Below, in pieces: positions 1-64,000 of a stretch of DNA of 64,000 nt. The DNA lies in assembly GCA_903862955.1 (NCBI GenBank), contig CAIPAH010000030.1, positions 62,001 to 126,000 on the forward strand, written 5' to 3'. The position numbers and the translations under genes were made by a program. How positions within the stretch are numbered: the stretch's first letter is position 1; each line of letters opens with the position of its first letter. Source of the DNA: an uncultured Opitutia bacterium. Its GTDB lineage: Bacteria > Verrucomicrobiota > Verrucomicrobiia > Opitutales > Opitutaceae. Under the pieces are notes generated by a model. It was given only the letters and a program-made list of their open reading frames with translations, searched no databases and had not been told where the DNA came from.

Positions 1-462
1 CGACATCGAGCCGAGGTTGATGATCGAGCCGCCCTGCCCGCGGTCCACGAGGTATTTCCCAAAAACCTGGCAGCCGAGGAACACGCCCTTGAAGTTCACG
101 CGAACGATACGGTCAAATTCCTCCTCGGTGATGTCGAAGAACGGCGTGGCGGAGTTGATACCCGCGCCGTTGACCACGATGTCGATCCGCCCGGACTTCT
201 TCAGGACGGCGTCGCGCAACCCCTCCAGCTCCGCCTTGCTCGTCGCCTCGGCGGAGTGAAACCAGGCCTTGCCGCCAGCCGTGGCAATCTTGGTCAGCCG
301 GGTCGTGGCCTTTTCGGCGCTGCGGCCGACAAGCACGACCTCGGCGCCCGCGCCCGCGAGTCCCTCGGCCATCGCGCCGCAGAGTTCCCCGGTGCCGCCG
401 ATGACGACGGCGACCTTGCCGGAAAGTCCGAAGAGGGAACGAAGATAATCGGGTGCATTCAT
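1..462 (-). CDS. SDR-family oxidoreductase, C-terminus cut by window edge
   Basis: This gene reads from an ATG at 462 down to base 1, giving 154 residues of a short-chain dehydrogenase/reductase that continues outside the window. The N-terminus has a Rossmann nucleotide-binding turn ([10 protein letters not shown], about residues 21-30) and an NNAG-like element (VVNGAGIN). The last visible residues (IINLGSMS) are the strand carrying the catalytic Ser; the YxxxK pair would lie beyond the edge. SDRs reduce or oxidise sugars and sugar acids with NAD(P)H. The neighbours (pectin-type GH43, IclR regulator, LarA-type enzyme) make a uronate or mannonate/fructuronate oxidoreductase plausible, but the substrate is inferred from context only. 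Confidence 0.85.
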
Positions 463-511
463 GGGAAAAAGGTGGCGGGCAGGATGGCGGGTGTGGTGCG
501 GGAAGCTTCCA

Positions 512-2485
512 TTATGGCGCCGATTCGACGCGGAACCACTCAAAATCCGCACGGCCGCCCGGGGCTTGGCCGGCCTGCGCGAAGAGTCCGACTTTTGCGC
601 CCACCCAGCGTCCCGCCGTCGCCTTGAACGCCGGCCCGGCGGGCGCGAATTCCTGTCCGTCGACACTGTAGGCAAATTGACAGCTCGCCCCGGTTGAGAC
701 CGTTACCTGGAGCCAGACCGGCCCGGTCACTTTCGGCAGCACCACGGATTCGCTCGGCGCCGCCTTGCCGGAAGCATCATGCACCACCACGTGGACCAGC
801 TGCCGTTCGCCGCCGGTCGTCCGCAGGCCGAGCCAGGCGTAGTCGCGGCCGAAAACCAACAGGCCCGCGGTGTCGCCGGTTGACTGCGGGGCAAACTCCA
901 ACTTCGTGGTGGCCCGGAATTCTTCCGCCGGAAATTTCTGGAGGAGCAGATTGGGCGCGTCGGAGAGCGGGCCGGCTTGGCAAAACAGCCGGAGATGGCC
1001 CGGGCGGGCGGTGAGCGATGACCACGACGCCTCCGGGTTGGCCTGCCATTGCCATTGCAGCCCGAGGACGGATGCATCGAATTCGTCGCTCGTGGGCGGC
1101 CCGGCGGCCTCGGTGCCACCGCCGTCCGCCACCATCGGTTTGCGGTAGGTGAGCACCGGTTCGCCCTTGCCCTTGCCCGCGGAGTCGGCGCCGATCACGG
1201 GCCAGTCATTTTTCCAAGTCACCGGCTCGAGGTGCACAACCCGGCCATACGCGCCCTGGTCCTGAAAATGCAGGAACCACCATTCGCCCGACGGAGTGTC
1301 CACCAGCGCGCCCTGATGCGGACCGTTGATGGGCGTGTGGCCCTGGTCCAGCACGATGCGGTCCTCGAAAGGCCCGGTGATTTTTTGGGCGCGAAAAACC
1401 GACTGCCAGCCCGTGGTTACGCCACCGGCCGGGGCAAACACGTAATACCAGCCGCCGTGCCGGTAGAGCTTCGGTCCCTCCAGCGTTGAGTAACCGGCGA
1501 GCTGGTCGCCGTTGATCACCACGCCGTAATCCTCCTCCACCCGCGTGCCCTCGGCATTGAGGCGGAGCAAGGTCAGCCGGTTGTTGTGTCCCGAGCGGCT
1601 CCTTGCCCAGGCATGCACGAGATAGACGCGGCCGTCATCGTCCCAAAACGGACAGGGATCGATCAGCCCTTTTCCCGCGCACACCAGCAGCGGTGCACTC
1701 CACGGCCCGCGCGGATCAGTCGCGGTAATGACATACAGGCCGAAATCCGGATCGGGATAATAAATCCAAAACTTGCCCGCGTGATAACGGATCGCCGGTG
1801 CCCAGACACCCTTGCCCGGCTGGGGCGTGAGGAACGCGGACTCCGGCACCAACCGCGGCAGAGCGTGCCCCACGAGGTTCCAGTGGACGAGATCCCGGGA
1901 GTGGAGAATCGGCAAGCCGGGCACCTGGCTGAAGCTCGAGACCGTCATCCAAAAATCATCGCCCACCCGGATGGCGTCGGGATCCGAGTAGTCGGCGTGC
2001 AGGACGGGATTGCGATAGCGACCATCGCCCAAGTCAGGATTCCAAACCGCCGCATCAGGAATCTTCAGTTGGTCGGCGAAGGGCAATTGCAGGCGGCGCA
2101 TTTCCCCGGCGGCCAGCGCCGCCACGAGGCGCGCGCCCTGCGTCGTGAAATGCGTGTTGTCGTGCTTGCCCTCGGGCAACCGCGGGTGCTCGCCGGGTTC
2201 GAAGTTCAGATACAGTGGCTTGGAACCCGCGGGGCCGAGCCGCGTCACCAGCGCGCGCGTCACTCCCTCCATTTCCAACAAAGGCACCTTTTCCTCGGCG
2301 GCGACCGCACGCATCGCGGTGAGATAGGGCCCGTGCGAATCCTCCAGGACGCCCGCCGGGCTCCACTGCCGGCGCACCACGGGGGTGGCCAGCACCGGAT
2401 GAGCCCCACGATCACGCACCTCGCGAATGCATCTTGGGGTGGGGTTAGGGTTCACCGGTTTCGCCTCCCTGAGGCCAACCATCAC
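512..2485 (-). CDS. N-terminally truncated CE12 (rhamnogalacturonan acetylesterase-like) fused to GH43 glycosidase
   Basis: The 657-residue frame has two parts. Residues about 19-140 are the second half of an SGNH/CE12 esterase, ending in the block V motif DNTHF (D109, H112). The first half with the GDS nucleophile block is missing, and residues 1-18 do not resemble the family. From about residue 150 a complete GH43 five-bladed propeller follows: the general base lies in YSDPD (D168), with a [10 protein letters not shown] segment and the acid Glu in [10 protein letters not shown]-terminal beta-sandwich (about 460-657) resembles GH43 accessory domains. No signal peptide remains. The gene diverges from the IclR regulator across two inverted repeats. 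The GH43 half could still be active (arabinosidase/xylosidase type); the esterase half cannot be. Confidence 0.8.
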
Positions 2486-2528
2486 CCGGAGGTGGAGCGA
2501 GCACAGGGCGGGGAAACCGAATAAAAAG

Positions 2529-2548
2529 CAAGTTCACTAATGAACTTG
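2529..2548. promoter_or_regulatory. Perfect 8-bp inverted repeat, candidate IclR operator
   Basis: CAAGTTCA and TGAACTTG are perfect inverted arms separated by CTAA. The repeat lies 69 bp before the first possible start of the divergently oriented IclR gene and 44 bp before the GH43 gene. IclR-family proteins bind short palindromes in such divergent spacers. The assignment to this regulator is inference. Confidence 0.55.
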
Positions 2549-2550
2549 TC

Positions 2551-2564
2551 ATCCATATTTGGAT
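2551..2564. promoter_or_regulatory. Second inverted repeat in the IclR/GH43 spacer
   Basis: ATCCA-TATT-TGGAT is a 5-bp inverted repeat with a 4-nt spacer, matching the spacer length of the neighbouring 2529-2548 palindrome. Both sit in an AT-rich stretch that is unusual for this window, so the region is probably promoter plus operator. Confidence 0.35.
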
Positions 2565-2616
2565 ATCACAGGATTTTGGCAACAAAAAATTTCGGAGTGC
2601 CAAAAACCCCCCGCTC

Positions 2617-3471
2617 TTGAAGATTCGGCTCTCCGCCCCACCGCTTTTCCCCGTGCCCTCCTCACCCACCCTGCGGCCCCCGCCCGCGACCGACCCCCTC
2701 GGCAGCGAGCGCTATGTCATTCCTAACCTGCGCAATGCGTGCCGCATCCTGAAGCTGATGGCGCGCCACCCCAACGGCATCAAGGCCGCGGACCTGGCGC
2801 GCGACCTCCGGATTCCCGTCACCACCACGCTGCGCATCATGACCACGCTCTGCCTCGAGGAACTCGCCCGCAAGGTCGAGGGGCGCTTTGAGCTCGGTCC
2901 CATCCTGATCCAGTTGGGCAACGCCGCCCTCGCCGGCACCGAGATTCGCGAACTCGCCCAGCCGTTGCTGTTGCGGCTCACGGAAACCACCGACGAAACC
3001 TCCCACCTCGCAATCCCCTGCGACGACCGCGCGCTCATCGTGGCTGTGCAGGACAGCCCGCACCCGCTCCGCGCCGCGTCGCGGCCCGGCTTCCTGGCCG
3101 AGCTGCACTGCTCCTCAACCGGCAAAGTCTTCCTCGCGTATCTCCATCGCGCGCGCATCGCGGAGATCATCGCCGCCAGCCCGCCCACGGCGCGCACGCC
3201 GCTGACCCTCACCAAGCTGAACGACATCAAGAAGGAGGCCGACCTTACGCGGAAGCGCGGTTACAGTCTCGACAACGAGGAGTTCAACCCCGGCGTGCGC
3301 TGCCTCGCCTCGCCGGTCTTCGCCTCGGACGGCACTGTCGTGGCGGCCATCGGCATCACCGCCGCCACCGTGCGTTTCCCCAAGGAGCGCATCCCGGAAA
3401 TGGCCGCCAAGGTCCGCACCGTGGCCACCGAACTCTCCCGGCTCATGGGCTTCACCGATCACCGGCTCTGA
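2617..3471 (+). CDS. IclR-family transcriptional regulator
   Basis: The protein has an N-terminal winged helix-turn-helix (RNACRILKLMARHPNGIKAA onward) followed by the IclR effector-binding domain. The C-terminal domain ends with the typical segment FNPGVRCLASPVF...VAAIGITAATVRF. The longest frame uses TTG at 2617; an in-frame GTG at 2653 would remove 12 proline-rich residues and is an equally good start. IclR proteins commonly control uronate, pectin or aromatic-acid catabolism. Its position between a GH43 gene and a LarA-type gene suggests local control of sugar-acid use. The likely operators are the palindromes just upstream. Confidence 0.9.
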   Translation: MKIRLSAPPLFPVPSSPTLRPPPATDPLGSERYVIPNLRNACRILKLMARHPNGIKAADLARDLRIPVTTTLRIMTTLCLEELARKVEGRFELGPILIQLGNAALAGTEIRELAQPLLLRLTETTDETSHLAIPCDDRALIVAVQDSPHPLRAASRPGFLAELHCSSTGKVFLAYLHRARIAEIIAASPPTARTPLTLTKLNDIKKEADLTRKRGYSLDNEEFNPGVRCLASPVFASDGTVVAAIGITAATVRFPKERIPEMAAKVRTVATELSRLMGFTDHRL

Positions 3472-3492
3472 GTCGGTCCCGCCCTCCGCGCC

Positions 3493-4788
3493 ATGTCCGC
3501 CCCGTTCCAACAAATCGCCCCGGCCGGCGGTGCCGTCACTCCTGAGCAAATCGCCGCGCTCATCGCCCGCGCCGCGCCCGCGGTGGACTTCCGCGGCCAG
3601 CGCGTCGTGCTCATCATCCCCGACGGCACGCGCACGGCCCCCATCGGGCAGATGTTCAAGGCGCTCCATGCCCACCTCGCGCCCGTCGTTAAAAAATTCG
3701 ACGTGCTGCTCGCGCTCGGCACCCATCCCGCGATGTCCGACGAGGCCATCAATGCCCGCGTCGAGCTCACCCCTGCGGAGCGCACGGGCGCGTATCGCAA
3801 CGTCGAATTCATCAATCACGAGTGGGACAACCCCGCCGCCCTGCGCGATCTCGGCGTCATCCCGTCCGCGGAGATCCACGCGCTCTCCGGTGGACGCTTT
3901 GCGATGGACGTGCCCGTGCACATCAACCGCCGGCTCTACGAATATGACCGCATCCTTATCTGCGGCCCGGTCTTCCCGCATGAGGTCGTCGGCTTTTCGG
4001 GCGGCAACAAGTACCTTTTCCCCGGCGTCGCCGGCCCGGGCATCTTGAATTTCTTCCACTGGCTGGGCGCCGTTGTCACCAACCCGATGATCATCGGCAC
4101 CAAGTGGACAGCCGTCCGCCGCGTCGTCGACCGCGCGGGCGCGATGGTGACGGTCCCAAAACTCTGCTTCTGCCTCGTGGTCGGCGACGGCGGCAAGTTC
4201 TCCGGCCTCTTCGCCGGCACGCCCGAGGAGGCGTGGGATTCCGCCAGCGACCTTTCCGCCCAACTGCACATCACCTATATGGACCGGCCGTTCCAGACCG
4301 TGCTTTCGTGCGCGCCACCGATGTATGACGAGCTGTGGGTGGCGGGAAAGTGCATGTATAAACTTGAACCGGTCGTCGCCGACGGCGGCGAACTCATCAT
4401 CTATGCCCCCCATCTGCACGAAGTCTCGCTGACTCACGGCGCCCACATCCGCAAAATCGGCTATCACTGCCGCGATTACTTTCTCAAGCAGTGGGACAAA
4501 TTCAAAAACGAGCCCTGGGGCACTCTCGCCCACTCCACGCACGTCCACGGCATCGGCACCTACGATGCGAAGACCGGCATCGAAACTCCTCGCGTCCGCG
4601 TTACGCTCGCGACCGGCCTCAGCGAGGCGCAGTGCCGCGAGATCAACCTGGGCTACCGCGACTGGCGCACGATCAACCCGCAGGATTTCGCGAACCGTGA
4701 GTCCGAGGGCGTGCTGCTCGTCCCCAAGGCCGGCGAGCGCCTCTACCACCTGCGCCAGAAACCCGCCTGGGCGGGCGGAACCGCGTAG
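3493..4788 (+). CDS. LarA-family nickel-pincer racemase/epimerase
   Basis: The 431 residues match the lactate-racemase (LarA) fold. The nickel-pincer nucleotide ligands are conserved: H78 (LGTHPAM), H163 and K173 ten residues apart in the HEVVGFSGGNK signature, and H189 sixteen residues after the lysine, the same spacing as H174/K184/H200 of LarA. An IPDGTR motif sits near residue 40. Known LarA homologues act on lactate, malate, other 2-hydroxyacids and on D-gluconate. Next to an IclR regulator, an SDR and a pectin-type enzyme, a sugar-acid 2-epimerase is more likely than lactate racemase. The maturation genes larB, larC and larE are not in this window. It follows the IclR gene by 21 bp and is probably co-transcribed. 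Confidence 0.85.
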   Translation: MSAPFQQIAPAGGAVTPEQIAALIARAAPAVDFRGQRVVLIIPDGTRTAPIGQMFKALHAHLAPVVKKFDVLLALGTHPAMSDEAINARVELTPAERTGAYRNVEFINHEWDNPAALRDLGVIPSAEIHALSGGRFAMDVPVHINRRLYEYDRILICGPVFPHEVVGFSGGNKYLFPGVAGPGILNFFHWLGAVVTNPMIIGTKWTAVRRVVDRAGAMVTVPKLCFCLVVGDGGKFSGLFAGTPEEAWDSASDLSAQLHITYMDRPFQTVLSCAPPMYDELWVAGKCMYKLEPVVADGGELIIYAPHLHEVSLTHGAHIRKIGYHCRDYFLKQWDKFKNEPWGTLAHSTHVHGIGTYDAKTGIETPRVRVTLATGLSEAQCREINLGYRDWRTINPQDFANRESEGVLLVPKAGERLYHLRQKPAWAGGTA

Positions 4789-4823
4789 GGCGCTTCCGGC
4801 GGCCCGGTTGGTCACCGGTACGG

Positions 4824-7367
4824 CTAATCGTCGTCCACCGTGACCGATACCGGCAGCGACCGCACGAAAGCGGCGTGCACCGGCGCCGGTGGCTCAGTGG
4901 CCGATCCACGCACGGCCTTCCAGACTGCGCGGGTCAACAACCGGTCCTCCACCCGGTCCTCGCGCGAAAAATCCATCCACGCAGAAAGTCTCGCCGCCGG
5001 CGTCTTGGCCGGGTTGATCGCATCCATGTCCACCGTTGGACGCACCGCCACGTAGGGCGTCAAGTTCGGCGTCGATCCGAACGACGCCACCAGCGGCGCG
5101 GCCGCGGCGTCAAACTGCGACAGGGGCTGGAGGCCGAGGATGAGCTCCATCGTCCGCAGCATCGAGCACGTCGTATACGGACTCGAGTCGACTATCCCGG
5201 GCCGGATGTAGGGACTGATGGCGAAGCCAACCGTGCGGTGGGCGTCGACATGGTCTGGACCGCTCTGCGCATCATCCTCGATGACGAAAATGGCCGTGCG
5301 CGCCCAAAACGACGAATGGCTGACCGCTTCGACAATCTGCCCGAGCGCCCAGTCGTTGTCGGCGACCATGGCGGCCGGCGTCCATGCCTTGGCCTTGCCG
5401 CCTTCGGTATGGTCCTGCGGCAGCCGCAGGATCTGCAGCCGGGGCATGTCGCCGGTCGTTTCGAAGTGATGCAATTGCGCGATGAAACGCGCCGCACGGG
5501 TGACGTCGCGCACGGCCAGATTCCACCCTTCGTAGCTTGGATCCACGTGCCCCGCGAGGGCCGGCAGGTTCGACGTCACGGGCCCCTTTCGCCGTTTTTC
5601 CGAGCTCACGAATTCGCCATAGCTGCAGTAAGTCACGCCGGCGGCCGCGGCCTGATCCCAGAGGTAACCGAGGGCGGGAACCGCCGCCTTGAAGTGGCCC
5701 TCAGCCGGATAGGGCACATTGCTCGGGCGATGGCCGTATTCCACGGGCCAGGATTTTTCCACGAATTCCGACGAGTACCCCGCCATGCTCCATTCATGGC
5801 CGCTGGCGCTGACCTCGGCGTTCGCGTACAGGTTGTCGAGCAGCACAAAGCGGCGGGCGATTGCATGCGCGTTCGGCGTGATCGCCTCCGGGAACAGGCA
5901 GATGGAAGGATCGCCGTTGCCCTGGGGCAGGTCGCCCAAGACCTGGTCGTAAGTGCGGTTCTCCTTGATGATGTAGATCACGTACCGGATCGGCGAAGGT
6001 TGCCCCACCGCAGCGGGAATCGGATGACCCGGCTCCCGGACCGGGACCGCGACCGGCTGCAGCGACTCGGCGGTGGCCGTCCAACCCGCCAGCGCGGTGC
6101 GGAACGCATCGTCTTTGGGGAGAGTGATGATGGCCAGTGAGCCCTCATAGAGAGAATTGATGTCGCGCCGATCATGCTTCGGGCCCGGCGAGTCCGGCTT
6201 GGCCTCAAGTCCGCGGGCGGTCAGCACGAACGCGTGGCGGCCATCCGGCGACAGCCGAACCCCCGTTGGAAACCAACCGGTCGGCAGGAATCCCAGGGCG
6301 CGGCTCGCCGCCGGGTCCGCCACCGAAAACACCGCCACATTGTTCGTGTACGCATTGGCCACATAGAGCGTCTGGCCATCGGGGGACAACGTCAGGCTGT
6401 CCGGGGTGACCCCTGGGAGTGACGCCGAGCGGATGGCGGTCGTCAGGGTCTCGAGCAACCGGCCGTTGTGCGCGTCGAATACGCTCACCGTATTGGCCCC
6501 GCCATTGGACACAAACAGCCGGCCGTCGCGGCTGAGGACCAGCTCATTGGGATGCAACCCGCAAACCCAGCGGTCCACGCGGCGCCCGGTGGCCAGGTCA
6601 AGCACCGCCACGGCCGAACGCCCCCACTCGGTCACATAGGCCCGGCCCGAGGTTTCGTCCCACGCCAACTGAAGGGGATTGGCGTGGTCGAGCAGCGTCT
6701 TGCCGCCCAAGACATCGTTGGGCGCGGTATCCGCGGGCACCGTCGCGTTACCCTCCCCGTCGAGCACGGTCTCGATGGTCGAACGCCAGACGAGCCGCCC
6801 AGTCTTCAAATCGATCCGAAAGACGTCGTTCGTCAGCAGGCCGGTCGCCAGCAGCGAGCGCCCGTCCGGGGAGAAAGCGACGCCACCCACCACGCCACCC
6901 CAGCCCGCGTCGGCCACCCGCAAAGTGCGCTCCTTGTCCAGGCCCCGATCCGACACGGCAAACACGTGGACGACGCCGTCGCTGCCACCGCTGCAGGCGA
7001 GCTGGTCGCCTGCCTGGGAAAACGCCAGTCCGGCATAGGTCTCGTGGATCGGCAGGGTCTGGGTCACCGTGCCCGACACCAGCGAGATCACTCGCACGGA
7101 GTGGGCGTGGGTGCCGGCGTTGAGGACCGCCGCAAACCGGCCCTGCGGATCGACGGCGAGAGCCACAGGAAAATCACCGACCGGGACCTGCGTCCCGATT
7201 GGCCGGATCGGCCACTGGTTGTGCAGGAGCATGGTGCCATCCGGCTGGAAGCCGGGGAGCACGCCGGCGCCCAGCGAAATGGTCCCGCGGAAAGCCATAC
7301 CGGCGACGAGCAGGACGATAACGGAACAGTTCAGACGGAGCCCCGTGGTTGTGGCCACAAACGGCAC
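4824..7367 (-). CDS. Secreted YncE-type beta-propeller fused to phosphoesterase domain
   Basis: The frame is open to 7619, but the best start is GTG at 7367 (or 7358). It gives a basic N-terminus and a hydrophobic signal segment (LNCSVIVLLVAGMAF) and about 847 residues. The first half is a YVTN/YncE seven-bladed propeller with repeated motifs such as AVDPQGRF, LSRDGRLFVSNGG and LSPDGQTLYVANA. From about residue 460 a phosphoesterase/phospholipase-C-like domain begins (YIIKENRTYDQVLGDL, then SGHEWSMAGY, FVIEDDAQSGPDHVDAHR). This two-part architecture is widespread in soil bacteria and is annotated as bifunctional YncE/alkaline-phosphatase-like. The substrate is unknown. It converges with the LarA gene, leaving a 35-bp gap. 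Confidence 0.85.
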   Translation of the reverse strand: MPFVATTTGLRLNCSVIVLLVAGMAFRGTISLGAGVLPGFQPDGTMLLHNQWPIRPIGTQVPVGDFPVALAVDPQGRFAAVLNAGTHAHSVRVISLVSGTVTQTLPIHETYAGLAFSQAGDQLACSGGSDGVVHVFAVSDRGLDKERTLRVADAGWGGVVGGVAFSPDGRSLLATGLLTNDVFRIDLKTGRLVWRSTIETVLDGEGNATVPADTAPNDVLGGKTLLDHANPLQLAWDETSGRAYVTEWGRSAVAVLDLATGRRVDRWVCGLHPNELVLSRDGRLFVSNGGANTVSVFDAHNGRLLETLTTAIRSASLPGVTPDSLTLSPDGQTLYVANAYTNNVAVFSVADPAASRALGFLPTGWFPTGVRLSPDGRHAFVLTARGLEAKPDSPGPKHDRRDINSLYEGSLAIITLPKDDAFRTALAGWTATAESLQPVAVPVREPGHPIPAAVGQPSPIRYVIYIIKENRTYDQVLGDLPQGNGDPSICLFPEAITPNAHAIARRFVLLDNLYANAEVSASGHEWSMAGYSSEFVEKSWPVEYGHRPSNVPYPAEGHFKAAVPALGYLWDQAAAAGVTYCSYGEFVSSEKRRKGPVTSNLPALAGHVDPSYEGWNLAVRDVTRAARFIAQLHHFETTGDMPRLQILRLPQDHTEGGKAKAWTPAAMVADNDWALGQIVEAVSHSSFWARTAIFVIEDDAQSGPDHVDAHRTVGFAISPYIRPGIVDSSPYTTCSMLRTMELILGLQPLSQFDAAAAPLVASFGSTPNLTPYVAVRPTVDMDAINPAKTPAARLSAWMDFSREDRVEDRLLTRAVWKAVRGSATEPPAPVHAAFVRSLPVSVTVDDD

Positions 7368-7429
7368 CTGAGCAGATATGGCCGGGGGTTCAAGCCCGTA
7401 CCCGTTCCAGCCAAAGGCCGGGAGCAGGG

Positions 7430-7972
7430 TTAGTCTGCCTTGGGATAATAGTTCACCAGCGTCACGTTGATCAACGCGAGTGCGATGAGTCCCGCGCCAC
7501 CGCCCACCAGCAGATGCGTAAAGAAATAGCCCGCAGCATCTGGACGGTTGACCGTCTCCGGAAATGCCAGTGTGAACGCCGCGACCGTCTTGGCCGCGAC
7601 ATAGCCCAGCGGCGCCCACAACCAGATTCTGCGTGCGCTCCGCACCGCCCAGCTCGCCACGAGCACAAACACCACCAGCTCAAGCGCCGTCGAGCCAAAG
7701 GACCGCCAGGCCGGCAGGCCCGTCACCAGCAGGTTGACCGCCGGGACGAACAGCCCCGTCAGTAATCCCGCCGTCGTACCGTAAAAATACACCGCGACAA
7801 ACGTCGCCCAGAACACCGGCAGCAGATACGCCCCCAGCGGCCGCGCGCCCGACCACGGCACCAAATGCACCAGGAACGGGATCAGCCAGGCGAGCGCGAG
7901 CAGCAGCGCCGTTTCGCGCACCGTCATTTTCTTGAAGACGCCAGCCGGGGCCGTCGACGCAAGGGAGGTCAT
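7430..7972 (-). CDS. Small integral membrane protein, ECF-type S-component-like
   Basis: The 180-residue protein has about five hydrophobic helices (roughly residues 20-42, 48-85, 94-108, 118-136 and 150-172) and no soluble domain. The layout, with a substrate-pocket-like loop rich in aromatic residues (PVFWATFVAVYFYG), resembles S-components of energy-coupling-factor vitamin transporters, but no specific family motif is visible. No ATPase or T-component lies nearby. The assignment is tentative. Confidence 0.55.
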   Translation of the reverse strand: MTSLASTAPAGVFKKMTVRETALLLALAWLIPFLVHLVPWSGARPLGAYLLPVFWATFVAVYFYGTTAGLLTGLFVPAVNLLVTGLPAWRSFGSTALELVVFVLVASWAVRSARRIWLWAPLGYVAAKTVAAFTLAFPETVNRPDAAGYFFTHLLVGGGAGLIALALINVTLVNYYPKAD

Positions 7973-8034
7973 GGTGCCGCCAAACTAGGCCGCGAATCCG
8001 CCGGGGCAATCCGCAATTGGCTCGACGGGGCCGT

Positions 8035-8097
8035 CGTAGGTCGGGCTTTACGCCCGATGCGGGGAAGCTGAATATCGGGCGTAAAGCCCGACCTACG
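8035..8097. repeat. Family A palindromic repeat (24-bp perfect arms)
   Basis: Arms 8035-8058 and 8074-8097 are perfect reverse complements (CGTAGGTCGGGC...GCCCGAT) around a 15-nt loop. A related imperfect copy lies at 33443-33503 and a half copy at 40257-40280. It ends 27 bp before the rsmE start, so it could act as a REP element or as an mRNA structure. Confidence 0.85.
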
Positions 8098-8124
8098 TCC
8101 GACCCAAGCCTTCCCATCGCACGC

Positions 8125-8838
8125 GTGAATCTCATCCTTTTCGAACCTGCCGAGCTATCCGCGCCCCTGCCGCGAAGCGACCCGCGGGCTGCGCACCTGC
8201 TCAACGTGCTGCGCCGGTCGGCAGGCGACACCTTTGACGCCGGCCTGATCAACGGCCCGCGTGGCAAGGGCACGGTGGTCACGGTCGGGCCCGACGCACT
8301 GACCCTCGCGTTCACTTGGGACTCGGCCTCGCCCGCGCCGGAATCGATCACCCTGCTCATCGGCCTGCCGCGTCCGCAGACCGCCCGCGACATCCTCCGC
8401 GAAGCCACATCGCTGGGCGTGGACGCGCTCCATTTTTTCGCCGCGGAGAAAAGCGAGCCGGGCTATGCCCAGAGCACGCTCTGGGCATCCGGCGAATGGC
8501 GCCGGCATCTCCTCGCCGGCGCGGAACAGGCCTTCACCACGCGGCTGCCCACCCTCACTCACGGCCAGTCGCTCGCCGCGGTCATTGCCTCCCTGCCGGC
8601 GGGCACCACCTGCGTGGCGCTCGACAACTACGAATCGCCGCAAGCGCTTTCCGCCGTCGCGGTCGCTGCGCCCGTCGCCCTCGCCTTCGGCCCGGAACGC
8701 GGCTGGTCGGCAGCCGAGCGCGACTTGCTACGCGCACAGGGTTTCACCCTCGCCCACCTCGGACAGCGCGTGCTGCGCTCCGAGACTGCGGTGATCGCCG
8801 CCCTCGCGATCGTCAGGGCGCGGCTGGGCTTGCTCTGA
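8125..8838 (+). CDS. rsmE: 16S rRNA (uracil-1498-N3)-methyltransferase
   Basis: RsmE methylates U1498 of 16S rRNA using S-adenosylmethionine and belongs to the SPOUT (knotted) family. The 237-residue frame starting at GTG 8125 begins VNLILFEPAELSAPL and has the N-terminal PUA-like part (HLLNVLRR). The SPOUT knot follows with GLPRPQTARDILREATSLGV, then AFGPERGWSAAERDLL and LGQRVLRSETAVIAALA, which are the SAM-binding loops. The frame stays open upstream to 8017, but that part crosses a palindromic repeat and is unlikely to be coding. Its last 26 bp overlap the 3' end of rsmD on the other strand. Confidence 0.92.
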   Translation: MNLILFEPAELSAPLPRSDPRAAHLLNVLRRSAGDTFDAGLINGPRGKGTVVTVGPDALTLAFTWDSASPAPESITLLIGLPRPQTARDILREATSLGVDALHFFAAEKSEPGYAQSTLWASGEWRRHLLAGAEQAFTTRLPTLTHGQSLAAVIASLPAGTTCVALDNYESPQALSAVAVAAPVALAFGPERGWSAAERDLLRAQGFTLAHLGQRVLRSETAVIAALAIVRARLGLL

Positions 8839-9385
8839 AAAAATTCACCGTCGGCTGGCGCACGCCCTTGCCCAGGCGTTTCACCAGCGTCCAACCGGCC
8901 GGTGCCAATTCGATTTCGCCGGGCATCTCAAACACCACCAGCACGCCGGGCTTGGCCGCGAGCCATTCTCCGAGCCGGGCAAAGAGCACCGGCGCCACCT
9001 CGGGGATGATCTCGTAGGGCGGATCGATGAAGACCAAATCGGGCAATGTGTCTCCCAGCGGCCCAGTGAGCGCGTCGGACTGAAAAACCTCCACGCCGGT
9101 CGCGTCGCGTCTGAGGCTCTTGCACACCGCGGCCAGGTTCTGGCGCAGGCACGCCGCGGCCTTGGCGTTCTTCTCTACGAACACGCCACCCGCCGCCCCG
9201 CGGCTCAGCGCCTCGAGTCCGTAGGCGCCGCTCCCGGCAAACAGGTCGAGAAAACGCGCGCCGGGCACCACGGCCGCCAAGCTCGAAAAAGCCGCCTGGC
9301 GCATGCCGTCCGTCGCCGGCCGCACTGCGTCGCCCTTCGGCACCGCCAGCGGAATCCCCCGCGCCAGCCCGCCGCTTATGCGCAT
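8813..9385 (-). CDS. rsmD: 16S rRNA (guanine-966-N2)-methyltransferase
   Basis: RsmD methylates G966 of 16S rRNA. The 190-residue protein from ATG 9385 starts MRISGGLARGIPL, the conserved N-terminus. It then has TDGMRQAAFSSL, the SAM-binding motif FLDLFAGSGAYGLEALSRGA and the N6/N2-MTase catalytic motif DPPY. The frame extends upstream to 9430 through a palindromic repeat, which I exclude. It overlaps rsmE tail to tail and diverges from the hydrolase gene across a long inverted repeat. Confidence 0.93.
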   Translation of the reverse strand: MRISGGLARGIPLAVPKGDAVRPATDGMRQAAFSSLAAVVPGARFLDLFAGSGAYGLEALSRGAAGGVFVEKNAKAAACLRQNLAAVCKSLRRDATGVEVFQSDALTGPLGDTLPDLVFIDPPYEIIPEVAPVLFARLGEWLAAKPGVLVVFEMPGEIELAPAGWTLVKRLGKGVRQPTVNFFRASPAAP

Positions 9386-9405
9386 GGCGAGGCCTCCAAA
9401 ATTGA

Positions 9406-9490
9406 GGCCCACGGAACACACGGAAGACACGGAAGCTCACTTGCAGGCGTGCCCGCAATTTTTCCGTGTCTTCCGTGTGTTCCGTGGGCC
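9406..9490. repeat. Family B palindromic repeat (29-bp perfect arms)
   Basis: Arms 9406-9434 and 9462-9490 are perfect 29-bp reverse complements with a 27-nt loop. They are built from the units CACGGAA / TTCCGTG repeated three times with varying linkers. It fills the spacer between divergent rsmD and the metallo-hydrolase gene and probably forms a large cruciform or transcript hairpin. Confidence 0.85.
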
Positions 9491-9504
9491 ATAAAAACGC
9501 GCCC

Positions 9505-10461
9505 ATGACACTCCCCGCCTCCGATCACTTCAACGGGAAAACCTTTTTCAATCCCGGCGGCCCGGCGGAGCGCGGCATGCTCGACGTGTTGCGCTGGCAG
9601 CTCACCAGCCGCGCCGCGCGCTGGCCAAAGTGGGTGGAAATCGTTCCCCAGCCCGCGCCGCCTGCAACCGCCGATGGCGCGGTGATGGCCACGTGGGTCA
9701 ATCACTCGACGTTTCTCCTGCAAACCGCCGGGCACACCGTGCTCACCGACCCGGTGTTTTCCGAACGCGCCAGTCCCTTCACGTGGGCCGGGCCCCGGCG
9801 AGCGCACGCGCCAGGTGTGGCCTTCTCCGACTTGCCGCGAATCGAGACGGTGCTCCTGAGCCACGACCACTACGACCATTGCGATGCGCCGTCGCTGCGC
9901 CGGCTGGCCCACGAGCATCAGCCCCTGTTCATCGCGCCGCTCGGACATCGCGCCCTGCTGGCCGAACTCGGGGCGACCCGCATCGTCGAACTCGATTGGT
10001 GGCAGGCGCATTCACCGGCGCCGGGTCTCACCGTCACCATGACTCCGTCAAAGCACTGGAGCCGGCGCACGGTGGGCGGGACCAACCGGCGGCTGTGGGG
10101 TGGATTTTATCTGCAGACGCCAACGCGCCGCGTCTGGTTTGCCGGGGACTCGGGTTACGACGAACCGCTCTTTCGCAGCATCCGCCAGCGCTGCGGCGCA
10201 CCCGATCTCGCGTTGATCCCGATCGGGGCCTACGAGCCGCGGTGGTTCATGTCGGCCGCGCACATGAATCCGGCCGAAGCCGTCCGGACGCATTTCGACT
10301 GCGGCGCGCGCCAGAGCGTGGCCATGCACTGGGGGACGTTTCAACTGACCGACGAGGCCCGTGAGACCCCGGTGCAGGCATTGGAAGAGGCGCGCGCAGC
10401 CGCTGGGTTGGCCGGGGAAAAATTCCGCGTCCTGTCCCCCGGGCAGAGCCTCGGCACCTGA
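9505..10461 (+). CDS. Metallo-beta-lactamase-fold hydrolase, NAPE-PLD/UlaG-like
   Basis: The 318-residue protein carries the dinuclear zinc motif HxHxDH as LSHDHYDHCD. It also has the NAPE-PLD-type elements VNHSTFLLQTAGHTVLTDPVF, PSKHWSRRT, FAGDSGYDE and MHWGTFQLTDE. No signal peptide or membrane anchor is evident. Homologues hydrolyse phosphodiester or ester bonds in lipids; the substrate here is unknown. The frame is open from 9466, but ATG 9505 starts just after the palindromic repeat and gives the expected N-terminus. Confidence 0.85.
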   Translation: MTLPASDHFNGKTFFNPGGPAERGMLDVLRWQLTSRAARWPKWVEIVPQPAPPATADGAVMATWVNHSTFLLQTAGHTVLTDPVFSERASPFTWAGPRRAHAPGVAFSDLPRIETVLLSHDHYDHCDAPSLRRLAHEHQPLFIAPLGHRALLAELGATRIVELDWWQAHSPAPGLTVTMTPSKHWSRRTVGGTNRRLWGGFYLQTPTRRVWFAGDSGYDEPLFRSIRQRCGAPDLALIPIGAYEPRWFMSAAHMNPAEAVRTHFDCGARQSVAMHWGTFQLTDEARETPVQALEEARAAAGLAGEKFRVLSPGQSLGT

Positions 10462-10617
10462 GTCCGTGCTGCCGGCCATGACGCGGGCGGCGTCACTAAC
10501 CATTTGCGCCCATCGGGTATCCGCTTAATCGTAGGCCGTTAAATACCATCGCGTTCGGCGGAACTGATGCTCGCCGCCGGGCACTAACGCTGACTGCCCA
10601 TTTACCGACCTTTCACC

Positions 10618-12126
10618 ATGATCCCTGTCCGCCTGATCGCCTTTTTTGGCTGTCTGGCCGCCTTTTTTACGCGCGCCGGGGCGGAAGAGCAAAATTGGTG
10701 GCCGGTGGCGGTCTCGCAGGTCGACGCGAGCGGGCAGGTTACGTCGTCGGAACATTTCGGCCCGTTCATGTTTCGGCACGCGGACAAGGATCCGGCCCGG
10801 GATCACACGGGCACCACTTCGGGCGTGCGCCCGTTCTACGTGCAGACCAAGGACGCCAATGGGCTGACGGTCGAGGCCACGATGTTTTATCCCATTTTCG
10901 TCTATCGGGGCTACAGCGACACCTATCGCTGGAGCATCTTCAATATCATCAATGTGGCGGGACCCACGGCGGCGGCCACGACGGACACCTCCGGTCAGGC
11001 GAAGGCCTTTGATCTCTGGCCTTTCTGGTTTTCGCGGGAGACGGGTTCGCCGGAAACGTCCTATCACGCGCTTTTCCCGATCGCCGGCACGGTGAAAGGG
11101 CACTTCAACCGCGACGAGATCTCCTGGGTGCTCTGGCCGCTGTATCTGCACACGGAAAGGAACGGCCTCGTCACCACGTCAACGCCCTGGCCGTTCATCC
11201 AGACGATGAAGGGGACCGAGCATGGTTTCGCGCTCTGGCCGCTCTACGGCTCGCGCGGCGATGACCATGGCACTCACCATACCTTTTTCCTCTGGCCACT
11301 GTTCTGGAACAACACGATCCAGCCGACCGATGATGCCCCGGCCGGCACCGCGCCCATCCGGCAATACGGCTTCTTTCCGTTTTACGCCAACGAGCAGCAC
11401 GAGGGTTTCAGAAACCAGACCTATCTCTGGCCCTTCTTTGGCCACACCGAACGCACCCTGCCCAAACGCTACCACGAGACCCGTTACCTCTGGCCGTTTC
11501 TCGTCCAAGGCAAGGGCGACGACCAGCTGGTCAACCGCTGGGGGCCGTTTTACACCCACTCCGTCATCAAGGGCATGGACAAGACCTGGATCATGTGGCC
11601 GCTCGTCCGCCAGGCCAAGTGGGAGGATCCCGGCGTCGCGCAAACCCGGACCCAGTTCCTCTACCTGCTCTACTGGTCGCAACGGGAGCGCAGCCTGACG
11701 AATCCCGCCGCTGCCCCGGCCGACCGCACGCATGTCTGGCCGCTGTTCAGCCAGTGGGACAACGGCGCCGGCAAAAAACAATTCCAGCTGTTCAGCCCCT
11801 TTGACGTGCTGCTGCCCTACAGCAACGAGTGGCGCGAGACGTGGACGCCGTTCTTCGCACTCTATCGCTACGACCAGCGCAACCCCGAGGACCGGAACTG
11901 GTCCGTGCTTTGGAGCCTGATGACCTGGCACCACACCTACGACACCCAGGAATTTCATCTCGGCCCGCTGTTCAGCAATCAATCAGGCCCCCAGTCGAAG
12001 CGCGTGGCCTTTGGCAACGGCCTGTTCGGCTGGCAACGCCAGCCGGGGGACAAGTCCGGGCACTGGTTCTGGTTCGATTTCCCTTCCAAAGTGAAACAAT
12101 CTCCGGCCGCCGTCCCGCTGCCATGA
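10618..12126 (+). CDS. Secreted Trp-Pro repeat protein coupled to Mla-type transporter, function unknown
   Basis: The 502-residue protein has a signal peptide (about residues 1-22, ending FTRAGAEEQ). It then carries a repeat of roughly 25-35 residues with a core of L/M/V-W-P/G-F/L followed by aromatic residues. Examples are DLWPFWF, VLWPLYL, ALWPLYG, FLWPLFW, YLWPFFG, YLWPFLV, IMWPLVR and HVWPLFS; weaker copies are GFFPFY, RWGPFY and HLGPLF. This pattern suggests a chain of beta strands or hairpins, either a secreted beta protein or an outer-membrane barrel. Its TGA overlaps the ATG of the downstream MlaE-like permease (ATGA), which implies translational coupling and a role in the same envelope system. 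I recognise no named family. Confidence 0.8.
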   Translation: MIPVRLIAFFGCLAAFFTRAGAEEQNWWPVAVSQVDASGQVTSSEHFGPFMFRHADKDPARDHTGTTSGVRPFYVQTKDANGLTVEATMFYPIFVYRGYSDTYRWSIFNIINVAGPTAAATTDTSGQAKAFDLWPFWFSRETGSPETSYHALFPIAGTVKGHFNRDEISWVLWPLYLHTERNGLVTTSTPWPFIQTMKGTEHGFALWPLYGSRGDDHGTHHTFFLWPLFWNNTIQPTDDAPAGTAPIRQYGFFPFYANEQHEGFRNQTYLWPFFGHTERTLPKRYHETRYLWPFLVQGKGDDQLVNRWGPFYTHSVIKGMDKTWIMWPLVRQAKWEDPGVAQTRTQFLYLLYWSQRERSLTNPAAAPADRTHVWPLFSQWDNGAGKKQFQLFSPFDVLLPYSNEWRETWTPFFALYRYDQRNPEDRNWSVLWSLMTWHHTYDTQEFHLGPLFSNQSGPQSKRVAFGNGLFGWQRQPGDKSGHWFWFDFPSKVKQSPAAVPLP

Positions 12127-12875
12127 AACAAATCACCGCCATCCTCGAGGGCTTCGGCAGCACGCTGCTGCTGCTGCTCCGCGCCCTCTCCTTCAGCGGC
12201 ACGCTTGTGCGCCAGCGGGCGCGGTTCTTCGAGCAATGCTACCTCATCGGCTACACGACGCTGCCGATCGTCGCCATTCTCAGCTTCTTCATCGGCAGTG
12301 TGCTCGCGCTCCAGGCCGGCTACTCGATGCAGAACTTCGGCACGCAGCAATTCATCGGCTCGCTGGTCGGCCTGTCCATGGCGCGGGAACTCGGCCCCGT
12401 GATGGTGGCGATCCTGGTGGCGGGCCGCGTGGGTTCCGCCATCGCGGCGGAACTGGCCTCGATGAAGGTCTACCAGGAGGTCGACGCGCTGGAGACGATG
12501 AACATCCCGCCCGCCCGCATGCTGGTGCTGCCCCGCCTCGCCGCCGCCCTGGTCATGGTGCCCGTCCTCGCGCTCATCGGCGACCTCGTCGGCTGGTTCG
12601 GCGGCGCCCTGGTCTCCAAATACACGTCGATCATCAGCATCGAGCCCGAGGCGTATTTCGCGGTGCTGCGGCGCTACACGCATTTCAAGGACGTGGTGAA
12701 CGGTCTGCTCAAGGCGGAGGTCTTCGGTTTCGTGGTCGTGCTCGTCTGCTGCAACATCGGCCTCAACACCCGCGGCGGCCCGCGCGAGATCGGCGCCTCC
12801 GTCACGCGCGCCGTCGTCACCTCCCTCATCCTGATCCTGGTCGTCGATTACTTCCTGACCCAGGTGCTCATGTAA
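12123..12875 (+). CDS. mlaE: MlaE-family ABC transporter permease
   Basis: The 250-residue integral membrane protein matches the MlaE permease family. It has an N-terminal amphipathic stretch, then LIGYTTLPIVAILSFFIGSVLALQ, the signature ARELGPVMVAILVAGRVGSAIAAELASMKV, the E-x-D segment QEVDALETM, and C-terminal helices. MlaE dimers form the inner-membrane channel of phospholipid transporters. The start ATG overlaps the stop of the upstream repeat protein. mlaF and mlaD follow immediately, so the order is E-F-D; no mlaB or mlaC is present. Confidence 0.92.
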   Translation: MKQITAILEGFGSTLLLLLRALSFSGTLVRQRARFFEQCYLIGYTTLPIVAILSFFIGSVLALQAGYSMQNFGTQQFIGSLVGLSMARELGPVMVAILVAGRVGSAIAAELASMKVYQEVDALETMNIPPARMLVLPRLAAALVMVPVLALIGDLVGWFGGALVSKYTSIISIEPEAYFAVLRRYTHFKDVVNGLLKAEVFGFVVVLVCCNIGLNTRGGPREIGASVTRAVVTSLILILVVDYFLTQVLM

Positions 12876-12877
12876 CC

Positions 12878-13684
12878 ATGCCTTCCGCCTCCCATACCCG
12901 CAATCCGTTCACCCACGTCGAGACCCCGGCCGTCGGCGTGGCCGTCGAGCACCTCACCAAGAATTTCGGCAGCCTCAAGGTGCTGAAGGACGTGTCGTTC
13001 ACGGTCGAGCCGGGCGAAATCTTCGTGCTGATGGGACCCAGCGGCTCGGGCAAGAGCGTCCTGCTGAAACACGTCGTCGGCCTCGAATACCCCACTTCCG
13101 GCCGCGTGATGGTCGACGGCCATGACGCCGCCTCGGAGTTGACGCGCGAGCGCGTCCGCATGGCGCTCGTGTTCCAGTCCGGCGCACTGTTCAACTCGCT
13201 CAGCGTCTACGACAACCTCGCCCTCTACCCTCGCGAACACCGCGTGGCCGACGAGGCTGGCATTCGCGAAAAGGTGATGCACGCGCTGCGCATCCTCTCG
13301 CTGGAGGGCGCCGCCAGGAAATTTCCCGCCGACCTTTCCGGCGGCATGAAAAAGCGCGTCGCCATCGCCCGCGCCCTGGTCATGGAGCCGCAGCTCATGC
13401 TCTACGACGAGCCCACGAGCGAGCTCGACCCGGTGATGTCCGCCACGATCAGCGAGATCATCGCCTCGCTGCGCGAGGAATACCACGTCACCACCATCGT
13501 CGTGTCCCACGACCGGGACCTCGCCCTCAACATCGCCGACCGCGTCGGAATCCTGATGGACGGCAAGCTGATCTTCCTCGGGCCACCCAGCGAACTGCGG
13601 GAACCCAAGGACCCCGTGGTGGCGGACTTCCTCGCCCCCAAAATCGACCTGCAGCACCCCCGCTTTAAAAAATTGGAGACCTGA
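12878..13684 (+). CDS. mlaF: MlaF-family ABC transporter ATPase
   Basis: The 268-residue protein has all ABC-ATPase motifs: Walker A GPSGSGKS, Q-loop VFQSGALF, signature LSGGMKKRVAIARAL, Walker B LMLYDEPTSELDP and switch histidine VVSHD. The methionine/lysine-rich signature (SGGMKKR) and FQSGALFNSLSV are typical of MlaF rather than other importers. It energises MlaE. The start ATG lies 2 bp after the mlaE stop, and the gene ends 3 bp before mlaD. Confidence 0.94.
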   Translation: MPSASHTRNPFTHVETPAVGVAVEHLTKNFGSLKVLKDVSFTVEPGEIFVLMGPSGSGKSVLLKHVVGLEYPTSGRVMVDGHDAASELTRERVRMALVFQSGALFNSLSVYDNLALYPREHRVADEAGIREKVMHALRILSLEGAARKFPADLSGGMKKRVAIARALVMEPQLMLYDEPTSELDPVMSATISEIIASLREEYHVTTIVVSHDRDLALNIADRVGILMDGKLIFLGPPSELREPKDPVVADFLAPKIDLQHPRFKKLET

Positions 13685-13687
13685 ACC

Positions 13688-14686
13688 ATGAACAACTCGC
13701 AACAGACTATCCGCGTCGGACTCTTTTTCCTCCTTGGGCTGGCCCTGACCTGGGTGACCTTCGCCACGTTGAGTGGTGGCAACATTTTCAAGACCGAGGG
13801 CTACAAGCTCATCGCCGGCTTCGAGAGCCTCAAGGAGCTCAAGAAGGGCGACGAGGTGCGCATGGCGGGCGTCACCATCGGTTCCGTCCAGGAAACCCAC
13901 CTCGATCTCGCCCACCGGCGCGCCGAGGCCGTCCTGCTCATCGACCCGGGCGTGCAGATCGCCAGCGACGCCACCGCGAGCATCGTCATGGCTGGCATCA
14001 TCGGCACGAATTACATCGGCGTTGACCTCGGCAGCCCCGGCGCCGCGCCCCTCCAGCCCGGCGCGGAGATCCACACCCACGTCACGCCCGACATCAACAC
14101 CATCATGACCGAGCTGGGCAACCTCGGCCAGAAACTCGACGGCGCCTTCAGCTCGTTCACCACCGCCATCAACGGTGACGGCAAGACCGGCGGCATCTTC
14201 CAGAAGCTCGACAAGGTCATCACCGAAAACAGCGCCAAGGTGACCGCCACCATGACCAACGTGCAGGAGATCACCACCAAGCTGAACAACGGCGAGGGTA
14301 CGCTCGGCAAGCTCATCAACGACCCGGCCTTGCACGACGAGCTCGTCGCCGCCGTCAGCGAGATCAAGTCCACCGCCGCCGAGGCCAAGACCTTCGTCAC
14401 TGACGCGCAGGCCGTCATGGCGCAGGTGAAATCCGGCAAGGGCACCCTGGGCGCGCTGGTCTACGACGAGACCGCCGCCAACAACCTCAAGGCCTCCGTC
14501 GCAAACATCCGCGCCGTCTCCGACAAGCTCGCCAAGGGTGAGGGCACGCTCGGCAAGCTCATCAACGACGACTCCCTCTACAACACCGCGCAGAACACGC
14601 TCAAGAAGGCCGACCGCGCCATCGACGGCCTCGGCGACACCGGCCCGATCACCGCCGTCGGCATCGTCGCCAACTCGCTGTTTTAA
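13688..14686 (+). CDS. mlaD: MCE-domain (MlaD-like) lipid-transport protein
   Basis: This 332-residue protein has an N-terminal membrane anchor (VGLFFLLGLALTWVTFATL). A single MCE domain follows (about residues 35-125: AGFESLKELKKGDEVRMAGVTIGSV...). The long C-terminal tail contains three related segments: GEGTLGKLINDPALHDEL, GKGTLGALVYDETAANNL and GEGTLGKLINDDSLYNTA, separated by helical spacers. MCE proteins form hexamers that carry lipids between membranes; such tails form helical tubes or coiled coils in other MCE proteins. The last 16 codons and the sequence after them are duplicated about 2 kb downstream. Confidence 0.92.
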   Translation: MNNSQQTIRVGLFFLLGLALTWVTFATLSGGNIFKTEGYKLIAGFESLKELKKGDEVRMAGVTIGSVQETHLDLAHRRAEAVLLIDPGVQIASDATASIVMAGIIGTNYIGVDLGSPGAAPLQPGAEIHTHVTPDINTIMTELGNLGQKLDGAFSSFTTAINGDGKTGGIFQKLDKVITENSAKVTATMTNVQEITTKLNNGEGTLGKLINDPALHDELVAAVSEIKSTAAEAKTFVTDAQAVMAQVKSGKGTLGALVYDETAANNLKASVANIRAVSDKLAKGEGTLGKLINDDSLYNTAQNTLKKADRAIDGLGDTGPITAVGIVANSLF

Positions 14687-14700
14687 GCCGCCAATTCGTC

Positions 14701-14751
14701 GCAAGAAATAACATCGGGCGGGTCTTCGACCCGCCCGATGTTATTTCTTGC
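14701..14751. terminator. Perfect 24-bp palindromic bidirectional terminator
   Basis: Arms 14701-14724 and 14728-14751 are perfect reverse complements around TTC. The GC core GGGCGGGTC is flanked by AT-rich outer stem. It lies between convergent mlaD and the DUF1579 gene. Its right arm includes the stop codon and last codons of the DUF1579 gene (stop 14741-14743). Confidence 0.8.
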
Positions 14752-15277
14752 GGTAAAGCCCGTCGAAGACCGGCTGCCAGCTCTTGCCGCCATCCCGCGA
14801 CTGTTCCCAGAACTGCCGCACCGTACCATCGGCTTTCGGGGTCCATGTGATCCGTTCCAAAAGGGATTGCCCGCGGACGGTGTGTGACCCGCTGAGCACC
14901 ATCGAGCCGTCGTGCAGGCCGCCCGCCAGCTCGAGCACCCCGCCGCGGCTCCCGATCCAGAACTGCTGCCATTGCCGGGTGCCCAGGTTGTAACAATTCA
15001 GGCTCTTGCCGTTGCCGCCGCCCGCCGCGGGATCGCCAGTCCAGTTTTCCAGCAGGCCATGGCCTTCCGCCACGGACTCGATGCGGCTCGTACCCGCAGC
15101 CTTGCCGTCGGGCGTGGTCACCTGCCACTCCCCTAGCCAGAAATCAAACTCATGGTTGATCGGCGGCGGAGACGGCAGGGGCGCCGGGGAAGTCGGCGTC
15201 TGGGCCAGCAGCGTCACCGCAGAGAGCAATGCCAGGAGCGTCACTGCGGGGGCAGTGGACAGGAGTTTGGGGTGCAT
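14741..15277 (-). CDS. Secreted DUF1579-like protein
   Basis: The 178-residue protein has a signal peptide (KLLSTAPAVTLLALLSAVTLLAQT) and a proline-rich linker. The mature domain starts with EFDFWLGEWQVTTPDGK, the hallmark opening of DUF1579-type beta-barrel proteins, and includes NCYNLGTRQWQQFWIGSRGG. Members are often periplasmic and of unknown function. The 3' end is built into the palindromic terminator shared with mlaD. The gene lies inside the duplicated mlaD/argG junction, so it is probably a later insertion. Confidence 0.75.
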   Translation of the reverse strand: MHPKLLSTAPAVTLLALLSAVTLLAQTPTSPAPLPSPPPINHEFDFWLGEWQVTTPDGKAAGTSRIESVAEGHGLLENWTGDPAAGGGNGKSLNCYNLGTRQWQQFWIGSRGGVLELAGGLHDGSMVLSGSHTVRGQSLLERITWTPKADGTVRQFWEQSRDGGKSWQPVFDGLYRKK

Positions 15278-15347
15278 GCCGCAGCGTGCCCCGGTCGGGC
15301 GACCGAAACCAGCGCGGAGCGACGAACGGCCCCGGTCCTGCGACGGA

Positions 15348-15389
15348 TCAAACCTTCGGGCCGCCCTGCGCGAGCTTCGGCGCGCGGAG
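15348..15389 (-). repeat. Copy of the argG 3' end
   Basis: Read on the minus strand this 42-bp stretch gives [13 protein letters not shown] followed by a stop, closely matching the ArgG terminus [13 protein letters not shown] at 16795-16836 (37 of 42 bases identical by eye). It has no ArgG coding sequence in front of it. It pairs with the mlaD-tail copy at 16687-16735 as evidence of a duplicated gene junction. Confidence 0.65.
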
Positions 15390-15554
15390 GTGTCGGCTGA
15401 ATTCTTCGAAAAAACCCTTTGTAATATTCTCTACGGGAGAGGAAGATAGTCAGGAATTCGGGCTGGGTGCCGTTGCGAATGGTCCCGTTTCGCTCCAAAC
15501 CTGAAAGCCAAAGCCCGCTTTCCCTGCCCTTCAACGACCCCAACCCTACAAAAA

Positions 15555-16670
15555 ATGAAATCGACCCCCCGCTGCCTGCTGATCGCCCTGATCGGCTCGC
15601 TCCTTTTCTTCTCGGCCCAGACTTCCGCCACAGCCTGCACGCGGGCCCTGTATGTGGCGGAGGACGGCACCGTCCTCACCGGTCGCAACATGGATTGGGG
15701 CGAGGACATGTTTTCCAACATGTGGGTCCTGCCCCGCGGGATGAAACGCGACGGCATGGGCGGCAAGAATACCGTCACCTGGACGTCGAAATACGGCAGC
15801 CTCGTGGTGTCGGGCTACGATATCGGCACCTGCGATGGGATCAACGAGCAAGGCCTCGTGGTGAACATGCTCGCCTTGGTCGAGTCCGATTATGGCCAGC
15901 CATCGGCCCGCGGTAGGGTCATCTGCATGAGCACTTGGGCGCAGTACCTCCTGGATAATCACGCCACCGTGGCCGAGGCCGTCGCCGACCTGCGGAAGGA
16001 AAACTTCCGCGTGCAGACCATCGTGCTGCCCACCGGCCGTCCCGCCAACATGCACCTGGCGATCTCGGATGCCACGGGCGACTCCGCCATCTTTGAATAT
16101 GTCCAGGGCCGGCTGGTCATCCATCACGGCAAGGAATTCAAGGTTCTCACCAACTCCCCCACCTACGACCAGCAATTGGCCATCATGGAATACTGGAAAA
16201 CGGCCGGCGGGCTGACGAAGTCCCTCCCGGGCACGTCCAACGCCGCCGACCGTTTTGTCCGTGCCTCGTTCCTCCTTGGTGCCCTGCCGGTCAAGACCAA
16301 TTCCAAGTACATCAGCGGTTCGCCGCAGGAGAAGTTCCACTTCCAGGCCGCCATGGCGGTGCTGTCGCTGATGCGCAGCGTCGGCACGCCGCTGGGGTTT
16401 TCCCTGGACGACCAGCCGTGGGTCTCGTCGACCATCTGGCGGACGGTGAGCGACAGCACCAATCGCATCTACCTGTTCGATTCGGCGATGACCCCGGCCA
16501 CGTTCTGGGTGCGGTTGGACGACTTCGATCTCAAGCCCGGCGCCCCCGTGCGCAAGCTGAACCTGACCGGCGGTAAAACCTACAGCGGAAATGCCGCGGA
16601 CAAATTTGTGGAGGCGCCGCTCTTCCACTTCGCCTCCCTCGATACCCGCTTCGAACAGCCCAAGCCGTAG
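15555..16670 (+). CDS. Secreted penicillin V acylase/choloylglycine hydrolase-family amidase
   Basis: This is an N-terminal-nucleophile (Ntn) amidase of 371 residues. A signal peptide ends just before the catalytic cysteine (SATA-CTRALY, C28), which would become the N-terminal residue after processing. Other family marks are TGRNMDW (catalytic Arg and Asp), GINEQGLVVNMLAL, and NSPTYDQQL with the conserved Asn/Tyr pair. Members cleave penicillin V, N-acyl homoserine lactones or bile-salt amides; in soil Gram-negatives acyl-homoserine lactones are a plausible substrate, not shown here. It lies between the two copies of the mlaD/argG junction, suggesting acquisition. Confidence 0.87.
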   Translation: MKSTPRCLLIALIGSLLFFSAQTSATACTRALYVAEDGTVLTGRNMDWGEDMFSNMWVLPRGMKRDGMGGKNTVTWTSKYGSLVVSGYDIGTCDGINEQGLVVNMLALVESDYGQPSARGRVICMSTWAQYLLDNHATVAEAVADLRKENFRVQTIVLPTGRPANMHLAISDATGDSAIFEYVQGRLVIHHGKEFKVLTNSPTYDQQLAIMEYWKTAGGLTKSLPGTSNAADRFVRASFLLGALPVKTNSKYISGSPQEKFHFQAAMAVLSLMRSVGTPLGFSLDDQPWVSSTIWRTVSDSTNRIYLFDSAMTPATFWVRLDDFDLKPGAPVRKLNLTGGKTYSGNAADKFVEAPLFHFASLDTRFEQPKP

Positions 16671-16686
16671 CCGGGCAAGGCGCCCT

Positions 16687-16735
16687 GGCCCGATCACCGC
16701 CGCCGGCATTGTCGCCAACTCGCTGTTTTAAGCCG
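16687..16735 (+). repeat. Copy of the mlaD 3' end
   Basis: These 49 bp repeat 14642-14690 with two mismatches. They cover the last 15 codons (GPITAVGIVANSLF and the stop; the copy reads GPITAAGIVANSLF) and the bases after the stop. No mlaD sequence precedes it; it begins 16 bp after the end of the penicillin-acylase-like gene. Confidence 0.85.
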
Positions 16736-16758
16736 TCGCTTAGCCGTAAAAGAGAGTT

Positions 16759-16779
16759 GGGCGGGTCAAAGACCCGCCC
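16759..16779. terminator. Bidirectional terminator before argG stop
   Basis: GGGCGGGTC-AAA-GACCCGCCC is a perfect 9-bp hairpin with A/T tracts on both sides. Its core is the same as the 14701-14751 terminator, consistent with duplication of the whole mlaD-terminator-argG junction. It now separates the mlaD-tail copy from argG. Confidence 0.75.
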
Positions 16780-16794
16780 TATTTCAAAGTCTGC

Positions 16795-18021
16795 TCAAAC
16801 CTTTGGGCCACCCTGCGCGAGGTTTCGCGCGCGGAGACGCAGGCCGTTCAGGCGGATGAAGCCGGTCGCATCCGTCTGGTTGTACCAGCTCTTCACGCCT
16901 TCCATCGACGCGATGTTCATGTCGTAGAGCGAATACTTCGACTTGCGGCCGCAGGTGATGACGTTGCCCTTGTAGAGCTTCAGCCGGACGGTGCCAGTGA
17001 CGTATTTCTGCGTTTCGTCCACCAGCGCCTGCAGGGCCTCGCGTTCTGGCGCGAACCAGAAGCCGTAGTAAACCAGCTCGGCATACTTCGGGATGAGCGA
17101 GTCGCGGATGTGCATGACCTCGCGGTCCATCGTCAGCGATTCCACCTGCCGGTGGCCGTGCATGAGGATCGTGCCGCCCGGCGTCTCGTAGACCCCCCGC
17201 GACTTCATGCCGACGAAGCGGTTTTCCACGAGGTCGACGCGGCCGATGCCGTGCTTGCCGCCGAGTTTGTTCAGCGCCTTGAGCACGCCCGCGGGCGAGA
17301 GCTTCTGGCCGTTCACGCTCACGCAATTGCCCTTCACGAAGTCCAATTCGACATATTCCGCCTTGTTGGGCGCGTCCTCGGGTGAAACGGAGAGCTTGAA
17401 CATCCCCTTGTTCGCCTTGGTCGTCGGGTCGAACCACGGGTCTTCCAGGATGCCGGCCTCATACGAGATGTGCAGGAGGTTGCGGTCCATCGAGTAGGGC
17501 TTCTTGAGCGACGCCTCGACGGGAATCTTGTGCTTCGCGCAGTAGGCGATCATCTCGGCGCGGCCCGGGAATTCCTGGCGGAAGTTGTCGAGTTTCCACG
17601 GCGAGAGGATCTGCAGGCGCGGGTTGAGCGCCATGTAGGTGAGCTCGAAGCGGCACTGGTCGTTGCCCTTGCCGGTGGCGCCATGCGCGACGGTGTCGGC
17701 CTTTTCCTTTCGCGCGATGTCGACCTGAGCCTTTGCGATCAGCGGCCGGGCGATCGAGGTGCCGAGGTAATACTGGCCCTCGTAAATCGCGTTGGCGCGC
17801 ACCATCGGGTAGATGAAGTCGCGGGCGAATTCCTCGACGAGGTCGAGCGTGTAGTGCTTTGACGCGCCGGTCTTGCGCGCCTTCTGCGGCAGTCCGCGCA
17901 ACTCCTCCTCCTGGCCGATATCGGCGGCGAAAGTCACGATCTCCGCGTCGTAAGTTTCGCGCAGCCACTTGAGGATCACGGACGTGTCGAGTCCGCCTGA
18001 GTATGCGAGGACGATTTTCAT
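16795..18021 (-). CDS. argG: Argininosuccinate synthase
   Basis: ArgG joins citrulline and aspartate with ATP. The 408-residue protein starts at ATG 18021 with the pyrophosphatase-type P-loop [12 protein letters not shown]. It has [44 protein letters not shown] and KLYKGN, all standard. The frame continues upstream to 18216 in argF, which is an artefact. The extreme C-terminus ([10 protein letters not shown]) is unusual and is found again as a short copy at 15348-15389. argF lies 19 bp upstream, so the genes are an argB-D-F-G series on the minus strand. Confidence 0.97.
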
Positions 18022-18040
18022 GGGAGGAAAGTGTTTGGGT

Positions 18041-18988
18041 TCACGCCTTCGGCGGCAGCGCCAGGGCGGCCAGGATGGCCTTTTGCATGTGCAGCCGGTT
18101 TTCGGCCTGGTCGAAGATGATCGAGCGCGGGTTGTCGAGCACGGCTTGCTCGACCTCCTCGCCGGCGTGCGCCGGGAGACAATGCATGAACAGCGCGCCA
18201 GGCTTTGCCGCCGCAAACAGCTTCGCGGTCACGGCGTAGGGCTTCAGTTCGGTGAGGCGCTGCGCTTCCTCGTCCTCCTGGCCCATGCTGGTCCACACGT
18301 CGGTGTAAACGATGTCGGCATCCTTCACGGCCTCATACGGGTCGGTGGTGAACTGGAAATCCACGGCGCGACCGTCCGCCTTGAGCTGGGCGCGAATCTC
18401 GGCGCCCGGCGCGTAGGCCTGCGGACCCGACAGCGAGATTTTCATCCCGAACAGGCTCGCGCCCAGGATCCAGGAGTTGGCCATGTTGAAACACGTATCG
18501 CCGAAGTAGGCGATTTTCCGGCCCTTCAGCGCGGCGACGAGATCGCCGCCCGGCGCCGCCCAGCGCTCCGCCGCCGTGAAGGCATCGGTGTAAATCTGGC
18601 AGGGATGCAGAAAATCCGTCAGCGCGTTGATGACCGGCACCGTGCTGTGCTTCGCCAGCTCGATCACGTCCTGATGGTCAAAGGTCCGCACGACCAGGCC
18701 GTGCACAAAGCGCGACAGCACCTTGGCAGTGTCCTGGATCGTTTCACCCCGCCCGAACTGAATGTCATTCTTGTTCAGGAAAAGCGGGTTTCCGCCCAGC
18801 TCGTGGATGCCGACCTCGAACGAGACGCGCGTGCGGGTGCTCGACTTGGCAAAGATCATCGCCCACGTCTGCCCCGCAAGCACGGCGGAACCCGGCTGGC
18901 CGCGGCTCTGCTTCAAACTGCGCGCGCGGGCAAAAAGCCCCGGCAGTTCGTGAGCCGCAAAGTCGGTTTCCTTGATGAAATGCTTCAT
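18041..18988 (-). CDS. argF: Ornithine carbamoyltransferase
   Basis: ArgF forms citrulline from ornithine and carbamoyl phosphate. The 315-residue protein from ATG 18988 has the carbamoyl-phosphate site STRTR (residues 50-54), the FxHPxQ motif as FLHPCQ, and the ornithine-site MHCLPAH near the C-terminus. Length is normal. An upstream in-frame start at 19027 is less likely. It lies between argD (63-bp gap) and argG (19-bp gap). Confidence 0.96.
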
Positions 18989-19051
18989 GAAAGCCGGAAG
19001 GTATAAACCGTCCGGGGGCCCTTCCACGAGTGAAAAGTGGCCCGCCGGGGG

Positions 19052-20269
19052 TCAGGCTTTGGCCGCCAGGACGGCGCGGATGATCTCCACCGAGCGGTTC
19101 AATTCCTCCACCGTTGCGATGAACGGCGGGAGAACGCGGATGGCGTTGCCGCCCGCGCCGACGACCAGCAAGCCGCGCTCGCGCAAGGCCGTCAGGTAGG
19201 GCGCCGAATCCGATGCGAGCTGCAGGCCCACGAGGTAGCCGCGCCCGCGCACGCCGGTCAGCTGCTTCGGGAACTCGGCCGCAAGTTTCGTCAGCTCCGC
19301 GATCCACGGGCCGCTGCGCGCGGTGACCTGCTCGAGCAGCTTGTCCCGCGCGATCACGTCGAGCACCGCGAGGCCCGCCGCGCACGCGAGCGGCGTGCCG
19401 CCGAACGTCGTGCCGTGGCTGCCCGGGGTAAAGAGTCCGGCGAATTTCTCGTGGACCCAGATCGCGCCGATGGGAAACCCGCCCCCAAGGCCCTTGGCCA
19501 TGGCGATGGCGTCCGGACGGACGCCGGCGTGCTCGAACGCGTAGAACTTCCCCGTCCGCCCCACCCCGCACTGCACCTCATCAAGGATCAGCAGCAGGTT
19601 GTGCTTGTCGCACAATGCGCGCAGGCCGCGCAGAAATTCCGACGTGCACGGGTGAATGCCCGACTCGCCCTGGATCGTCTCGACCATGATCGCCGAGGTC
19701 TGCTCGTCGATGAGATCGGCGAAACTCTGGAGATTGTTCAGCTCGCCGAAGGCGAAGCCCGGCACGAGGGGCGCGAAGCCCTTCTGGATCTTCTCCTGCG
19801 GCGTCGCGCTCATCCCACCGAACATGCGGCCGTGAAACGCGTTCTTCGCGCAAATGACCTTGTAGCACTTGCCCTCGGCGCCGCTCTTGGCGACGCCGTG
19901 CAGCCGGGAGAGCTTGATCAGCGCCTCGTCGGCCTCCCCGCCGCTGTTGCAGAAGAACACCCGGCCGGGACCCGCGTAGCCCACGATGCGCCGCGCGAGT
20001 TCGCCCTGGTTGGGATGGCGGAAGAGATTGCTGACATGGATCAGCTCCGTCGCCTGGCGCTGCACGGCCGCGACCCAATCCGGGTGGCAATGCCCGAGCG
20101 CGCTGACCGCGATGCCGGACGTGAAATCGAGGTAGGAGTTGCCGGCATCATCCCACACCTGCGCGCCGCGGCCGCGCACGAGGGTCAGGGCGGCGCGGGC
20201 GTAATTCTTCATCACGTTCGCGTCGTAGAGCTCGGCGGTGCTGGTACGGACGATGGAGGGCGGGTTCAT
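19052..20269 (-). CDS. argD: Acetylornithine aminotransferase
   Basis: This fold-type I PLP enzyme (405 residues from ATG 20269) converts N-acetylglutamate semialdehyde to N-acetylornithine. It has FFCNSGGEADEALIKLSR, the Asp-containing LLILDEVQCGVGRTGKF, and the PLP lysine in AIAMAKGLGGGFPIGA. The GGEADEA segment is slightly different from the usual GAEANEA. The frame runs on to 20317 through an AT-rich palindromic repeat, which I exclude. Confidence 0.94.
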   Translation of the reverse strand: MNPPSIVRTSTAELYDANVMKNYARAALTLVRGRGAQVWDDAGNSYLDFTSGIAVSALGHCHPDWVAAVQRQATELIHVSNLFRHPNQGELARRIVGYAGPGRVFFCNSGGEADEALIKLSRLHGVAKSGAEGKCYKVICAKNAFHGRMFGGMSATPQEKIQKGFAPLVPGFAFGELNNLQSFADLIDEQTSAIMVETIQGESGIHPCTSEFLRGLRALCDKHNLLLILDEVQCGVGRTGKFYAFEHAGVRPDAIAMAKGLGGGFPIGAIWVHEKFAGLFTPGSHGTTFGGTPLACAAGLAVLDVIARDKLLEQVTARSGPWIAELTKLAAEFPKQLTGVRGRGYLVGLQLASDSAPYLTALRERGLLVVGAGGNAIRVLPPFIATVEELNRSVEIIRAVLAAKA

Positions 20270-20270
20270 G

Positions 20271-20346
20271 AAATTTTCGATTTGGGATTTTCGAATTTCG
20301 ATTTCGGCAGAGTCCAATCGAAACTCGAAAATCGAAAATCGAAATT
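20271..20346. repeat. Family D palindromic repeat between argD and argB
   Basis: Two AT-rich arms built from ATTTTCGA / TCGAAAAT units (20274-20311 and about 20322-20346) are imperfect reverse complements. The same units recur at 31165-31264 and 31616-31651 inside the urease operon. Confidence 0.75.
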
Positions 20347-20352
20347 GGGGCG

Positions 20353-21234
20353 TCAGCCCTGGACGATCTCGGTGCCGATGCCATGATCGGTGAAGATCTC
20401 CAGCAGCAGGCTGTGCGGCAGGCGGCCGTCGATGAAATGCACGCGCTGCACGCCTTCCTCGAGCGCGCGGATGGCGCTCTGGACCTTGGGGCGCATGCCC
20501 TTGTCGATCACGCCCTTCTTCTTGAGGTCGTCGACCTGGCTGACCTTGAGCGTGGAAAGCAGCGACTCCGGGTCCGCGGGATTCGCGAGCAAGCCGGGCA
20601 CGTCGCTCATGTAAACCAACCGCCGGGCGCGCAGCGCGCTCGCGACGCGACCGGCCACGAGGTCGGCGTTCACGTTGTAGGGTTTGCCATCGTGGCCCTC
20701 GGCCACGGGTGAAATTACGGGAATGAAGCCGTCGGCGATCTCCTTCTTGATGAGCTTCACCTTCACCTCGGTCACATCGCCCACGTAACCCAGGTCGATG
20801 GGGTTGCCGTCATCGTCCTTGGTCATCTTCTCGCACACCAGCACGGTGTCGCCCGGCAGGCCCTTCGGCCGGCCTTTGGCGGTGCTGATCGCGTCGCAGA
20901 CGTCCTTGTTGACGATTTCGTCGAGGGTCTTCTTCACCACGGCGATTGCGGCTTCGTCGGTCACACGCTGGCCGTTGATGAAGGTCGCCTTGAGCCCGGA
21001 GGACTCCATCGCGCGGGTGATGGCCTTGCCGCCGCCGTGCACGACGACGACGTTGATGCCCGCGGCCGCGAGGAAGGCCAGGTCGTAGGCCACGCGCGTC
21101 CGGGCGATCGGGTCGGGATCGTCCATGAAGCTGCCGCCGTACTTGACCACGAAGGTCGCGCCCCGGAAATCCTGGATGTAGGGCAGCGCCTCGATCAGCA
21201 CCTTGGCCTTCGCCGTGACTTCAGCGACATTCAT
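20353..21234 (-). CDS. argB: N-acetylglutamate kinase
   Basis: ArgB phosphorylates N-acetylglutamate. The 293-residue protein from ATG 21234 (a TTG lies 9 bp further up) has the amino-acid-kinase motifs [26 protein letters not shown], and the C-terminal [28 protein letters not shown] and [14 protein letters not shown]. It is transcribed away from argJ across a 284-bp spacer. A palindromic repeat separates it from argD downstream. Confidence 0.96.
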
Positions 21235-21518
21235 CGCGGTCAAAGCGCGCGGCCCGGGGCCGCGGCGTTATCGAAGAAGGAGCAGGAGGTGTTCACGGAA
21301 ATGGTTGGAGCGAAGGGGAACATCTGAATAAGCCACACCCGCCGCGCATTTCCACAAAAATTTTCATCGTAACACTCCCGTGTCATTGCGCGGAATGCGG
21401 CACCGAAGCCGTTCCCGCCGAATTTCCGGGGGATTGCGCGCGCCACGCCGGCACACGCGCGCGTCGGCGGAGAAAAATTCTGCTTCACTCCGCGGCGCGC
21501 CCCGCGCACTTCTTTTCC

Positions 21519-22835
21519 GTGCCCAGCACAAATCTCACGTTTGCCTCCCGCGCCGAACATCGCGCGTGGCTCGCCACCCAGTCCGCCCTGCCCGCCGGCT
21601 TCCGCGTCGGTGCCACGAAATTCGACTTCACGCCGCGCGAGGCGCCCAAGCCCGCCAAGATGACGCTCACGCTCATCGCGCTCGACCGGCCGACACCCGA
21701 TTTCGCCGCGGTCTTCACGCGCAACGCGTTTCCCGGTGCGCCGATCATCGTCGGCCGCCAGCGGCTCGGGGCGCCCGCACTCGGCGCGATCATCGTGAAC
21801 AACAAGATTTCCAACGTCTGCGCGCCCGGTGGCGTCGAGGCGTCCGAACGGGTGTGCGCCGAGACCGCCCGGCTGCTCAAGCTGTCCGCGACCGAGGTGC
21901 TGCCGAGCTCCACCGGCGTGATCGGCTGGGGCTTGCCCGTGGACGCGATGCTCGGCGCCCTGCCGCAGGCCGTCGGCGCGCTCGCGGGCGGCTCCATTCT
22001 GCCCGCAGCGGAGGGCATCGTGACAACCGATCTTTATCCGAAAATCCGCCGCGCGTCCCTCGGCGGCGGCAGCATCGTGGGCATCGCGAAGGGCGCGGGC
22101 ATGATCGAGCCCAACATGGCGACGATGCTCGTCTACGTGCTGACCGACATCGCCGTGCCGCGTGCCACGCTACGGGCCAGTCTCACGCGCGCGGTCAACG
22201 CGAGTTTCAACACTATCAGCGTCGACAGCGACACCAGTACGTCGGACACCGTCGCGCTCGTCTCGTCGGGCCGCGTCGCCGGCGTTGACGCTGCCGCATT
22301 CGAGCAGGCGCTCACCGGCGTGTGCCGCGACTTGGCCGAGGACGTCGTGCGCAACGGCGAAGGCGTGCGCCACGTGATTCGCGTGCGCGTCCAGCGGGCC
22401 GCGACGCTCGAGCTGGCCCGCGACCTCGGCAAGGCGATCGTCAACGCCCCGCTGTTCAAGTGCGCCGTGGCGGGCAATGACCCAAATGTCGGCCGCCTCG
22501 TCCAAGCGATCGGCAAGCACGTCGGCGCGCAGGCGCCCGGCACCGACCTGTCGAAGCTGAAGCTCATGCTGGGCGGCATCGAGATTTTCTCCGGCGGCGT
22601 TTTCCGGCTCAATCCGGACAAGGAAAAAGCGCTGGTGGCGCACCTCCGCAGGGCGGAACTCTACGCGACCGCCGCACCCAAGGACGGCGTGTTCACCCCG
22701 CCGATCGACTACCCGTCGCACGAGCGCTGCGTGGAAATTAACGTGGACCTGAACTCGGGGAGCGCCGAAGCCACCGTGCTCGGCGGCGACCTCACGCACG
22801 AATACGTCAGCGAGAACGCGGACTATCGGAGCTAG
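21519..22835 (+). CDS. argJ: ArgJ bifunctional ornithine/glutamate N-acetyltransferase, divergent
   Basis: ArgJ recycles the acetyl group from acetylornithine to glutamate. The 438-residue protein has the autocleavage site with nucleophile T202 in NMATMLVYVLTD, plus FTRNAFPGAPI, SSTGVIGWGLPVD, VDSDTSTSDTV and CAVAGNDPNVGRLVQAIG. The segment IIVNNKISNVCAPGG departs from the usual VNSGNANACTG, so this is a divergent member. The start is GTG 21519. Divergent orientation to argB completes an acetyl-cycling arginine pathway, except for argC. Confidence 0.88.
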   Translation: MPSTNLTFASRAEHRAWLATQSALPAGFRVGATKFDFTPREAPKPAKMTLTLIALDRPTPDFAAVFTRNAFPGAPIIVGRQRLGAPALGAIIVNNKISNVCAPGGVEASERVCAETARLLKLSATEVLPSSTGVIGWGLPVDAMLGALPQAVGALAGGSILPAAEGIVTTDLYPKIRRASLGGGSIVGIAKGAGMIEPNMATMLVYVLTDIAVPRATLRASLTRAVNASFNTISVDSDTSTSDTVALVSSGRVAGVDAAAFEQALTGVCRDLAEDVVRNGEGVRHVIRVRVQRAATLELARDLGKAIVNAPLFKCAVAGNDPNVGRLVQAIGKHVGAQAPGTDLSKLKLMLGGIEIFSGGVFRLNPDKEKALVAHLRRAELYATAAPKDGVFTPPIDYPSHERCVEINVDLNSGSAEATVLGGDLTHEYVSENADYRS

Positions 22836-22908
22836 CAGTCAGGCCCCTGCGACGCGAAGACCGTTTCTCGTGCGCGCGGCAGCAGCCGGGCGCACTCTTG
22901 TTTGGTCG

Positions 22909-24528
22909 CTAGTAAACAAACTTTCGCTTCCCTGGACCACTGCCGTCGTTGGTGTCGCTTTGTCTTAGCACCCATTGGTTGTGTTCGGACGCGAATGCCT
23001 TGACGAGTTCCAGCTGTTGAGCGGTGGCGGGGGTTTCGGCGTTAAAAAAGACGGGCATGAAATACACCGTCCGATCGTCGACCTTTTCGGGCGCCAGTGT
23101 CGTTCCGGGAATGATCCGAATCACCGAGCTGAAGACGTTAACCCGGCGGCCGTCGGGCAGGATCTTGAAACTCGGGGTCAAGGTGAGCAGCCCGATAAAC
23201 CGGCCTTCGGCGGCCACCTCGTGCTTTCGCAGTTGGGCGAACCGGTCGTAGGCCGGATTCGGGAAGGGTGGATGCAGCGCCTTGGGCGCGCCCGCCCGGG
23301 CGGGCGGCGCGGAGACTGTTGCAGGTGGCGTGGGCAACGCCGTCGGCCGTGGTGTCGGCAGGGAATCCTCCAGCTCCTGTTCGCCCTTTTCCCGGGCGAG
23401 TTCCTTGTTGTGTGCGACCGCGAAGCCGGTGGCGAGACAGGTCAGCTTCGTGACATCGCTGCCTTCGAAACTGAAACTCTCCGGCAGGAAATAGACGTTC
23501 CGGTAGTCTTCCTGCTGCATGAGGCGCACCATTCCCGGCACGGAAAGCATCGTCTCGCGGGGCGCGGGAGCATGACTGCCATCAGGCAGGGAGCGGAAGG
23601 GCAGGCTCTGGATTTTCAACCCAATGTATTTTCCCGCCGCCGCCGCCTCATAGCGATGGAAGCGCGCGTAGCGGATGGAGGACACAACCGAGTCGTCATC
23701 GAAGCTGTATTGCGCCGGGCCGATTACCTGCAAGGGCAACCCATCGGATCCGATCGCCAATGGCTTGCGCGGGATCCGCGCCTCCAACTCGCTCATGGCC
23801 TGCTCCACGGCGCGCGCCGGAGTTCGTGGATTCTGGATGATGGCCGCGAGCAAGGGCACAGGCGTGTTTCGGTGTTGGAGGATCGCCTGCAACTTGGGGT
23901 AGGAATACTTCGTGGCCTCGGCGAAGGCGTCGGGCAAGCAGGCCGTCAACACTTCCGCCGGGCACGCGGGATTCCAGAGGACCTGGGCGCGCAGCGCCGG
24001 CACTGCGACGTAGATTTGCTGCAGCTGTTCCCCGTTGTAGCGCACACCGGGATCCTGCAGCGAGGAAGAGAAGACCTGCGTCTTCATCGGGTCGGTCGAC
24101 GCAAACCACCGTTCGCGCAACCCGCGCTGGGGATCAGCCTCCAGTTCCCGGACCAGCGCCTGCCGCTCGTGGGCGACGCGCTCCTGTTTCCAGGCTTCGA
24201 TCCGGTTCTCCCCGAAAAGCACCCCGGCCCAAGCCAGCAGGAACAGGCAGGGAACTGCCACCAAGGCCGCCCAGAACCGGCCGGCCTCCTTGGTGGTGAC
24301 GGACACTGTCGCGCAGACGATGCAGAGCACCATGCCGAGGCCCACCCCGCCACCGGCGACCCAAATGGCCGACTCGAGGCTGTGCTGCAAAAATGCCAGC
24401 CCCACGCCGCCGACGGAAAAGACGACCAGGAACAGGATGGCGGCGAGCCACCACTTGCGGCGGTTGCCGCCGCGCGCGGCCGGCTCCTCCCGCAGGTTGA
24501 GGAATGCGACCGGATCGTCGTGGCTCAC
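22909..24528 (-). CDS. Membrane protein with LRV-like repeats and a duplicated C-terminal domain
   Basis: This 539-residue protein is unrecognised. It has three hydrophobic helices (about residues 26-46, 52-76 and 83-106). A helical section follows with NPxTP turns (HRNTPVPLLAAIIQNPRTPARAVEQAM) that resemble variant leucine-rich (LRV) repeats. Then come two copies of a domain of about 90 residues: YARFHRYEAAAAGKYIGL and YDRFAQLRKHEVAAEGRFIGL, each with PDGxxxxx, an xxVYFxPExFxF-like strand and ending AxxHN. A proline-rich linker (about 390-430) separates them. It starts at GTG 24528, overlapping the stop of the small upstream gene (GTGA), so the two are translationally coupled. Confidence 0.7.
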   Translation of the reverse strand: MSHDDPVAFLNLREEPAARGGNRRKWWLAAILFLVVFSVGGVGLAFLQHSLESAIWVAGGGVGLGMVLCIVCATVSVTTKEAGRFWAALVAVPCLFLLAWAGVLFGENRIEAWKQERVAHERQALVRELEADPQRGLRERWFASTDPMKTQVFSSSLQDPGVRYNGEQLQQIYVAVPALRAQVLWNPACPAEVLTACLPDAFAEATKYSYPKLQAILQHRNTPVPLLAAIIQNPRTPARAVEQAMSELEARIPRKPLAIGSDGLPLQVIGPAQYSFDDDSVVSSIRYARFHRYEAAAAGKYIGLKIQSLPFRSLPDGSHAPAPRETMLSVPGMVRLMQQEDYRNVYFLPESFSFEGSDVTKLTCLATGFAVAHNKELAREKGEQELEDSLPTPRPTALPTPPATVSAPPARAGAPKALHPPFPNPAYDRFAQLRKHEVAAEGRFIGLLTLTPSFKILPDGRRVNVFSSVIRIIPGTTLAPEKVDDRTVYFMPVFFNAETPATAQQLELVKAFASEHNQWVLRQSDTNDGSGPGKRKFVY

Positions 24529-24704
24529 GGCTTTTGCCTCTTCCAGACGTAGAAGAAAAACAGCACCAGCGGGACCTGCAGGGCGAGTTGCAGCAGGGTG
24601 AGTGGATCAAAGCGGCCCGCGAAGAAGGACCACCGATACAGCGTGAGAACAAGGAGCAGGGCTTGGGAAATACCCACCGCCAAGGCAAGGCTCTTGAGAT
24701 TCAT
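24525..24704 (-). CDS. Small two-helix membrane protein
   Basis: A 59-residue protein reads from ATG 24704: it begins MNLKSLALAVGISQALLL and ends FFYVWKRQKP. It has two hydrophobic helices (about residues 4-23 and 35-54) joined by a short basic loop, and a positively charged tail. The stop TGA overlaps the GTG of the 539-residue membrane protein, which supports real translation and a shared role. No family is recognised. Confidence 0.65.
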   Translation of the reverse strand: MNLKSLALAVGISQALLLVLTLYRWSFFAGRFDPLTLLQLALQVPLVLFFFYVWKRQKP

Positions 24705-24770
24705 GGGGTGTCTGAACGCTACCCGCCCACCCGCTGCTTGCGATGCGGAAGTGGAACGACCCGCCCTGCG

Positions 24771-25514
24771 CTAACTCAGCCCGCCAAACAGCGCCGTCAG
24801 GCCGGCGCGGAAGGCGTCCGGCAGCGCGTTGAAATGGTCGCGGTCGGCGAAGCGAACCGACGTGCGGTTCAAGCCTTTGAACGGTTTCGCTGCGAGCTGG
24901 GCCTCGAGCAACGCGAGGTCGCCGGTCATCGATTCCGAATCCTTCTCGCCGACGCTCAGGAACAGATTTGCACGCAGTGTGGCCTGCCGGCGGCGCAAGC
25001 GTTTGGCCTGCTGGAGAATCGCGCGATCATCCCACCAGACCGACGGCGAACCCGCCAGGTGGTGGGTGAAAAAGGGGTTCGCCTGGAACAGCGCGTCCAG
25101 CACGAGCAGCGACCCGAGGGAGTAGCCGGCGATGCCGCGAGCGCCCCGTGGATTTACTGGGTAGCGCCGCTTCAGTTCCGGCCAGAGCGTCGCAGTGAGA
25201 AATTTCCGGAAGGCCTCCGCGCCGCCGCTCGTCGGCTCGAAGGCGTGAGACGTCGGCGTGTAGTCCCGCCCGCGCTTGTTCGTATCCTGGCCGTAGCTCG
25301 CGCCATAGCCGACCCCGACCAGCAGCAGCGGCGGGACCTGTTTCGCTTTGTGCAGCACGCGATACGCCTCCACCGCTGGCTTGAACTGATTGTCGCCGTC
25401 CATGAACAGCATGACCGGCCACGGCCCGGGAGCGCGCTTCGCTTCAGGCGCGGAAACAAAGATCCAATACTTCGTTCCGGTCTCCGGTGACTCGAGCTTG
25501 AAGGCGGGTCTCAT
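24771..25514 (-). CDS. Esterase D/IroE-like alpha/beta hydrolase
   Basis: The 247-residue protein has the nucleophile elbow GYSLGS (S132), an oxyanion region VGVGYG, an acidic-residue segment VGEKDSESM, and the catalytic His in FADRDHFNALP. It resembles the PF00756 esterase family (feruloyl esterase, esterase D, siderophore esterase). No signal peptide is present in this frame (MRPAFKLESPETG), so it is either cytosolic or the start lies elsewhere. Flanked by a palindromic repeat on its upstream side. Confidence 0.82.
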   Translation of the reverse strand: MRPAFKLESPETGTKYWIFVSAPEAKRAPGPWPVMLFMDGDNQFKPAVEAYRVLHKAKQVPPLLLVGVGYGASYGQDTNKRGRDYTPTSHAFEPTSGGAEAFRKFLTATLWPELKRRYPVNPRGARGIAGYSLGSLLVLDALFQANPFFTHHLAGSPSVWWDDRAILQQAKRLRRRQATLRANLFLSVGEKDSESMTGDLALLEAQLAAKPFKGLNRTSVRFADRDHFNALPDAFRAGLTALFGGLS

Positions 25515-25561
25515 GCGGTGGGCTCAAAGAAACCGGCTTTTCTGGCGGCGCAACTGTCAGG

Positions 25562-25654
25562 GGTGGAGGCGTTGTCCCCAACGCGCTGAGGCGCTCGCTT
25601 CAACCTGCTGGTCCACCCAAATGAAAACGCGTTAGGGGCAACGCGTTCCACCTC
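25562..25654. repeat. Imperfect inverted repeat upstream of the esterase
   Basis: Left arm 25562-25585 (GGTGGAGGCGTTG...) and right arm 25628-25654 (...CAACGCGTTCCACCTC) are imperfect reverse complements carrying the 6-mer AACGCG. The right arm reaches the stop codon of the PLP decarboxylase gene, so it may also serve as that gene's transcription end. Confidence 0.6.
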
Positions 25655-26792
25655 ACTGATTCACATGTACCACCGTCGCGGGCGGGAAGCCGTTGAAGAA
25701 TGTCGCGGAGGCGTGGCTGTAGGCGCCGATGTTGACGCTGTAAACGAAGTCGCCGCGCTCGAGTTCGGGCAAATTCTCCGCCATCGAGACGACGTCGAGC
25801 GCGTCACAGGTCGGGCCGAAGACCGAGCAGATCTGCGTGGGGCCCTTCTTGAACGACAGGACCGGATACTTGCAGTGGTCGAAGATCACGCCGGAATACG
25901 TGTGATACACGCCGTCGTTGATGTAGTAGCACATCTTGCCGCCGCGGACGGCCTTGCCGATGACCTTCGAGACGGCGTAGCCCGCCGAGGCCACCATGTA
26001 ACGTCCCGGCTCGGCCAAAATCTGGATATCCTTCGGGAAGAGCCGGTCGATCTCCGTGTTGATCACCTTCGCGAGCTCCTTGAAGGGCTTCACCGTCGCA
26101 TCATACGGCGCGGGAAAACCGCCGCCGATGTCGATCAGGTTCATCTTCGTGTAGCCGCGGTCCTTGGCTTCCTTGAACACGCTTGCCGTCAGGTTCAGCG
26201 CCTGGACGTAGTTGTCGAAATTCGTCGTCTGGCTGCCGACGTGGAAGCTGATGCCCTCGACCGTCAGGCCGGCCTTGTCGGCCGCGAGGATCATATCGAC
26301 CGCCTCGCCGGGCGCGGCGCCGAACTTGGACGACAGCTCGACCATCGCGCCGGTGTTAGGCACCTGCAAGCGCAGCGCGAGGCCGGCGTTGGGCGCGTGC
26401 TTCTTGATCTTCTTGATCTCCTCGAAGCTGTCGAAGGTGACGAGCGGCTTGTATTTGTTCAGCTGCTCGAGCGTCTCGGCGGGCTTCGTCGGGTTGGCGT
26501 AGATGATCTTGTCCCAGATCCACTCCTGCCGCTGCTTCGCGGGCAGGTGCTTGATGTTCTCGTGGACGATCTTGAACTCGGGCATCGACGCGACGTCGAA
26601 GCTGGAGCCCTCCTTGTAGAGGGTGCGAACGATGGCCGGGTCGGAGTTCGCCTTGACGGCGAAATACACCTGCACGCGCGGCAGGTATTTCCGGAATTGG
26701 CGGTAGTTTTTCCGCAGCTCGTCGTGATCGATGATGAACAGCGGCGTGCCGTGCTTCCGCGCGAGCTTCTGCAGGAGGGATTTTGAGAGCAT
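25653..26792 (-). CDS. Fold-type III PLP decarboxylase, probably ornithine decarboxylase
   Basis: The 379-residue protein has the alanine-racemase-like barrel with PLP lysine K47 (YFAVKANS), FHVGSQ (about 184-188), GGGFP (223-227), EPGRY (261-265), and the active-site C329-D330 in GPTCDALD. These fit eukaryotic-type ornithine/lysine decarboxylases of bacteria; carboxynorspermidine or diaminopimelate decarboxylases are related alternatives. Directly upstream on the same strand is homospermidine synthase, so ornithine to putrescine is the sensible reaction. The PLP enzyme thus feeds the synthase, with ornithine coming from the nearby arginine genes. Confidence 0.87.
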   Translation of the reverse strand: MLSKSLLQKLARKHGTPLFIIDHDELRKNYRQFRKYLPRVQVYFAVKANSDPAIVRTLYKEGSSFDVASMPEFKIVHENIKHLPAKQRQEWIWDKIIYANPTKPAETLEQLNKYKPLVTFDSFEEIKKIKKHAPNAGLALRLQVPNTGAMVELSSKFGAAPGEAVDMILAADKAGLTVEGISFHVGSQTTNFDNYVQALNLTASVFKEAKDRGYTKMNLIDIGGGFPAPYDATVKPFKELAKVINTEIDRLFPKDIQILAEPGRYMVASAGYAVSKVIGKAVRGGKMCYYINDGVYHTYSGVIFDHCKYPVLSFKKGPTQICSVFGPTCDALDVVSMAENLPELERGDFVYSVNIGAYSHASATFFNGFPPATVVHVNQ

Positions 26793-26809
26793 CGAATTTA
26801 GGGTCTTTT

Positions 26810-26940
26810 GCCCGCGAATTGCGCGAATTTACGCGAATGGGAAATCAGACCGTGGGTCGGGGTTTATCCCCGGAATTTCGGGGATAAACCCCGACCCACA
26901 GTTTGTATTCGCGGCCATTCGCGTGATTCGCGGGCAACTC
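26810..26940. repeat. Nested palindromic repeat (families F and H) between decarboxylase and homospermidine synthase
   Basis: The inner arms 26852-26871 and 26880-26899 are perfect 20-bp reverse complements (GTGGGTCGGGGTTTATCCCC). They are enclosed by imperfect outer arms rich in CGCGAAT / ATTCGCG (about 26811-26840 and 26905-26933). One palindrome appears to have been inserted inside another. Confidence 0.75.
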
Positions 26941-26944
26941 CTGA

Positions 26945-28396
26945 TCACCCGGCGTCGGAGATCAGGAAGTTCTTGAACTGCCAGGGATCCTTCGGGTCGA
27001 GATCGGGCTTGGCGAACTTGTCGAACGTCGTGTCGCGGTTCTTCAGCGGCGTCCAGTCGTAGGGCTTCGAGATCCACTTGCCGAGATACGGCTTCGAGAT
27101 CTTGAGGATGAAGTCGTGCGGGAGGTCGTCGGCGACGCAGACGCTCTCCATCGGGTTCTTGATCATCCACATCAGCGCAGCGGTGACGGAGATCGCCACC
27201 TGCATCGTCGTCGCGTTCTGGTGCGGGACGAGGCGGCGGGATTCCTCGATGCTGAGGTCGCTGCCGACCCACCACGACTTGTAGGGGTGGCCCATGATCA
27301 GCGCGCCCAGGACGTCGGCGCCGCTGGTGATCTCGTCGTTCATGATGCGCTGGTTGACGTTCAGCTTGTAATTGTAGCCGCGCATCTCGTGGAGCGAGGA
27401 GATGGCCTCGTCGCAGGGGCAATACGCGTAGTGCATCGTCGGGCGGTAAACGGCCTTGCCCTTCTTCCAGACCGTGAGCTTGTCGGAGATGGTGAACGCC
27501 TCGCCGTGGCGGACGACCATGCCCTGGATATCCCAGCCCGGGACATACGAGCGCACCCAGGTGTTGATACCCATGCGCGCGAGGCAGATCTGGTTCTTCG
27601 GGCCGTTGGTGTGCTGGTAGGCGTATTTCGGGAGGGTCTTCTCGTGCGTGCCCCAGCCCATCTCGGCGGTCGTCGTGCCTTCCTCGCGGAAGCCCTCGAT
27701 GGACCACGTGTTCACGAACTCGTCGACCTGCTTCGGCTGGTCGGTGATCTGCGTGTCGCGCTCAGAGCAGTGGATGACCTTCACGCCGAGGGCCTGGGCG
27801 AGCTCGTTGAACGAGCCGGCCTCGCTGAGCTTGGCGATCTTCTTGGCGGCGGCGCCCTTCACCTTCTTGTCGGCGATCAGCTTCTTGCCGATGTCGAGGA
27901 GTCCCTGCTTCACGAAATGGGAGATCAGGCCGGGGTTGGCGCCGTGCTCGATTACGGCCGTCGCGCCCTTGGTCTTCCACTTCTTCAGCATGCGGCGAAG
28001 GTTCATGTGCCGCCAGTAGAGGGTTTTTTCCGTCGGGTGGGAGCCGGTCTTGTAGGGATCCCAGAGCTCGGTGGACGTGTTGATATACATCACGCCGTGG
28101 TCGCGGCACCACTGGAGGATCTCGAGCGCGTCGATGTTCCAGGCGAGGTCGATGAGGATGTCACCGGCGCCGACATACTTCTTGAGCAGCGAGCCCATGT
28201 TGGACTCGGTCACGCGATCGCGCACGAAGCGGACGCCCTTCCTGGTCCACGGCTTGAGCTTCGCCGCGCGGTTCTCGAAATCCATGATCGTGACGTTCTT
28301 CGCCGGCACCTTGATGTGGCGGAAGAGAATCGGCAGGGTGCACTCGGCAACCGCGCCGTAACCGACGAAGAGGACTTTGTTTTTGAATTCGATCAT
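26945..28396 (-). CDS. Homospermidine synthase
   Basis: The 483-residue protein begins with a Rossmann motif (VLFVGYGAVAECTLPILFRH) and matches the saccharopine-dehydrogenase-like homospermidine synthase. Further family segments are DLAWNIDALEILQWCRDHGVMYINTSTELWDPY, VIEHGANPGLISHFVKQGLL, and SYVPGWDIQGMVVRHGEAFTISD. It makes homospermidine from two putrescines (or spermidine plus putrescine) with NAD as cofactor. Upstream of and co-oriented with the PLP decarboxylase. A nested palindrome separates the two. Confidence 0.9.
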   Translation of the reverse strand: MIEFKNKVLFVGYGAVAECTLPILFRHIKVPAKNVTIMDFENRAAKLKPWTRKGVRFVRDRVTESNMGSLLKKYVGAGDILIDLAWNIDALEILQWCRDHGVMYINTSTELWDPYKTGSHPTEKTLYWRHMNLRRMLKKWKTKGATAVIEHGANPGLISHFVKQGLLDIGKKLIADKKVKGAAAKKIAKLSEAGSFNELAQALGVKVIHCSERDTQITDQPKQVDEFVNTWSIEGFREEGTTTAEMGWGTHEKTLPKYAYQHTNGPKNQICLARMGINTWVRSYVPGWDIQGMVVRHGEAFTISDKLTVWKKGKAVYRPTMHYAYCPCDEAISSLHEMRGYNYKLNVNQRIMNDEITSGADVLGALIMGHPYKSWWVGSDLSIEESRRLVPHQNATTMQVAISVTAALMWMIKNPMESVCVADDLPHDFILKISKPYLGKWISKPYDWTPLKNRDTTFDKFAKPDLDPKDPWQFKNFLISDAG

Positions 28397-28644
28397 GATG
28401 CGCTGGCGTTGACGGGAAGAAGGGCGGAGCGGGACGATGTATCCCGCGTTAATTTTCCGCGCCGTTCACAGTTTTGAAGGATGAGAAGTGCGGGATTCGC
28501 ATGCGGCTGACAAGAAGTTTTCAGAGGGCGGCGAGAGCGGGTTGTCACCCAAATGGAACAGGCCAGTCGCTGTGCAGAACGTCCACTGCTTTAGATGAGG
28601 CACGACAGTCTTGAGCCGTTGACCCGGGCAACTGCCCAATCTTC

Positions 28645-29136
28645 TCAAGGGATGGGGACAAGAATCAGAACGGGCAGCTTACGCTCCTCTGAATGGCCTT
28701 GGACGGCTGCTGTATCGGAAACCGCCGCACCAGCTTTAAGATCAAAGATGAACAAAGAAATAGTGGTCCCCGACACCGCACCGCGGATTTCGTATTGATG
28801 CCCGGCTTCCGCGGTAAAAATCACCGCCGATTCCCCGCCAAGCGACTTCGTTCCCGCGAATTCCCCGTGTACCGATCCACCTCCAACGCCGACAACCCTG
28901 CGCCCAGGATGGAGTTCGTAGATCCTGAAATAGCCGCGTTCCTTAACGGGTTCGCCATCAATTTGGGTGACCCAAAACATCGTTTTTTTGGGCCCATACA
29001 TCGACATATCGCTCTTTACCACCGAACCCTGAATTGACGCCGCGCCTCGCGAAATAATCGCATCTGCTGCCTGATGATCGACCGAATTGCATGCGGTCAA
29101 AAGAGCACAGCCAATTAGCACAAGGAGCATCTTCAT
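28645..29136 (-). CDS. Putative lipoprotein of unknown function
   Basis: From ATG 29136 the product has a lipoprotein signal (MKMLLVLIGCALLTAC, lipobox LTAC) and a small beta-rich domain of about 145 residues (YFRIYELHPGRRVVGVGG, FTAEAGHQYEIRG). The reading frame is open to 29421, but that upstream part is a decayed argC fragment, so the apparent 258-residue fusion is not real. An alternative start at 29145 adds three residues. Base composition is lower in GC than the flanks, which hints at transfer. Confidence 0.7.
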   Translation of the reverse strand: MKMLLVLIGCALLTACNSVDHQAADAIISRGAASIQGSVVKSDMSMYGPKKTMFWVTQIDGEPVKERGYFRIYELHPGRRVVGVGGGSVHGEFAGTKSLGGESAVIFTAEAGHQYEIRGAVSGTTISLFIFDLKAGAAVSDTAAVQGHSEERKLPVLILVPIP

Positions 29137-29212
29137 ACTCAGCATGGCAACGCTAGTCGGCTCCACTCGTGGCCTCACGATCAAAATGCTACTCCAGTGT
29201 AGGGCATGCCGC

Positions 29213-29446
29213 TCACACCAACCCGCCGTCTCCTCAAACCCGCACCAAAGGTTCATGATCTGCACGGCCTGGCCGCTGGCGCCTTTCATGAGGTTGTCCT
29301 CGGCGGACGTCAGGATGAAGTTGTGCGTGCGCGGGTCGTACACCGCGGCAAGGGCGATCCGGTTCGTGCCCGATGGGGTAGGCGGTGTCGGGCGCCTCGC
29401 CGATCGGCGGGATGTGCACAAACGGCGACTTGCGCCGCGGGAATCC
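29213..29446 (-). pseudogene. argC: argC C-terminal remnant (N-acetyl-gamma-glutamyl-phosphate reductase)
   Basis: Two frames together give the C-terminal end of ArgC: SPFVHIPPIGEAPDTAYPIG in one, then TNRIALAAVYDPRTHNFILTSAEDNLMKGASGQAVQIMNL in another, ending ETAGLV. The frame breaks near 29368 (an extra C after ATCGGG) and again near 29224, where one T is missing and the natural TGA at 29213-29215 falls out of frame. The N-terminal two thirds, including the catalytic Cys, are absent. Confidence 0.8.
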
Positions 29447-29468
29447 AGCCGGATTTATGGCCCACCAA

Positions 29469-29568
29469 GCCCAGAAGTTTGGCCACAATAAGGCACAAGC
29501 AGTCGCAAAAATTTAAGCAGCCGAACCGCCCGGTCTTTCTTGTGCCTCTTTGTGCCTCTTTGTGGCCA
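29469..29568. repeat. Family C palindromic repeat
   Basis: TTGGCCACAATAAGGCACAAG at 29469 and its inverted partner ending TTGTGCCTCTTTGTGGCCAA at 29568 form an imperfect palindrome with direct repeats of TGCCTCTT in one arm. A related copy lies at 35330-35431 between ureG and ureD. Confidence 0.7.
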
Positions 29569-29583
29569 ACCCCGAAAACAAAA

Positions 29584-29610
29584 CTGCCCGCACCGGTCAG
29601 GTGCGGGCAG
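29584..29610 (-). terminator. Rho-independent terminator of the outer-membrane protein gene
   Basis: CTGCCCGCACC-GGTCA-GGTGCGGGCAG is a perfect 11-bp hairpin, 28 bp past the stop of the minus-strand barrel gene. It is followed on that strand by GTTTTGTTTTC. Confidence 0.85.
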
Positions 29611-29638
29611 CGAATGAAATCACCGAACCACAATGGAA

Positions 29639-30460
29639 TCAGAAGGTGATCTTGTAGCCGATCGTCACCACGCCGCGGCCGAGGGCCGCCGTGTTCACGG
29701 CCTTGGCCGAGCCGGACTGCTTGAAGTAGTTGTTGCTGCCCTCGGTGTAGGCGAGGCCGAGGAGAATCTTGCCATTCGCGCTGACGGAGATCGGGGCAGT
29801 GACGCCGATCAGCCAGTAGTCGCCGTAGTTCTTGACCGAGGGAGAGGCGTCCTTCGCCGCATCGTCCCACTTGTAGGTGCCAACGGTGCCGGCAAAATCC
29901 AGCTCCGTGCCCAGATCCTTCAACGGCAGGGCGAACGCGACGTTGAGCTCATAGGTCGGCCCCTTCAGCACCATGTCGTAATAGATCTTCGGCGTGATCG
30001 TCACCCCGGCAACGGTGTAGTTGAAGGCGACGTTGGGCTCGAAGGTGGTCTTGTAGAATCCGTTGCTCTCGGTGGCGTTCGGGTAGTTGTACCACGTGAA
30101 GCCCGGGGCGAGGCTCATGCTGTCGCTGAGCGTGAAGGTGTAGGAGCCGTAGGGATCGATCTCGGGATCCGACTGGCCCACGACCTTGTCGCTGATCGGA
30201 AAATTGGCCCACACGCCCAAGGCGAGGGCGCCCGAGTCAAACTCGACACTGGGTTCGAACGAAGGGCCGCCCAGGCGGACGCCGCGGAACATGTATTGCG
30301 AGACGAAAGGAGCGGTGATGACCCACGAGGAAGTGGGGGCAGCGGGCGCGGGCGCAGCAGCGGCCGGGGCGGGCGTGGAGGTCGCGGTCTGGCCGCTGAC
30401 GGACAACGCTCCCAAGGCGAGAGCGGCACAGGTGAGGACGATTTTGGATTTCTGGGTCAT
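29639..30460 (-). CDS. Outer-membrane beta-barrel protein (TIGR02001-like)
   Basis: The 273-residue protein from ATG 30460 has a signal peptide (KIVLTCAALALGALSVSGQ) and an Ala/Pro-rich linker. A beta-barrel follows with alternating strands, opening WVITAPFVSQYMFRGVRLGG and ending in a C-terminal aromatic strand (TIGYKITF) typical of outer-membrane insertion. The SQYMFRG element resembles the TIGR02001/Gcw_chp group. Two points suggest a nitrogen-responsive role: the gene diverges from the urease operon and has a sigma-54-like promoter. It might admit urea or amides; this is inference. Confidence 0.7.
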   Translation of the reverse strand: MTQKSKIVLTCAALALGALSVSGQTATSTPAPAAAAPAPAAPTSSWVITAPFVSQYMFRGVRLGGPSFEPSVEFDSGALALGVWANFPISDKVVGQSDPEIDPYGSYTFTLSDSMSLAPGFTWYNYPNATESNGFYKTTFEPNVAFNYTVAGVTITPKIYYDMVLKGPTYELNVAFALPLKDLGTELDFAGTVGTYKWDDAAKDASPSVKNYGDYWLIGVTAPISVSANGKILLGLAYTEGSNNYFKQSGSAKAVNTAALGRGVVTIGYKITF

Positions 30461-30547
30461 GGTTGGTTTGGTGGAAGGAGACTCCCCGATTTCGCAGGTC
30501 GACACTTGCTTAGCACACCGCAGGCCAACCGCGGTTTATGACAAACT

Positions 30548-30565
30548 GAGCAAGGCGGGGGCCAA
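30548..30565 (-). promoter_or_regulatory. Sigma-54-like (-24/-12) promoter of the outer-membrane protein gene
   Basis: On the minus strand the sequence reads TTGGCCCCCGCCTTGCTC. It has the invariant GG and GC dinucleotides separated by exactly 10 nt and matches the consensus TGGCAC-N5-TTGC well. It lies about 88 bp before the ATG at 30460. An activator site was not identified. Confidence 0.5.
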
Positions 30566-30756
30566 CATGATCGCACCGCCGGGCGCGAGTCCCTAATCAA
30601 TTCAGCGCCCCGAAGCATTAAGCGAACATCAATTCCACCAACGACATGCACGCGTGATCGATGGCTTAAAAAAGCCGACGACGCACGGGTCAGCCTATCA
30701 TCCTCGCGCCTGCGCGATGCAACGCCCGAGCCCAGCCGGCCTCCCTCCGGCGGTAA

Positions 30757-30771
30757 CTTGTCAGGGACAAG
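30757..30771. promoter_or_regulatory. Inverted repeat upstream of ureA
   Basis: CTTGTC-AGG-GACAAG is a perfect 6-bp inverted repeat ending 90 bp before the ureA start. It could be a regulator site for the urease genes; the arms are short and chance is possible. Confidence 0.3.
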
Positions 30772-30861
30772 CAGGTTGCGAGATCGGCGGAGGTGCGCGT
30801 GGCGGATAGTCGGCTAGTTGGTGTCCATCCTGCTACGCCCGGCCAGCCTCGGGCTCCCCGC

Positions 30862-31164
30862 ATGCATCTGACCCCGCGCGAACGCGAAAAACTCCTCATT
30901 GTCACCGCCGCCGACCTCGCGCGGCGCCGGCAGGCCCGCGGACTCAAGCTCAACTACCCCGAGGCCGTCGCCATTATCACCTACGAAATCATTGAGGGCG
31001 CCCGCGACGGCAAGCGCGTGGCCGAACTCATGAGCTACGGCACCACCATCCTCAGGCGCGCCGACGTCATTGAAGGCGTGCCCGAGATGATCCACGACGT
31101 GCAGGTCGAGGCGACGTTCCCCGACGGCACCAAGCTCGTCACGGTCCACCAGCCCATCCGGTGA
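30862..31164 (+). CDS. ureA: Urease gamma subunit
   Basis: The 100-residue UreA starts at ATG 30862 ([12 protein letters not shown]). It has the standard motifs [28 protein letters not shown] and a [27 protein letters not shown] tail. The frame is open from 30793, but the upstream part lacks family similarity. UreA is a small structural subunit of the nickel urease. It heads ureA-B-C-E-F-G-D. An AT-rich family D palindrome separates it from ureB. Confidence 0.96.
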
Positions 31165-31264
31165 ATTTCGATTTTCAAATTTCGATTTTCGATTGGGCCC
31201 ACGCGCTCACAGCGGCGGGCCATTTTTGTAAATCTGTCCCGATCCAATCGAAATTCGAAAATTC
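31165..31264. repeat. Family D palindromic repeat between ureA and ureB
   Basis: Arms rich in ATTTTCGATT (31167-31195) and their inverse CCAATCGAAATTCGAAAATT (31245-31264) flank a 49-nt GC-rich loop. The element begins at the ureA stop and ends at the ureB start, so it occupies the entire spacer. Confidence 0.8.
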
Positions 31265-31265
31265 C

Positions 31266-31616
31266 ATGATTCCCGGTGAAATCATCGTCGCGCCCGACGC
31301 CCCCGCCCTTCTGGCCAACCTCGATCTCGCAACGGCCACGCTGACCGTCGCCAACACTGGCGACCGGCCCATTCAGGTCGGCTCGCACTACCACTTCTTC
31401 GAGACCAACGAAGCCCTGGCGTTCGACCGCGCCGCCGCCCGGGGCTTCCGGCTCAACATCCCCGCCGGCACCGCCGTCCGCTTCGAGGCCGGTGAAACCC
31501 GTCAGATCGAACTCGTCGCCCTCGCCGGCACCCGCGAGGTCCACGGCCTCCAGGCCAAGATCAACGGCCCCCTCGATTTCCCGCCCGACACCAGCCCCCT
31601 TCCCGCCAGCTCGTAG
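31266..31616 (+). CDS. ureB: Urease beta subunit
   Basis: The 116-residue UreB starts at ATG 31266 ([18 protein letters not shown]). It has the typical [55 protein letters not shown] motif series. An upstream open frame to 31161 crosses the repeat and is not coding. UreB is a structural subunit. Its ORF is followed 38 bp later by ureC, with a half-copy of the family D repeat in between. Confidence 0.96.
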
Positions 31617-31651
31617 AAATCGAAAATCGAGAATCGAAATTCGAAAATTCC
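31616..31651. repeat. Family D half-copy between ureB and ureC
   Basis: GAAATCGAAAATCGAGAATCG and the following AAATTCGAAAATTCC carry the family D units TCGAAAAT in one orientation only. It ends 3 bp before the ureC start and fills the ureB/ureC spacer. Confidence 0.65.
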
Positions 31652-31654
31652 ATC

Positions 31655-33424
<1,770 letters not shown>

Positions 33425-33442
33425 CCATGCCTTCGCGTCTGT

Positions 33443-33503
33443 CGTAGGTCGGGCTTTACGCCCGATAGGAACGGCACGATATCGGGGATAAAACCCGACC
33501 TAC
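33443..33503. repeat. Family A palindromic repeat between ureC and ureE
   Basis: Left arm 33443-33466 is identical to the arm at 8035-8058; the right arm 33481-33503 has a few mismatches. It lies between the ureC stop and the ureE start. Confidence 0.8.
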
Positions 33504-33519
33504 CAAAGCCTCGCCTCTC

Positions 33520-33981
33520 ATGCATCTCGTCTCCGCCCCTCTAACCGCCCCCGACGCGGCCCTGCCCGAGATCGCGCTGCGCGTGGAGCGCCAAACCCTG
33601 GCCAAGCGCCTCTGGCGCGGCGTCGCCGAGGACGGGACGGAATTTGGCTTTGAACTCACCGCACCGTTGCTGGACGGGTCGGCGTTCTGGCAAACGGGCG
33701 CTGCCCGCTACCTCGTGCGCCAGCATTCCGAGCCTGTCGTCGAAATCTCCCTCGCCATCACGCCCTCGGCCGCGGCCGGCATCGGCTGGGCGGTGGGGAA
33801 CCTGCATCTCGAGCTCGCCGCCGAGGCCACACGCCTCCTCGCGCCGGACGAGCCCGCCGTTCGCCAACTGCTGGACCGGCTGAAGGTGCCGTTCCAGCCA
33901 ACCCGCGCCGTCTTTCGTCCCGGACGCTTCGTCCGCGGCCCGCAATCCGCCCATGAGCTCGGACCCAGCCACCAACACTGA
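33520..33981 (+). CDS. ureE: Urease nickel metallochaperone UreE
   Basis: UreE delivers nickel to the urease maturation complex. The 153-residue protein has an N-terminal domain (ALRVERQTLAKRLWRGVAEDGTEFGFEL) and the metal-binding domain GWAVGNLHLELAAE, in which the conserved GNxH segment keeps its His. The usual C-terminal histidine run is reduced to GPSHQH. It overlaps ureF by 29 bp. Confidence 0.88.
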   Translation: MHLVSAPLTAPDAALPEIALRVERQTLAKRLWRGVAEDGTEFGFELTAPLLDGSAFWQTGAARYLVRQHSEPVVEISLAITPSAAAGIGWAVGNLHLELAAEATRLLAPDEPAVRQLLDRLKVPFQPTRAVFRPGRFVRGPQSAHELGPSHQH

Positions 33982-34666
33982 CGCCGCGTGGCTCTGCGGG
34001 CTGCTGCAGGCCAGCGACTCGTTCTATCCGACAGGCAGCTACGCGCACTCGTTCGGCTTGGAGGGACTCGTGCAAGCCGGCGTGGTCCACGACCGCGCCA
34101 CGCTCCGGGATTTCCTGCTGCTGTCCGTCGTGCCCGCGCTGCGCCAAGCCGAACTGCCGCTGGCCGCCCACGCGTGGCACGCGTTCGCCGGGCTCGATTG
34201 GGAAACCCTCGGCGAACTCAGCCGACTCTCCGCCGCCTTGAAAACCGCCCGCGAGGCTCGCGCCGCCACGGAGAACATCGGGCGGCAGCGCGCCGAGTTG
34301 GTGGCGTCGCTGCGGCAATACGCGCCCGCCGCGGAATTCCTCCGCCGGGCCGCCGCCGAGGGCTGGCCCTGTTCCTCCGCCGTGTCCGCCGCCCTCGAGG
34401 GCCGGGCCTTGGGCGCACCCCTGAACGCCGTGCTGGCCGGGATTTACTACGCAACGATCGCATCCCTGCTCGCCGCCGCCATGAAGCTCCTGCGCCTCGG
34501 CCAGAACGCCTGCCAGTCCCTGCTCACCGAGCTGATGGACCTGGCGCCCGGCGTCATCGCCGCGGCCGAAGTCGTCCCGGTGGAAGATATCGGCTGGTTC
34601 AATCCGTGGCTCGACATCGCCGCCGCGCGCCACGAAGTCGCGGACGCCCGGATGTTCATTTCATAG
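33953..34666 (+). CDS. ureF: Urease accessory protein UreF
   Basis: UreF gates nickel insertion together with UreD and UreG. The 237-residue all-helical protein has the conserved N-terminal [19 protein letters not shown] motif and LFEF-like helices later ([16 protein letters not shown]). It overlaps ureE and precedes ureG by 40 bp. Confidence 0.93.
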
Positions 34667-34706
34667 CAATTCCGCGTCTCCGCGCTTCCGCGATCAACCT
34701 TACTCC

Positions 34707-35327
34707 ATGACCCGTCCTCCACGCATCGGCATCGGTGGTCCCGTTGGTTCCGGGAAGACGATGCTCTGTCTCAAGCTCTGCCAGCGCCTCCGCGAGCGTT
34801 ACTCGATGGCGGTCGTCACCAACGACATCTACTGCTCCGAAGACGCCGCCTTCCTCATCCGCCACAGCGCCCTGCCCGCCGCGCGCATCTCAGGCGTCGA
34901 GACCGGCGGCTGCCCGCACACCGCGATTCGCGACGACACCACGATGAACGAACAGGCCTGCCGCGCGCTCGAGCTCCGGTTTCCCGACCTGCAACTGCTG
35001 CTCGTGGAGAGCGGCGGGGACAACCTGACCGCGACGTTTTCGCCCGAGCTGGTGGACGCGTTCATCTACGTCATCGACGTTGCCGAGGGGGACAAAATCC
35101 CGCGCAAAGGCGGCCCCGCGATCCGGTTCAGCGACCTGCTCATCATCAACAAAATCGACCTCGCCCCGCTGGTCGGCGCCGACCTCGGCGTGATGGAGCG
35201 CGATTCGAAGAGCCAGCGCGGCGAGCGGCCGTTCCTGTTCTGCGACCTCAAGCGCGAGCACAACCTCGACGCCGTCATCGCCTGGATCGAACACGCCGTC
35301 CTCTTCGCGCAGCAAGCCCGGGCGTGA
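34707..35327 (+). CDS. ureG: Urease GTPase UreG
   Basis: The 206-residue GTPase provides energy and nickel for urease activation. It has the P-loop GGPVGSGKT (residues 10-18), the metal-binding C69-P70-H71 motif ([12 protein letters not shown]), [21 protein letters not shown], and the guanine-specificity motif NKID. Length is normal. It is followed by a family C repeat before ureD. Confidence 0.96.
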
Positions 35328-35329
35328 TT

Positions 35330-35431
35330 GGCCGCGAAGAGGCGCAGGCTGCACAAGAACACCCATGAAACCCCTGCTCCCTGAAGTTCGGGTCATTTTC
35401 CTGCGCCCTCTTGTGCCTCCTTGTGGCCAAC
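35330..35431. repeat. Family C palindromic repeat between ureG and ureD
   Basis: TTGGCCGCGAAGAGGCGCAGG and its inverse CCTGCGCCCTCTTGTGCC...TTGTGGCCAA form an imperfect palindrome occupying the ureG/ureD spacer. A related copy lies at 29469-29568. Confidence 0.7.
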
Positions 35432-35446
35432 CATCCGGAGAGATCG

Positions 35447-36271
35447 ATGGCTGAGTTCTCCGGACATCTTTCGCTGCAAGCCAGCGCCCGGGAATACGGC
35501 CCGACTGTGCTCTCGAGCCAGTCGTTCCGCGCGCCCTACCACTTGAGCAAGCCATACTGGGACGCCGATGCGGGCGTGTTGCTCGTCCAAGTCGTGAACC
35601 CCACCGCGGGTATCCTCGCCGGCGACCAGCTCGAGTCGGATATCGCCGTCGGCCCGGGCGCTTCGTTGCTGGTGACCACCCCCAGCGCGAGCCGAGTCTT
35701 TCAAATGAAGGACGGCACCGCGGCCTGCCGGCAGCATTTCACCGTCGCGCGCAACGGCTGGCTGGAAGTCCTGCCCGAGCCGCTCGTCCCGCACCGCGGC
35801 TGCAATTACCGCCAGACCACCCGCATTGCGGTCGAACCCGGCGGCGAAATGTTCTACGCCGACCTCCTGCTGCCCGGGCGGGTCGCGCATGGCGAGGCGT
35901 GGGAATGGAAAAGCCTCTGCCTCAAGACCGAGGTGCGCGTCGGCGGCGATCTCGTGCTGTCCGAGCGCTTCGATCAGACCGGTCCCGACCTGCGCGCGCT
36001 CGCCCAACTCTCCGGGTCGGGGCCGGCCGCGTGCTTTGGCAATGCCATGCTCATCGCCGAAGCGGACCCCGCCGACGCCGCATGGATCGAGGCCGTCCGC
36101 GCCCTGCACGGCCCGTCGCTTTGGATCGGAGTCAGCCCGCTGCGGCGCGGCGGCTGGAGCATCAAGTTCGTCGCCGTGGACGCCATGGGCCTGCGGAGCG
36201 CCCTCAAGTCCATTCGCGCCATCCTCGCGGCGCGCTTTCCCCGGCTGGCGAGCGATCCGCGGAAGTTGTGA
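35447..36271 (+). CDS. ureD: Urease accessory protein UreD
   Basis: UreD binds apo-urease and passes nickel from UreG/UreF. The 274-residue protein starts at ATG 35447 after GGAGAG. It has the family motifs NPTAGILAGDQLESDIAVGPGASLLVTTPSASRVF, LEVLPEPLVPHRGCNYRQ and LLPGRVAHGEAW. In most operons ureD is first; here it is last and separated by a palindromic repeat. It converges with the hupE-like gene, 6 bp apart. Confidence 0.93.
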   Translation: MAEFSGHLSLQASAREYGPTVLSSQSFRAPYHLSKPYWDADAGVLLVQVVNPTAGILAGDQLESDIAVGPGASLLVTTPSASRVFQMKDGTAACRQHFTVARNGWLEVLPEPLVPHRGCNYRQTTRIAVEPGGEMFYADLLLPGRVAHGEAWEWKSLCLKTEVRVGGDLVLSERFDQTGPDLRALAQLSGSGPAACFGNAMLIAEADPADAAWIEAVRALHGPSLWIGVSPLRRGGWSIKFVAVDAMGLRSALKSIRAILAARFPRLASDPRKL

Positions 36272-36277
36272 ACCCGC

Positions 36278-36877
36278 TCAGGCCGCGAACAGCGCCACGC
36301 CCGCGGCCGTGACGACCCAGCCGGCGTATCGCGCAAACCTATCCGAGCGGCGCGCAGCGAGCGAACCAAGCCCCACGCCCACCGCGTGCAGCCCGGCCGT
36401 GGCGAGCACAAAACCCGCGCCGTAGCCCAGCCCGCGCGCCGCGGCAGGCATTTCCGCGCCGTGCGCCCAGCCGTGGAAGATCGCAAAGGCGCCCACCAGC
36501 GCCATGCCCGCCGTCACCGGCAGACGCACCGCCCGCGCGAGCAGCAACCCCAGCACGAGCACCGACGCCGCAATTGCCTGTTCGCTGCCCGGCAGGTGAA
36601 AGCCGGCGCGGCCCAGCGCGGCGCCCGCGACCATGTCGGCAACGAACGCCGACGGCACCAGCCAGCGGGCCCGGCCCCCGAGCTGCGCGGCCCACAGGCC
36701 GACGGCAACCATGGCCAGCAAGTGATCCCAGCCGGACAACGGGTGAGCGAAGCCGCCGGCAAAGTCCCACGTCACGCCGCCGTGATCGCCCTCGTGACCC
36801 GGATGCGCGCTCGCCCACGGGGCGATTGCCAGGACTGCCGCCAACGCCAGAAACCGCCGAGTCAGGGAGATTTTCAT
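36278..36877 (-). CDS. HupE/UreJ-family nickel permease
   Basis: The 199-residue membrane protein from ATG 36877 has a signal-like first helix, then His-rich AHPGHEGDHGG after processing. The HupE/UreJ signature HPLSGWDHLLAMVAVGLWAAQ follows, with about five further helices. HupE/UreJ proteins import nickel or cobalt for urease and hydrogenase. Its position tail-to-tail with the urease genes fits supply of nickel to UreC. Confidence 0.9.
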   Translation of the reverse strand: MKISLTRRFLALAAVLAIAPWASAHPGHEGDHGGVTWDFAGGFAHPLSGWDHLLAMVAVGLWAAQLGGRARWLVPSAFVADMVAGAALGRAGFHLPGSEQAIAASVLVLGLLLARAVRLPVTAGMALVGAFAIFHGWAHGAEMPAAARGLGYGAGFVLATAGLHAVGVGLGSLAARRSDRFARYAGWVVTAAGVALFAA

Positions 36878-36963
36878 ACCCTCCGAAAGCACATCCCGTT
36901 CCACCCCGCCAGCGTGCGTCCGCCTCGGTTGGAAAAGACGGTGGTCCAAAAATCCGGCCATAA

Positions 36964-36996
36964 AAAACCGCCGACGCGCGGGGCGTGGGCGGTTTT
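36964..36996 (-). terminator. Terminator downstream of rpsI
   Basis: AAAACCGCC and GGCGGTTTT form the outer 9-bp stem with an inner ACGC/GCGT stem. On the minus strand it follows the rpsI stop by 18 bp and ends in a T-run. Confidence 0.75.
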
Positions 36997-37014
36997 GAAA
37001 GGAATCGGAGCGGC

Positions 37015-37413
37015 TCAGCGCTTCGAGAACTGGAAGCGCTTGCGGGCGCCGGGCTGGCCGGGCTTTTTGCGCTCTTTCTCGCGGGGATCGCGGGTGATGT
37101 GGCCGGCCTTCTTGAGGGCGGCACGCAGCTCCGGGTTCAGCTTCTGCAGCGCGCGGGCGATGCCGTGCGCGACCGCGCCAGCCTGGCCGGCGACGCCGCC
37201 GCCGGCGACGTTCACGGTCACGTCGATCTTCTCGCGAAGGTCGACGGTGAGCAGCGGGGCGTAGGCCTGCTTGGAGAAATTCTCGTGGGAGAAGTAGCTG
37301 TCGAACTCACGGCCGTTGCACGTGAGCTTGCCGGTGCCTTCGGAAAGGCGGACGCGAGCGGTGGAGGTTTTGCGACGGCCGGTGCCGAGGAAAATATTGG
37401 TGGCGGTGCTCAT
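37015..37413 (-). CDS. rpsI: 30S ribosomal protein S9
   Basis: The 132-residue S9 has the N-terminal [14 protein letters not shown] motif, [19 protein letters not shown], and the C-terminal [17 protein letters not shown] that ends in the conserved SKR which contacts P-site tRNA. It follows rplM by 7 bp on the same strand, the conserved L13-S9 pair. Confidence 0.98.
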
Positions 37414-37420
37414 GGGCGGA

Positions 37421-37849
37421 TCAGACGGTGGTCTTGACGGGATTCTGGGCCTCGTGCGTGTGCTTCGGGCCGGCGAAAACGTGGAGCTTGGTCAGCATCT
37501 TGTTCGCGATGCGGTTCTTCGGGAGCATGCCCTTGACGGCGTGCTCGAGGATGAACTCGGGATGACGCTCGCGCATCAGGGAGAGCTTGCGGTAGCTCTC
37601 ACCGCCCACGAAGCCCGAGAAAAACATATACTCGTTCTTCTCTTCCTTCTTGCCGGTGACGACGACCTTCTCGGCATTGATGATGACGACGTGGTCACCG
37701 GTGTCGACGGTGGGAGTGTAGGAAGCCTTGTGGCGGCCGCGGATGAGGTTGGCGGCTTTGACCGCGAGACGGCCAAGGACGACACCGTCGGCATCGATGA
37801 GATGCCACTTGGACTGCACGGTCTCCTTTTTGGCGAGGAAGGTTTTCAT
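37421..37849 (-). CDS. rplM: 50S ribosomal protein L13
   Basis: The 142-residue L13 from ATG 37849 begins [29 protein letters not shown]. It includes the signature [30 protein letters not shown]. An earlier in-frame start at 37879 would add ten residues and is less likely. Partner of rpsI in one transcript. Confidence 0.97.
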
Positions 37850-37993
37850 GGGAAAAGAGGCCAAGAACAAAAGTTTCACCGGGGGGTGTCAACCCCTGTT
37901 TTCGGAGGCAAATCGACGGCCCCGCCGGCGCCCGGGCCGGGCAAGACCAGCCTTGTTTTGACCTCCGGATGTGCGAGCGTGGGAGCAACTTCC

Positions 37994-38383
37994 ATGAACC
38001 CTCGCCCCACCCTCCTCGCCGCCGGGCTCCTGGGCCTGACCGGCGTCGCCCTGGGCGCCTTCGGCGCCCATGCCCTGCGGGATTTCCTGCTGGAACGCGG
38101 CATGACGTCCGCCTGGGAAACCGCTTCCCGCTACCAGCTCCTCCACGCCGTCGGCCTTTTGGGGTCCGCCGCCTGGACCCGTTCGGCCTCCGGCCCGGCG
38201 CAGCGCTGGATCGCCCGGGCGGCGACGTTCTGGACGGTCGGCATCCTTTTGTTCGCCGGCTCACTCTACGCTTTGGCCGTCGGCGGGCCTCGCTGGATCG
38301 GGCCAATTACGCCGCTCGGCGGGCTTTGCCTGATGGCCGGTTGGATCTGCGTCGTGGTGGCGGCCTCGAGCAAGGAGAGTTGA
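37994..38383 (+). CDS. DUF423 membrane protein
   Basis: This 129-residue integral membrane protein has four helices and the DUF423 marks LGAFGAHALRD and QLLHAVGLL. The frame is open upstream to 37316 as an antisense shadow of rplM; ATG 37994 gives the family N-terminus. The role of DUF423 (YgdD-like) proteins is unknown. It ends 4 bp before the CCA-type enzyme. Confidence 0.88.
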   Translation: MNPRPTLLAAGLLGLTGVALGAFGAHALRDFLLERGMTSAWETASRYQLLHAVGLLGSAAWTRSASGPAQRWIARAATFWTVGILLFAGSLYALAVGGPRWIGPITPLGGLCLMAGWICVVVAASSKES

Positions 38384-38387
38384 GTCC

Positions 38388-39779
38388 ATGCATTTGCCGT
38401 CCGATCTGCGCGCGATGCTCGACGCGGTGCGGCGTGTCGGCCGGCCGCGACTTGTGGGCGGCGGCGTGCGGGACTGGCTGCTGGGCCTCGAGCCGAAGGA
38501 CTTCGACGTCGAAGTCGCCGGCGTCGACTTTGAAACGCTGCACCGGGCCCTGGCGCCGTTTGGCGCGACGGATGTCATCGGGCGCAGCTTCGGCGTCATC
38601 AAGGCCCGCAGTCGCAGCGGCGCGGAATACGACTTCAGCCTGCCACGGCGCGAATCCAAGACCGGCGCCGGCCATCGCGGGTTTGTCGTGGCGCCCGACC
38701 CAGCGCTCAGCGATGCCGATGCGGCCGCGCGGCGGGACTTCACCCTCAATGCCATTGCCTACGACCCGTTCACGCACGCCCTGATCGACCCGCACGGCGG
38801 TCAGGCCGACCTGAAGGCGCGCGTGCTGCGCCACACCAGCGCGGCGTTCGTTGAGGATCCGCTGCGGGTGCTGCGGGCGTTTCAGCTCGCCGCGCGCTTC
38901 GACCTGACGCTCGCGCCCGAAACGGCGGCACTGTGCCGGAGCATCGCGGACACCTACGCCGAGCTGCCCGTCGAGCGCGTGTGGGGCGAGTGGGACAAGT
39001 GGGCAACCAAGTCCGTCAAACCCTCGCGCGGCCTCGCGGTGCTGGAGGAAACGGGCTGGCTGCGGCATTTCCCCGAGATCGCGATTCTGCGCGGTACTCC
39101 GCAGGAACCAGAGTGGCATCCCGAGGGCGACGTGTTCACGCACACGCAGCTCTGCCTCGACGCGCTGGTCGCGCTCGAAGAATGGCAGGCGAGCGATCCC
39201 GCGCAGCGACGGATGCTGATGCTGGCCGTGCTCGCCCATGATTTTGGGAAACCCGCCACAACGGAGCACGCCGAACGGCGCGGCCAACTTCGCTGGATCA
39301 GCCCCGGCCACGAGGCGGCCGGCGGCCCGCTCGCGGGAAATTTCCTGCGCCGGATCGGGGCGCCGCTCGAGCTCACCGCGCCGGTGCGCGCGCTCGTGGT
39401 TCACCATCTGGCGCACCATCACGGGCGCACGGAATTTTCCGACACCAGCGTCCGCCGCCTCGCCCGCAAGCTCGCCCCCGCGACGATCGACGACCTCGCG
39501 CTCGTCATGCGCGCGGACCACGGCGGACGTCCGCCGTTGGCGCCGCCCGAAACGCTGGAGCGAATCGAGCAGTTGCAGGCGAAGGCCCGCGCGCTGGAGT
39601 TGGAAAAATCCGCGCCGCGCCCGCTCGTACTCGGCCGGCACCTCGTGGCGCTGGGCCGCAAACCCAGCCCGGAGTTCAAGCCGATCCTCGACGAAGCATT
39701 CGAGGCGCAGCTCGACGGCGCCTTTTCGGACGAGGCCGGCGGGTTGGCGTGGTTAAGAAACCGGTTCGGCCAGCAATAA
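38388..39779 (+). CDS. CCA-adding-type nucleotidyltransferase with HD domain
   Basis: The 463-residue protein has a class II nucleotidyltransferase head (GGGVRDWLLGLEPKDFDVEV; metal DxD = DFD). It also has RRDFTLNAIAYD and ALIDPHGGQADLKARVLRHT with DPLRVLRAFQLAARF, as in CCA-adding enzymes and poly(A) polymerases. An HD phosphohydrolase domain follows (LAHDFGKPAT, VHHLAHHHGR). The architecture resembles the E. coli type Cca. It repairs or adds the CCA end of tRNAs. The last 27 bp overlap the convergent MOSC gene. Confidence 0.9.
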   Translation: MHLPSDLRAMLDAVRRVGRPRLVGGGVRDWLLGLEPKDFDVEVAGVDFETLHRALAPFGATDVIGRSFGVIKARSRSGAEYDFSLPRRESKTGAGHRGFVVAPDPALSDADAAARRDFTLNAIAYDPFTHALIDPHGGQADLKARVLRHTSAAFVEDPLRVLRAFQLAARFDLTLAPETAALCRSIADTYAELPVERVWGEWDKWATKSVKPSRGLAVLEETGWLRHFPEIAILRGTPQEPEWHPEGDVFTHTQLCLDALVALEEWQASDPAQRRMLMLAVLAHDFGKPATTEHAERRGQLRWISPGHEAAGGPLAGNFLRRIGAPLELTAPVRALVVHHLAHHHGRTEFSDTSVRRLARKLAPATIDDLALVMRADHGGRPPLAPPETLERIEQLQAKARALELEKSAPRPLVLGRHLVALGRKPSPEFKPILDEAFEAQLDGAFSDEAGGLAWLRNRFGQQ

Positions 39780-40247
39780 CGGCGACCGGCCGACGGCCAG
39801 CGGACCGTCGCTGAGGATCTTCGCCCGCAGCCCGCCGTTGCCGCGCAGCCAGACTTCCGTGCCGGGCGCCACGGCCTGGTCCATCCAATAGCAGGGCTTC
39901 GACTCCACCGTGCCCTCGAACTCAACTCCGCCGAGCGAAAAGCGTTTGCCGACGAGCGTCGTGATATCCACGCCGTCAATCACCACGTTGCGGCGAAACG
40001 CTCCCGGCGAGAGCGTCGGCACGCCGAATTTCGTCATCGCCGTCTGGTAGATTTCCCAGGAAAAAAACGTGATCTGGCCGGCGTAGTCGGCCTTGTAGTC
40101 GAAGAAGCGATCGCCCTCCACGCCGTGCCCGGCGCGGCACATGATGGTCTGAACCTCCTCGGTCGGGTTTTCTGCGGCACCCAAGCCGTGGCGGCCGAAG
40201 AAATTGTGGCCGGGAGAAATGAAAAGGTGGCGGATAAAGACGTCCAC
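39753..40247 (-). CDS. MOSC-domain protein
   Basis: This 164-residue stand-alone MOSC domain has HGVEGDRFFDYKADYAGQITFFSWE and the conserved Cys in ESKPCYWMDQA, followed by GLRAKILSDG. MOSC domains bind sulfur or molybdenum cofactor; stand-alone forms detoxify N-hydroxylated bases or carry sulfur. The substrate is not evident. It overlaps the CCA-type gene tail to tail. Confidence 0.83.
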   Translation of the reverse strand: MDVFIRHLFISPGHNFFGRHGLGAAENPTEEVQTIMCRAGHGVEGDRFFDYKADYAGQITFFSWEIYQTAMTKFGVPTLSPGAFRRNVVIDGVDITTLVGKRFSLGGVEFEGTVESKPCYWMDQAVAPGTEVWLRGNGGLRAKILSDGPLAVGRSPLLLAEPVS

Positions 40248-40256
40248 GGGCGAAGT

Positions 40257-40280
40257 GTAGGTCGGACTTTACGTTCAACT
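40257..40280. repeat. Family A half-copy
   Basis: GTAGGTCGGACTTTACGTTCAA resembles one arm of the family A repeat at 8035-8058 with several mismatches and no partner arm. It lies in the spacer between the MOSC gene and the GH20-like gene. Confidence 0.5.
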
Positions 40281-40303
40281 CAAGACCCCGCTAAACCCAA
40301 GTC

Positions 40304-42154
40304 GTGCCGACCGCCTTTTCCCCCACCCGCTCCTTCCAATGGGACCTCGCCCGCCAGGTCGAGCGTCTCGACTGGCTGCTCGCGCAGCTGCCCCGCTACG
40401 CCGACTGGGGCTATCAGGAATTGCACCTCCACCTCGAGGACGCCGTGGAATTTCCGTCGCTGCCGGGCGTGGCGCGACGCGACGCGTATTCGTATCGGCA
40501 GTTCACGCAGCTCGTCGCCACGGCGACGCGCGTGGGCATCAAGGTCGTGCCGATCGTCAACCTGCTCGGGCACACGCAATACCTGATCAAGGTGCCGGAG
40601 CTGCGGGAATTGAACGAATTGCAATCCGCCGACGGCACGCCCTTCACCAGCGGCCAGGTCTGCCCGCTGCACCCACGGCTGCTCGGTGCCGCGGAGAAAC
40701 TGCTGCGCGACATGGCGCCGTTCTGCACGGCCGGCAAAGTGCACGTCGGACTGGACGAATCGTTCGACTTGGGCCGGCATCCCTTGAGCCGCGCAGAGAT
40801 CGACCGCATCGGTCTGGCCGGGCATTTCGCGGGCCACGTGAACCGGCTGCACGCCCTGACGCGCTCGATGGGACTCCGCATGGGCATGTGGGCGGACATG
40901 CTCTACTACATCCCGGAGGCGATCGACCTGCTGCCGCGGGACCTCATCGCCTACGAGTGGTATTACTATGGGCTCAAGCGCTGGCCGCGCGTCGAGCTGT
41001 TCAATTTTGCCGAGGCGGACATCGCCACGGCTCTGCGCCGGCGCGGGATCGACATCTGCGGCTGCCCGATGAACGGCTCGGCGCGCTACGAGCCGTTGCC
41101 GCATTTCCACGATCGCCTGGAGAACATCACCGATTGGTGGCGTCACGGCCAACGCATCGGGATCACGGGCTTCTTGGTCACCTCGTGGGAGCCGTTCCGC
41201 CTCGCGATGGAGATGACCACCGTCGTGGACGCCGCGGCCGCCAGCCTTTGGCTGGAACCGGGCTCGACGGATCCGCGGAAAATGCTCGAGCGCGGATTTG
41301 AGCGGGCTTTCGGTCGGAAAACCGCCCGCGCCGCGGCGCGCGTGGCACTCGCCAGCGACGCCCACCCCTTCGGCGGCTATCCCCGTTGGCAGATCAACGA
41401 CCGCTGGGACACCGTTTCGCGTCGCGAGGCGCTGGCTCCCTTCGTCGCCGAGGTCCGCTCGTGCACGCGCCTGGCCCAAGTGCAGCCGCTCCCCGAGCCG
41501 CTGCGCGTGAGCCTGGAGTTCCGCCGCTATTTGGCGGTGCGGGACGTCTTCGTGCGGCGCGCCGCGCGCGGCCTGGCCACGGCCGCGGAGGGCCGGGCGT
41601 TCGCGCGGGAACTGGTCGCGGGCCGCAAGGCCGCGCGCGCGATGTGGCGTTTCACGCGCGACCGCCGCAAGCGCGGAGCGAATGAAAAGATCCTGGCGCA
41701 GGACGCCATCCGCCTGCGCGCGTGGCAGCAGGGCCGCGCGGTCTTCGGCGGGCGCTGGCAGCTTTGCTACCGCGTGCAGGACTTCGCACCCGGCTTGCAT
41801 TTTGTCGGCGTGGAGCAGGAGCAGCCCGACGGCACATGGAAGATGATCCAATCCTGCTACACCATCGAGTTCCAGAATCGCGCGGCCAATCCCCGCGGAG
41901 AATTCGAGCACGAGCACGCGGCGCCGCTGGATTGGGCCGGGGCGCCGGCCGCCGCGCCGCGGCTGCGCCTGGTGCTGCGGGGCATCGGGGAAGCCAAGGT
42001 GGGCAATGTCGCGCTGTTTGACGGCAAGACCACCCTACCCGCCCGCAGCCTGGGGCCGCGCCGATGGCAGCGCGTGGGCCGGCCGGCGCCGACGCAGGGC
42101 CTGCCGCCGCTGGTCTGGGACGTGAACCAAGGCGCGATCGAGCTGCGGTTTTGA
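40304..42154 (+). CDS. Divergent GH20-like glycoside hydrolase
   Basis: The 616-residue protein starts at GTG 40304 without a signal peptide. It has a beta-alpha barrel with the GH20 catalytic pair in HVGLDES (D151-E152). Other barrel elements are QELHLHLEDAVEFPSLP (strand 2), GIKVVPIVNLLGH, RMGMWADMLYYIPE and FLVTSWEP. The C-terminal part (about 470-616) is a beta-sandwich (WQLCYRVQDFAPGLHFVGVEQEQPDGTWKMIQS). GH20 enzymes remove beta-hexosamine using substrate assistance. The absence of an N-terminal zincin-like domain and of a signal peptide suggests a cytosolic or atypical enzyme. Confidence 0.8.
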   Translation: MPTAFSPTRSFQWDLARQVERLDWLLAQLPRYADWGYQELHLHLEDAVEFPSLPGVARRDAYSYRQFTQLVATATRVGIKVVPIVNLLGHTQYLIKVPELRELNELQSADGTPFTSGQVCPLHPRLLGAAEKLLRDMAPFCTAGKVHVGLDESFDLGRHPLSRAEIDRIGLAGHFAGHVNRLHALTRSMGLRMGMWADMLYYIPEAIDLLPRDLIAYEWYYYGLKRWPRVELFNFAEADIATALRRRGIDICGCPMNGSARYEPLPHFHDRLENITDWWRHGQRIGITGFLVTSWEPFRLAMEMTTVVDAAAASLWLEPGSTDPRKMLERGFERAFGRKTARAAARVALASDAHPFGGYPRWQINDRWDTVSRREALAPFVAEVRSCTRLAQVQPLPEPLRVSLEFRRYLAVRDVFVRRAARGLATAAEGRAFARELVAGRKAARAMWRFTRDRRKRGANEKILAQDAIRLRAWQQGRAVFGGRWQLCYRVQDFAPGLHFVGVEQEQPDGTWKMIQSCYTIEFQNRAANPRGEFEHEHAAPLDWAGAPAAAPRLRLVLRGIGEAKVGNVALFDGKTTLPARSLGPRRWQRVGRPAPTQGLPPLVWDVNQGAIELRF

Positions 42155-42192
42155 TTTGGCGGCGGCGGCCGCGCGGCCTGGCCAAAAAGAAA

Positions 42193-42215
42193 GGCGGCCC
42201 GGAAACCGGGCCGCC
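42193..42215 (-). terminator. Terminator of TonB-dependent receptor 1
   Basis: GGCGGCCCGG-AAA-CCGGGCCGCC is a perfect 10-bp hairpin followed on the minus strand by CTTTCTTTTTGG. A second hairpin, CGCGG-AGTTAA-CCGCG, sits between it and the gene at 42227-42242. Both elements reappear after the second receptor. Confidence 0.85.
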
Positions 42216-42245
42216 TCGCTGCAAAACGCGGAGTTAACCGCGGAA

Positions 42246-44993
42246 TCAGAACTTGATCTTGCAGTCGACGTAGACGAACCGGCCGAGGGCACCGTAGGTC
42301 CCGGTGTCGACGTTCGAGTCGGTGAACGTTGCGGGATCAAGCGGGCCGAACCGATTGAATACGTTGTTCACCCCGAGGGTGAACTTCGCGCCGGAGAGAT
42401 ACGGAACCTCCGCCCCGAAGACATACGAGGCCATCAGGTCCACCGAGGTGAACGAGCCGACGTGCGAGCCGTCGTTGTAATCGGTGACCGACGGGAGATA
42501 ACGCACGCCCACGAAGGCCTGGTAATTCCCGCGGGTGAAGTCCACCGACGAGTAGGTCTGCCACCGGGGCAGCGTGCCATTCGTCGACGTCGAAAGCCCG
42601 ACGGTGTTGAACGGCGCGTCGCCGAGGCCATCGATGATGGTGTACTTGTTGTAGATGCCCACGGCCGAATTGAAATCAAACCGGCCCAGGTTGTCGTTAT
42701 TGTACGTGTACTTGAGCGCCACATCGAAGCCGTCGAGATTGACCGCGGCGAGATTCACGCTCTGGTCGATGACATAGATGTTGTCCGGCACGCCCGAGCT
42801 GATCTGGCCCGGGGCCGTGACCCCGGGACCCGTGTAGCTCCCGATGTGCACCTTGCTGGCGTATTGCGACGCCGGACCGTTGGTCTCGACATCCTGCAGG
42901 ATGTTCGTCGCCCCGATGCTCGAGATCAGGTTCGTCTGCTTGATGTTCCAGTAATCCACCGAGAGCGAGAAGCCCTTGAGGGCGGTCGGCGAATAGACGA
43001 AACCAGCCGTGTAATTCGTCGACTTCGAGGGCTGCAGGGCGGGATTGGAGCCGGACTCCGCCTGCGACTGGAAGTTGGCGATCGTGCCGCCACCATACTT
43101 ATTGAGCGTGAACGCATCCGAATAGCCGGCGCTGATCGGGCCGAAGAGGCTGTAGAGCTGCGGCGCGGAGAACGATTTCGAGTACGTGCCGCGCAGCGCG
43201 AACTGGTCGTCGATCGGCAGGTAGCGCAGCGTGATCTTCGGCACGGTTGGCCCGGTCGTGTCGCTGTAGTGCTCGTGGCGGATCGCGCCCGAAACCTCGA
43301 GCAAGTGCGCCCCCGCCACATCCTTCAAGATCGGGACGCGGACTTCCGCGAACTCCGACACCACCGTGCGGCCCGCATTGAACGGATATAGGGTCGTGGC
43401 GCCATTCCAGCCGAGGTTGCCCGTGACGGGGTCAATCTGGCTGAGCGGATCGGCGACCGCGCTGAGTGACTCCTGGCGGACCTCCCCACCGAGGGCGACG
43501 TCCACGGCGCCGGCCGGCAAGTCGAACAACTTGCCGCGCACCTTGAAGTCGTAGTTGCTCAGCGTGCTGACGAAACCGCCGGTCGCGATGCCGACAATGC
43601 CGTCCGCCGTGATCTCCGCGGGATCGTGCGACCTGGAGAACATGTTGAAACTATCATTGTTAATCGCCGCCGTCAGGTGCGCTTGGTTGACCACGCCGGG
43701 GTTCTGGTAGTTCTGGGAGACCCGGTTGTAGTCGGCCGCGGCTTCCCACGTCCAGTCCTCGGTGATCTTGCCCTTCAGGCCGAAGACCCCGCGCGCCCCG
43801 GTCGTGTCGTCAAGATACTGGCGGGGCATGGCCACAATGCGGTTGCGGGCCGTGACGGTGATATTGAACGGGTTGCCGTGCACGCCCGCGGCGATGGAGG
43901 CCGAGATCGGCTGGCCGTTGATCTGGGAGAACGTGTCCGTGTGCGAATACATGAAGTCGCCGAACGCCTGCAGGCTGTCGCTGATCTTGTGGTCAAACGC
44001 CAGGGTGAAGGCCTGGCGCTCGTTGCCGAGGGTCTGCGTGACGTACCGTGCCAGGTTGAAGAACTGGAACTGGTCACCCGCCGCCCGCGGTCCGGAATAC
44101 GTGCCCGCGGCGATCAGCGCCGCCGGAGACGAACCGCCCGGGGCGACCGTCGGGGCCGTCAGGGTCGGGTTCAGGAGGTAGAAATTACTCGAAGCGTCGT
44201 TAACCGAGCCGGCGAAGGTCGCCGTGCCGTAGGTCGGGTCGGAGTACGGCCGCTCGAAATTCCAGACCGGGTCCTCCTTCACCCACTCAGCCGAAATCGT
44301 CATGCTGGTCTTGCCGTTGCTCGTGCCGCCCACGATGTAGGCGCTGCGCTCGGCGGTGTTGCCCTTGTTGGTGGACCAGCCGTAGCGCCCACCCGCCTCG
44401 AAGCCCTCGTAGTCGGTCTTGAGGATGATGTTGACCACGCCGGCAACCGCGTCCGAGCCGTAGATGGCCGAGGCGCCGTCCGCTAGGACCTCAATGCGCT
44501 CGATGGCGGCGACCGGGATCATGTTGACGTCCACGAACTGGTAGCCGCCCGTCGCGCTCACCGGGGAATAGGCGGCGCGGCGACCGTTGATCAGCACGAG
44601 GGTCGAGGTATTGCGCAGCGACAGCTGCGAGCCACCATTGGTGAAGCCGCTGCTGATGTTGGCATTGTTGGAGCCGATGTTGGAATTGCCGCTGAACTGC
44701 GGCACCGTCTTGCGCAGGATCTCGAGGATGTTGGTGGCCTCGCCGGAGTTGGCGATGGCCTTGGAATCAACCGTGATCACCGGGATGGCCACGGAATTGG
44801 CGGCCGGCGTCAGGTAGGAACCCGTGACTTGGAATTTTTCCATCTGCACCGCCTGATCTTTGGCCGGGGCCGGGGCGGTGGTGGTCGTATCAGGGGCGGT
44901 CCCTTGGGCGTTAGCGCCGGGGACTGCGAGGAGGCCGATCGTCGCAAGGAGCGACAGCGCGGCCATGAACTTCCGCGAGCGGAGTCTGTTCAT
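42246..44993 (-). CDS. TonB-dependent receptor 1
   Basis: The 915-residue outer-membrane receptor has a signal peptide (FMAALSLLATIGLLAVPGANAQ). A short linker leads to EKFQVTGSYL, a likely TonB-box region. The plug domain follows (LEILRKTVPQFSG, LVLINGRRAAYSP, IERIEVLADGASAIYGSDAVAGVVNIILK), then a 22-strand barrel ending in an aromatic C-terminal strand (VDCKIKF). No SusD-like partner or carbohydrate enzyme lies beside it. It shares long identical stretches and its 3' flank with receptor 2. A LytTR regulator lies 272 bp upstream of its start. Substrate unknown. Confidence 0.93.
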   Translation of the reverse strand: MNRLRSRKFMAALSLLATIGLLAVPGANAQGTAPDTTTTAPAPAKDQAVQMEKFQVTGSYLTPAANSVAIPVITVDSKAIANSGEATNILEILRKTVPQFSGNSNIGSNNANISSGFTNGGSQLSLRNTSTLVLINGRRAAYSPVSATGGYQFVDVNMIPVAAIERIEVLADGASAIYGSDAVAGVVNIILKTDYEGFEAGGRYGWSTNKGNTAERSAYIVGGTSNGKTSMTISAEWVKEDPVWNFERPYSDPTYGTATFAGSVNDASSNFYLLNPTLTAPTVAPGGSSPAALIAAGTYSGPRAAGDQFQFFNLARYVTQTLGNERQAFTLAFDHKISDSLQAFGDFMYSHTDTFSQINGQPISASIAAGVHGNPFNITVTARNRIVAMPRQYLDDTTGARGVFGLKGKITEDWTWEAAADYNRVSQNYQNPGVVNQAHLTAAINNDSFNMFSRSHDPAEITADGIVGIATGGFVSTLSNYDFKVRGKLFDLPAGAVDVALGGEVRQESLSAVADPLSQIDPVTGNLGWNGATTLYPFNAGRTVVSEFAEVRVPILKDVAGAHLLEVSGAIRHEHYSDTTGPTVPKITLRYLPIDDQFALRGTYSKSFSAPQLYSLFGPISAGYSDAFTLNKYGGGTIANFQSQAESGSNPALQPSKSTNYTAGFVYSPTALKGFSLSVDYWNIKQTNLISSIGATNILQDVETNGPASQYASKVHIGSYTGPGVTAPGQISSGVPDNIYVIDQSVNLAAVNLDGFDVALKYTYNNDNLGRFDFNSAVGIYNKYTIIDGLGDAPFNTVGLSTSTNGTLPRWQTYSSVDFTRGNYQAFVGVRYLPSVTDYNDGSHVGSFTSVDLMASYVFGAEVPYLSGAKFTLGVNNVFNRFGPLDPATFTDSNVDTGTYGALGRFVYVDCKIKF

Positions 44994-45265
44994 AGTAGTA
45001 ATCAGGTTGTGTTGTGTCCAAACCGCCCGGAGTTGTGCCGGTCAGTTTGTAGTTTGTTGTGGGCAAACACGTAGGTGTGTTTACGAGCTACCTACGAGGC
45101 CGCGGCGAAGCGCATCAACGGCATATCGACCGGACGAACGATTAAGGCACCAGAACGCTCGATTTCTACGACGAGACGCTAGGTGCTTCTTAACCTGAAA
45201 ATTGCGTAAAAGTCACCGAGCCGGCTTCGCGTCGGAATAACACCCAAGCTCGTTCCGCCACCCAC

Positions 45266-46090
45266 TCAGGCCGTCGGGATTTGTTTGAGCAGCGCCTTGA
45301 GCTTGGAGCGGTAGTTCCGGCTCAGCCGGAGCTTGGATCCGTCGCTCATGTAAACGACGTAATCACCGTAGAGCGCGACCTCGACCCGGCGAACATGCTC
45401 CAGGTTGACGAGGTAGGAACGGTGCGTGCGCAGAAATTTCGCGGCGTCCAGTTTCCGCTCCATGCTTTGGAGGGTCTCCCGGACCAGCTGCGTCTTGCCC
45501 TGGGTCTGCACCTTCACGAAGTCGCCCTGTGCCTCGATCCAGATGACGTCGCGAGTCTTGATGAAATGGAGCGCACCATCCGCCTTCAGCACAATCCGAT
45601 CGGCGTAGTCTGCCGTGGCGGCCGCGACCGGTTCGCCCGGCGCTCCCGCGGACTTGGGCTCCAACCCACGCACTTGCTCGAGGAGTTGCTCCACCTGCTG
45701 CGCGAGATCGGACGTCCGGGCCCGGCGGATTTCCTCCTTGGCCCGGCGCAGGGCCGCCGCGAACCGGGAGTCGCTGAACGGTTTCAACAAGTAGTCGATG
45801 GCGCAGGCCTCGAAGGCGCGGATCGCGTGCTGGTCGTAAGCGGTCGCAAAAATCACCACCGGGCGTTCCGCCGGCTTCAATTCCGCCAACACGCCGAAGC
45901 CATCCCGTTTCGGCATCTGGATGTCCAGGAACACGAGCTGCGGGCTGCGCGTCCGGATGGCCTCGAGCGCCGACTGTCCGTCCGCGCACAGCCCCACGAT
46001 TTCAATTTCGGGATCGCTGCCCAGCAGCATTTCCAGCCCCTCGCGGGCGAGGGGTTCGTCGTCCACAATCAACGTGCGGATCTTTTTCAT
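45266..46090 (-). CDS. LytTR-family response regulator
   Basis: The 274-residue protein from ATG 46090 has a receiver domain (acidic D10-D11, phosphorylation site D56 in VFLDIQMPK, and the conserved Lys in YLLKPF). A helical linker follows. The LytTR DNA-binding domain comes last (HFIKTRDVIWIEAQGDFVKVQT...LRTHRSYLVNL...YVVYMSDGSKLRLSRNYR). Its ATG overlaps the stop of the kinase gene (ATGA). LytTR regulators bind direct repeats in target promoters. Likely targets are the flanking receptor genes. Confidence 0.94.
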   Translation of the reverse strand: MKKIRTLIVDDEPLAREGLEMLLGSDPEIEIVGLCADGQSALEAIRTRSPQLVFLDIQMPKRDGFGVLAELKPAERPVVIFATAYDQHAIRAFEACAIDYLLKPFSDSRFAAALRRAKEEIRRARTSDLAQQVEQLLEQVRGLEPKSAGAPGEPVAAATADYADRIVLKADGALHFIKTRDVIWIEAQGDFVKVQTQGKTQLVRETLQSMERKLDAAKFLRTHRSYLVNLEHVRRVEVALYGDYVVYMSDGSKLRLSRNYRSKLKALLKQIPTA

Positions 46091-47253
46091 GCGGCCGGGG
46101 CAGAGGATGTCACCGGACGCCAAGGCAGGTCGAGGCTGACCCGCATGCCGCCTTCCGAGCGGGGAGTCAGTTCCAGCCGGTAATCGCTGCCGTAAATCCG
46201 GGTGAGGCGTTCGCGGGTGTTGGAGAGGCCGATGCCGCCGCGGCTTGGCGCGACCCCCGGCTCGACCGGCGAACCATCCGGTCCGTCGTCCACGATCTCC
46301 AGCTGCAGGCGCCCGTCCACGCGCAGCGCGGCGAGACGCACGGTGCCCGGCTCGATGCGGCGCGAGATGCCGTGCTTGATCGCGTTCTCGACCAGCGGCT
46401 GCAGCACGAGATTGGGGACGGCGGCGTGGAGCACCGCCGGGTCGATTGCGAAGTCGAGGCGCAGCTTGTCCCCGAAGCGCACGCGCTCGATCTCGAGGTA
46501 GCGCCGGATGAAGTCGATTTCCTCGTCGAGGGGCAGTTCCTGGCGGCCGGTGCGTTCCACGGCCAGGCGCAGGAGCGCGCTGAGCTGGGCGATGATCTCG
46601 ACGGCCGCATCATTGCGCCGCTGTCGCACGAGCGACGCCACGGCGTTGAAGCTGTTGAACAGGAAGTGCGGATGCAGCTGGCCGCGCAGCGCGGTGAGTT
46701 CCGCGCGGGCGAGATTGGACTGCAGCTGGGCGGCATGGAGCTCGAGTTGCAACGCCTCGGCGGCGCGGGCGCGGTATTTGAAATGGTAGTCGATGGCGAC
46801 GGTGGCGAAGAAGAAGCTGCAATACGTCAGGAAATCCATCGGCAGCAGCAGCAGCGTGGAGACCGAATAGTGCGACCAATCCACGGGCAGGGCAGCCGCC
46901 GGCGGCAGCCAGATGTTGGGCAGCACGCGCAGCAGGAAGCGGAGGTTGGTGACGACGAGGAAAATCGCCCCGCTGCCGAGCAGCAGGCCCACGAGGCTGC
47001 GGCGGATCTGCCGGCGACCCAGCGGAAAGCGCCGGATCAGGAGCAGCATGGCCGGCGCGGCCAGCAGCCAGACAAACCACGCGAACCCATCCCAGCCGCG
47101 CAGCAATTGCTGCACGTGCTCGCGGTCCGCCATCGCGCGCAGTTCGCGCTGGCCGTGGTAGCCCAGGCTCAGCAGGAGGCTGACCGCGAAAAACAAGGCG
47201 AGCTGCACCTTGAGCTCGGAGCGCTCTTCAGGACTGGGGAGCGAAAAACGCAC
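46087..47253 (-). CDS. LytS-type sensor histidine kinase
   Basis: The 388-residue protein starts at GTG 47253. It has about four membrane helices (roughly residues 17-32, 56-74, 86-112 and 131-157) with no large periplasmic domain. A short coiled linker leads to the His-kinase core LRGQLHPHFLFNSFNAV (phosphoacceptor H196). N-box NLVLQPLVENAIKHG and G-box DDGPDG...GGIGLSNTRERL are present. It is translationally coupled to the LytTR regulator. The signal may be sensed within the membrane. Confidence 0.93.
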   Translation of the reverse strand: MRFSLPSPEERSELKVQLALFFAVSLLLSLGYHGQRELRAMADREHVQQLLRGWDGFAWFVWLLAAPAMLLLIRRFPLGRRQIRRSLVGLLLGSGAIFLVVTNLRFLLRVLPNIWLPPAAALPVDWSHYSVSTLLLLPMDFLTYCSFFFATVAIDYHFKYRARAAEALQLELHAAQLQSNLARAELTALRGQLHPHFLFNSFNAVASLVRQRRNDAAVEIIAQLSALLRLAVERTGRQELPLDEEIDFIRRYLEIERVRFGDKLRLDFAIDPAVLHAAVPNLVLQPLVENAIKHGISRRIEPGTVRLAALRVDGRLQLEIVDDGPDGSPVEPGVAPSRGGIGLSNTRERLTRIYGSDYRLELTPRSEGGMRVSLDLPWRPVTSSAPAA

Positions 47254-47380
47254 GGCGGCGGAAAAGCGGGACCAGATTCATGGGCGATTGGCTGGAACGC
47301 CGACTTATCAACGCGGCGACCGGCGAAGCAATCACTTTATCCCGCGCCCGACGGCGGCGCCGGCGCGGGGCAAAAAGAAA

Positions 47381-47404
47381 GGCGGCCCGGAAAACCGGGC
47401 CGCC
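47381..47404. terminator. Terminator of TonB-dependent receptor 2
   Basis: GGCGGCCCGG-AAAA-CCGGGCCGCC is the same 10-bp hairpin as at 42193-42215 and has A/T runs on both sides. The CGCGG-AGTTAA-CCGCG element follows at 47415-47430. It separates receptor 2 from the kinase gene. Confidence 0.85.
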
Positions 47405-47434
47405 TTTTCAAAAACGCGGAGTTAACCGCGGGAC

Positions 47435-50182
47435 TTAGAACTTGATCTTCATGTCGACGTAGTAGAACCGGCCGAGGGCGCCGAAGGTACCGGTGTCGAC
47501 ATTGGAGTCGGTGAACGTGTTCGGGTCGAGATTGCCGAACTTGTTGAACACGTTGTTCACGCCGAGGGTGAGCTTGGCGCCCGAGAGATACGGGATTTCC
47601 GAACCCACCGTGTAGGCGGTCAGGAGGTCAACCGCCGCCCAGCCGTTCGCGCGCGCGCCGGTCGCGTAGATCGTGTAGGCCGGCAGGTAGCGAACGCCAA
47701 TGAAGGCCTGGTAGGGCCCGCGGTAGAAGTCCACCGAGGTGTACGTCGACCAGCGCGGCAGCGTGCCATTCGTGGCGGTGGACATGCCCACCGTCTCGAA
47801 CGGAGTCGAGCCGGGCAGCGAGGTCACCGTGTAGTGGTTGTAGATGCCGATGTTCGACGCGAAGTCGAAGCGGCCCACTGCATCCACGTTATAGGTGTAC
47901 TTGGCCGCGATATCGAAGCCATCGAGGTCAACCGCGGCGATGTTCACGCTCGAGTCGACGACGTAGATGTTATCCAGCACGCCGTTGCTGATCTGACCGG
48001 GAGCCGTGACGCCCGGGCCGGTGAAGCTGCCGATGTGGACCTTGCCGAAGTACTGCGAGGTCACACCGTTAAGTTCGACGTCCTGGAGGATATTCGTGGT
48101 ACCAATGCTCGAGATGAGCTTGTCCTGCTTGATGTTCCAGTAGTCCACCGACACCGACAGGCCTTTGATGCCCTTCGGCGAGTAGACGACGCCGGCGGTC
48201 CAGTTCTTCGAGGTCGAGGGTTCCAGGTTGGGATTGGCACCGGACTCCGAGTTGGTCTGGACGTTCTGGACCGTGCCACCGCCGAATTTCGTCAGGGTGA
48301 ACGGGGTGGTGAAGCCAATGCTCACGGGGCCGAACAGGCTGTAGAGCGTCGGAGCCGAGAACGACCTCGAGTAGGTCGCGCGGACCGCGAACTGGTCGTC
48401 GAACGGCAGGTAACGCAGCGTGATCTTCGGCACGGTCGGATCGGTCGTGTCGCTGTAGGTCTCATGGCGGATCGCGCCGGTGAGTTCCAACAGGTGCGCG
48501 CCGGCGACATCCTTGAAGACCGGTATGCGGACTTCCCCGAACAGCGACGTGACCGAGCGGCCTGCGCTGAAGGGATACAGGGTCGTGGCGCCGTTCCAGC
48601 CGAGCAGGCCCGTCACCGGGTCGAGCTGGCTGAGGGGATCGGCGATCGCACTGAGCGATTCCTGGCGAACTTCCACGCCCAAGGCCATGTCGAGGGAGCC
48701 GGCCGGGAGGTCGAACAGCTTGCCGTTAACACGGAAGTCATAGTTGCTCAGCTTGCTGGTGAAGCCGCCGAACGCCGTGCCGACGATGCCGTCAGCCGCG
48801 ATTTCCGCCGCATCGTGCGTGCGCGAGAACATGTTGAAGCGGTCGGCGTTGATCGCCGCCGTCAAGTGCGCCTGGTTGATGACACCAGGGTTGGTGTAGT
48901 TCTGCTGGATGCGGTTGTAATCAGCCGCGGATTCCCAGGACCAGTCCTCGCTGAACTTGCCCTTCAGGCCGAAGACACCGCGAACGCCGTTCGTGTCCGC
49001 CAGGTACTGGCGGGGCTGGGCGACGATACGATTGCGCGCCGTGACCGTGATGTTGAACGGGTTGCCGTGCACGCCCGCCGCAATGCTCGCCGTGATCGGC
49101 TGGCCGTTGATCTGCGAGAACGTGTTCGTGTGCGAATACATGAAATCACCGAACGCCTTGAGGCTGTCGTTGATCTTGTGGTCGAACGCAAACGAGAGCG
49201 ACTGGCGCTCGGAACCGACGGTCTGCGTGACGTAGCGCGCCAGATTGAAGAACTGGAACTGGTCGCCCGCCGCACGGGGGCCGGAATAGGTGCCATTGGC
49301 GATCAGCACCGCGGGATCAAGGCCACCCGGTGTAACCGTCGGGGCGGTCTGGCTCTGGTTCAGCAAGTAGTAGCTGGAGCCGGAGCTGACGGAACCCGCG
49401 AAGGTCGGGGTGCCGTAGGTGGGATCCGAGTAGTGACGCTCGAAGTTCCAAACCGGGTCAACCCGGTCCCATTCGGCCGAGACCGTCATGCTGGTCTTGC
49501 CGTTGCTCGTGCCGCCCACGATGTAGGCGCTGCGCTCGGCAGCGTTGCCCGAGTTGGCGGACCAGCCGTAGCGGCTGCCGGCCTCGAAGCCCTCGTAGTC
49601 GGTCTTCAGGATGATGTTCACCACGCCGGAGACGGCGTCGGTGCCGTAGATGGCCGAGGCGCCGTCCGCGAGGACTTCAATGCGCTCGATGGCGGCCACC
49701 GGGATGAGGTTGACGTCAACGAACTCGTAACCGCCACGGGCGTCGATCGGGGCGTAAGCCGCGCGACGACCGTTGATCAGCACGAGGGTCGCAGCGTTGC
49801 GCAGCGCGAGCTGGGCACCGCCGTTGGTCGAACCGCTGCCGACATTGGCGTTCTGCGCGCCGATGTTGAGGTTACCGCTGAACTGCGGGACCGTCTTGCG
49901 CAGGATTTCGAGCACGCTGGTGTTGTTGCCGGAGTTGGCGATCGCCTTCGAATCAACCGTGATGACCGGAATGGCGACCGAGTTGGCCGCGGGCGTCAGG
50001 TAGGAACCCGTGACCTGGAACTTCTCCATGACCGTGGTCTGGTCCTTGGGAGTATCCTTGGTCGTGGTGGTGGTAGTCGTTGTCGTTGTCGTGGCCTGGG
50101 CCAAAGCGCCCGGGACCGCGAACAGGCCTGCCGTCAACAGAGACAGCGCGGCCATGAACTTCCGCAAGCGGAGGTTGTTCAT
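47435..50182 (-). CDS. TonB-dependent receptor 2 with polythreonine linker
   Basis: This close paralogue of receptor 1 is 915 residues from ATG 50182 (or 917 from ATG 50188). The signal peptide (FMAALSLLTAGLFAVPGALAQ) is followed by a run of eleven threonines between residues about 30 and 43. EKFQVTGSYL, the plug (LEILRKTVPQFSG, INGRRAAYAP, SAIYGTDAVSGVVNIILK) and the barrel ending VDMKIKF come next. The linker is encoded by ACC/ACA/ACG-type repeats at about 50060-50098. The 3' flank is shared with receptor 1, showing a duplication that included the terminator. Confidence 0.93.
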   Translation of the reverse strand: MNNLRLRKFMAALSLLTAGLFAVPGALAQATTTTTTTTTTTKDTPKDQTTVMEKFQVTGSYLTPAANSVAIPVITVDSKAIANSGNNTSVLEILRKTVPQFSGNLNIGAQNANVGSGSTNGGAQLALRNAATLVLINGRRAAYAPIDARGGYEFVDVNLIPVAAIERIEVLADGASAIYGTDAVSGVVNIILKTDYEGFEAGSRYGWSANSGNAAERSAYIVGGTSNGKTSMTVSAEWDRVDPVWNFERHYSDPTYGTPTFAGSVSSGSSYYLLNQSQTAPTVTPGGLDPAVLIANGTYSGPRAAGDQFQFFNLARYVTQTVGSERQSLSFAFDHKINDSLKAFGDFMYSHTNTFSQINGQPITASIAAGVHGNPFNITVTARNRIVAQPRQYLADTNGVRGVFGLKGKFSEDWSWESAADYNRIQQNYTNPGVINQAHLTAAINADRFNMFSRTHDAAEIAADGIVGTAFGGFTSKLSNYDFRVNGKLFDLPAGSLDMALGVEVRQESLSAIADPLSQLDPVTGLLGWNGATTLYPFSAGRSVTSLFGEVRIPVFKDVAGAHLLELTGAIRHETYSDTTDPTVPKITLRYLPFDDQFAVRATYSRSFSAPTLYSLFGPVSIGFTTPFTLTKFGGGTVQNVQTNSESGANPNLEPSTSKNWTAGVVYSPKGIKGLSVSVDYWNIKQDKLISSIGTTNILQDVELNGVTSQYFGKVHIGSFTGPGVTAPGQISNGVLDNIYVVDSSVNIAAVDLDGFDIAAKYTYNVDAVGRFDFASNIGIYNHYTVTSLPGSTPFETVGMSTATNGTLPRWSTYTSVDFYRGPYQAFIGVRYLPAYTIYATGARANGWAAVDLLTAYTVGSEIPYLSGAKLTLGVNNVFNKFGNLDPNTFTDSNVDTGTFGALGRFYYVDMKIKF
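50060..50098. repeat. Trinucleotide repeat encoding polythreonine in receptor 2
   Basis: A GGTGGTGGTAGTCGTTGTCGT-type triplet run encodes eleven threonines on the minus strand. Receptor 1 has only a TTTT run plus prolines here. Triplet gain or loss would change linker length without a frameshift. Confidence 0.75.
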
Positions 50183-50452
50183 AGTCATTGTTTTATCAGT
50201 TTGTGTTGTGTGTTGTGCAAGTTAACTGGCTTGGGACCATGTTGAACTTGGGTGGGAAGCTGGGAGGAAAAAGTCCGAAATGCAATAATTTCGTTAAGAT
50301 GCAGAAATCCGAGGTCTAATGGCTAAAAATGCGCGCCCAAAGACGTTACCCTGCGACCGGGAACGCCCGCCCAAGCAGCTTTGGGACCACATTTATGGAA
50401 AGCTGCGCTTGCTCCCCCGCCCCTTAATCGCCTGATAGGGGCTGCTCCCATC

Positions 50453-50980
50453 ATGCGCGCCTCCCTCACCGTGTTGATCAGCCTTCTTTTTCTGGCCTGC
50501 AGCGCCTTGGCCGCCGGTCCGGACCAGGCGTCGGTCATCCACAGCCTCACGGCGGAGGAATTCGCCAAGGCTGGACTCAACAAGCTCACCCCCGAGGAGC
50601 TCGCCTTCCTGGAAGAGGCCATCGCCCACCACCAACAGCCGCCCGCCATGGCCGAGTTGCCCCCGGCGCCCAAGGAACAGGTCGTCAAGTCCACCGACAA
50701 GGCTGCCGCCGCGTTCGGCGCGGAACAGGTTACCGAAGCCAAGCGGGAGGTCTCCGGCCAGGAACTCCACGCCCACATCGAGGGCACCATCGAGAGCTTC
50801 TCCGGCCGTGCGGTCTTCGTGCTCGATAACGGCCAGATCTGGCAGCAGCGCATCCCCGACACCGTCTACTTCACGCCCAAGCTCGAAAACCCCGAGGTGA
50901 TCATCACGCGTGGCCTGATCGGCTACAAGATGCTCATCGTCCCGGCCAACCGGGTCGTTTTCGTCAAACGCGTCCAGTAA
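50453..50980 (+). CDS. Small secreted protein of unknown function
   Basis: From ATG 50453 the 175-residue product has a signal peptide (ASLTVLISLLFLACSALAAG). A helical part follows (SLTAEEFAKAGLNKLTPEELAFLEEAIAHHQQ), then a beta-rich C-terminal domain containing IEGTIESFSGRAVFVLDNGQIWQQ. The latter resembles an unnamed domain common in secreted hypothetical proteins. The frame is open from 50381. No function is assigned. Confidence 0.75.
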   Translation: MRASLTVLISLLFLACSALAAGPDQASVIHSLTAEEFAKAGLNKLTPEELAFLEEAIAHHQQPPAMAELPPAPKEQVVKSTDKAAAAFGAEQVTEAKREVSGQELHAHIEGTIESFSGRAVFVLDNGQIWQQRIPDTVYFTPKLENPEVIITRGLIGYKMLIVPANRVVFVKRVQ

Positions 50981-51100
50981 CCGGACGGCCTTGGCGCGCC
51001 GCTGGAAAAAGACCTGACGTCCCGCCCGGTCCCGTCAGCATGGCCGTATGATCCTCCCGACGGGGCAACCGAAGTCTGACTCCAGTTTGGCCGTCCGGTC

Positions 51101-52423
51101 ATGAATTCGACCCTGAATTCCACCCACGATGCCAGCCGCCAAAGCTGGATTCCCGCCGCCAACGACCCGGCCGGTGACTTTCCGCTGCAAAACCTGCCCA
51201 CGGGCGTCTTCCACACGCCGGCCCAGCCCGCTCCGCGCGTGGGAGTGGCCATCGGCGACCAAGTCATCGACTTGGCCGCCGCCGGCGCCGCTGGATTGCT
51301 GCCCCCCAGCGTCGCCGCGGCGTGCGACGCCCCCGACCTCAACGCCTTCATGGCGCTCGGTCCGGTCGCTTGGTCCGCTCTCCGCGCCCGCCTCAGTGAA
51401 CTTCTGGGCGCCGACACCTGCCCACCTGGCGCCCAACAATCAGCCGTCGCCACGTGCCTGGTTCCGATAACCGAAGCCCGGATGCTCCTGCCCGCCCGAA
51501 TCGGCGACTACACCGATTTCTACGCCTCTATTTTCCACGCGACCAATGTCGGCCGGATGTTCCGCCCCGACCAGCCTTTGCTGCCCAACTACCACTGGGT
51601 GCCGGTCGGCTACCACGGACGCGTCTCCTCGGTCGTCGTCAGCGGCACGCCGGTCCGCCGCCCCAACGGCCAAACTCTTCCCGCCGAAGCCAAATCACCC
51701 CGCGTCGGCGCCAGCCAGCAGCTCGACTACGAGCTGGAACTGGCCGCGTTTGTCGGGCCCGGCAACGCCTTGGGCTCTCCGATCCCGCTCGCCCGCGCCG
51801 AGGAGAATATCTTCGGCGTCTGCCTTCTCAACGACTGGTCCGCGCGCGACATCCAATCGTGGGAATACCAGCCGCTCGGGCCGTTTCTCGCCAAAAACTT
51901 CGCCACCTCCGTCTCGCCCTGGGTCGTGTCGCTCGAGGCGCTCGTGCCGTTTCGCACGCCCGCCTTGGTCCGCTCGGCGGGCGAACCTGCGCCCTTGCCC
52001 TACCTCGCCTCCGACGCCAACCAGGCCCGCGGCGGCCTCGATCTCCGCCTCGAGGTTTTTCTCCTGACGCCGCGCATGCGCCGGGCCGGCATCCCGCCGC
52101 ACCGTCTTTCAAGCGGCAACTTTTCCTCGATGTTCTGGACGCTCGCGCAGCTCCTGACGCATCACGCCAGCAACGGCTGCAACCTCCGGCCGGGCGACCT
52201 CCTCGGCAGCGGCACCGTTTCCGGACCCGACCCGGACTCGCGCGGCTGCCTGCTGGAACTCACCACGCGCGGACGCGATCCGGTTGCGCTGCCCGGTGCC
52301 GAAACCCGCGCGTTCCTGGAAGACGGCGACGAGGTGATTTTCCGCGGTTTTGCCCAAAAACCCGGCTGCGCGCGCATCGGGCTCGGGGAATGCCGCGGAG
52401 TCGTCCTGCCCGCCAACCCCTGA
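51101..52423 (+). CDS. fahA: Fumarylacetoacetase
   Basis: The 440-residue enzyme hydrolyses fumarylacetoacetate to fumarate and acetoacetate, the last step of tyrosine degradation. It has the N-terminal SH3-like part (GVFHTPAQPAPRVGVAIGDQVIDL) and the catalytic core with ARIGDYTDFYASIFHATNVGRMFRP. Metal-binding LDYELELAAFVGPGN and SARDIQSWEYQPLGPFLAKNFATSVSPWVV are also present. Length is family-normal. No other homogentisate-pathway gene lies beside it. Confidence 0.95.
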   Translation: MNSTLNSTHDASRQSWIPAANDPAGDFPLQNLPTGVFHTPAQPAPRVGVAIGDQVIDLAAAGAAGLLPPSVAAACDAPDLNAFMALGPVAWSALRARLSELLGADTCPPGAQQSAVATCLVPITEARMLLPARIGDYTDFYASIFHATNVGRMFRPDQPLLPNYHWVPVGYHGRVSSVVVSGTPVRRPNGQTLPAEAKSPRVGASQQLDYELELAAFVGPGNALGSPIPLARAEENIFGVCLLNDWSARDIQSWEYQPLGPFLAKNFATSVSPWVVSLEALVPFRTPALVRSAGEPAPLPYLASDANQARGGLDLRLEVFLLTPRMRRAGIPPHRLSSGNFSSMFWTLAQLLTHHASNGCNLRPGDLLGSGTVSGPDPDSRGCLLELTTRGRDPVALPGAETRAFLEDGDEVIFRGFAQKPGCARIGLGECRGVVLPANP

Positions 52424-52500
52424 ATCCGTCCATCCCGCCGCCACCGCCATTCGTCGCGTTGAGCTCGCGCCCCGCCGGACAGCCGCCAGCCTCCGCCCAC

Positions 52501-53040
52501 ATGAAATTACCCCTCCTGGTTTGCGTCACCCTCCTTGCCGTCAGCCCCGCGGTTTTCGCGGCGACCCCGGAAACACCTGCGGCCACGCCCGCCAAGCCGG
52601 ACAAGGAGCAGCTAAAAAAGGAACTCGCCGCGATGGAGGACGCGTTCTGCGCGATGGGCAAATCGCAGGGCCTGCTCGCCGCGTTCAAGCATTTCGCCGC
52701 GCCGGACGTGTCGTTCATCGACACCGACCCGCGCAAATGGCGTGGACCCGCGGCCGTCGTCGAACGCATCGGGCCTGACATCCCGGGCGAGAGCCTGACG
52801 TGGTCGGCCTTCTACACCGACGTCTCGGACGACGGCACGATGGGCTTCAACTATGGCCGCTACGAGTCGCGCCACCCCGGGAAGGACGGCAAGGAAAGCA
52901 TCCACACCGGCTGGTTCCTGACCATTTGGAAACGCCAGCCCGACGGTTCGTGGAAATACGTCATGGACAACGGCGCTCCCGACCGCCCTGCGCCGAAACC
53001 CGCCGCACCGGTCGCACCCGCGAAGCCCGCCGGCGGTTGA
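52501..53040 (+). CDS. Secreted SnoaL/NTF2-like (DUF4440-type) protein
   Basis: The 179-residue product from ATG 52501 has a signal peptide (LLVCVTLLAVSPAVFA) and Ala/Pro-rich ends. The NTF2-like fold includes LEDAFC-type opening helix AAMEDAFCAMGKSQGLLAAFKHFAAPDVSFIDTDPRKWRGPAAV and closing strand FLTIWKRQPDGSWKYVMDNG. Such domains bind small ligands or act as stress proteins; the role here is unknown. The frame also spans 51454 upward but that part overlaps fahA and is not real. Confidence 0.8.
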   Translation: MKLPLLVCVTLLAVSPAVFAATPETPAATPAKPDKEQLKKELAAMEDAFCAMGKSQGLLAAFKHFAAPDVSFIDTDPRKWRGPAAVVERIGPDIPGESLTWSAFYTDVSDDGTMGFNYGRYESRHPGKDGKESIHTGWFLTIWKRQPDGSWKYVMDNGAPDRPAPKPAAPVAPAKPAGG

Positions 53041-53044
53041 CGCG

Positions 53045-54172
53045 TCAGCCCTCCAACTCGGCTTGGTAGCTTCGCGCCAGGCTGAGCGCTTCCTCGGCCG
53101 TGCGAGCCGTCACCGTGAAGTGGCCCATCTTTCGACCCGGCCGGGCCTCCGCCTTGCCGTAAAGATGCAGGCGCACATCCGGGTGCGCGGTCAGCCTCGC
53201 CCAGTTGGGTTCGCCGTTTTTCCACGCGTCGCCGAGGATGTTCACCATCACGACCGGTGACAGCAACGTCACCGGTCCCAGCGGCAGGCCGCAGATGGCG
53301 CGCACCTGTTGCTCAAATTGCGACGTGGCGCACGCGTCGATCGTCCAGTGGCCGCTGTTGTGCGTGCGCGGCGCGAGTTCGTTGACCAGCACTTCGCCCG
53401 TCCGCGTCACGAACAACTCCACGCCCATCACGCCGACGAGATCGACCTTCTCCGCCACGTGTCGGGCCAGCTTTTCCGCGGCCGCCGTCACCGCCGGCGC
53501 CACCCGCGCGGGCACGATGGAAAAATCCAGGATGTGGTTCTTGTGGATGTTCTCCGTGACCGGAAAAACGCTCACCGCGCCGTCCGACCCGCGCGCGACC
53601 ACGGCCGACACCTCGCACGCAAAGTCGATGAACTGCTCGATCACCACCGGCTGCCCGGCAAAACGCCGCAGCGCCGCGGGCACATCGGCGGCGGTCATCA
53701 CCTTGAGCTGGCCCTTGCCGTCGTAGCCGAAGTCCGCGGTCTTCACGACACAGGGCACGCCGACCGTCCGGATGCCCGCCGCCAGGTCTCCGCCGGCGGC
53801 GACTTCCGCGAAACGCGCGTGCGGTAGCTGCTGGTCCCGCAGCCAGCGCTTCTCGCGCGAACGGTTCTGCGCCGTTTCCAGCACCCGCCAGTGCGGCAGC
53901 AACTGCGTCACTTTTTCGATCGCCTGCAGCGGCGCCGCGGGGACGTTTTCAAATTCATACGTAACCACGTCGCATTCCTTCGCGAAGGCCTTCAGCGCCG
54001 CGAGGTCCTCGTAGGGCGCGTTTACTTCCTTGTCCGCCACGGCGCCCGCCGGGCAGCGCGCGGCCGGTTCGTAGACGTGCATCCGGTAGCCGAGCCGCTT
54101 CGCCGCCTGGGCCAGCATGCGCCCGAGCTGCCCGCCGCCCAACACGCCGATGGTTTTTCCCGGAGGAATCAT
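53045..54172 (-). CDS. purK: 5-(carboxyamino)imidazole ribonucleotide synthase
   Basis: PurK carboxylates AIR with ATP and bicarbonate. The 375-residue ATP-grasp protein begins with GVLGGGQLGRMLAQAAKRLG. It has VVKTADFGYDGKGQ (P-loop-like), FACEVSAVVARGSDG, and LVNELAPRTHNSGHWTIDACATSQFEQ. It lies downstream of purE on the same strand, with a family E palindrome in the 84-bp gap. Confidence 0.96.
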   Translation of the reverse strand: MIPPGKTIGVLGGGQLGRMLAQAAKRLGYRMHVYEPAARCPAGAVADKEVNAPYEDLAALKAFAKECDVVTYEFENVPAAPLQAIEKVTQLLPHWRVLETAQNRSREKRWLRDQQLPHARFAEVAAGGDLAAGIRTVGVPCVVKTADFGYDGKGQLKVMTAADVPAALRRFAGQPVVIEQFIDFACEVSAVVARGSDGAVSVFPVTENIHKNHILDFSIVPARVAPAVTAAAEKLARHVAEKVDLVGVMGVELFVTRTGEVLVNELAPRTHNSGHWTIDACATSQFEQQVRAICGLPLGPVTLLSPVVMVNILGDAWKNGEPNWARLTAHPDVRLHLYGKAEARPGRKMGHFTVTARTAEEALSLARSYQAELEG

Positions 54173-54177
54173 GAATT

Positions 54178-54252
54178 AACCACGAAGTTCACGAAGCCCA
54201 CGAAGCACAAACCCGAAAACCACCCTTCGTGATCTTCGTGCCCTTCGTGGTT
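54178..54252. repeat. Family E palindromic repeat between purE and purK
   Basis: Arms 54178-54205 and 54225-54252 are reverse complements apart from two dinucleotide spacers. They are made of three CTTCGTG/CACGAAG units. It fills most of the purE/purK spacer. Confidence 0.8.
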
Positions 54253-54256
54253 CAAA

Positions 54257-54745
54257 TCATGGCAGCTTCGCCTTCAACACCTTCGTCGTCTGCGCCGCGC
54301 GGAAATTTTTCCACGCGCGCTTGGTCTTCGGATCGCTCTGAGCGAGCAGCGACGCCGCAAACAGCGCGGCGTTGATCGCGCCCGCCTTGCCGATGGCAAA
54401 CGTCGCCACCGGCACGCCGCCGGGCATCTGGACGATGGAAAGCAGCGAGTCCAGGCCCTTGAGCGCCTTCGATTCCACCGGCACCCCGAGGACGGGCAGC
54501 GTGGTGAACGACGCTGTCATGCCCGGCAGGTGGGCGGCCCCGCCGGCGCCGGCGATGATGACCTTGAGCCCGCGCTTCTCGGCCGACGCGGCGTAGTTCA
54601 ACATGAGCTTCGGCGTGCGATGGGCCGACACGACGCGCTTCTCAAACGGCACGCCCAGCGCCTTCAGCTGCGCGGCAGCGTGCTGCATCGTCTCCCAGTC
54701 CGACGTGCTGCCCATGATGATTCCGACCAGCGGTGTAGAAGCCAT
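54257..54745 (-). CDS. purE: 5-(carboxyamino)imidazole ribonucleotide mutase
   Basis: PurE (class I, 162 residues) rearranges N5-CAIR to CAIR. It has [28 protein letters not shown] (active-site His), [25 protein letters not shown] and [19 protein letters not shown]. It is upstream of purK. A terminator lies just ahead of its start. Confidence 0.97.
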
Positions 54746-54797
54746 AAGCGGTAAGTGCTAAGCTGTAAGCCCGGAATGCCTGAGTCCAGCCAAGGAA

Positions 54798-54821
54798 AAG
54801 GCGGGGCTTTCGCCCCGCCTT
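54798..54821 (-). terminator. Terminator of the RDD protein gene
   Basis: AAGGCGGGGC-TTTC-GCCCCGCCTT is a perfect 10-bp hairpin, 31 bp past the RDD-gene stop on the minus strand, followed by TTTTCC. It lies between that gene and purE. Confidence 0.85.
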
Positions 54822-54851
54822 GGTCAGCAAGTTTATCGCTTACGGTTAGCC

Positions 54852-56618
54852 TCACACCAGCGACACACCCTTCGGCACGCGCACGACCGTGGTGCCGGCG
54901 ATCTTGTCATGCCAGGACTGGCGTTGGTCGTCGAACACGACCCACAGGAAGCCCAAGCCGAGCACCACCAGCGAGAGGAAGCAACCGAGCGCCCGCACGA
55001 TGGCGGTGCCCCAGTCGATCTCCCGGTCATCCAGACGCACCACCTTCAAGCCGCACACGATGCCACCGACCGTGGAGCCCTTGAGCTTCCACATCACGGC
55101 GCCATACACCGCCAGGGCGGGCAGCAGGTCCGAGCGGATGTGCACGTGTGACCCGAAGGTGAAGATGCCGTTCAACATGCTGCACAGGAGCCCGACCAGG
55201 ATCACATCCAGCAGCAGGGCCGCCATGCGGATCCAAAAACCAGCGCGGGGCAGCGTCGCCACCGCGAAGACAGGGACCGCCGTCACTGCCGCGCCTGCGA
55301 CCGGAACACCGAGCGGCGGCGGGGTGGCGGATCCATCGCCCGCCGGCGTCACGGGGTTGATCGGCACCGGGATCACAGGGGTCTTCTCCCGCTTCATGCC
55401 CTGCAGCAGCACGTAGACCACCACGCCGAGGCCGATCCAGCCGGTGAGCTTGTAGAGGATGAAGCCCAGCACCGGCACCGTGTAGAGCAGCATGAGGACG
55501 ATGCCGCCCAGCAGCACGGCCAGCGCGGGAAGATCCGAGCCAACAAGCTTGGCGAGCTTGCGCCCGAGCCACGCGAGCATGACGACCTTGCCGAACAGCG
55601 AGGCCACGAAGAGGCCGACCGCGAGGAACGGGATCACGGCGATGCCGACGCCGGTGATGGCGAGGAGGACCGTCACGATCGGCGCGCACAGGACCGTCAG
55701 CAGCGCCGTGAGAATCGAGTAGCCGGGACGCTGCTCCAGCGTCTCCACGCACTTGTTGACGCCCCGGGGAAAGAGCAGCGCCACCAGCGCGTAAAACATG
55801 AGGAAGCCGATCGCGATCCACCACGCCCACATCAGGCCCGGGGCGAACGCGAGCGGGCGGAAAAACAGCAGGCAGTTCGTGATCCAGTTTTGCAGCCAGC
55901 CCAGGTCGGAAAGCGCGCCGATGAACGTCACATTCTGGACCTGGCCGTGCACCACCGCATGCGGATCGCGGGTGACGCGGCCGCCCACGGCCACGACATC
56001 GCCGACCTCGGCGTCGGGCCCGAGTTCGACATTGCCAAAGACCGCAACCACGGCGTCGGCGACCTTGCTGTTCACCTTGACGTTGCCGCCCACGGCCACC
56101 GCCGAGTCACCCACCGGCCCGTTAACCTTGGTGTTGCCGAAGATCGAAACCACGGAATCCGAAACCTCGCCGTCACTGGTGGCGGAGCCAAAGACCGCCA
56201 CGACCGCATCGGCCGTCTGACCCTTTTCGAGCATGGCGTCACCGCCGACGTGGACGACCTCGTTGCCGGTGCTGTGGTGGTGCGTGCGCAGCGTCCGGTG
56301 CCAGGACTTGGAATCAACCGGCGCGTTCGGGTCGTCGAGCCGGCGCAGCTTCGGCGGCGCGGGAGTCTCGACCTTGGGTTCCGCGGCGGGCGCAGAAGCC
56401 GGCGTGGCGGCGGCCGGAGCGGGAGCAGCCGCAGGCGGCGCGGCGGGCTGGTCCTTGGGTGCGGTGGGCGGCGGAGTTTGTGCCGCGGGTTCCGGCGCAG
56501 GCTGGGCGGAGGCAGGATCGGGCTGCTTGTTGTTGTCCTGCGCCAAGGCGGCGAGCGTCAGCGTGCAGCTGAGCGCGACAGCGGCGCTGAGGAGAAAAGT
56601 GCGGGCAGAGGTTTTCAT
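54852..56618 (-). CDS. Membrane protein with bactofilin-like repeats and RDD domain
   Basis: The 588-residue protein combines a signal peptide, a proline/alanine-rich linker (about 30-95), and a beta-helix-like repeat. That repeat reads VVHVGGDAMLEKGQ, AVVAVFGSATSDGEV, VVSIFGNTKVNGPV, AVAVGGNVKVNSKV and AVVAVFGNVELG (about 119-230). Several membrane helices (250-420) follow, then a C-terminal RDD domain with the RDD-like motif RLDDREIDWGT and WHDKIAGTTVV. RDD domains are predicted ion or small-molecule transporters. It ends the sigma factor/anti-sigma-like operon on the minus strand. Confidence 0.8.
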   Translation of the reverse strand: MKTSARTFLLSAAVALSCTLTLAALAQDNNKQPDPASAQPAPEPAAQTPPPTAPKDQPAAPPAAAPAPAAATPASAPAAEPKVETPAPPKLRRLDDPNAPVDSKSWHRTLRTHHHSTGNEVVHVGGDAMLEKGQTADAVVAVFGSATSDGEVSDSVVSIFGNTKVNGPVGDSAVAVGGNVKVNSKVADAVVAVFGNVELGPDAEVGDVVAVGGRVTRDPHAVVHGQVQNVTFIGALSDLGWLQNWITNCLLFFRPLAFAPGLMWAWWIAIGFLMFYALVALLFPRGVNKCVETLEQRPGYSILTALLTVLCAPIVTVLLAITGVGIAVIPFLAVGLFVASLFGKVVMLAWLGRKLAKLVGSDLPALAVLLGGIVLMLLYTVPVLGFILYKLTGWIGLGVVVYVLLQGMKREKTPVIPVPINPVTPAGDGSATPPPLGVPVAGAAVTAVPVFAVATLPRAGFWIRMAALLLDVILVGLLCSMLNGIFTFGSHVHIRSDLLPALAVYGAVMWKLKGSTVGGIVCGLKVVRLDDREIDWGTAIVRALGCFLSLVVLGLGFLWVVFDDQRQSWHDKIAGTTVVRVPKGVSLV

Positions 56619-56636
56619 GGGGGTAAAGTTGGGCGA

Positions 56637-57098
56637 TTAGCGATTGGCGAAGAGGGTGCGGTAGGCGGCGGCCCCGAGGCCGAGCAGGGACGTGTACATC
56701 AGGCCCACGAAGGCCAGGCCGCCGTACAGCCAAAGCGGGGGCAGGTTGCGGAACACGGTGCGGCAGAAGTCGCCCACGCCGTCGATGACGGCGGACGCGG
56801 TCTGGAACCAGCCGATCTGGGTGGAGAAGGCGTTCGCGAACTGCGCGCCGTCGAAGCCGGCCATGGCCCAGACGACGCCCATGATCGCCAGCTTGGCGAT
56901 CCCGGCGGAGGCCACGATGAACACGGCGCGGGCGGCGAGCGGCCACTGCGCGAAGGACTGTTTCCACCACGGCAGCGCGGCGCGGGCCTCGATCGCGGCG
57001 CGCACGCGCGACTCCAGCGAGTGCGGGGCGCGGCGGGCGGGCAGCGACCGGAGGGTCTGGTGGATGTATTTCTCGAGATCTTCGGGAGAGTGTTTCAT
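56637..57098 (-). CDS. Anti-sigma-factor-like membrane protein
   Basis: The 153-residue protein has a short cytosolic N-terminus (EDLEKYIHQTLRSLPARRAP, like an anti-sigma helix) and two or three membrane helices (about 55-80, 98-115 and 120-148). It lies 5 bp after the sigma gene and 18 bp before the RDD gene. The position directly after a sigma factor suggests it restrains that factor. No zinc-binding HxxxCxxC motif is visible. Confidence 0.65.
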   Translation of the reverse strand: MKHSPEDLEKYIHQTLRSLPARRAPHSLESRVRAAIEARAALPWWKQSFAQWPLAARAVFIVASAGIAKLAIMGVVWAMAGFDGAQFANAFSTQIGWFQTASAVIDGVGDFCRTVFRNLPPLWLYGGLAFVGLMYTSLLGLGAAAYRTLFANR

Positions 57099-57103
57099 GG
57101 CGG

Positions 57104-57703
57104 TCAGGCGTTGAGGGATTCGTGGCTGGCGCCGCTGCGGGCGATGATCTGGGCCAGCGCGGTGCGGGCGCGAAGGATGTCGGTCTTCACCTTGGCGAGG
57201 GAGACGCCGAGTTTCTTGGCGATGTCCTCGTAGGGCATGTCTTCAAAATGATAGAGCACGAGCGGCACGCGCTGGTGCTCGGGCAACTTTTCCATCGCCG
57301 CCTCCACCCAGGCCCGGCGTTCGTCGGCGTCGACGCCGGCAAAAAACGTGTCAGGCGCGGCGAAATCGATGTCGGGCGTCTCGGCGTCGGCGGCACCGTC
57401 GTCCTTGCGGAACTCCGAGAAAAACTTCCAGCGGTTGCGGTAGCGCGACAGGTGGTTGAGCGAAAGGTTGGTCGCGACGGTCTTGAGCCAGCCGCCGGCG
57501 GTCGGGCTGGTCTGCAGCATGTCGAAATGCTCGTAGGCCTTGAGAAACACTTCCTGCGAAATATCCTCCGCCTGCGCGTCGTTGCCGGTGAGGCGCGCGG
57601 CGGTGGTGAAGACCATGTCTTGGTAGTTGCGCATGAACGTGGTGAAGTCGGCCGGGCTGATCAGGCCCGTGGGTGGTGTTTGCACTGGAGTGTCATCGTT
57701 CAT
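57104..57703 (-). CDS. ECF-type RNA polymerase sigma factor
   Basis: The 199-residue sigma-70 family protein has region 2 (YQDMVFTTAARLTGNDAQAEDISQEVFLKAYEHFD...GGWLKTVATNLSLNHL) and a linker. Region 4 follows (LPEHQRVPLVLYHFEDMPYEDIAKKLGVSLAKVKTDILRARTAL). It heads a three-gene unit with a putative anti-sigma factor and the RDD protein. Confidence 0.94.
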   Translation of the reverse strand: MNDDTPVQTPPTGLISPADFTTFMRNYQDMVFTTAARLTGNDAQAEDISQEVFLKAYEHFDMLQTSPTAGGWLKTVATNLSLNHLSRYRNRWKFFSEFRKDDGAADAETPDIDFAAPDTFFAGVDADERRAWVEAAMEKLPEHQRVPLVLYHFEDMPYEDIAKKLGVSLAKVKTDILRARTALAQIIARSGASHESLNA

Positions 57704-57915
57704 GCCCAGAACACGGCCCGTGCCGCAAAAGTCGCAGGAATGTTGCTGGTGATCCAGCTCGTTGGGGGCGAGGGCATAAGAACTGCGGCAAATACCGCTT
57801 ACGCCGGCAATTAGCGCGGATTCATCCCCATGTAGCCAGCCCCGGTTTACTTGCCAATCCGCCGGGTTGGGCGGACGCTGTCTTCAAAAAACAACCCCAA
57901 CCTTCTGGATTAGCC

Positions 57916-60918
<3,003 letters not shown>

Positions 60919-60998
60919 GCAGTAGCGCAGGCGGACTCTGACCGGCGCGGCACGGGCCCTCCCCTGCCCGCCGTAGCCTTGGCGAAGGTGGGCGCCCT

Positions 60999-61721
60999 TC
61001 AGTCCCCGCTCTCCTCCGGCGCTTTCACCACCGCCGGCGTGACGCGGTGGAAGTCGCTCCAGTCGTATTCAATCCGCTCGCCCAACTTCGCGATGACCAT
61101 GTGCGCCGGGCCCGTCGGCCGGGCGTTCGCCGGGGTCACGACGGCCACCGGCGCATGCGCCGGGCTGAGTTTCAGGTCAAAATTGACCTCGATGATCCGC
61201 GCCAGCCCGAGGGCCGTGTGGAACGGCTGGTCGATCGCCGCCCTGACCCCTTCGATCGCGTGCGTCGTGCGGTTGACCGTGACGGTCAAGTCGATGCGGT
61301 CCAGCGGCAGCAGCCAGGCATGGTTGCTGCGAATCGGCAGCGCATAGCTGATGCTGGACCCTTTCGCCTCGACCACGCGGATATTTTCAAAGTCGAAATA
61401 GTCCGCCAGCGCCTTCGACCCCCGCCAGTGCTTCTTGGCCTTCGCCTTCTGCCACGCCAGCAGCCGCTCCGGCGTCGGCGGGTTACCGTCCACGGTCACC
61501 AGTTCCCAGCGCGCCGCGCCCGGCTTCGACGGATCAAATCGCTCCACGCGCACCTCCTTCACATCTGTCCCCGCAAACTGCTTCACCTGCACGGTGAATG
61601 CCCAGTGGTCGCCCTCGGCCAGCCAGGGCTCCGCGGCGCGGTTGAGCAGCGGCGACGACCCGGCGTTCGCCCGCAGGCCCAACCCGAGGCTCACAAGAAA
61701 AATGAAGAAAATCAGACGCAT
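60999..61721 (-). CDS. Secreted protein of unknown function, paralogue 1
   Basis: The 240-residue product from ATG 61721 has a signal peptide (RLIFFIFLVSLGLGLRANAG). It carries a domain beginning GDHWAFTVQVKQFAG..., with the core FDPSKPGAARWELVTVDGNPPTPERL shared with paralogue 2. No catalytic motif is evident. It is tandem with the 61882-62694 gene. A palindromic repeat separates them. Confidence 0.75.
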   Translation of the reverse strand: MRLIFFIFLVSLGLGLRANAGSSPLLNRAAEPWLAEGDHWAFTVQVKQFAGTDVKEVRVERFDPSKPGAARWELVTVDGNPPTPERLLAWQKAKAKKHWRGSKALADYFDFENIRVVEAKGSSISYALPIRSNHAWLLPLDRIDLTVTVNRTTHAIEGVRAAIDQPFHTALGLARIIEVNFDLKLSPAHAPVAVVTPANARPTGPAHMVIAKLGERIEYDWSDFHRVTPAVVKAPEESGD

Positions 61722-61803
61722 GCGCGATGCAATGACCTTAGGCCGCCGCGCCGGTTGCAAGTCTCGGATTGTCCAAACCGTGACATGACAGCGTGGCATC
61801 ACC

Positions 61804-61861
61804 GTGGCATCGGCTTCCAGCCGATGATTTCAGGGACCCAGCGGCTGGAAGCCGCTGCCAC
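61804..61861. repeat. Family G palindromic repeat between two paralogues
   Basis: Arms 61804-61826 and 61839-61861 are inverse copies of GTGGCATCGGCTTCCAGCCGATG-type sequence with two mismatches, around a 12-nt loop. It fills the spacer between the two secreted paralogues. Confidence 0.8.
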
Positions 61862-61881
61862 TCCTGCCACGGCCCCTCCGC

Positions 61882-62694
61882 TCACAAATCCAGCGCCTTC
61901 AGCGGGCCGATCTTCACCCCGAAGCGCTCGTTGTAAGGCTTCACGCGCTGCCAATCCGTGCGCGTGCTCTGGAACACGCCGTTCACCGGCACAAACAGCA
62001 GCGACAGGCCAACGCTGCCGTTGACCGCAGTCATCACCGGACCAAACCGCGGATCCACCACCGCAAAGTCCATGCTGGCTTCGCCTTCCTTCACCTTGGC
62101 CACCACCTTCACGCGGAAGGACGCGAGCACGCGCAGCGCGGCGTGCCGGATCTGCCGCGACGCCTTGTGGACGACCACGCTCACCTCGATCTTGTCCGGC
62201 GGCACACCCGTCCCTTGGTCAATCAACGGTACCCGGTAAATGCAGTTCTCGCCGTCGCTGTTGATCACCAGCGGGTGCTCCAGGTCCAGCTTCAGTTTCT
62301 TTTCCTTGCCCGACTTCGGAGCGGGAGCGGCGGGATCCGCCGCGTGCGCCTCGGCCTTGGCCAGTTGCTCGCCGTGTTTTTCGCCGCGCTCGCGGTATTT
62401 CTTGAGCTGCTTCGCCGTGGGAGGCTTGCCGTCGATCTGCAGCGGCACGAACTGCTCGGCATAGGGCTTGGACGGATCGACCCGCACGACGGTCGCGCCC
62501 TTGTCCCCGTTTTTGCTGAACCTGCTCACCGTCGTCTCGGTGTAGGCCCAGTGTTCCGGTTCCTGCTCGGAATTCTTGATCGCGTCCTTGAACAGCGCGA
62601 CCTCGTCCGCCGTGGCCGGTCGCGCCGGGGTTCCCGCCCCGAAAAGAGCGGACGTTCCCAGCAACCAGACGAGGGCAAAAAGACAACGGCGCAT
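61882..62694 (-). CDS. Secreted protein of unknown function, paralogue 2
   Basis: The 270-residue product from ATG 62694 has a signal peptide (RRCLFALVWLLGTSALFGAG). Its domain begins EHWAYTETTVSRFSKNG and has VRVDPSKPYAEQFVPLQIDGKPPTAKQLKKY, aligning with paralogue 1. A charged insert (GEKHGEQLAKAEAHAADPAAPAPKSGKEKK) precedes the second half, which is beta-rich. Function unknown; the pair likely arose by tandem duplication. Confidence 0.75.
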   Translation of the reverse strand: MRRCLFALVWLLGTSALFGAGTPARPATADEVALFKDAIKNSEQEPEHWAYTETTVSRFSKNGDKGATVVRVDPSKPYAEQFVPLQIDGKPPTAKQLKKYRERGEKHGEQLAKAEAHAADPAAPAPKSGKEKKLKLDLEHPLVINSDGENCIYRVPLIDQGTGVPPDKIEVSVVVHKASRQIRHAALRVLASFRVKVVAKVKEGEASMDFAVVDPRFGPVMTAVNGSVGLSLLFVPVNGVFQSTRTDWQRVKPYNERFGVKIGPLKALDL

Positions 62695-62751
62695 CAACGT
62701 GAGACCCCGCGCCGGGAAATTGTTTCAGCCAATAACCGCACCCCGCCCATC

Positions 62752-64000
62752 TTAAATCCGGCAGATGAGCAGCTCGCGTTCGTAAATCATCTCCTTCGGC
62801 AGGCGGTCGTGCAGGTCGATGAAAAGCTCCTCGTGCCCGATGACTTCGGAGCGCCAGGCGGCGCGGTCGAAGGCCATGATCCCGTCCCATTTCGCGCGGT
62901 CGAAATCGAGGCCGGTCCAGTCGATGTCTTCGTAGCTGGGCATCCAGCCGATGGGCGTTTCCTGCGCGAGCGTGCGGCCGCGGGCGCGGTCCACGATCCA
63001 CTTGAGGATGCGCATGTTCTCGCTGAACCCCGGCCAGGTGAAGCCGCCGTCGGCGCCCTTGCGGAACCAGTTCACATGGAAGATGCGCGGCGTCGCCGTG
63101 AGCTTCTTCTGCATCATGATCCAGTGGCGGAAATAATCCCCCATGTGGTAACCGCAGAACGGCAGCATGGCGAACGGGTCGCGGCGCACCTTGCCCAGCG
63201 TGCCGGCCGCGGCGGCCGTCATCTCGGAACCCATCGTCGCGCCCATGTAGACGCCCGCGCTCCAGTTGAACGCTTGGTAAATCAGCGGGATCGTCGCGGC
63301 GCGGCGGCCGCCAAAAATGATCGCGCTCAACGGCACGCCCTCGGGCTTCTCCCAATCGGGATCGATCGAGGGGCACTGCGACGCCGGTGCCGTGAACCGC
63401 GAGTTCGGGTGCGCCGCCTTCGCGCCGGTCAGCTTGGCGATTTCCGGCGTCCAGTGCTGGCCCTGCCAGTCGGTGCACTCCGCCGGCGGCTTGTCCGTCA
63501 TGCCCTCCCACCACACGCCGCCGTCGGGCGTGAGCGCGACGTTGGTGAAGATCGTGTTCTTCGCGAGCGCGGCCATCGCGTTCGGATTGGTCTTCACGGA
63601 CGTGCCCGGGGCCACGCCGAAAAAGCCGGCCTCCGGGTTCATCGCATGCAGGCGGCCATCGGCGTCGGGCTTGATCCACGCGATGTCGTCGCCGACGGTC
63701 CAGATCTTCCAGCCCTTGCGCTTGAACGCGGCGGGCGGGATGAGCATGGCGAAATTCGTCTTGCCGCACGCGCTCGGGAACGCCGCCGCGACGTAGGTCT
63801 TCTCGCCGTGCGGATCCTCCACGCCGAGGATCAGCATGTGCTCGGCCATCCAGCCCTCGTCGCGGGCGAGGTTGGACGCGATGCGCAGCGCGAAGCACTT
63901 CTTGCCGAGCAGGGCGTTGCCGCCGTAGCCCGAGCCAAAGCTCCAGATCTCGCGCGTCTCCGGGAAATGCACGATGTATTTTTCCGCGTTGCACGGCCAC
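62752..64000 (-). CDS. pckG: GTP-dependent phosphoenolpyruvate carboxykinase, N-terminus cut by window edge
   Basis: The frame enters at the right edge (codons from 63999) and runs 415 residues to a TAA at 62752. It has the kinase-type P-loop [12 protein letters not shown] and [31 protein letters not shown]. It also has [20 protein letters not shown] and [14 protein letters not shown], all diagnostic of GTP-type PEPCK. It converts oxaloacetate to PEP in gluconeogenesis. The missing part is roughly the first third. Confidence 0.97.

Follow-up and report, generated by a model that had tools for sequence, protein, structure and literature searches.

Which protein meets the outer membrane when an MlaEFD lipid transporter lacks MlaA and MlaC and its MlaD carries no barrel? 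The question is left by passages of a study of Veillonella parvula, whose MlaEFD system, with a long single-MCE MlaD and no MlaA or MlaC, is proposed to form a trans-envelope bridge, the C-terminal beta-barrel being part of MlaD itself (Grasekamp et al. 2023, PMC10665443). Where that paper turns to the PVC group, it reports that MlaD showed no barrel and speaks of proteins not identified so far, and it argues that MlaEFD without MlaA, MlaB and MlaC is ancestral and the form that most diderms may use (PMC10665443). The locus described here, which lies in a window of 64,000 nucleotides (the whole stretch of DNA analysed) from an uncultured Opitutia bacterium, bears on this question. Ahead of its mlaE, mlaF and mlaD genes it encodes an exported protein, given the working label WPM, and we consider it a good working proposition that, in this phylum, WPM serves a trans-envelope MlaEFD lipid transporter as its distal partner, on the side of the outer membrane.

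A Trp-Pro repeat protein ahead of mlaE

A preliminary description of this DNA had noted a signal peptide and a Trp-Pro repeat in a 502-residue protein, and both features were recovered (Table 1). Residues 1-22 are signal-like by eye, the heuristic search of the sequence revealed no lipobox in the window WPM, and the protein contains 10 Trp-Pro dipeptides against 2.2 expected from its composition, a count of at least 10 being reached in 0 of 20,000 shuffles. The "ten to fifteen" repeat units first counted were too few, since a looser motif yields 18 units, as a rule spaced by 17-27 residues, four gaps being larger (34-47), and coevolution indicates about 24 strands, most of them with a central (W/F/Y/G/S/T/R)-P motif. 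Among 39 diverse members the prolines at positions 72, 92, 135, 154, 174, 192, 208, 227, 254, 272, 293, 310, 328 and 375 are invariant and P49 is nearly so; the C-terminal strand follows approximately the family pattern [W/L/V/Y/F]-R-[L/F/V]-[L/F]-[W/Y]-[F/L].

Table 1. Features of the WPM-mlaEFD locus, in window positions
Feature	Coordinates	Strand	Description and basis
WPM gene (working label)	10618..12126	+	502-aa exported protein; ATG start, TGA at 12124-12126
Signal-peptide-like N-terminus of WPM	10618..10683	+	Residues 1-22, AGA|EE; assigned by eye and heuristic
Motif-strand region of WPM	10699..11967	+	W28 to P450; alignment of members, coevolution
Conserved C-terminal strand of WPM	12058..12081	+	Residues 481-488; coevolution set
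ATGA overlap	12123..12126	+	WPM stop / mlaE start; sequence
mlaE	12123..12875	+	Permease, 250 aa; PF02405 E 1.4e-76, TIGR00056 above cut-off
mlaF	12878..13684	+	ATPase, 268 aa; PF00005 1.1e-34
mlaD	13688..14686	+	Long form, 332 aa; PF02470 E 2.3e-13
MlaD C-terminal tail	14642..14683	+	GPITAVGIVANSLF, type-specific tip ending in F; comparison of MlaD frames

That no described family carries this repeat had also been suggested, and the window WPM indeed lacks any match to Pfam and NCBIfam models at E-values up to 1. Its relatives gave just scattered weak matches to the same collections (best 0.01), sequence and profile searches of the PDB returned no relative (best E 0.53 and 0.6), a scan of IMG/VR detected none, and no description of a WPM-like protein occurred among the matches listed from the PMC literature. 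As far as sequence searches can tell, WPM is an unnamed, undescribed protein family.

The MlaE permease, the ATPase and the MCE-domain protein share one operon, as in MlaEFD and other MCE transporters, and the PF02405, PF00005 and PF02470 matches bear out the transporter that had been read from the sequence. The reported ATGA overlap is likewise there, the mlaE ATG at 12123 preceding the last two letters of the WPM stop, and makes translational coupling of the two genes likely; of 31 relative loci, 6 show this -4 overlap again and 21 have the two genes 0 or +1 apart. Both flanking genes were rejected as parts of the system: the upstream metallo-beta-lactamase-fold gene (9466-10461) has a homologue in just 21 of the 167 loci with room upstream, and the downstream gene (14744-15277, minus strand) in 0 of 160.

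Linkage to the transporter and rarity beside MlaA and MlaC

A survey of mlaE adjacency had been set beforehand as a test of the partnership, and its outcome was favourable. WPM loci were fetched from the listed matches, not drawn at random, and genes with at least 400 b of downstream sequence formed the test set; 1 of 236 was omitted because its match was short, and 8 of 235 because less than 400 b followed. An mlaE start on the same strand lies at most 400 b downstream in 202 of the 227 distinct genes (a fused locus, L030, included) and at 572-1526 b in 4 more. The remaining 21 have no mlaE nearby, a count that for most covers the surroundings of the locus and not the whole genome; in two genomes of this kind a WPM-type MlaD tail is present elsewhere. 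Where 2.9 kb or more follow a linked WPM gene (139 loci), mlaF is present in 137 cases and mlaD in 136. Even in different classes, with protein identity at about 20%, WPM holds its place directly before mlaE. The distances of WPM correlate with those of MlaE (r 0.90, 203 loci), a result that may reflect shared species history alone. Locus L030, from a single metagenome-assembled genome, is peculiar in that WPM minus its C-terminus runs in frame into MlaE, an odd arrangement for an outer-membrane protein.

WPM is present in 35 of 57 near genomes (the window genome included), in 173 of 387 genomes sampled across the phylum and in 268 of 288 genomes of another class. The absence of mlaC noted at the locus extends to the whole window genome, which yields no match to MlaA (PF04333) or MlaC (PF05494) and so does not encode the canonical six-part Mla system. 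In the 57 near genomes MlaA occurs in 13 and MlaC in the same 13, with WPM and MlaA together in one (G034; Fisher p 9e-6); at the genus level the figures are 24 with WPM, 13 with MlaA and one with both among 46 genera (p 2e-4), these tests ignoring phylogeny beyond the genus-level count. The phylum sample, counted for WPM and MlaA, gave 152 genomes with MlaA and 21 with both where 68 were expected, the WPM count coming from a narrow profile that may miss remote members. Since those 21 genomes, the single-contig G250 among them, and G034 carry both, the replacement is not strict; judging from these co-occurrences, WPM seems to stand in for MlaA and MlaC.

The MlaD proteins differ in kind as well. 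The window MlaD has a hydrophobic N-terminal segment, one MCE domain and a long helical region, for which a low-confidence model (pLDDT 43, two sequences) places helices between residues 136 and 313 with about 19 residues after them, too few for a C-terminal barrel if that poor model is right. Measured from the HMM start, MlaD spans 216-392 aa in 136 loci with WPM versus 143-159 aa in 11 MlaA/C-type loci. Its tail in WPM-linked loci is hydrophobic, with F as the last residue in 124 of 138 complete frames and L in 14, whereas MlaD ends in a charged residue in all 11 MlaA/C-type loci; next to a PF03886 protein it reads ERNPQALISGKGPRR. PF03886 describes the ABC-type transport auxiliary lipoprotein component, a family to which PqiC presumably belongs. 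No such protein was found among WPM, mlaE, mlaF, mlaD and the two scanned neighbours, so the earlier statement that a lipoprotein is lacking holds for the WPM locus; it fails for the genome, in which a PF03886 protein comes after a second MlaE-F-D set on another contig (C16).

The fold of WPM and its possible roles

Coevolution among 230 WPM sequences (Neff 202; L097-L099, L143, sequences below 370 aa and near-duplicates excluded) points to a single sheet in which about 24 strands run up and down, antiparallel to their neighbours; this even count rests partly on degenerate motifs. Predicted hairpins fall in the top 5% of antidiagonals in 13 of 15 cases, so that the all-beta repeat nature of WPM is supported at the level of sequence; parallel ladders and high mid-strand controls run against the sheet reading. 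AlphaFold2 run on three sequences reached a pLDDT of 29, and the model, not being interpreted, counts neither for nor against the proposed role; strand register proved too imprecise a gauge of barrel tilt. With an export signal and an antiparallel meander, WPM has two marks of an outer-membrane beta-barrel; the export heuristic assigned a signal to 192 of 231 members, a lipobox by regular expression to 27 and neither to 12.

The candidate role originally suggested, that of a secreted beta-repeat protein partnering the transporter at the outer membrane or in the periplasm, gains support from the mlaE linkage, the rarity beside MlaA and MlaC, the long MlaD with its own C-terminal motif, and coevolution. 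Probably WPM supplies the far end that such a lipid-bridge machine has been missing. In this machine MlaE and MlaF would form the inner-membrane ABC pump, while the long MlaD, judging from its homologues, would build a hexameric MCE ring and a helical needle that spans the periplasm. Exported by Sec, WPM would take up the needle tip, probably by way of the conserved MlaD tail, and relay phospholipid between needle and outer membrane. It would thus take the place that MlaC and MlaA together hold in proteobacteria, or PqiC in the Pqi system. We infer a contact of WPM with MlaD or the outer membrane, along with its outer-membrane location, lipid substrate and direction of transport.

How WPM might do so is a matter of its shape. 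One tentative reading, short of an even chance, makes WPM an outer-membrane lipid portal of a new class: a single-chain barrel of about 24 antiparallel strands, the majority with an invariant proline at their centre, and a hydrophobic lumen, docked on the MlaD needle tip to give a continuous conduit between the membranes, and used across much of the phylum instead of MlaA and MlaC. Also possible, if rather doubtful, is an open antiparallel sheet or groove in the periplasm, sometimes lipid-anchored, that extends the needle and hands lipid to the inner leaflet of the outer membrane; beta-taco or jelly-roll folds of this sort occur in LptA, TamB and AsmA proteins. Hydrophobic residues prevail on both faces of the WPM strands (core values 0.67 and 0.63, strand parity being uncertain at several hairpins), which suits a groove and departs from the porin-type pattern of a hydrophobic lipid side and a polar lumen. 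The averaged strand (24 strands) has a hydrophobic core of about 7 residues with charge on both flanks; this looks like a membrane belt and speaks against the groove, as does the lack of AsmA, TamB and LptA models among the Pfam matches of 27 and 39 members. Pairing of the first and last strands does not rise above chance (best ladder 4.4, with about 2.4 such scores expected), and a missed closure is weak evidence for a groove because the coevolution set is small. Lipid anchoring would fit the 19 lipoboxes that were convincing by reading, 12 of them in mlaE-linked members, and an 805-aa lipoprotein (L098) that has the WPM repeats and no mlaE beside it.

That several copies of WPM merely ring the MlaD tip as an anchoring collar, with no lipid path through them, is improbable: PqiC is proposed in such a part for PqiB in the text of one report (PMC10897342), and the second MCE operon has its PF03886 gene after mlaD, but WPM is a continuous meander of about 480 aa without a family match. 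Less probable still is some other envelope function, for example that of an assembly factor, for a protein co-transcribed with the transporter and outside it. The loci without mlaE nearby and the unlinked repeat lipoprotein would fit such a role; the conserved place before mlaE in divergent members, the rarity of WPM beside MlaA and MlaC and the matching MlaD tails argue against it.

Comparison with known envelope transporters

The canonical Mla system comprises MlaFEDB, MlaC and MlaA, with a short MlaD, the periplasmic shuttle MlaC and the outer-membrane lipoprotein MlaA. Its MlaE, MlaF and MlaD are homologous to those of the window system, the presumed task is the same, and it forms an alternative cassette in other genomes of the same order (Opitutales). 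Closer in layout is the Veillonella type, with which the window locus shares MlaE, MlaF, a long single-MCE MlaD and the lack of MlaA and MlaC; there, as far as that account goes, the barrel lies within MlaD (PMC10665443), whereas here a separate exported WPM accompanies an MlaD with a short tail after its predicted helices. With a conserved apparent stand-in for MlaA and MlaC and a type-specific MlaD tip, the question of outer-membrane contact becomes directly testable.

PqiABC, in the portions of the report concerned, similarly encodes an MCE needle in one operon with its own outer-membrane partner (PMC10897342), although PqiC, a lipoprotein, is smaller than WPM and no relation between the two was detected, and the PF03886 protein of the window genome sits in the second MCE operon and not in that of WPM. 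In the account of mycobacterial Mce1, the C-termini of six MCE proteins contribute one strand each to a distal hydrophobic portal (PMC9882608), and by analogy the conserved MlaD tail could act like these portal strands; Mce1 differs in its six distinct MCE proteins and, in what is described there, in having no WPM-like protein (PMC9882608). If the portal reading is true, the WPM-MlaD conduit would correspond, for phospholipid, to the LPS bridge at its LptD end.

WPM and its place before mlaE-F-D

The preliminary description had the 502-residue Trp-Pro repeat protein, here called WPM, beginning with a signal peptide and translationally coupled to mlaE; a signal-peptide-like start and an ATGA overlap of the WPM stop codon and the mlaE start are both confirmed in the sequence, and mlaE, mlaF and mlaD, each clear by Pfam, follow directly 3'. 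The proposed repeat also stands, since the 10 WP dipeptides lie far above the 2.2 expected from composition, a count reached in 0 of 20,000 shuffles. That WPM is not known to belong to a described family agrees with our searches: a Pfam and NCBIfam scan of the window protein up to E 1 gave 0 matches, member-by-member family scans of alignments of 27 and 39 members, each including the window protein, gave scattered weak matches only (best E 0.01), and a PDB search with WPM profiles found nothing (best E 0.53 and 0.6).

Coordinates of features in the window and in fetched loci
Feature	Location	Strand	Basis
Metallo-beta-lactamase-fold gene, upstream of WPM	window 9466-10461		PF12706, 6.9e-44
WPM frame, signal-peptide-like start, 502 residues	window 10618-12126	+	sequence
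WPM running in frame into mlaE, 686-aa frame	L030 (genome G021) 1462-3519
Predicted 805-aa lipoprotein (LLGGC), WPxF-like repeats as in WPM	L098 2023-4440
Second MlaE-F-D set, then PF03886 protein	L123 (window genome, contig C16) 3221-6926

Because a profile rebuilt from WPM matches aligns over most of its own length in nearly every fetched locus, we regard WPM as one family. Across 39 diverse members, some so distant that their identity to the window protein is near 20%, 14 prolines do not vary, one in each strand. WPM occurs in 35 of the 57 near genomes (the window's own counted), in 77/273 genomes order-wide (4 of them, from family f19, by weak local matches only), in 173/387 of a phylum sample searched with a narrow profile (many of these matches being partial) and in 268/288 genomes of the class of G364, where the profile was a broader one.

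The first 31 relative loci, on 29 distinct contigs, all have mlaE immediately behind WPM, and in one of them, L030, the two are fused in frame. The fetched loci, taken best first from match lists rather than drawn at random, hold 235 distinct WPM genes in which the match spans 300 residues or more, and 227 of these have 400 b or more downstream; as the idea in the preliminary description requires, the gene is kept before mlaE in relatives, with a same-strand mlaE match within 400 b in 202/227, a further 4/227 having one at 572-1526 b and 21/227 none. Where the linked locus extends 2.9 kb or more downstream (n=139), mlaF is found in 137 cases and mlaD in 136. The gene upstream of WPM is mostly unconserved, an indication that the unit starts at WPM: homologues of the metallo-beta-lactamase-fold gene occur in 21 of the 167 loci with upstream room, and nearly all 21 are in the family to which the window belongs. 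The WPM part of the L030 frame is without about 65 C-terminal residues and an internal ATG is kept; this frame may be either a natural fusion or a product of decay or of faulty assembly.

Fold from residue couplings

An AlphaFold2 model of WPM from three sequences reached a pLDDT of only 29, and mean-field couplings were therefore computed from 230 WPM sequences (Neff 202). Among the top 20 ladders by score, 15 antiparallel and 1 parallel have a separation of no more than 30, and 4 are long-range; the top 80 comprise 42 antiparallel, 11 parallel and 27 long-range. Antiparallel turns centre near residues 38, 60, 100, 121, 145, 163, 182, 200, 217, 240 and 262, and further on near 283, 301, 318, 338, 384, 403, 422, 441, 458 and 476. 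Of 15 turns predicted from motif positions alone, 13 fall in the top 5% of antidiagonals and a 14th at 5.1%; the predictions average 3.37 in score, and none of 34 shifted controls exceeds 1.70. Some couplings run counter to such a sheet: the strongest single pair, R307-W324, forms a parallel ladder (score 8.6, fourth of all), one in-register parallel score reaches 5.2, and the scores of control centres placed mid-strand are also rather high (mean 3.6 vs 5.4; Mann-Whitney p 0.003). On balance, the couplings are best read as a single unbroken meander with about 24 strands; this disfavours a solenoid or a propeller and supports the earlier reading of a beta-repeat protein.

Pairing of the first and last strands, as in a closed barrel, was not detected in the couplings of these 230 sequences. 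In the average strand, positions of about -4 to +2 relative to the proline form a hydrophobic core with charged flanks, and the two faces are equally hydrophobic, unlike a porin with its polar lumen; such faces would fit either a lumen filled with lipid or a pair of packed sheets.

WPM, MlaA/MlaC and the MlaD tail

Among the 57 near genomes, MlaA and MlaC occur in the same 13, and WPM accompanies them in G034 alone. Fisher's test gives p 9e-6 when genomes are counted and p 2e-4 when genera are, both uncorrected for phylogeny. For WPM and MlaA, which the phylum figures cover, co-occurrence is seen in 21/387 genomes vs 68 expected, likewise uncorrected for phylogeny and with a narrow profile that may miss remote WPM. 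Both types are found inside single families (f1, f21). The 11 MlaA/MlaC-type loci examined carry mlaE-F-D with adjoining MlaC and MlaA matches; counted from the HMM start, their MlaD is short, at 143-159 aa, and their MlaE forms a separate clade (support 0.989); MlaD in WPM-linked loci measures 216-392 aa from the same point. All MlaE of the 8 near genomes having MlaE with neither WPM nor MlaA are in a longer frame (368-405 aa), and G040 is exceptional in combining MlaA and MlaC with long-frame MlaE only. The window genome's own long-frame MlaE, on C16, is extended N-terminally by about 180 aa and adjoins MlaF, MlaD and the PF03886 protein. In G016, a genome of the MlaA/MlaC type, L127 holds an additional, divergent MlaE together with a long MlaD whose C-terminal tail is basic and rich in proline, and no WPM match lies within the stretch fetched. 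Many MlaA matches, in family f41 and other genomes, belong to open frames measuring about 650-880 aa, much longer than the MlaA domain, and are possibly MlaA fusions.

Complete MlaD frames in WPM-linked loci end in F (124/138) or L (14/138), the terminal residue being part of a hydrophobic tail, about 14 residues long, of which SPITTFSSIFFGAF and GPITAVGIVANSLF are examples. The last residue is charged in 11/11 MlaD of the MlaA/MlaC type, and MlaD beside the PF03886 gene ends in ERNPQALISGKGPRR. The WPM-type MlaD tail is still present in two genomes, G048 (L066, L139) and G044 (L078, L140), in which WPM has no mlaE nearby. The simplest reading of these termini is that the hydrophobic tail of MlaD would meet WPM.

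Export and relation to known transporters

A heuristic assigned an export signal to 192 of 231 WPM members, a lipobox regex matched 27 and 12 had neither; by reading, 19 of the 27 are convincing lipoproteins, 12 of these linked to mlaE. The L098 lipoprotein has no mlaE beside it in the stretch fetched, and the repeat family extends beyond the Mla partner; WPM-profile matches also occur in long frames of L097 and L099.

WPM belongs to the MlaEFD unit; beyond that, we infer that MlaE and MlaF would power lipid movement at the inner membrane, that MlaD would by homology form a ring and needle, and that WPM would meet the MlaD tip at the outer membrane. Grasekamp et al. (PMC10665443) describe PVC-group MlaD without a barrel and allude to proteins as yet unidentified. 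No paper on a WPM-like protein appeared among the PMC matches listed. The system is a known transporter, MlaEFD, with an undescribed partner family, WPM.
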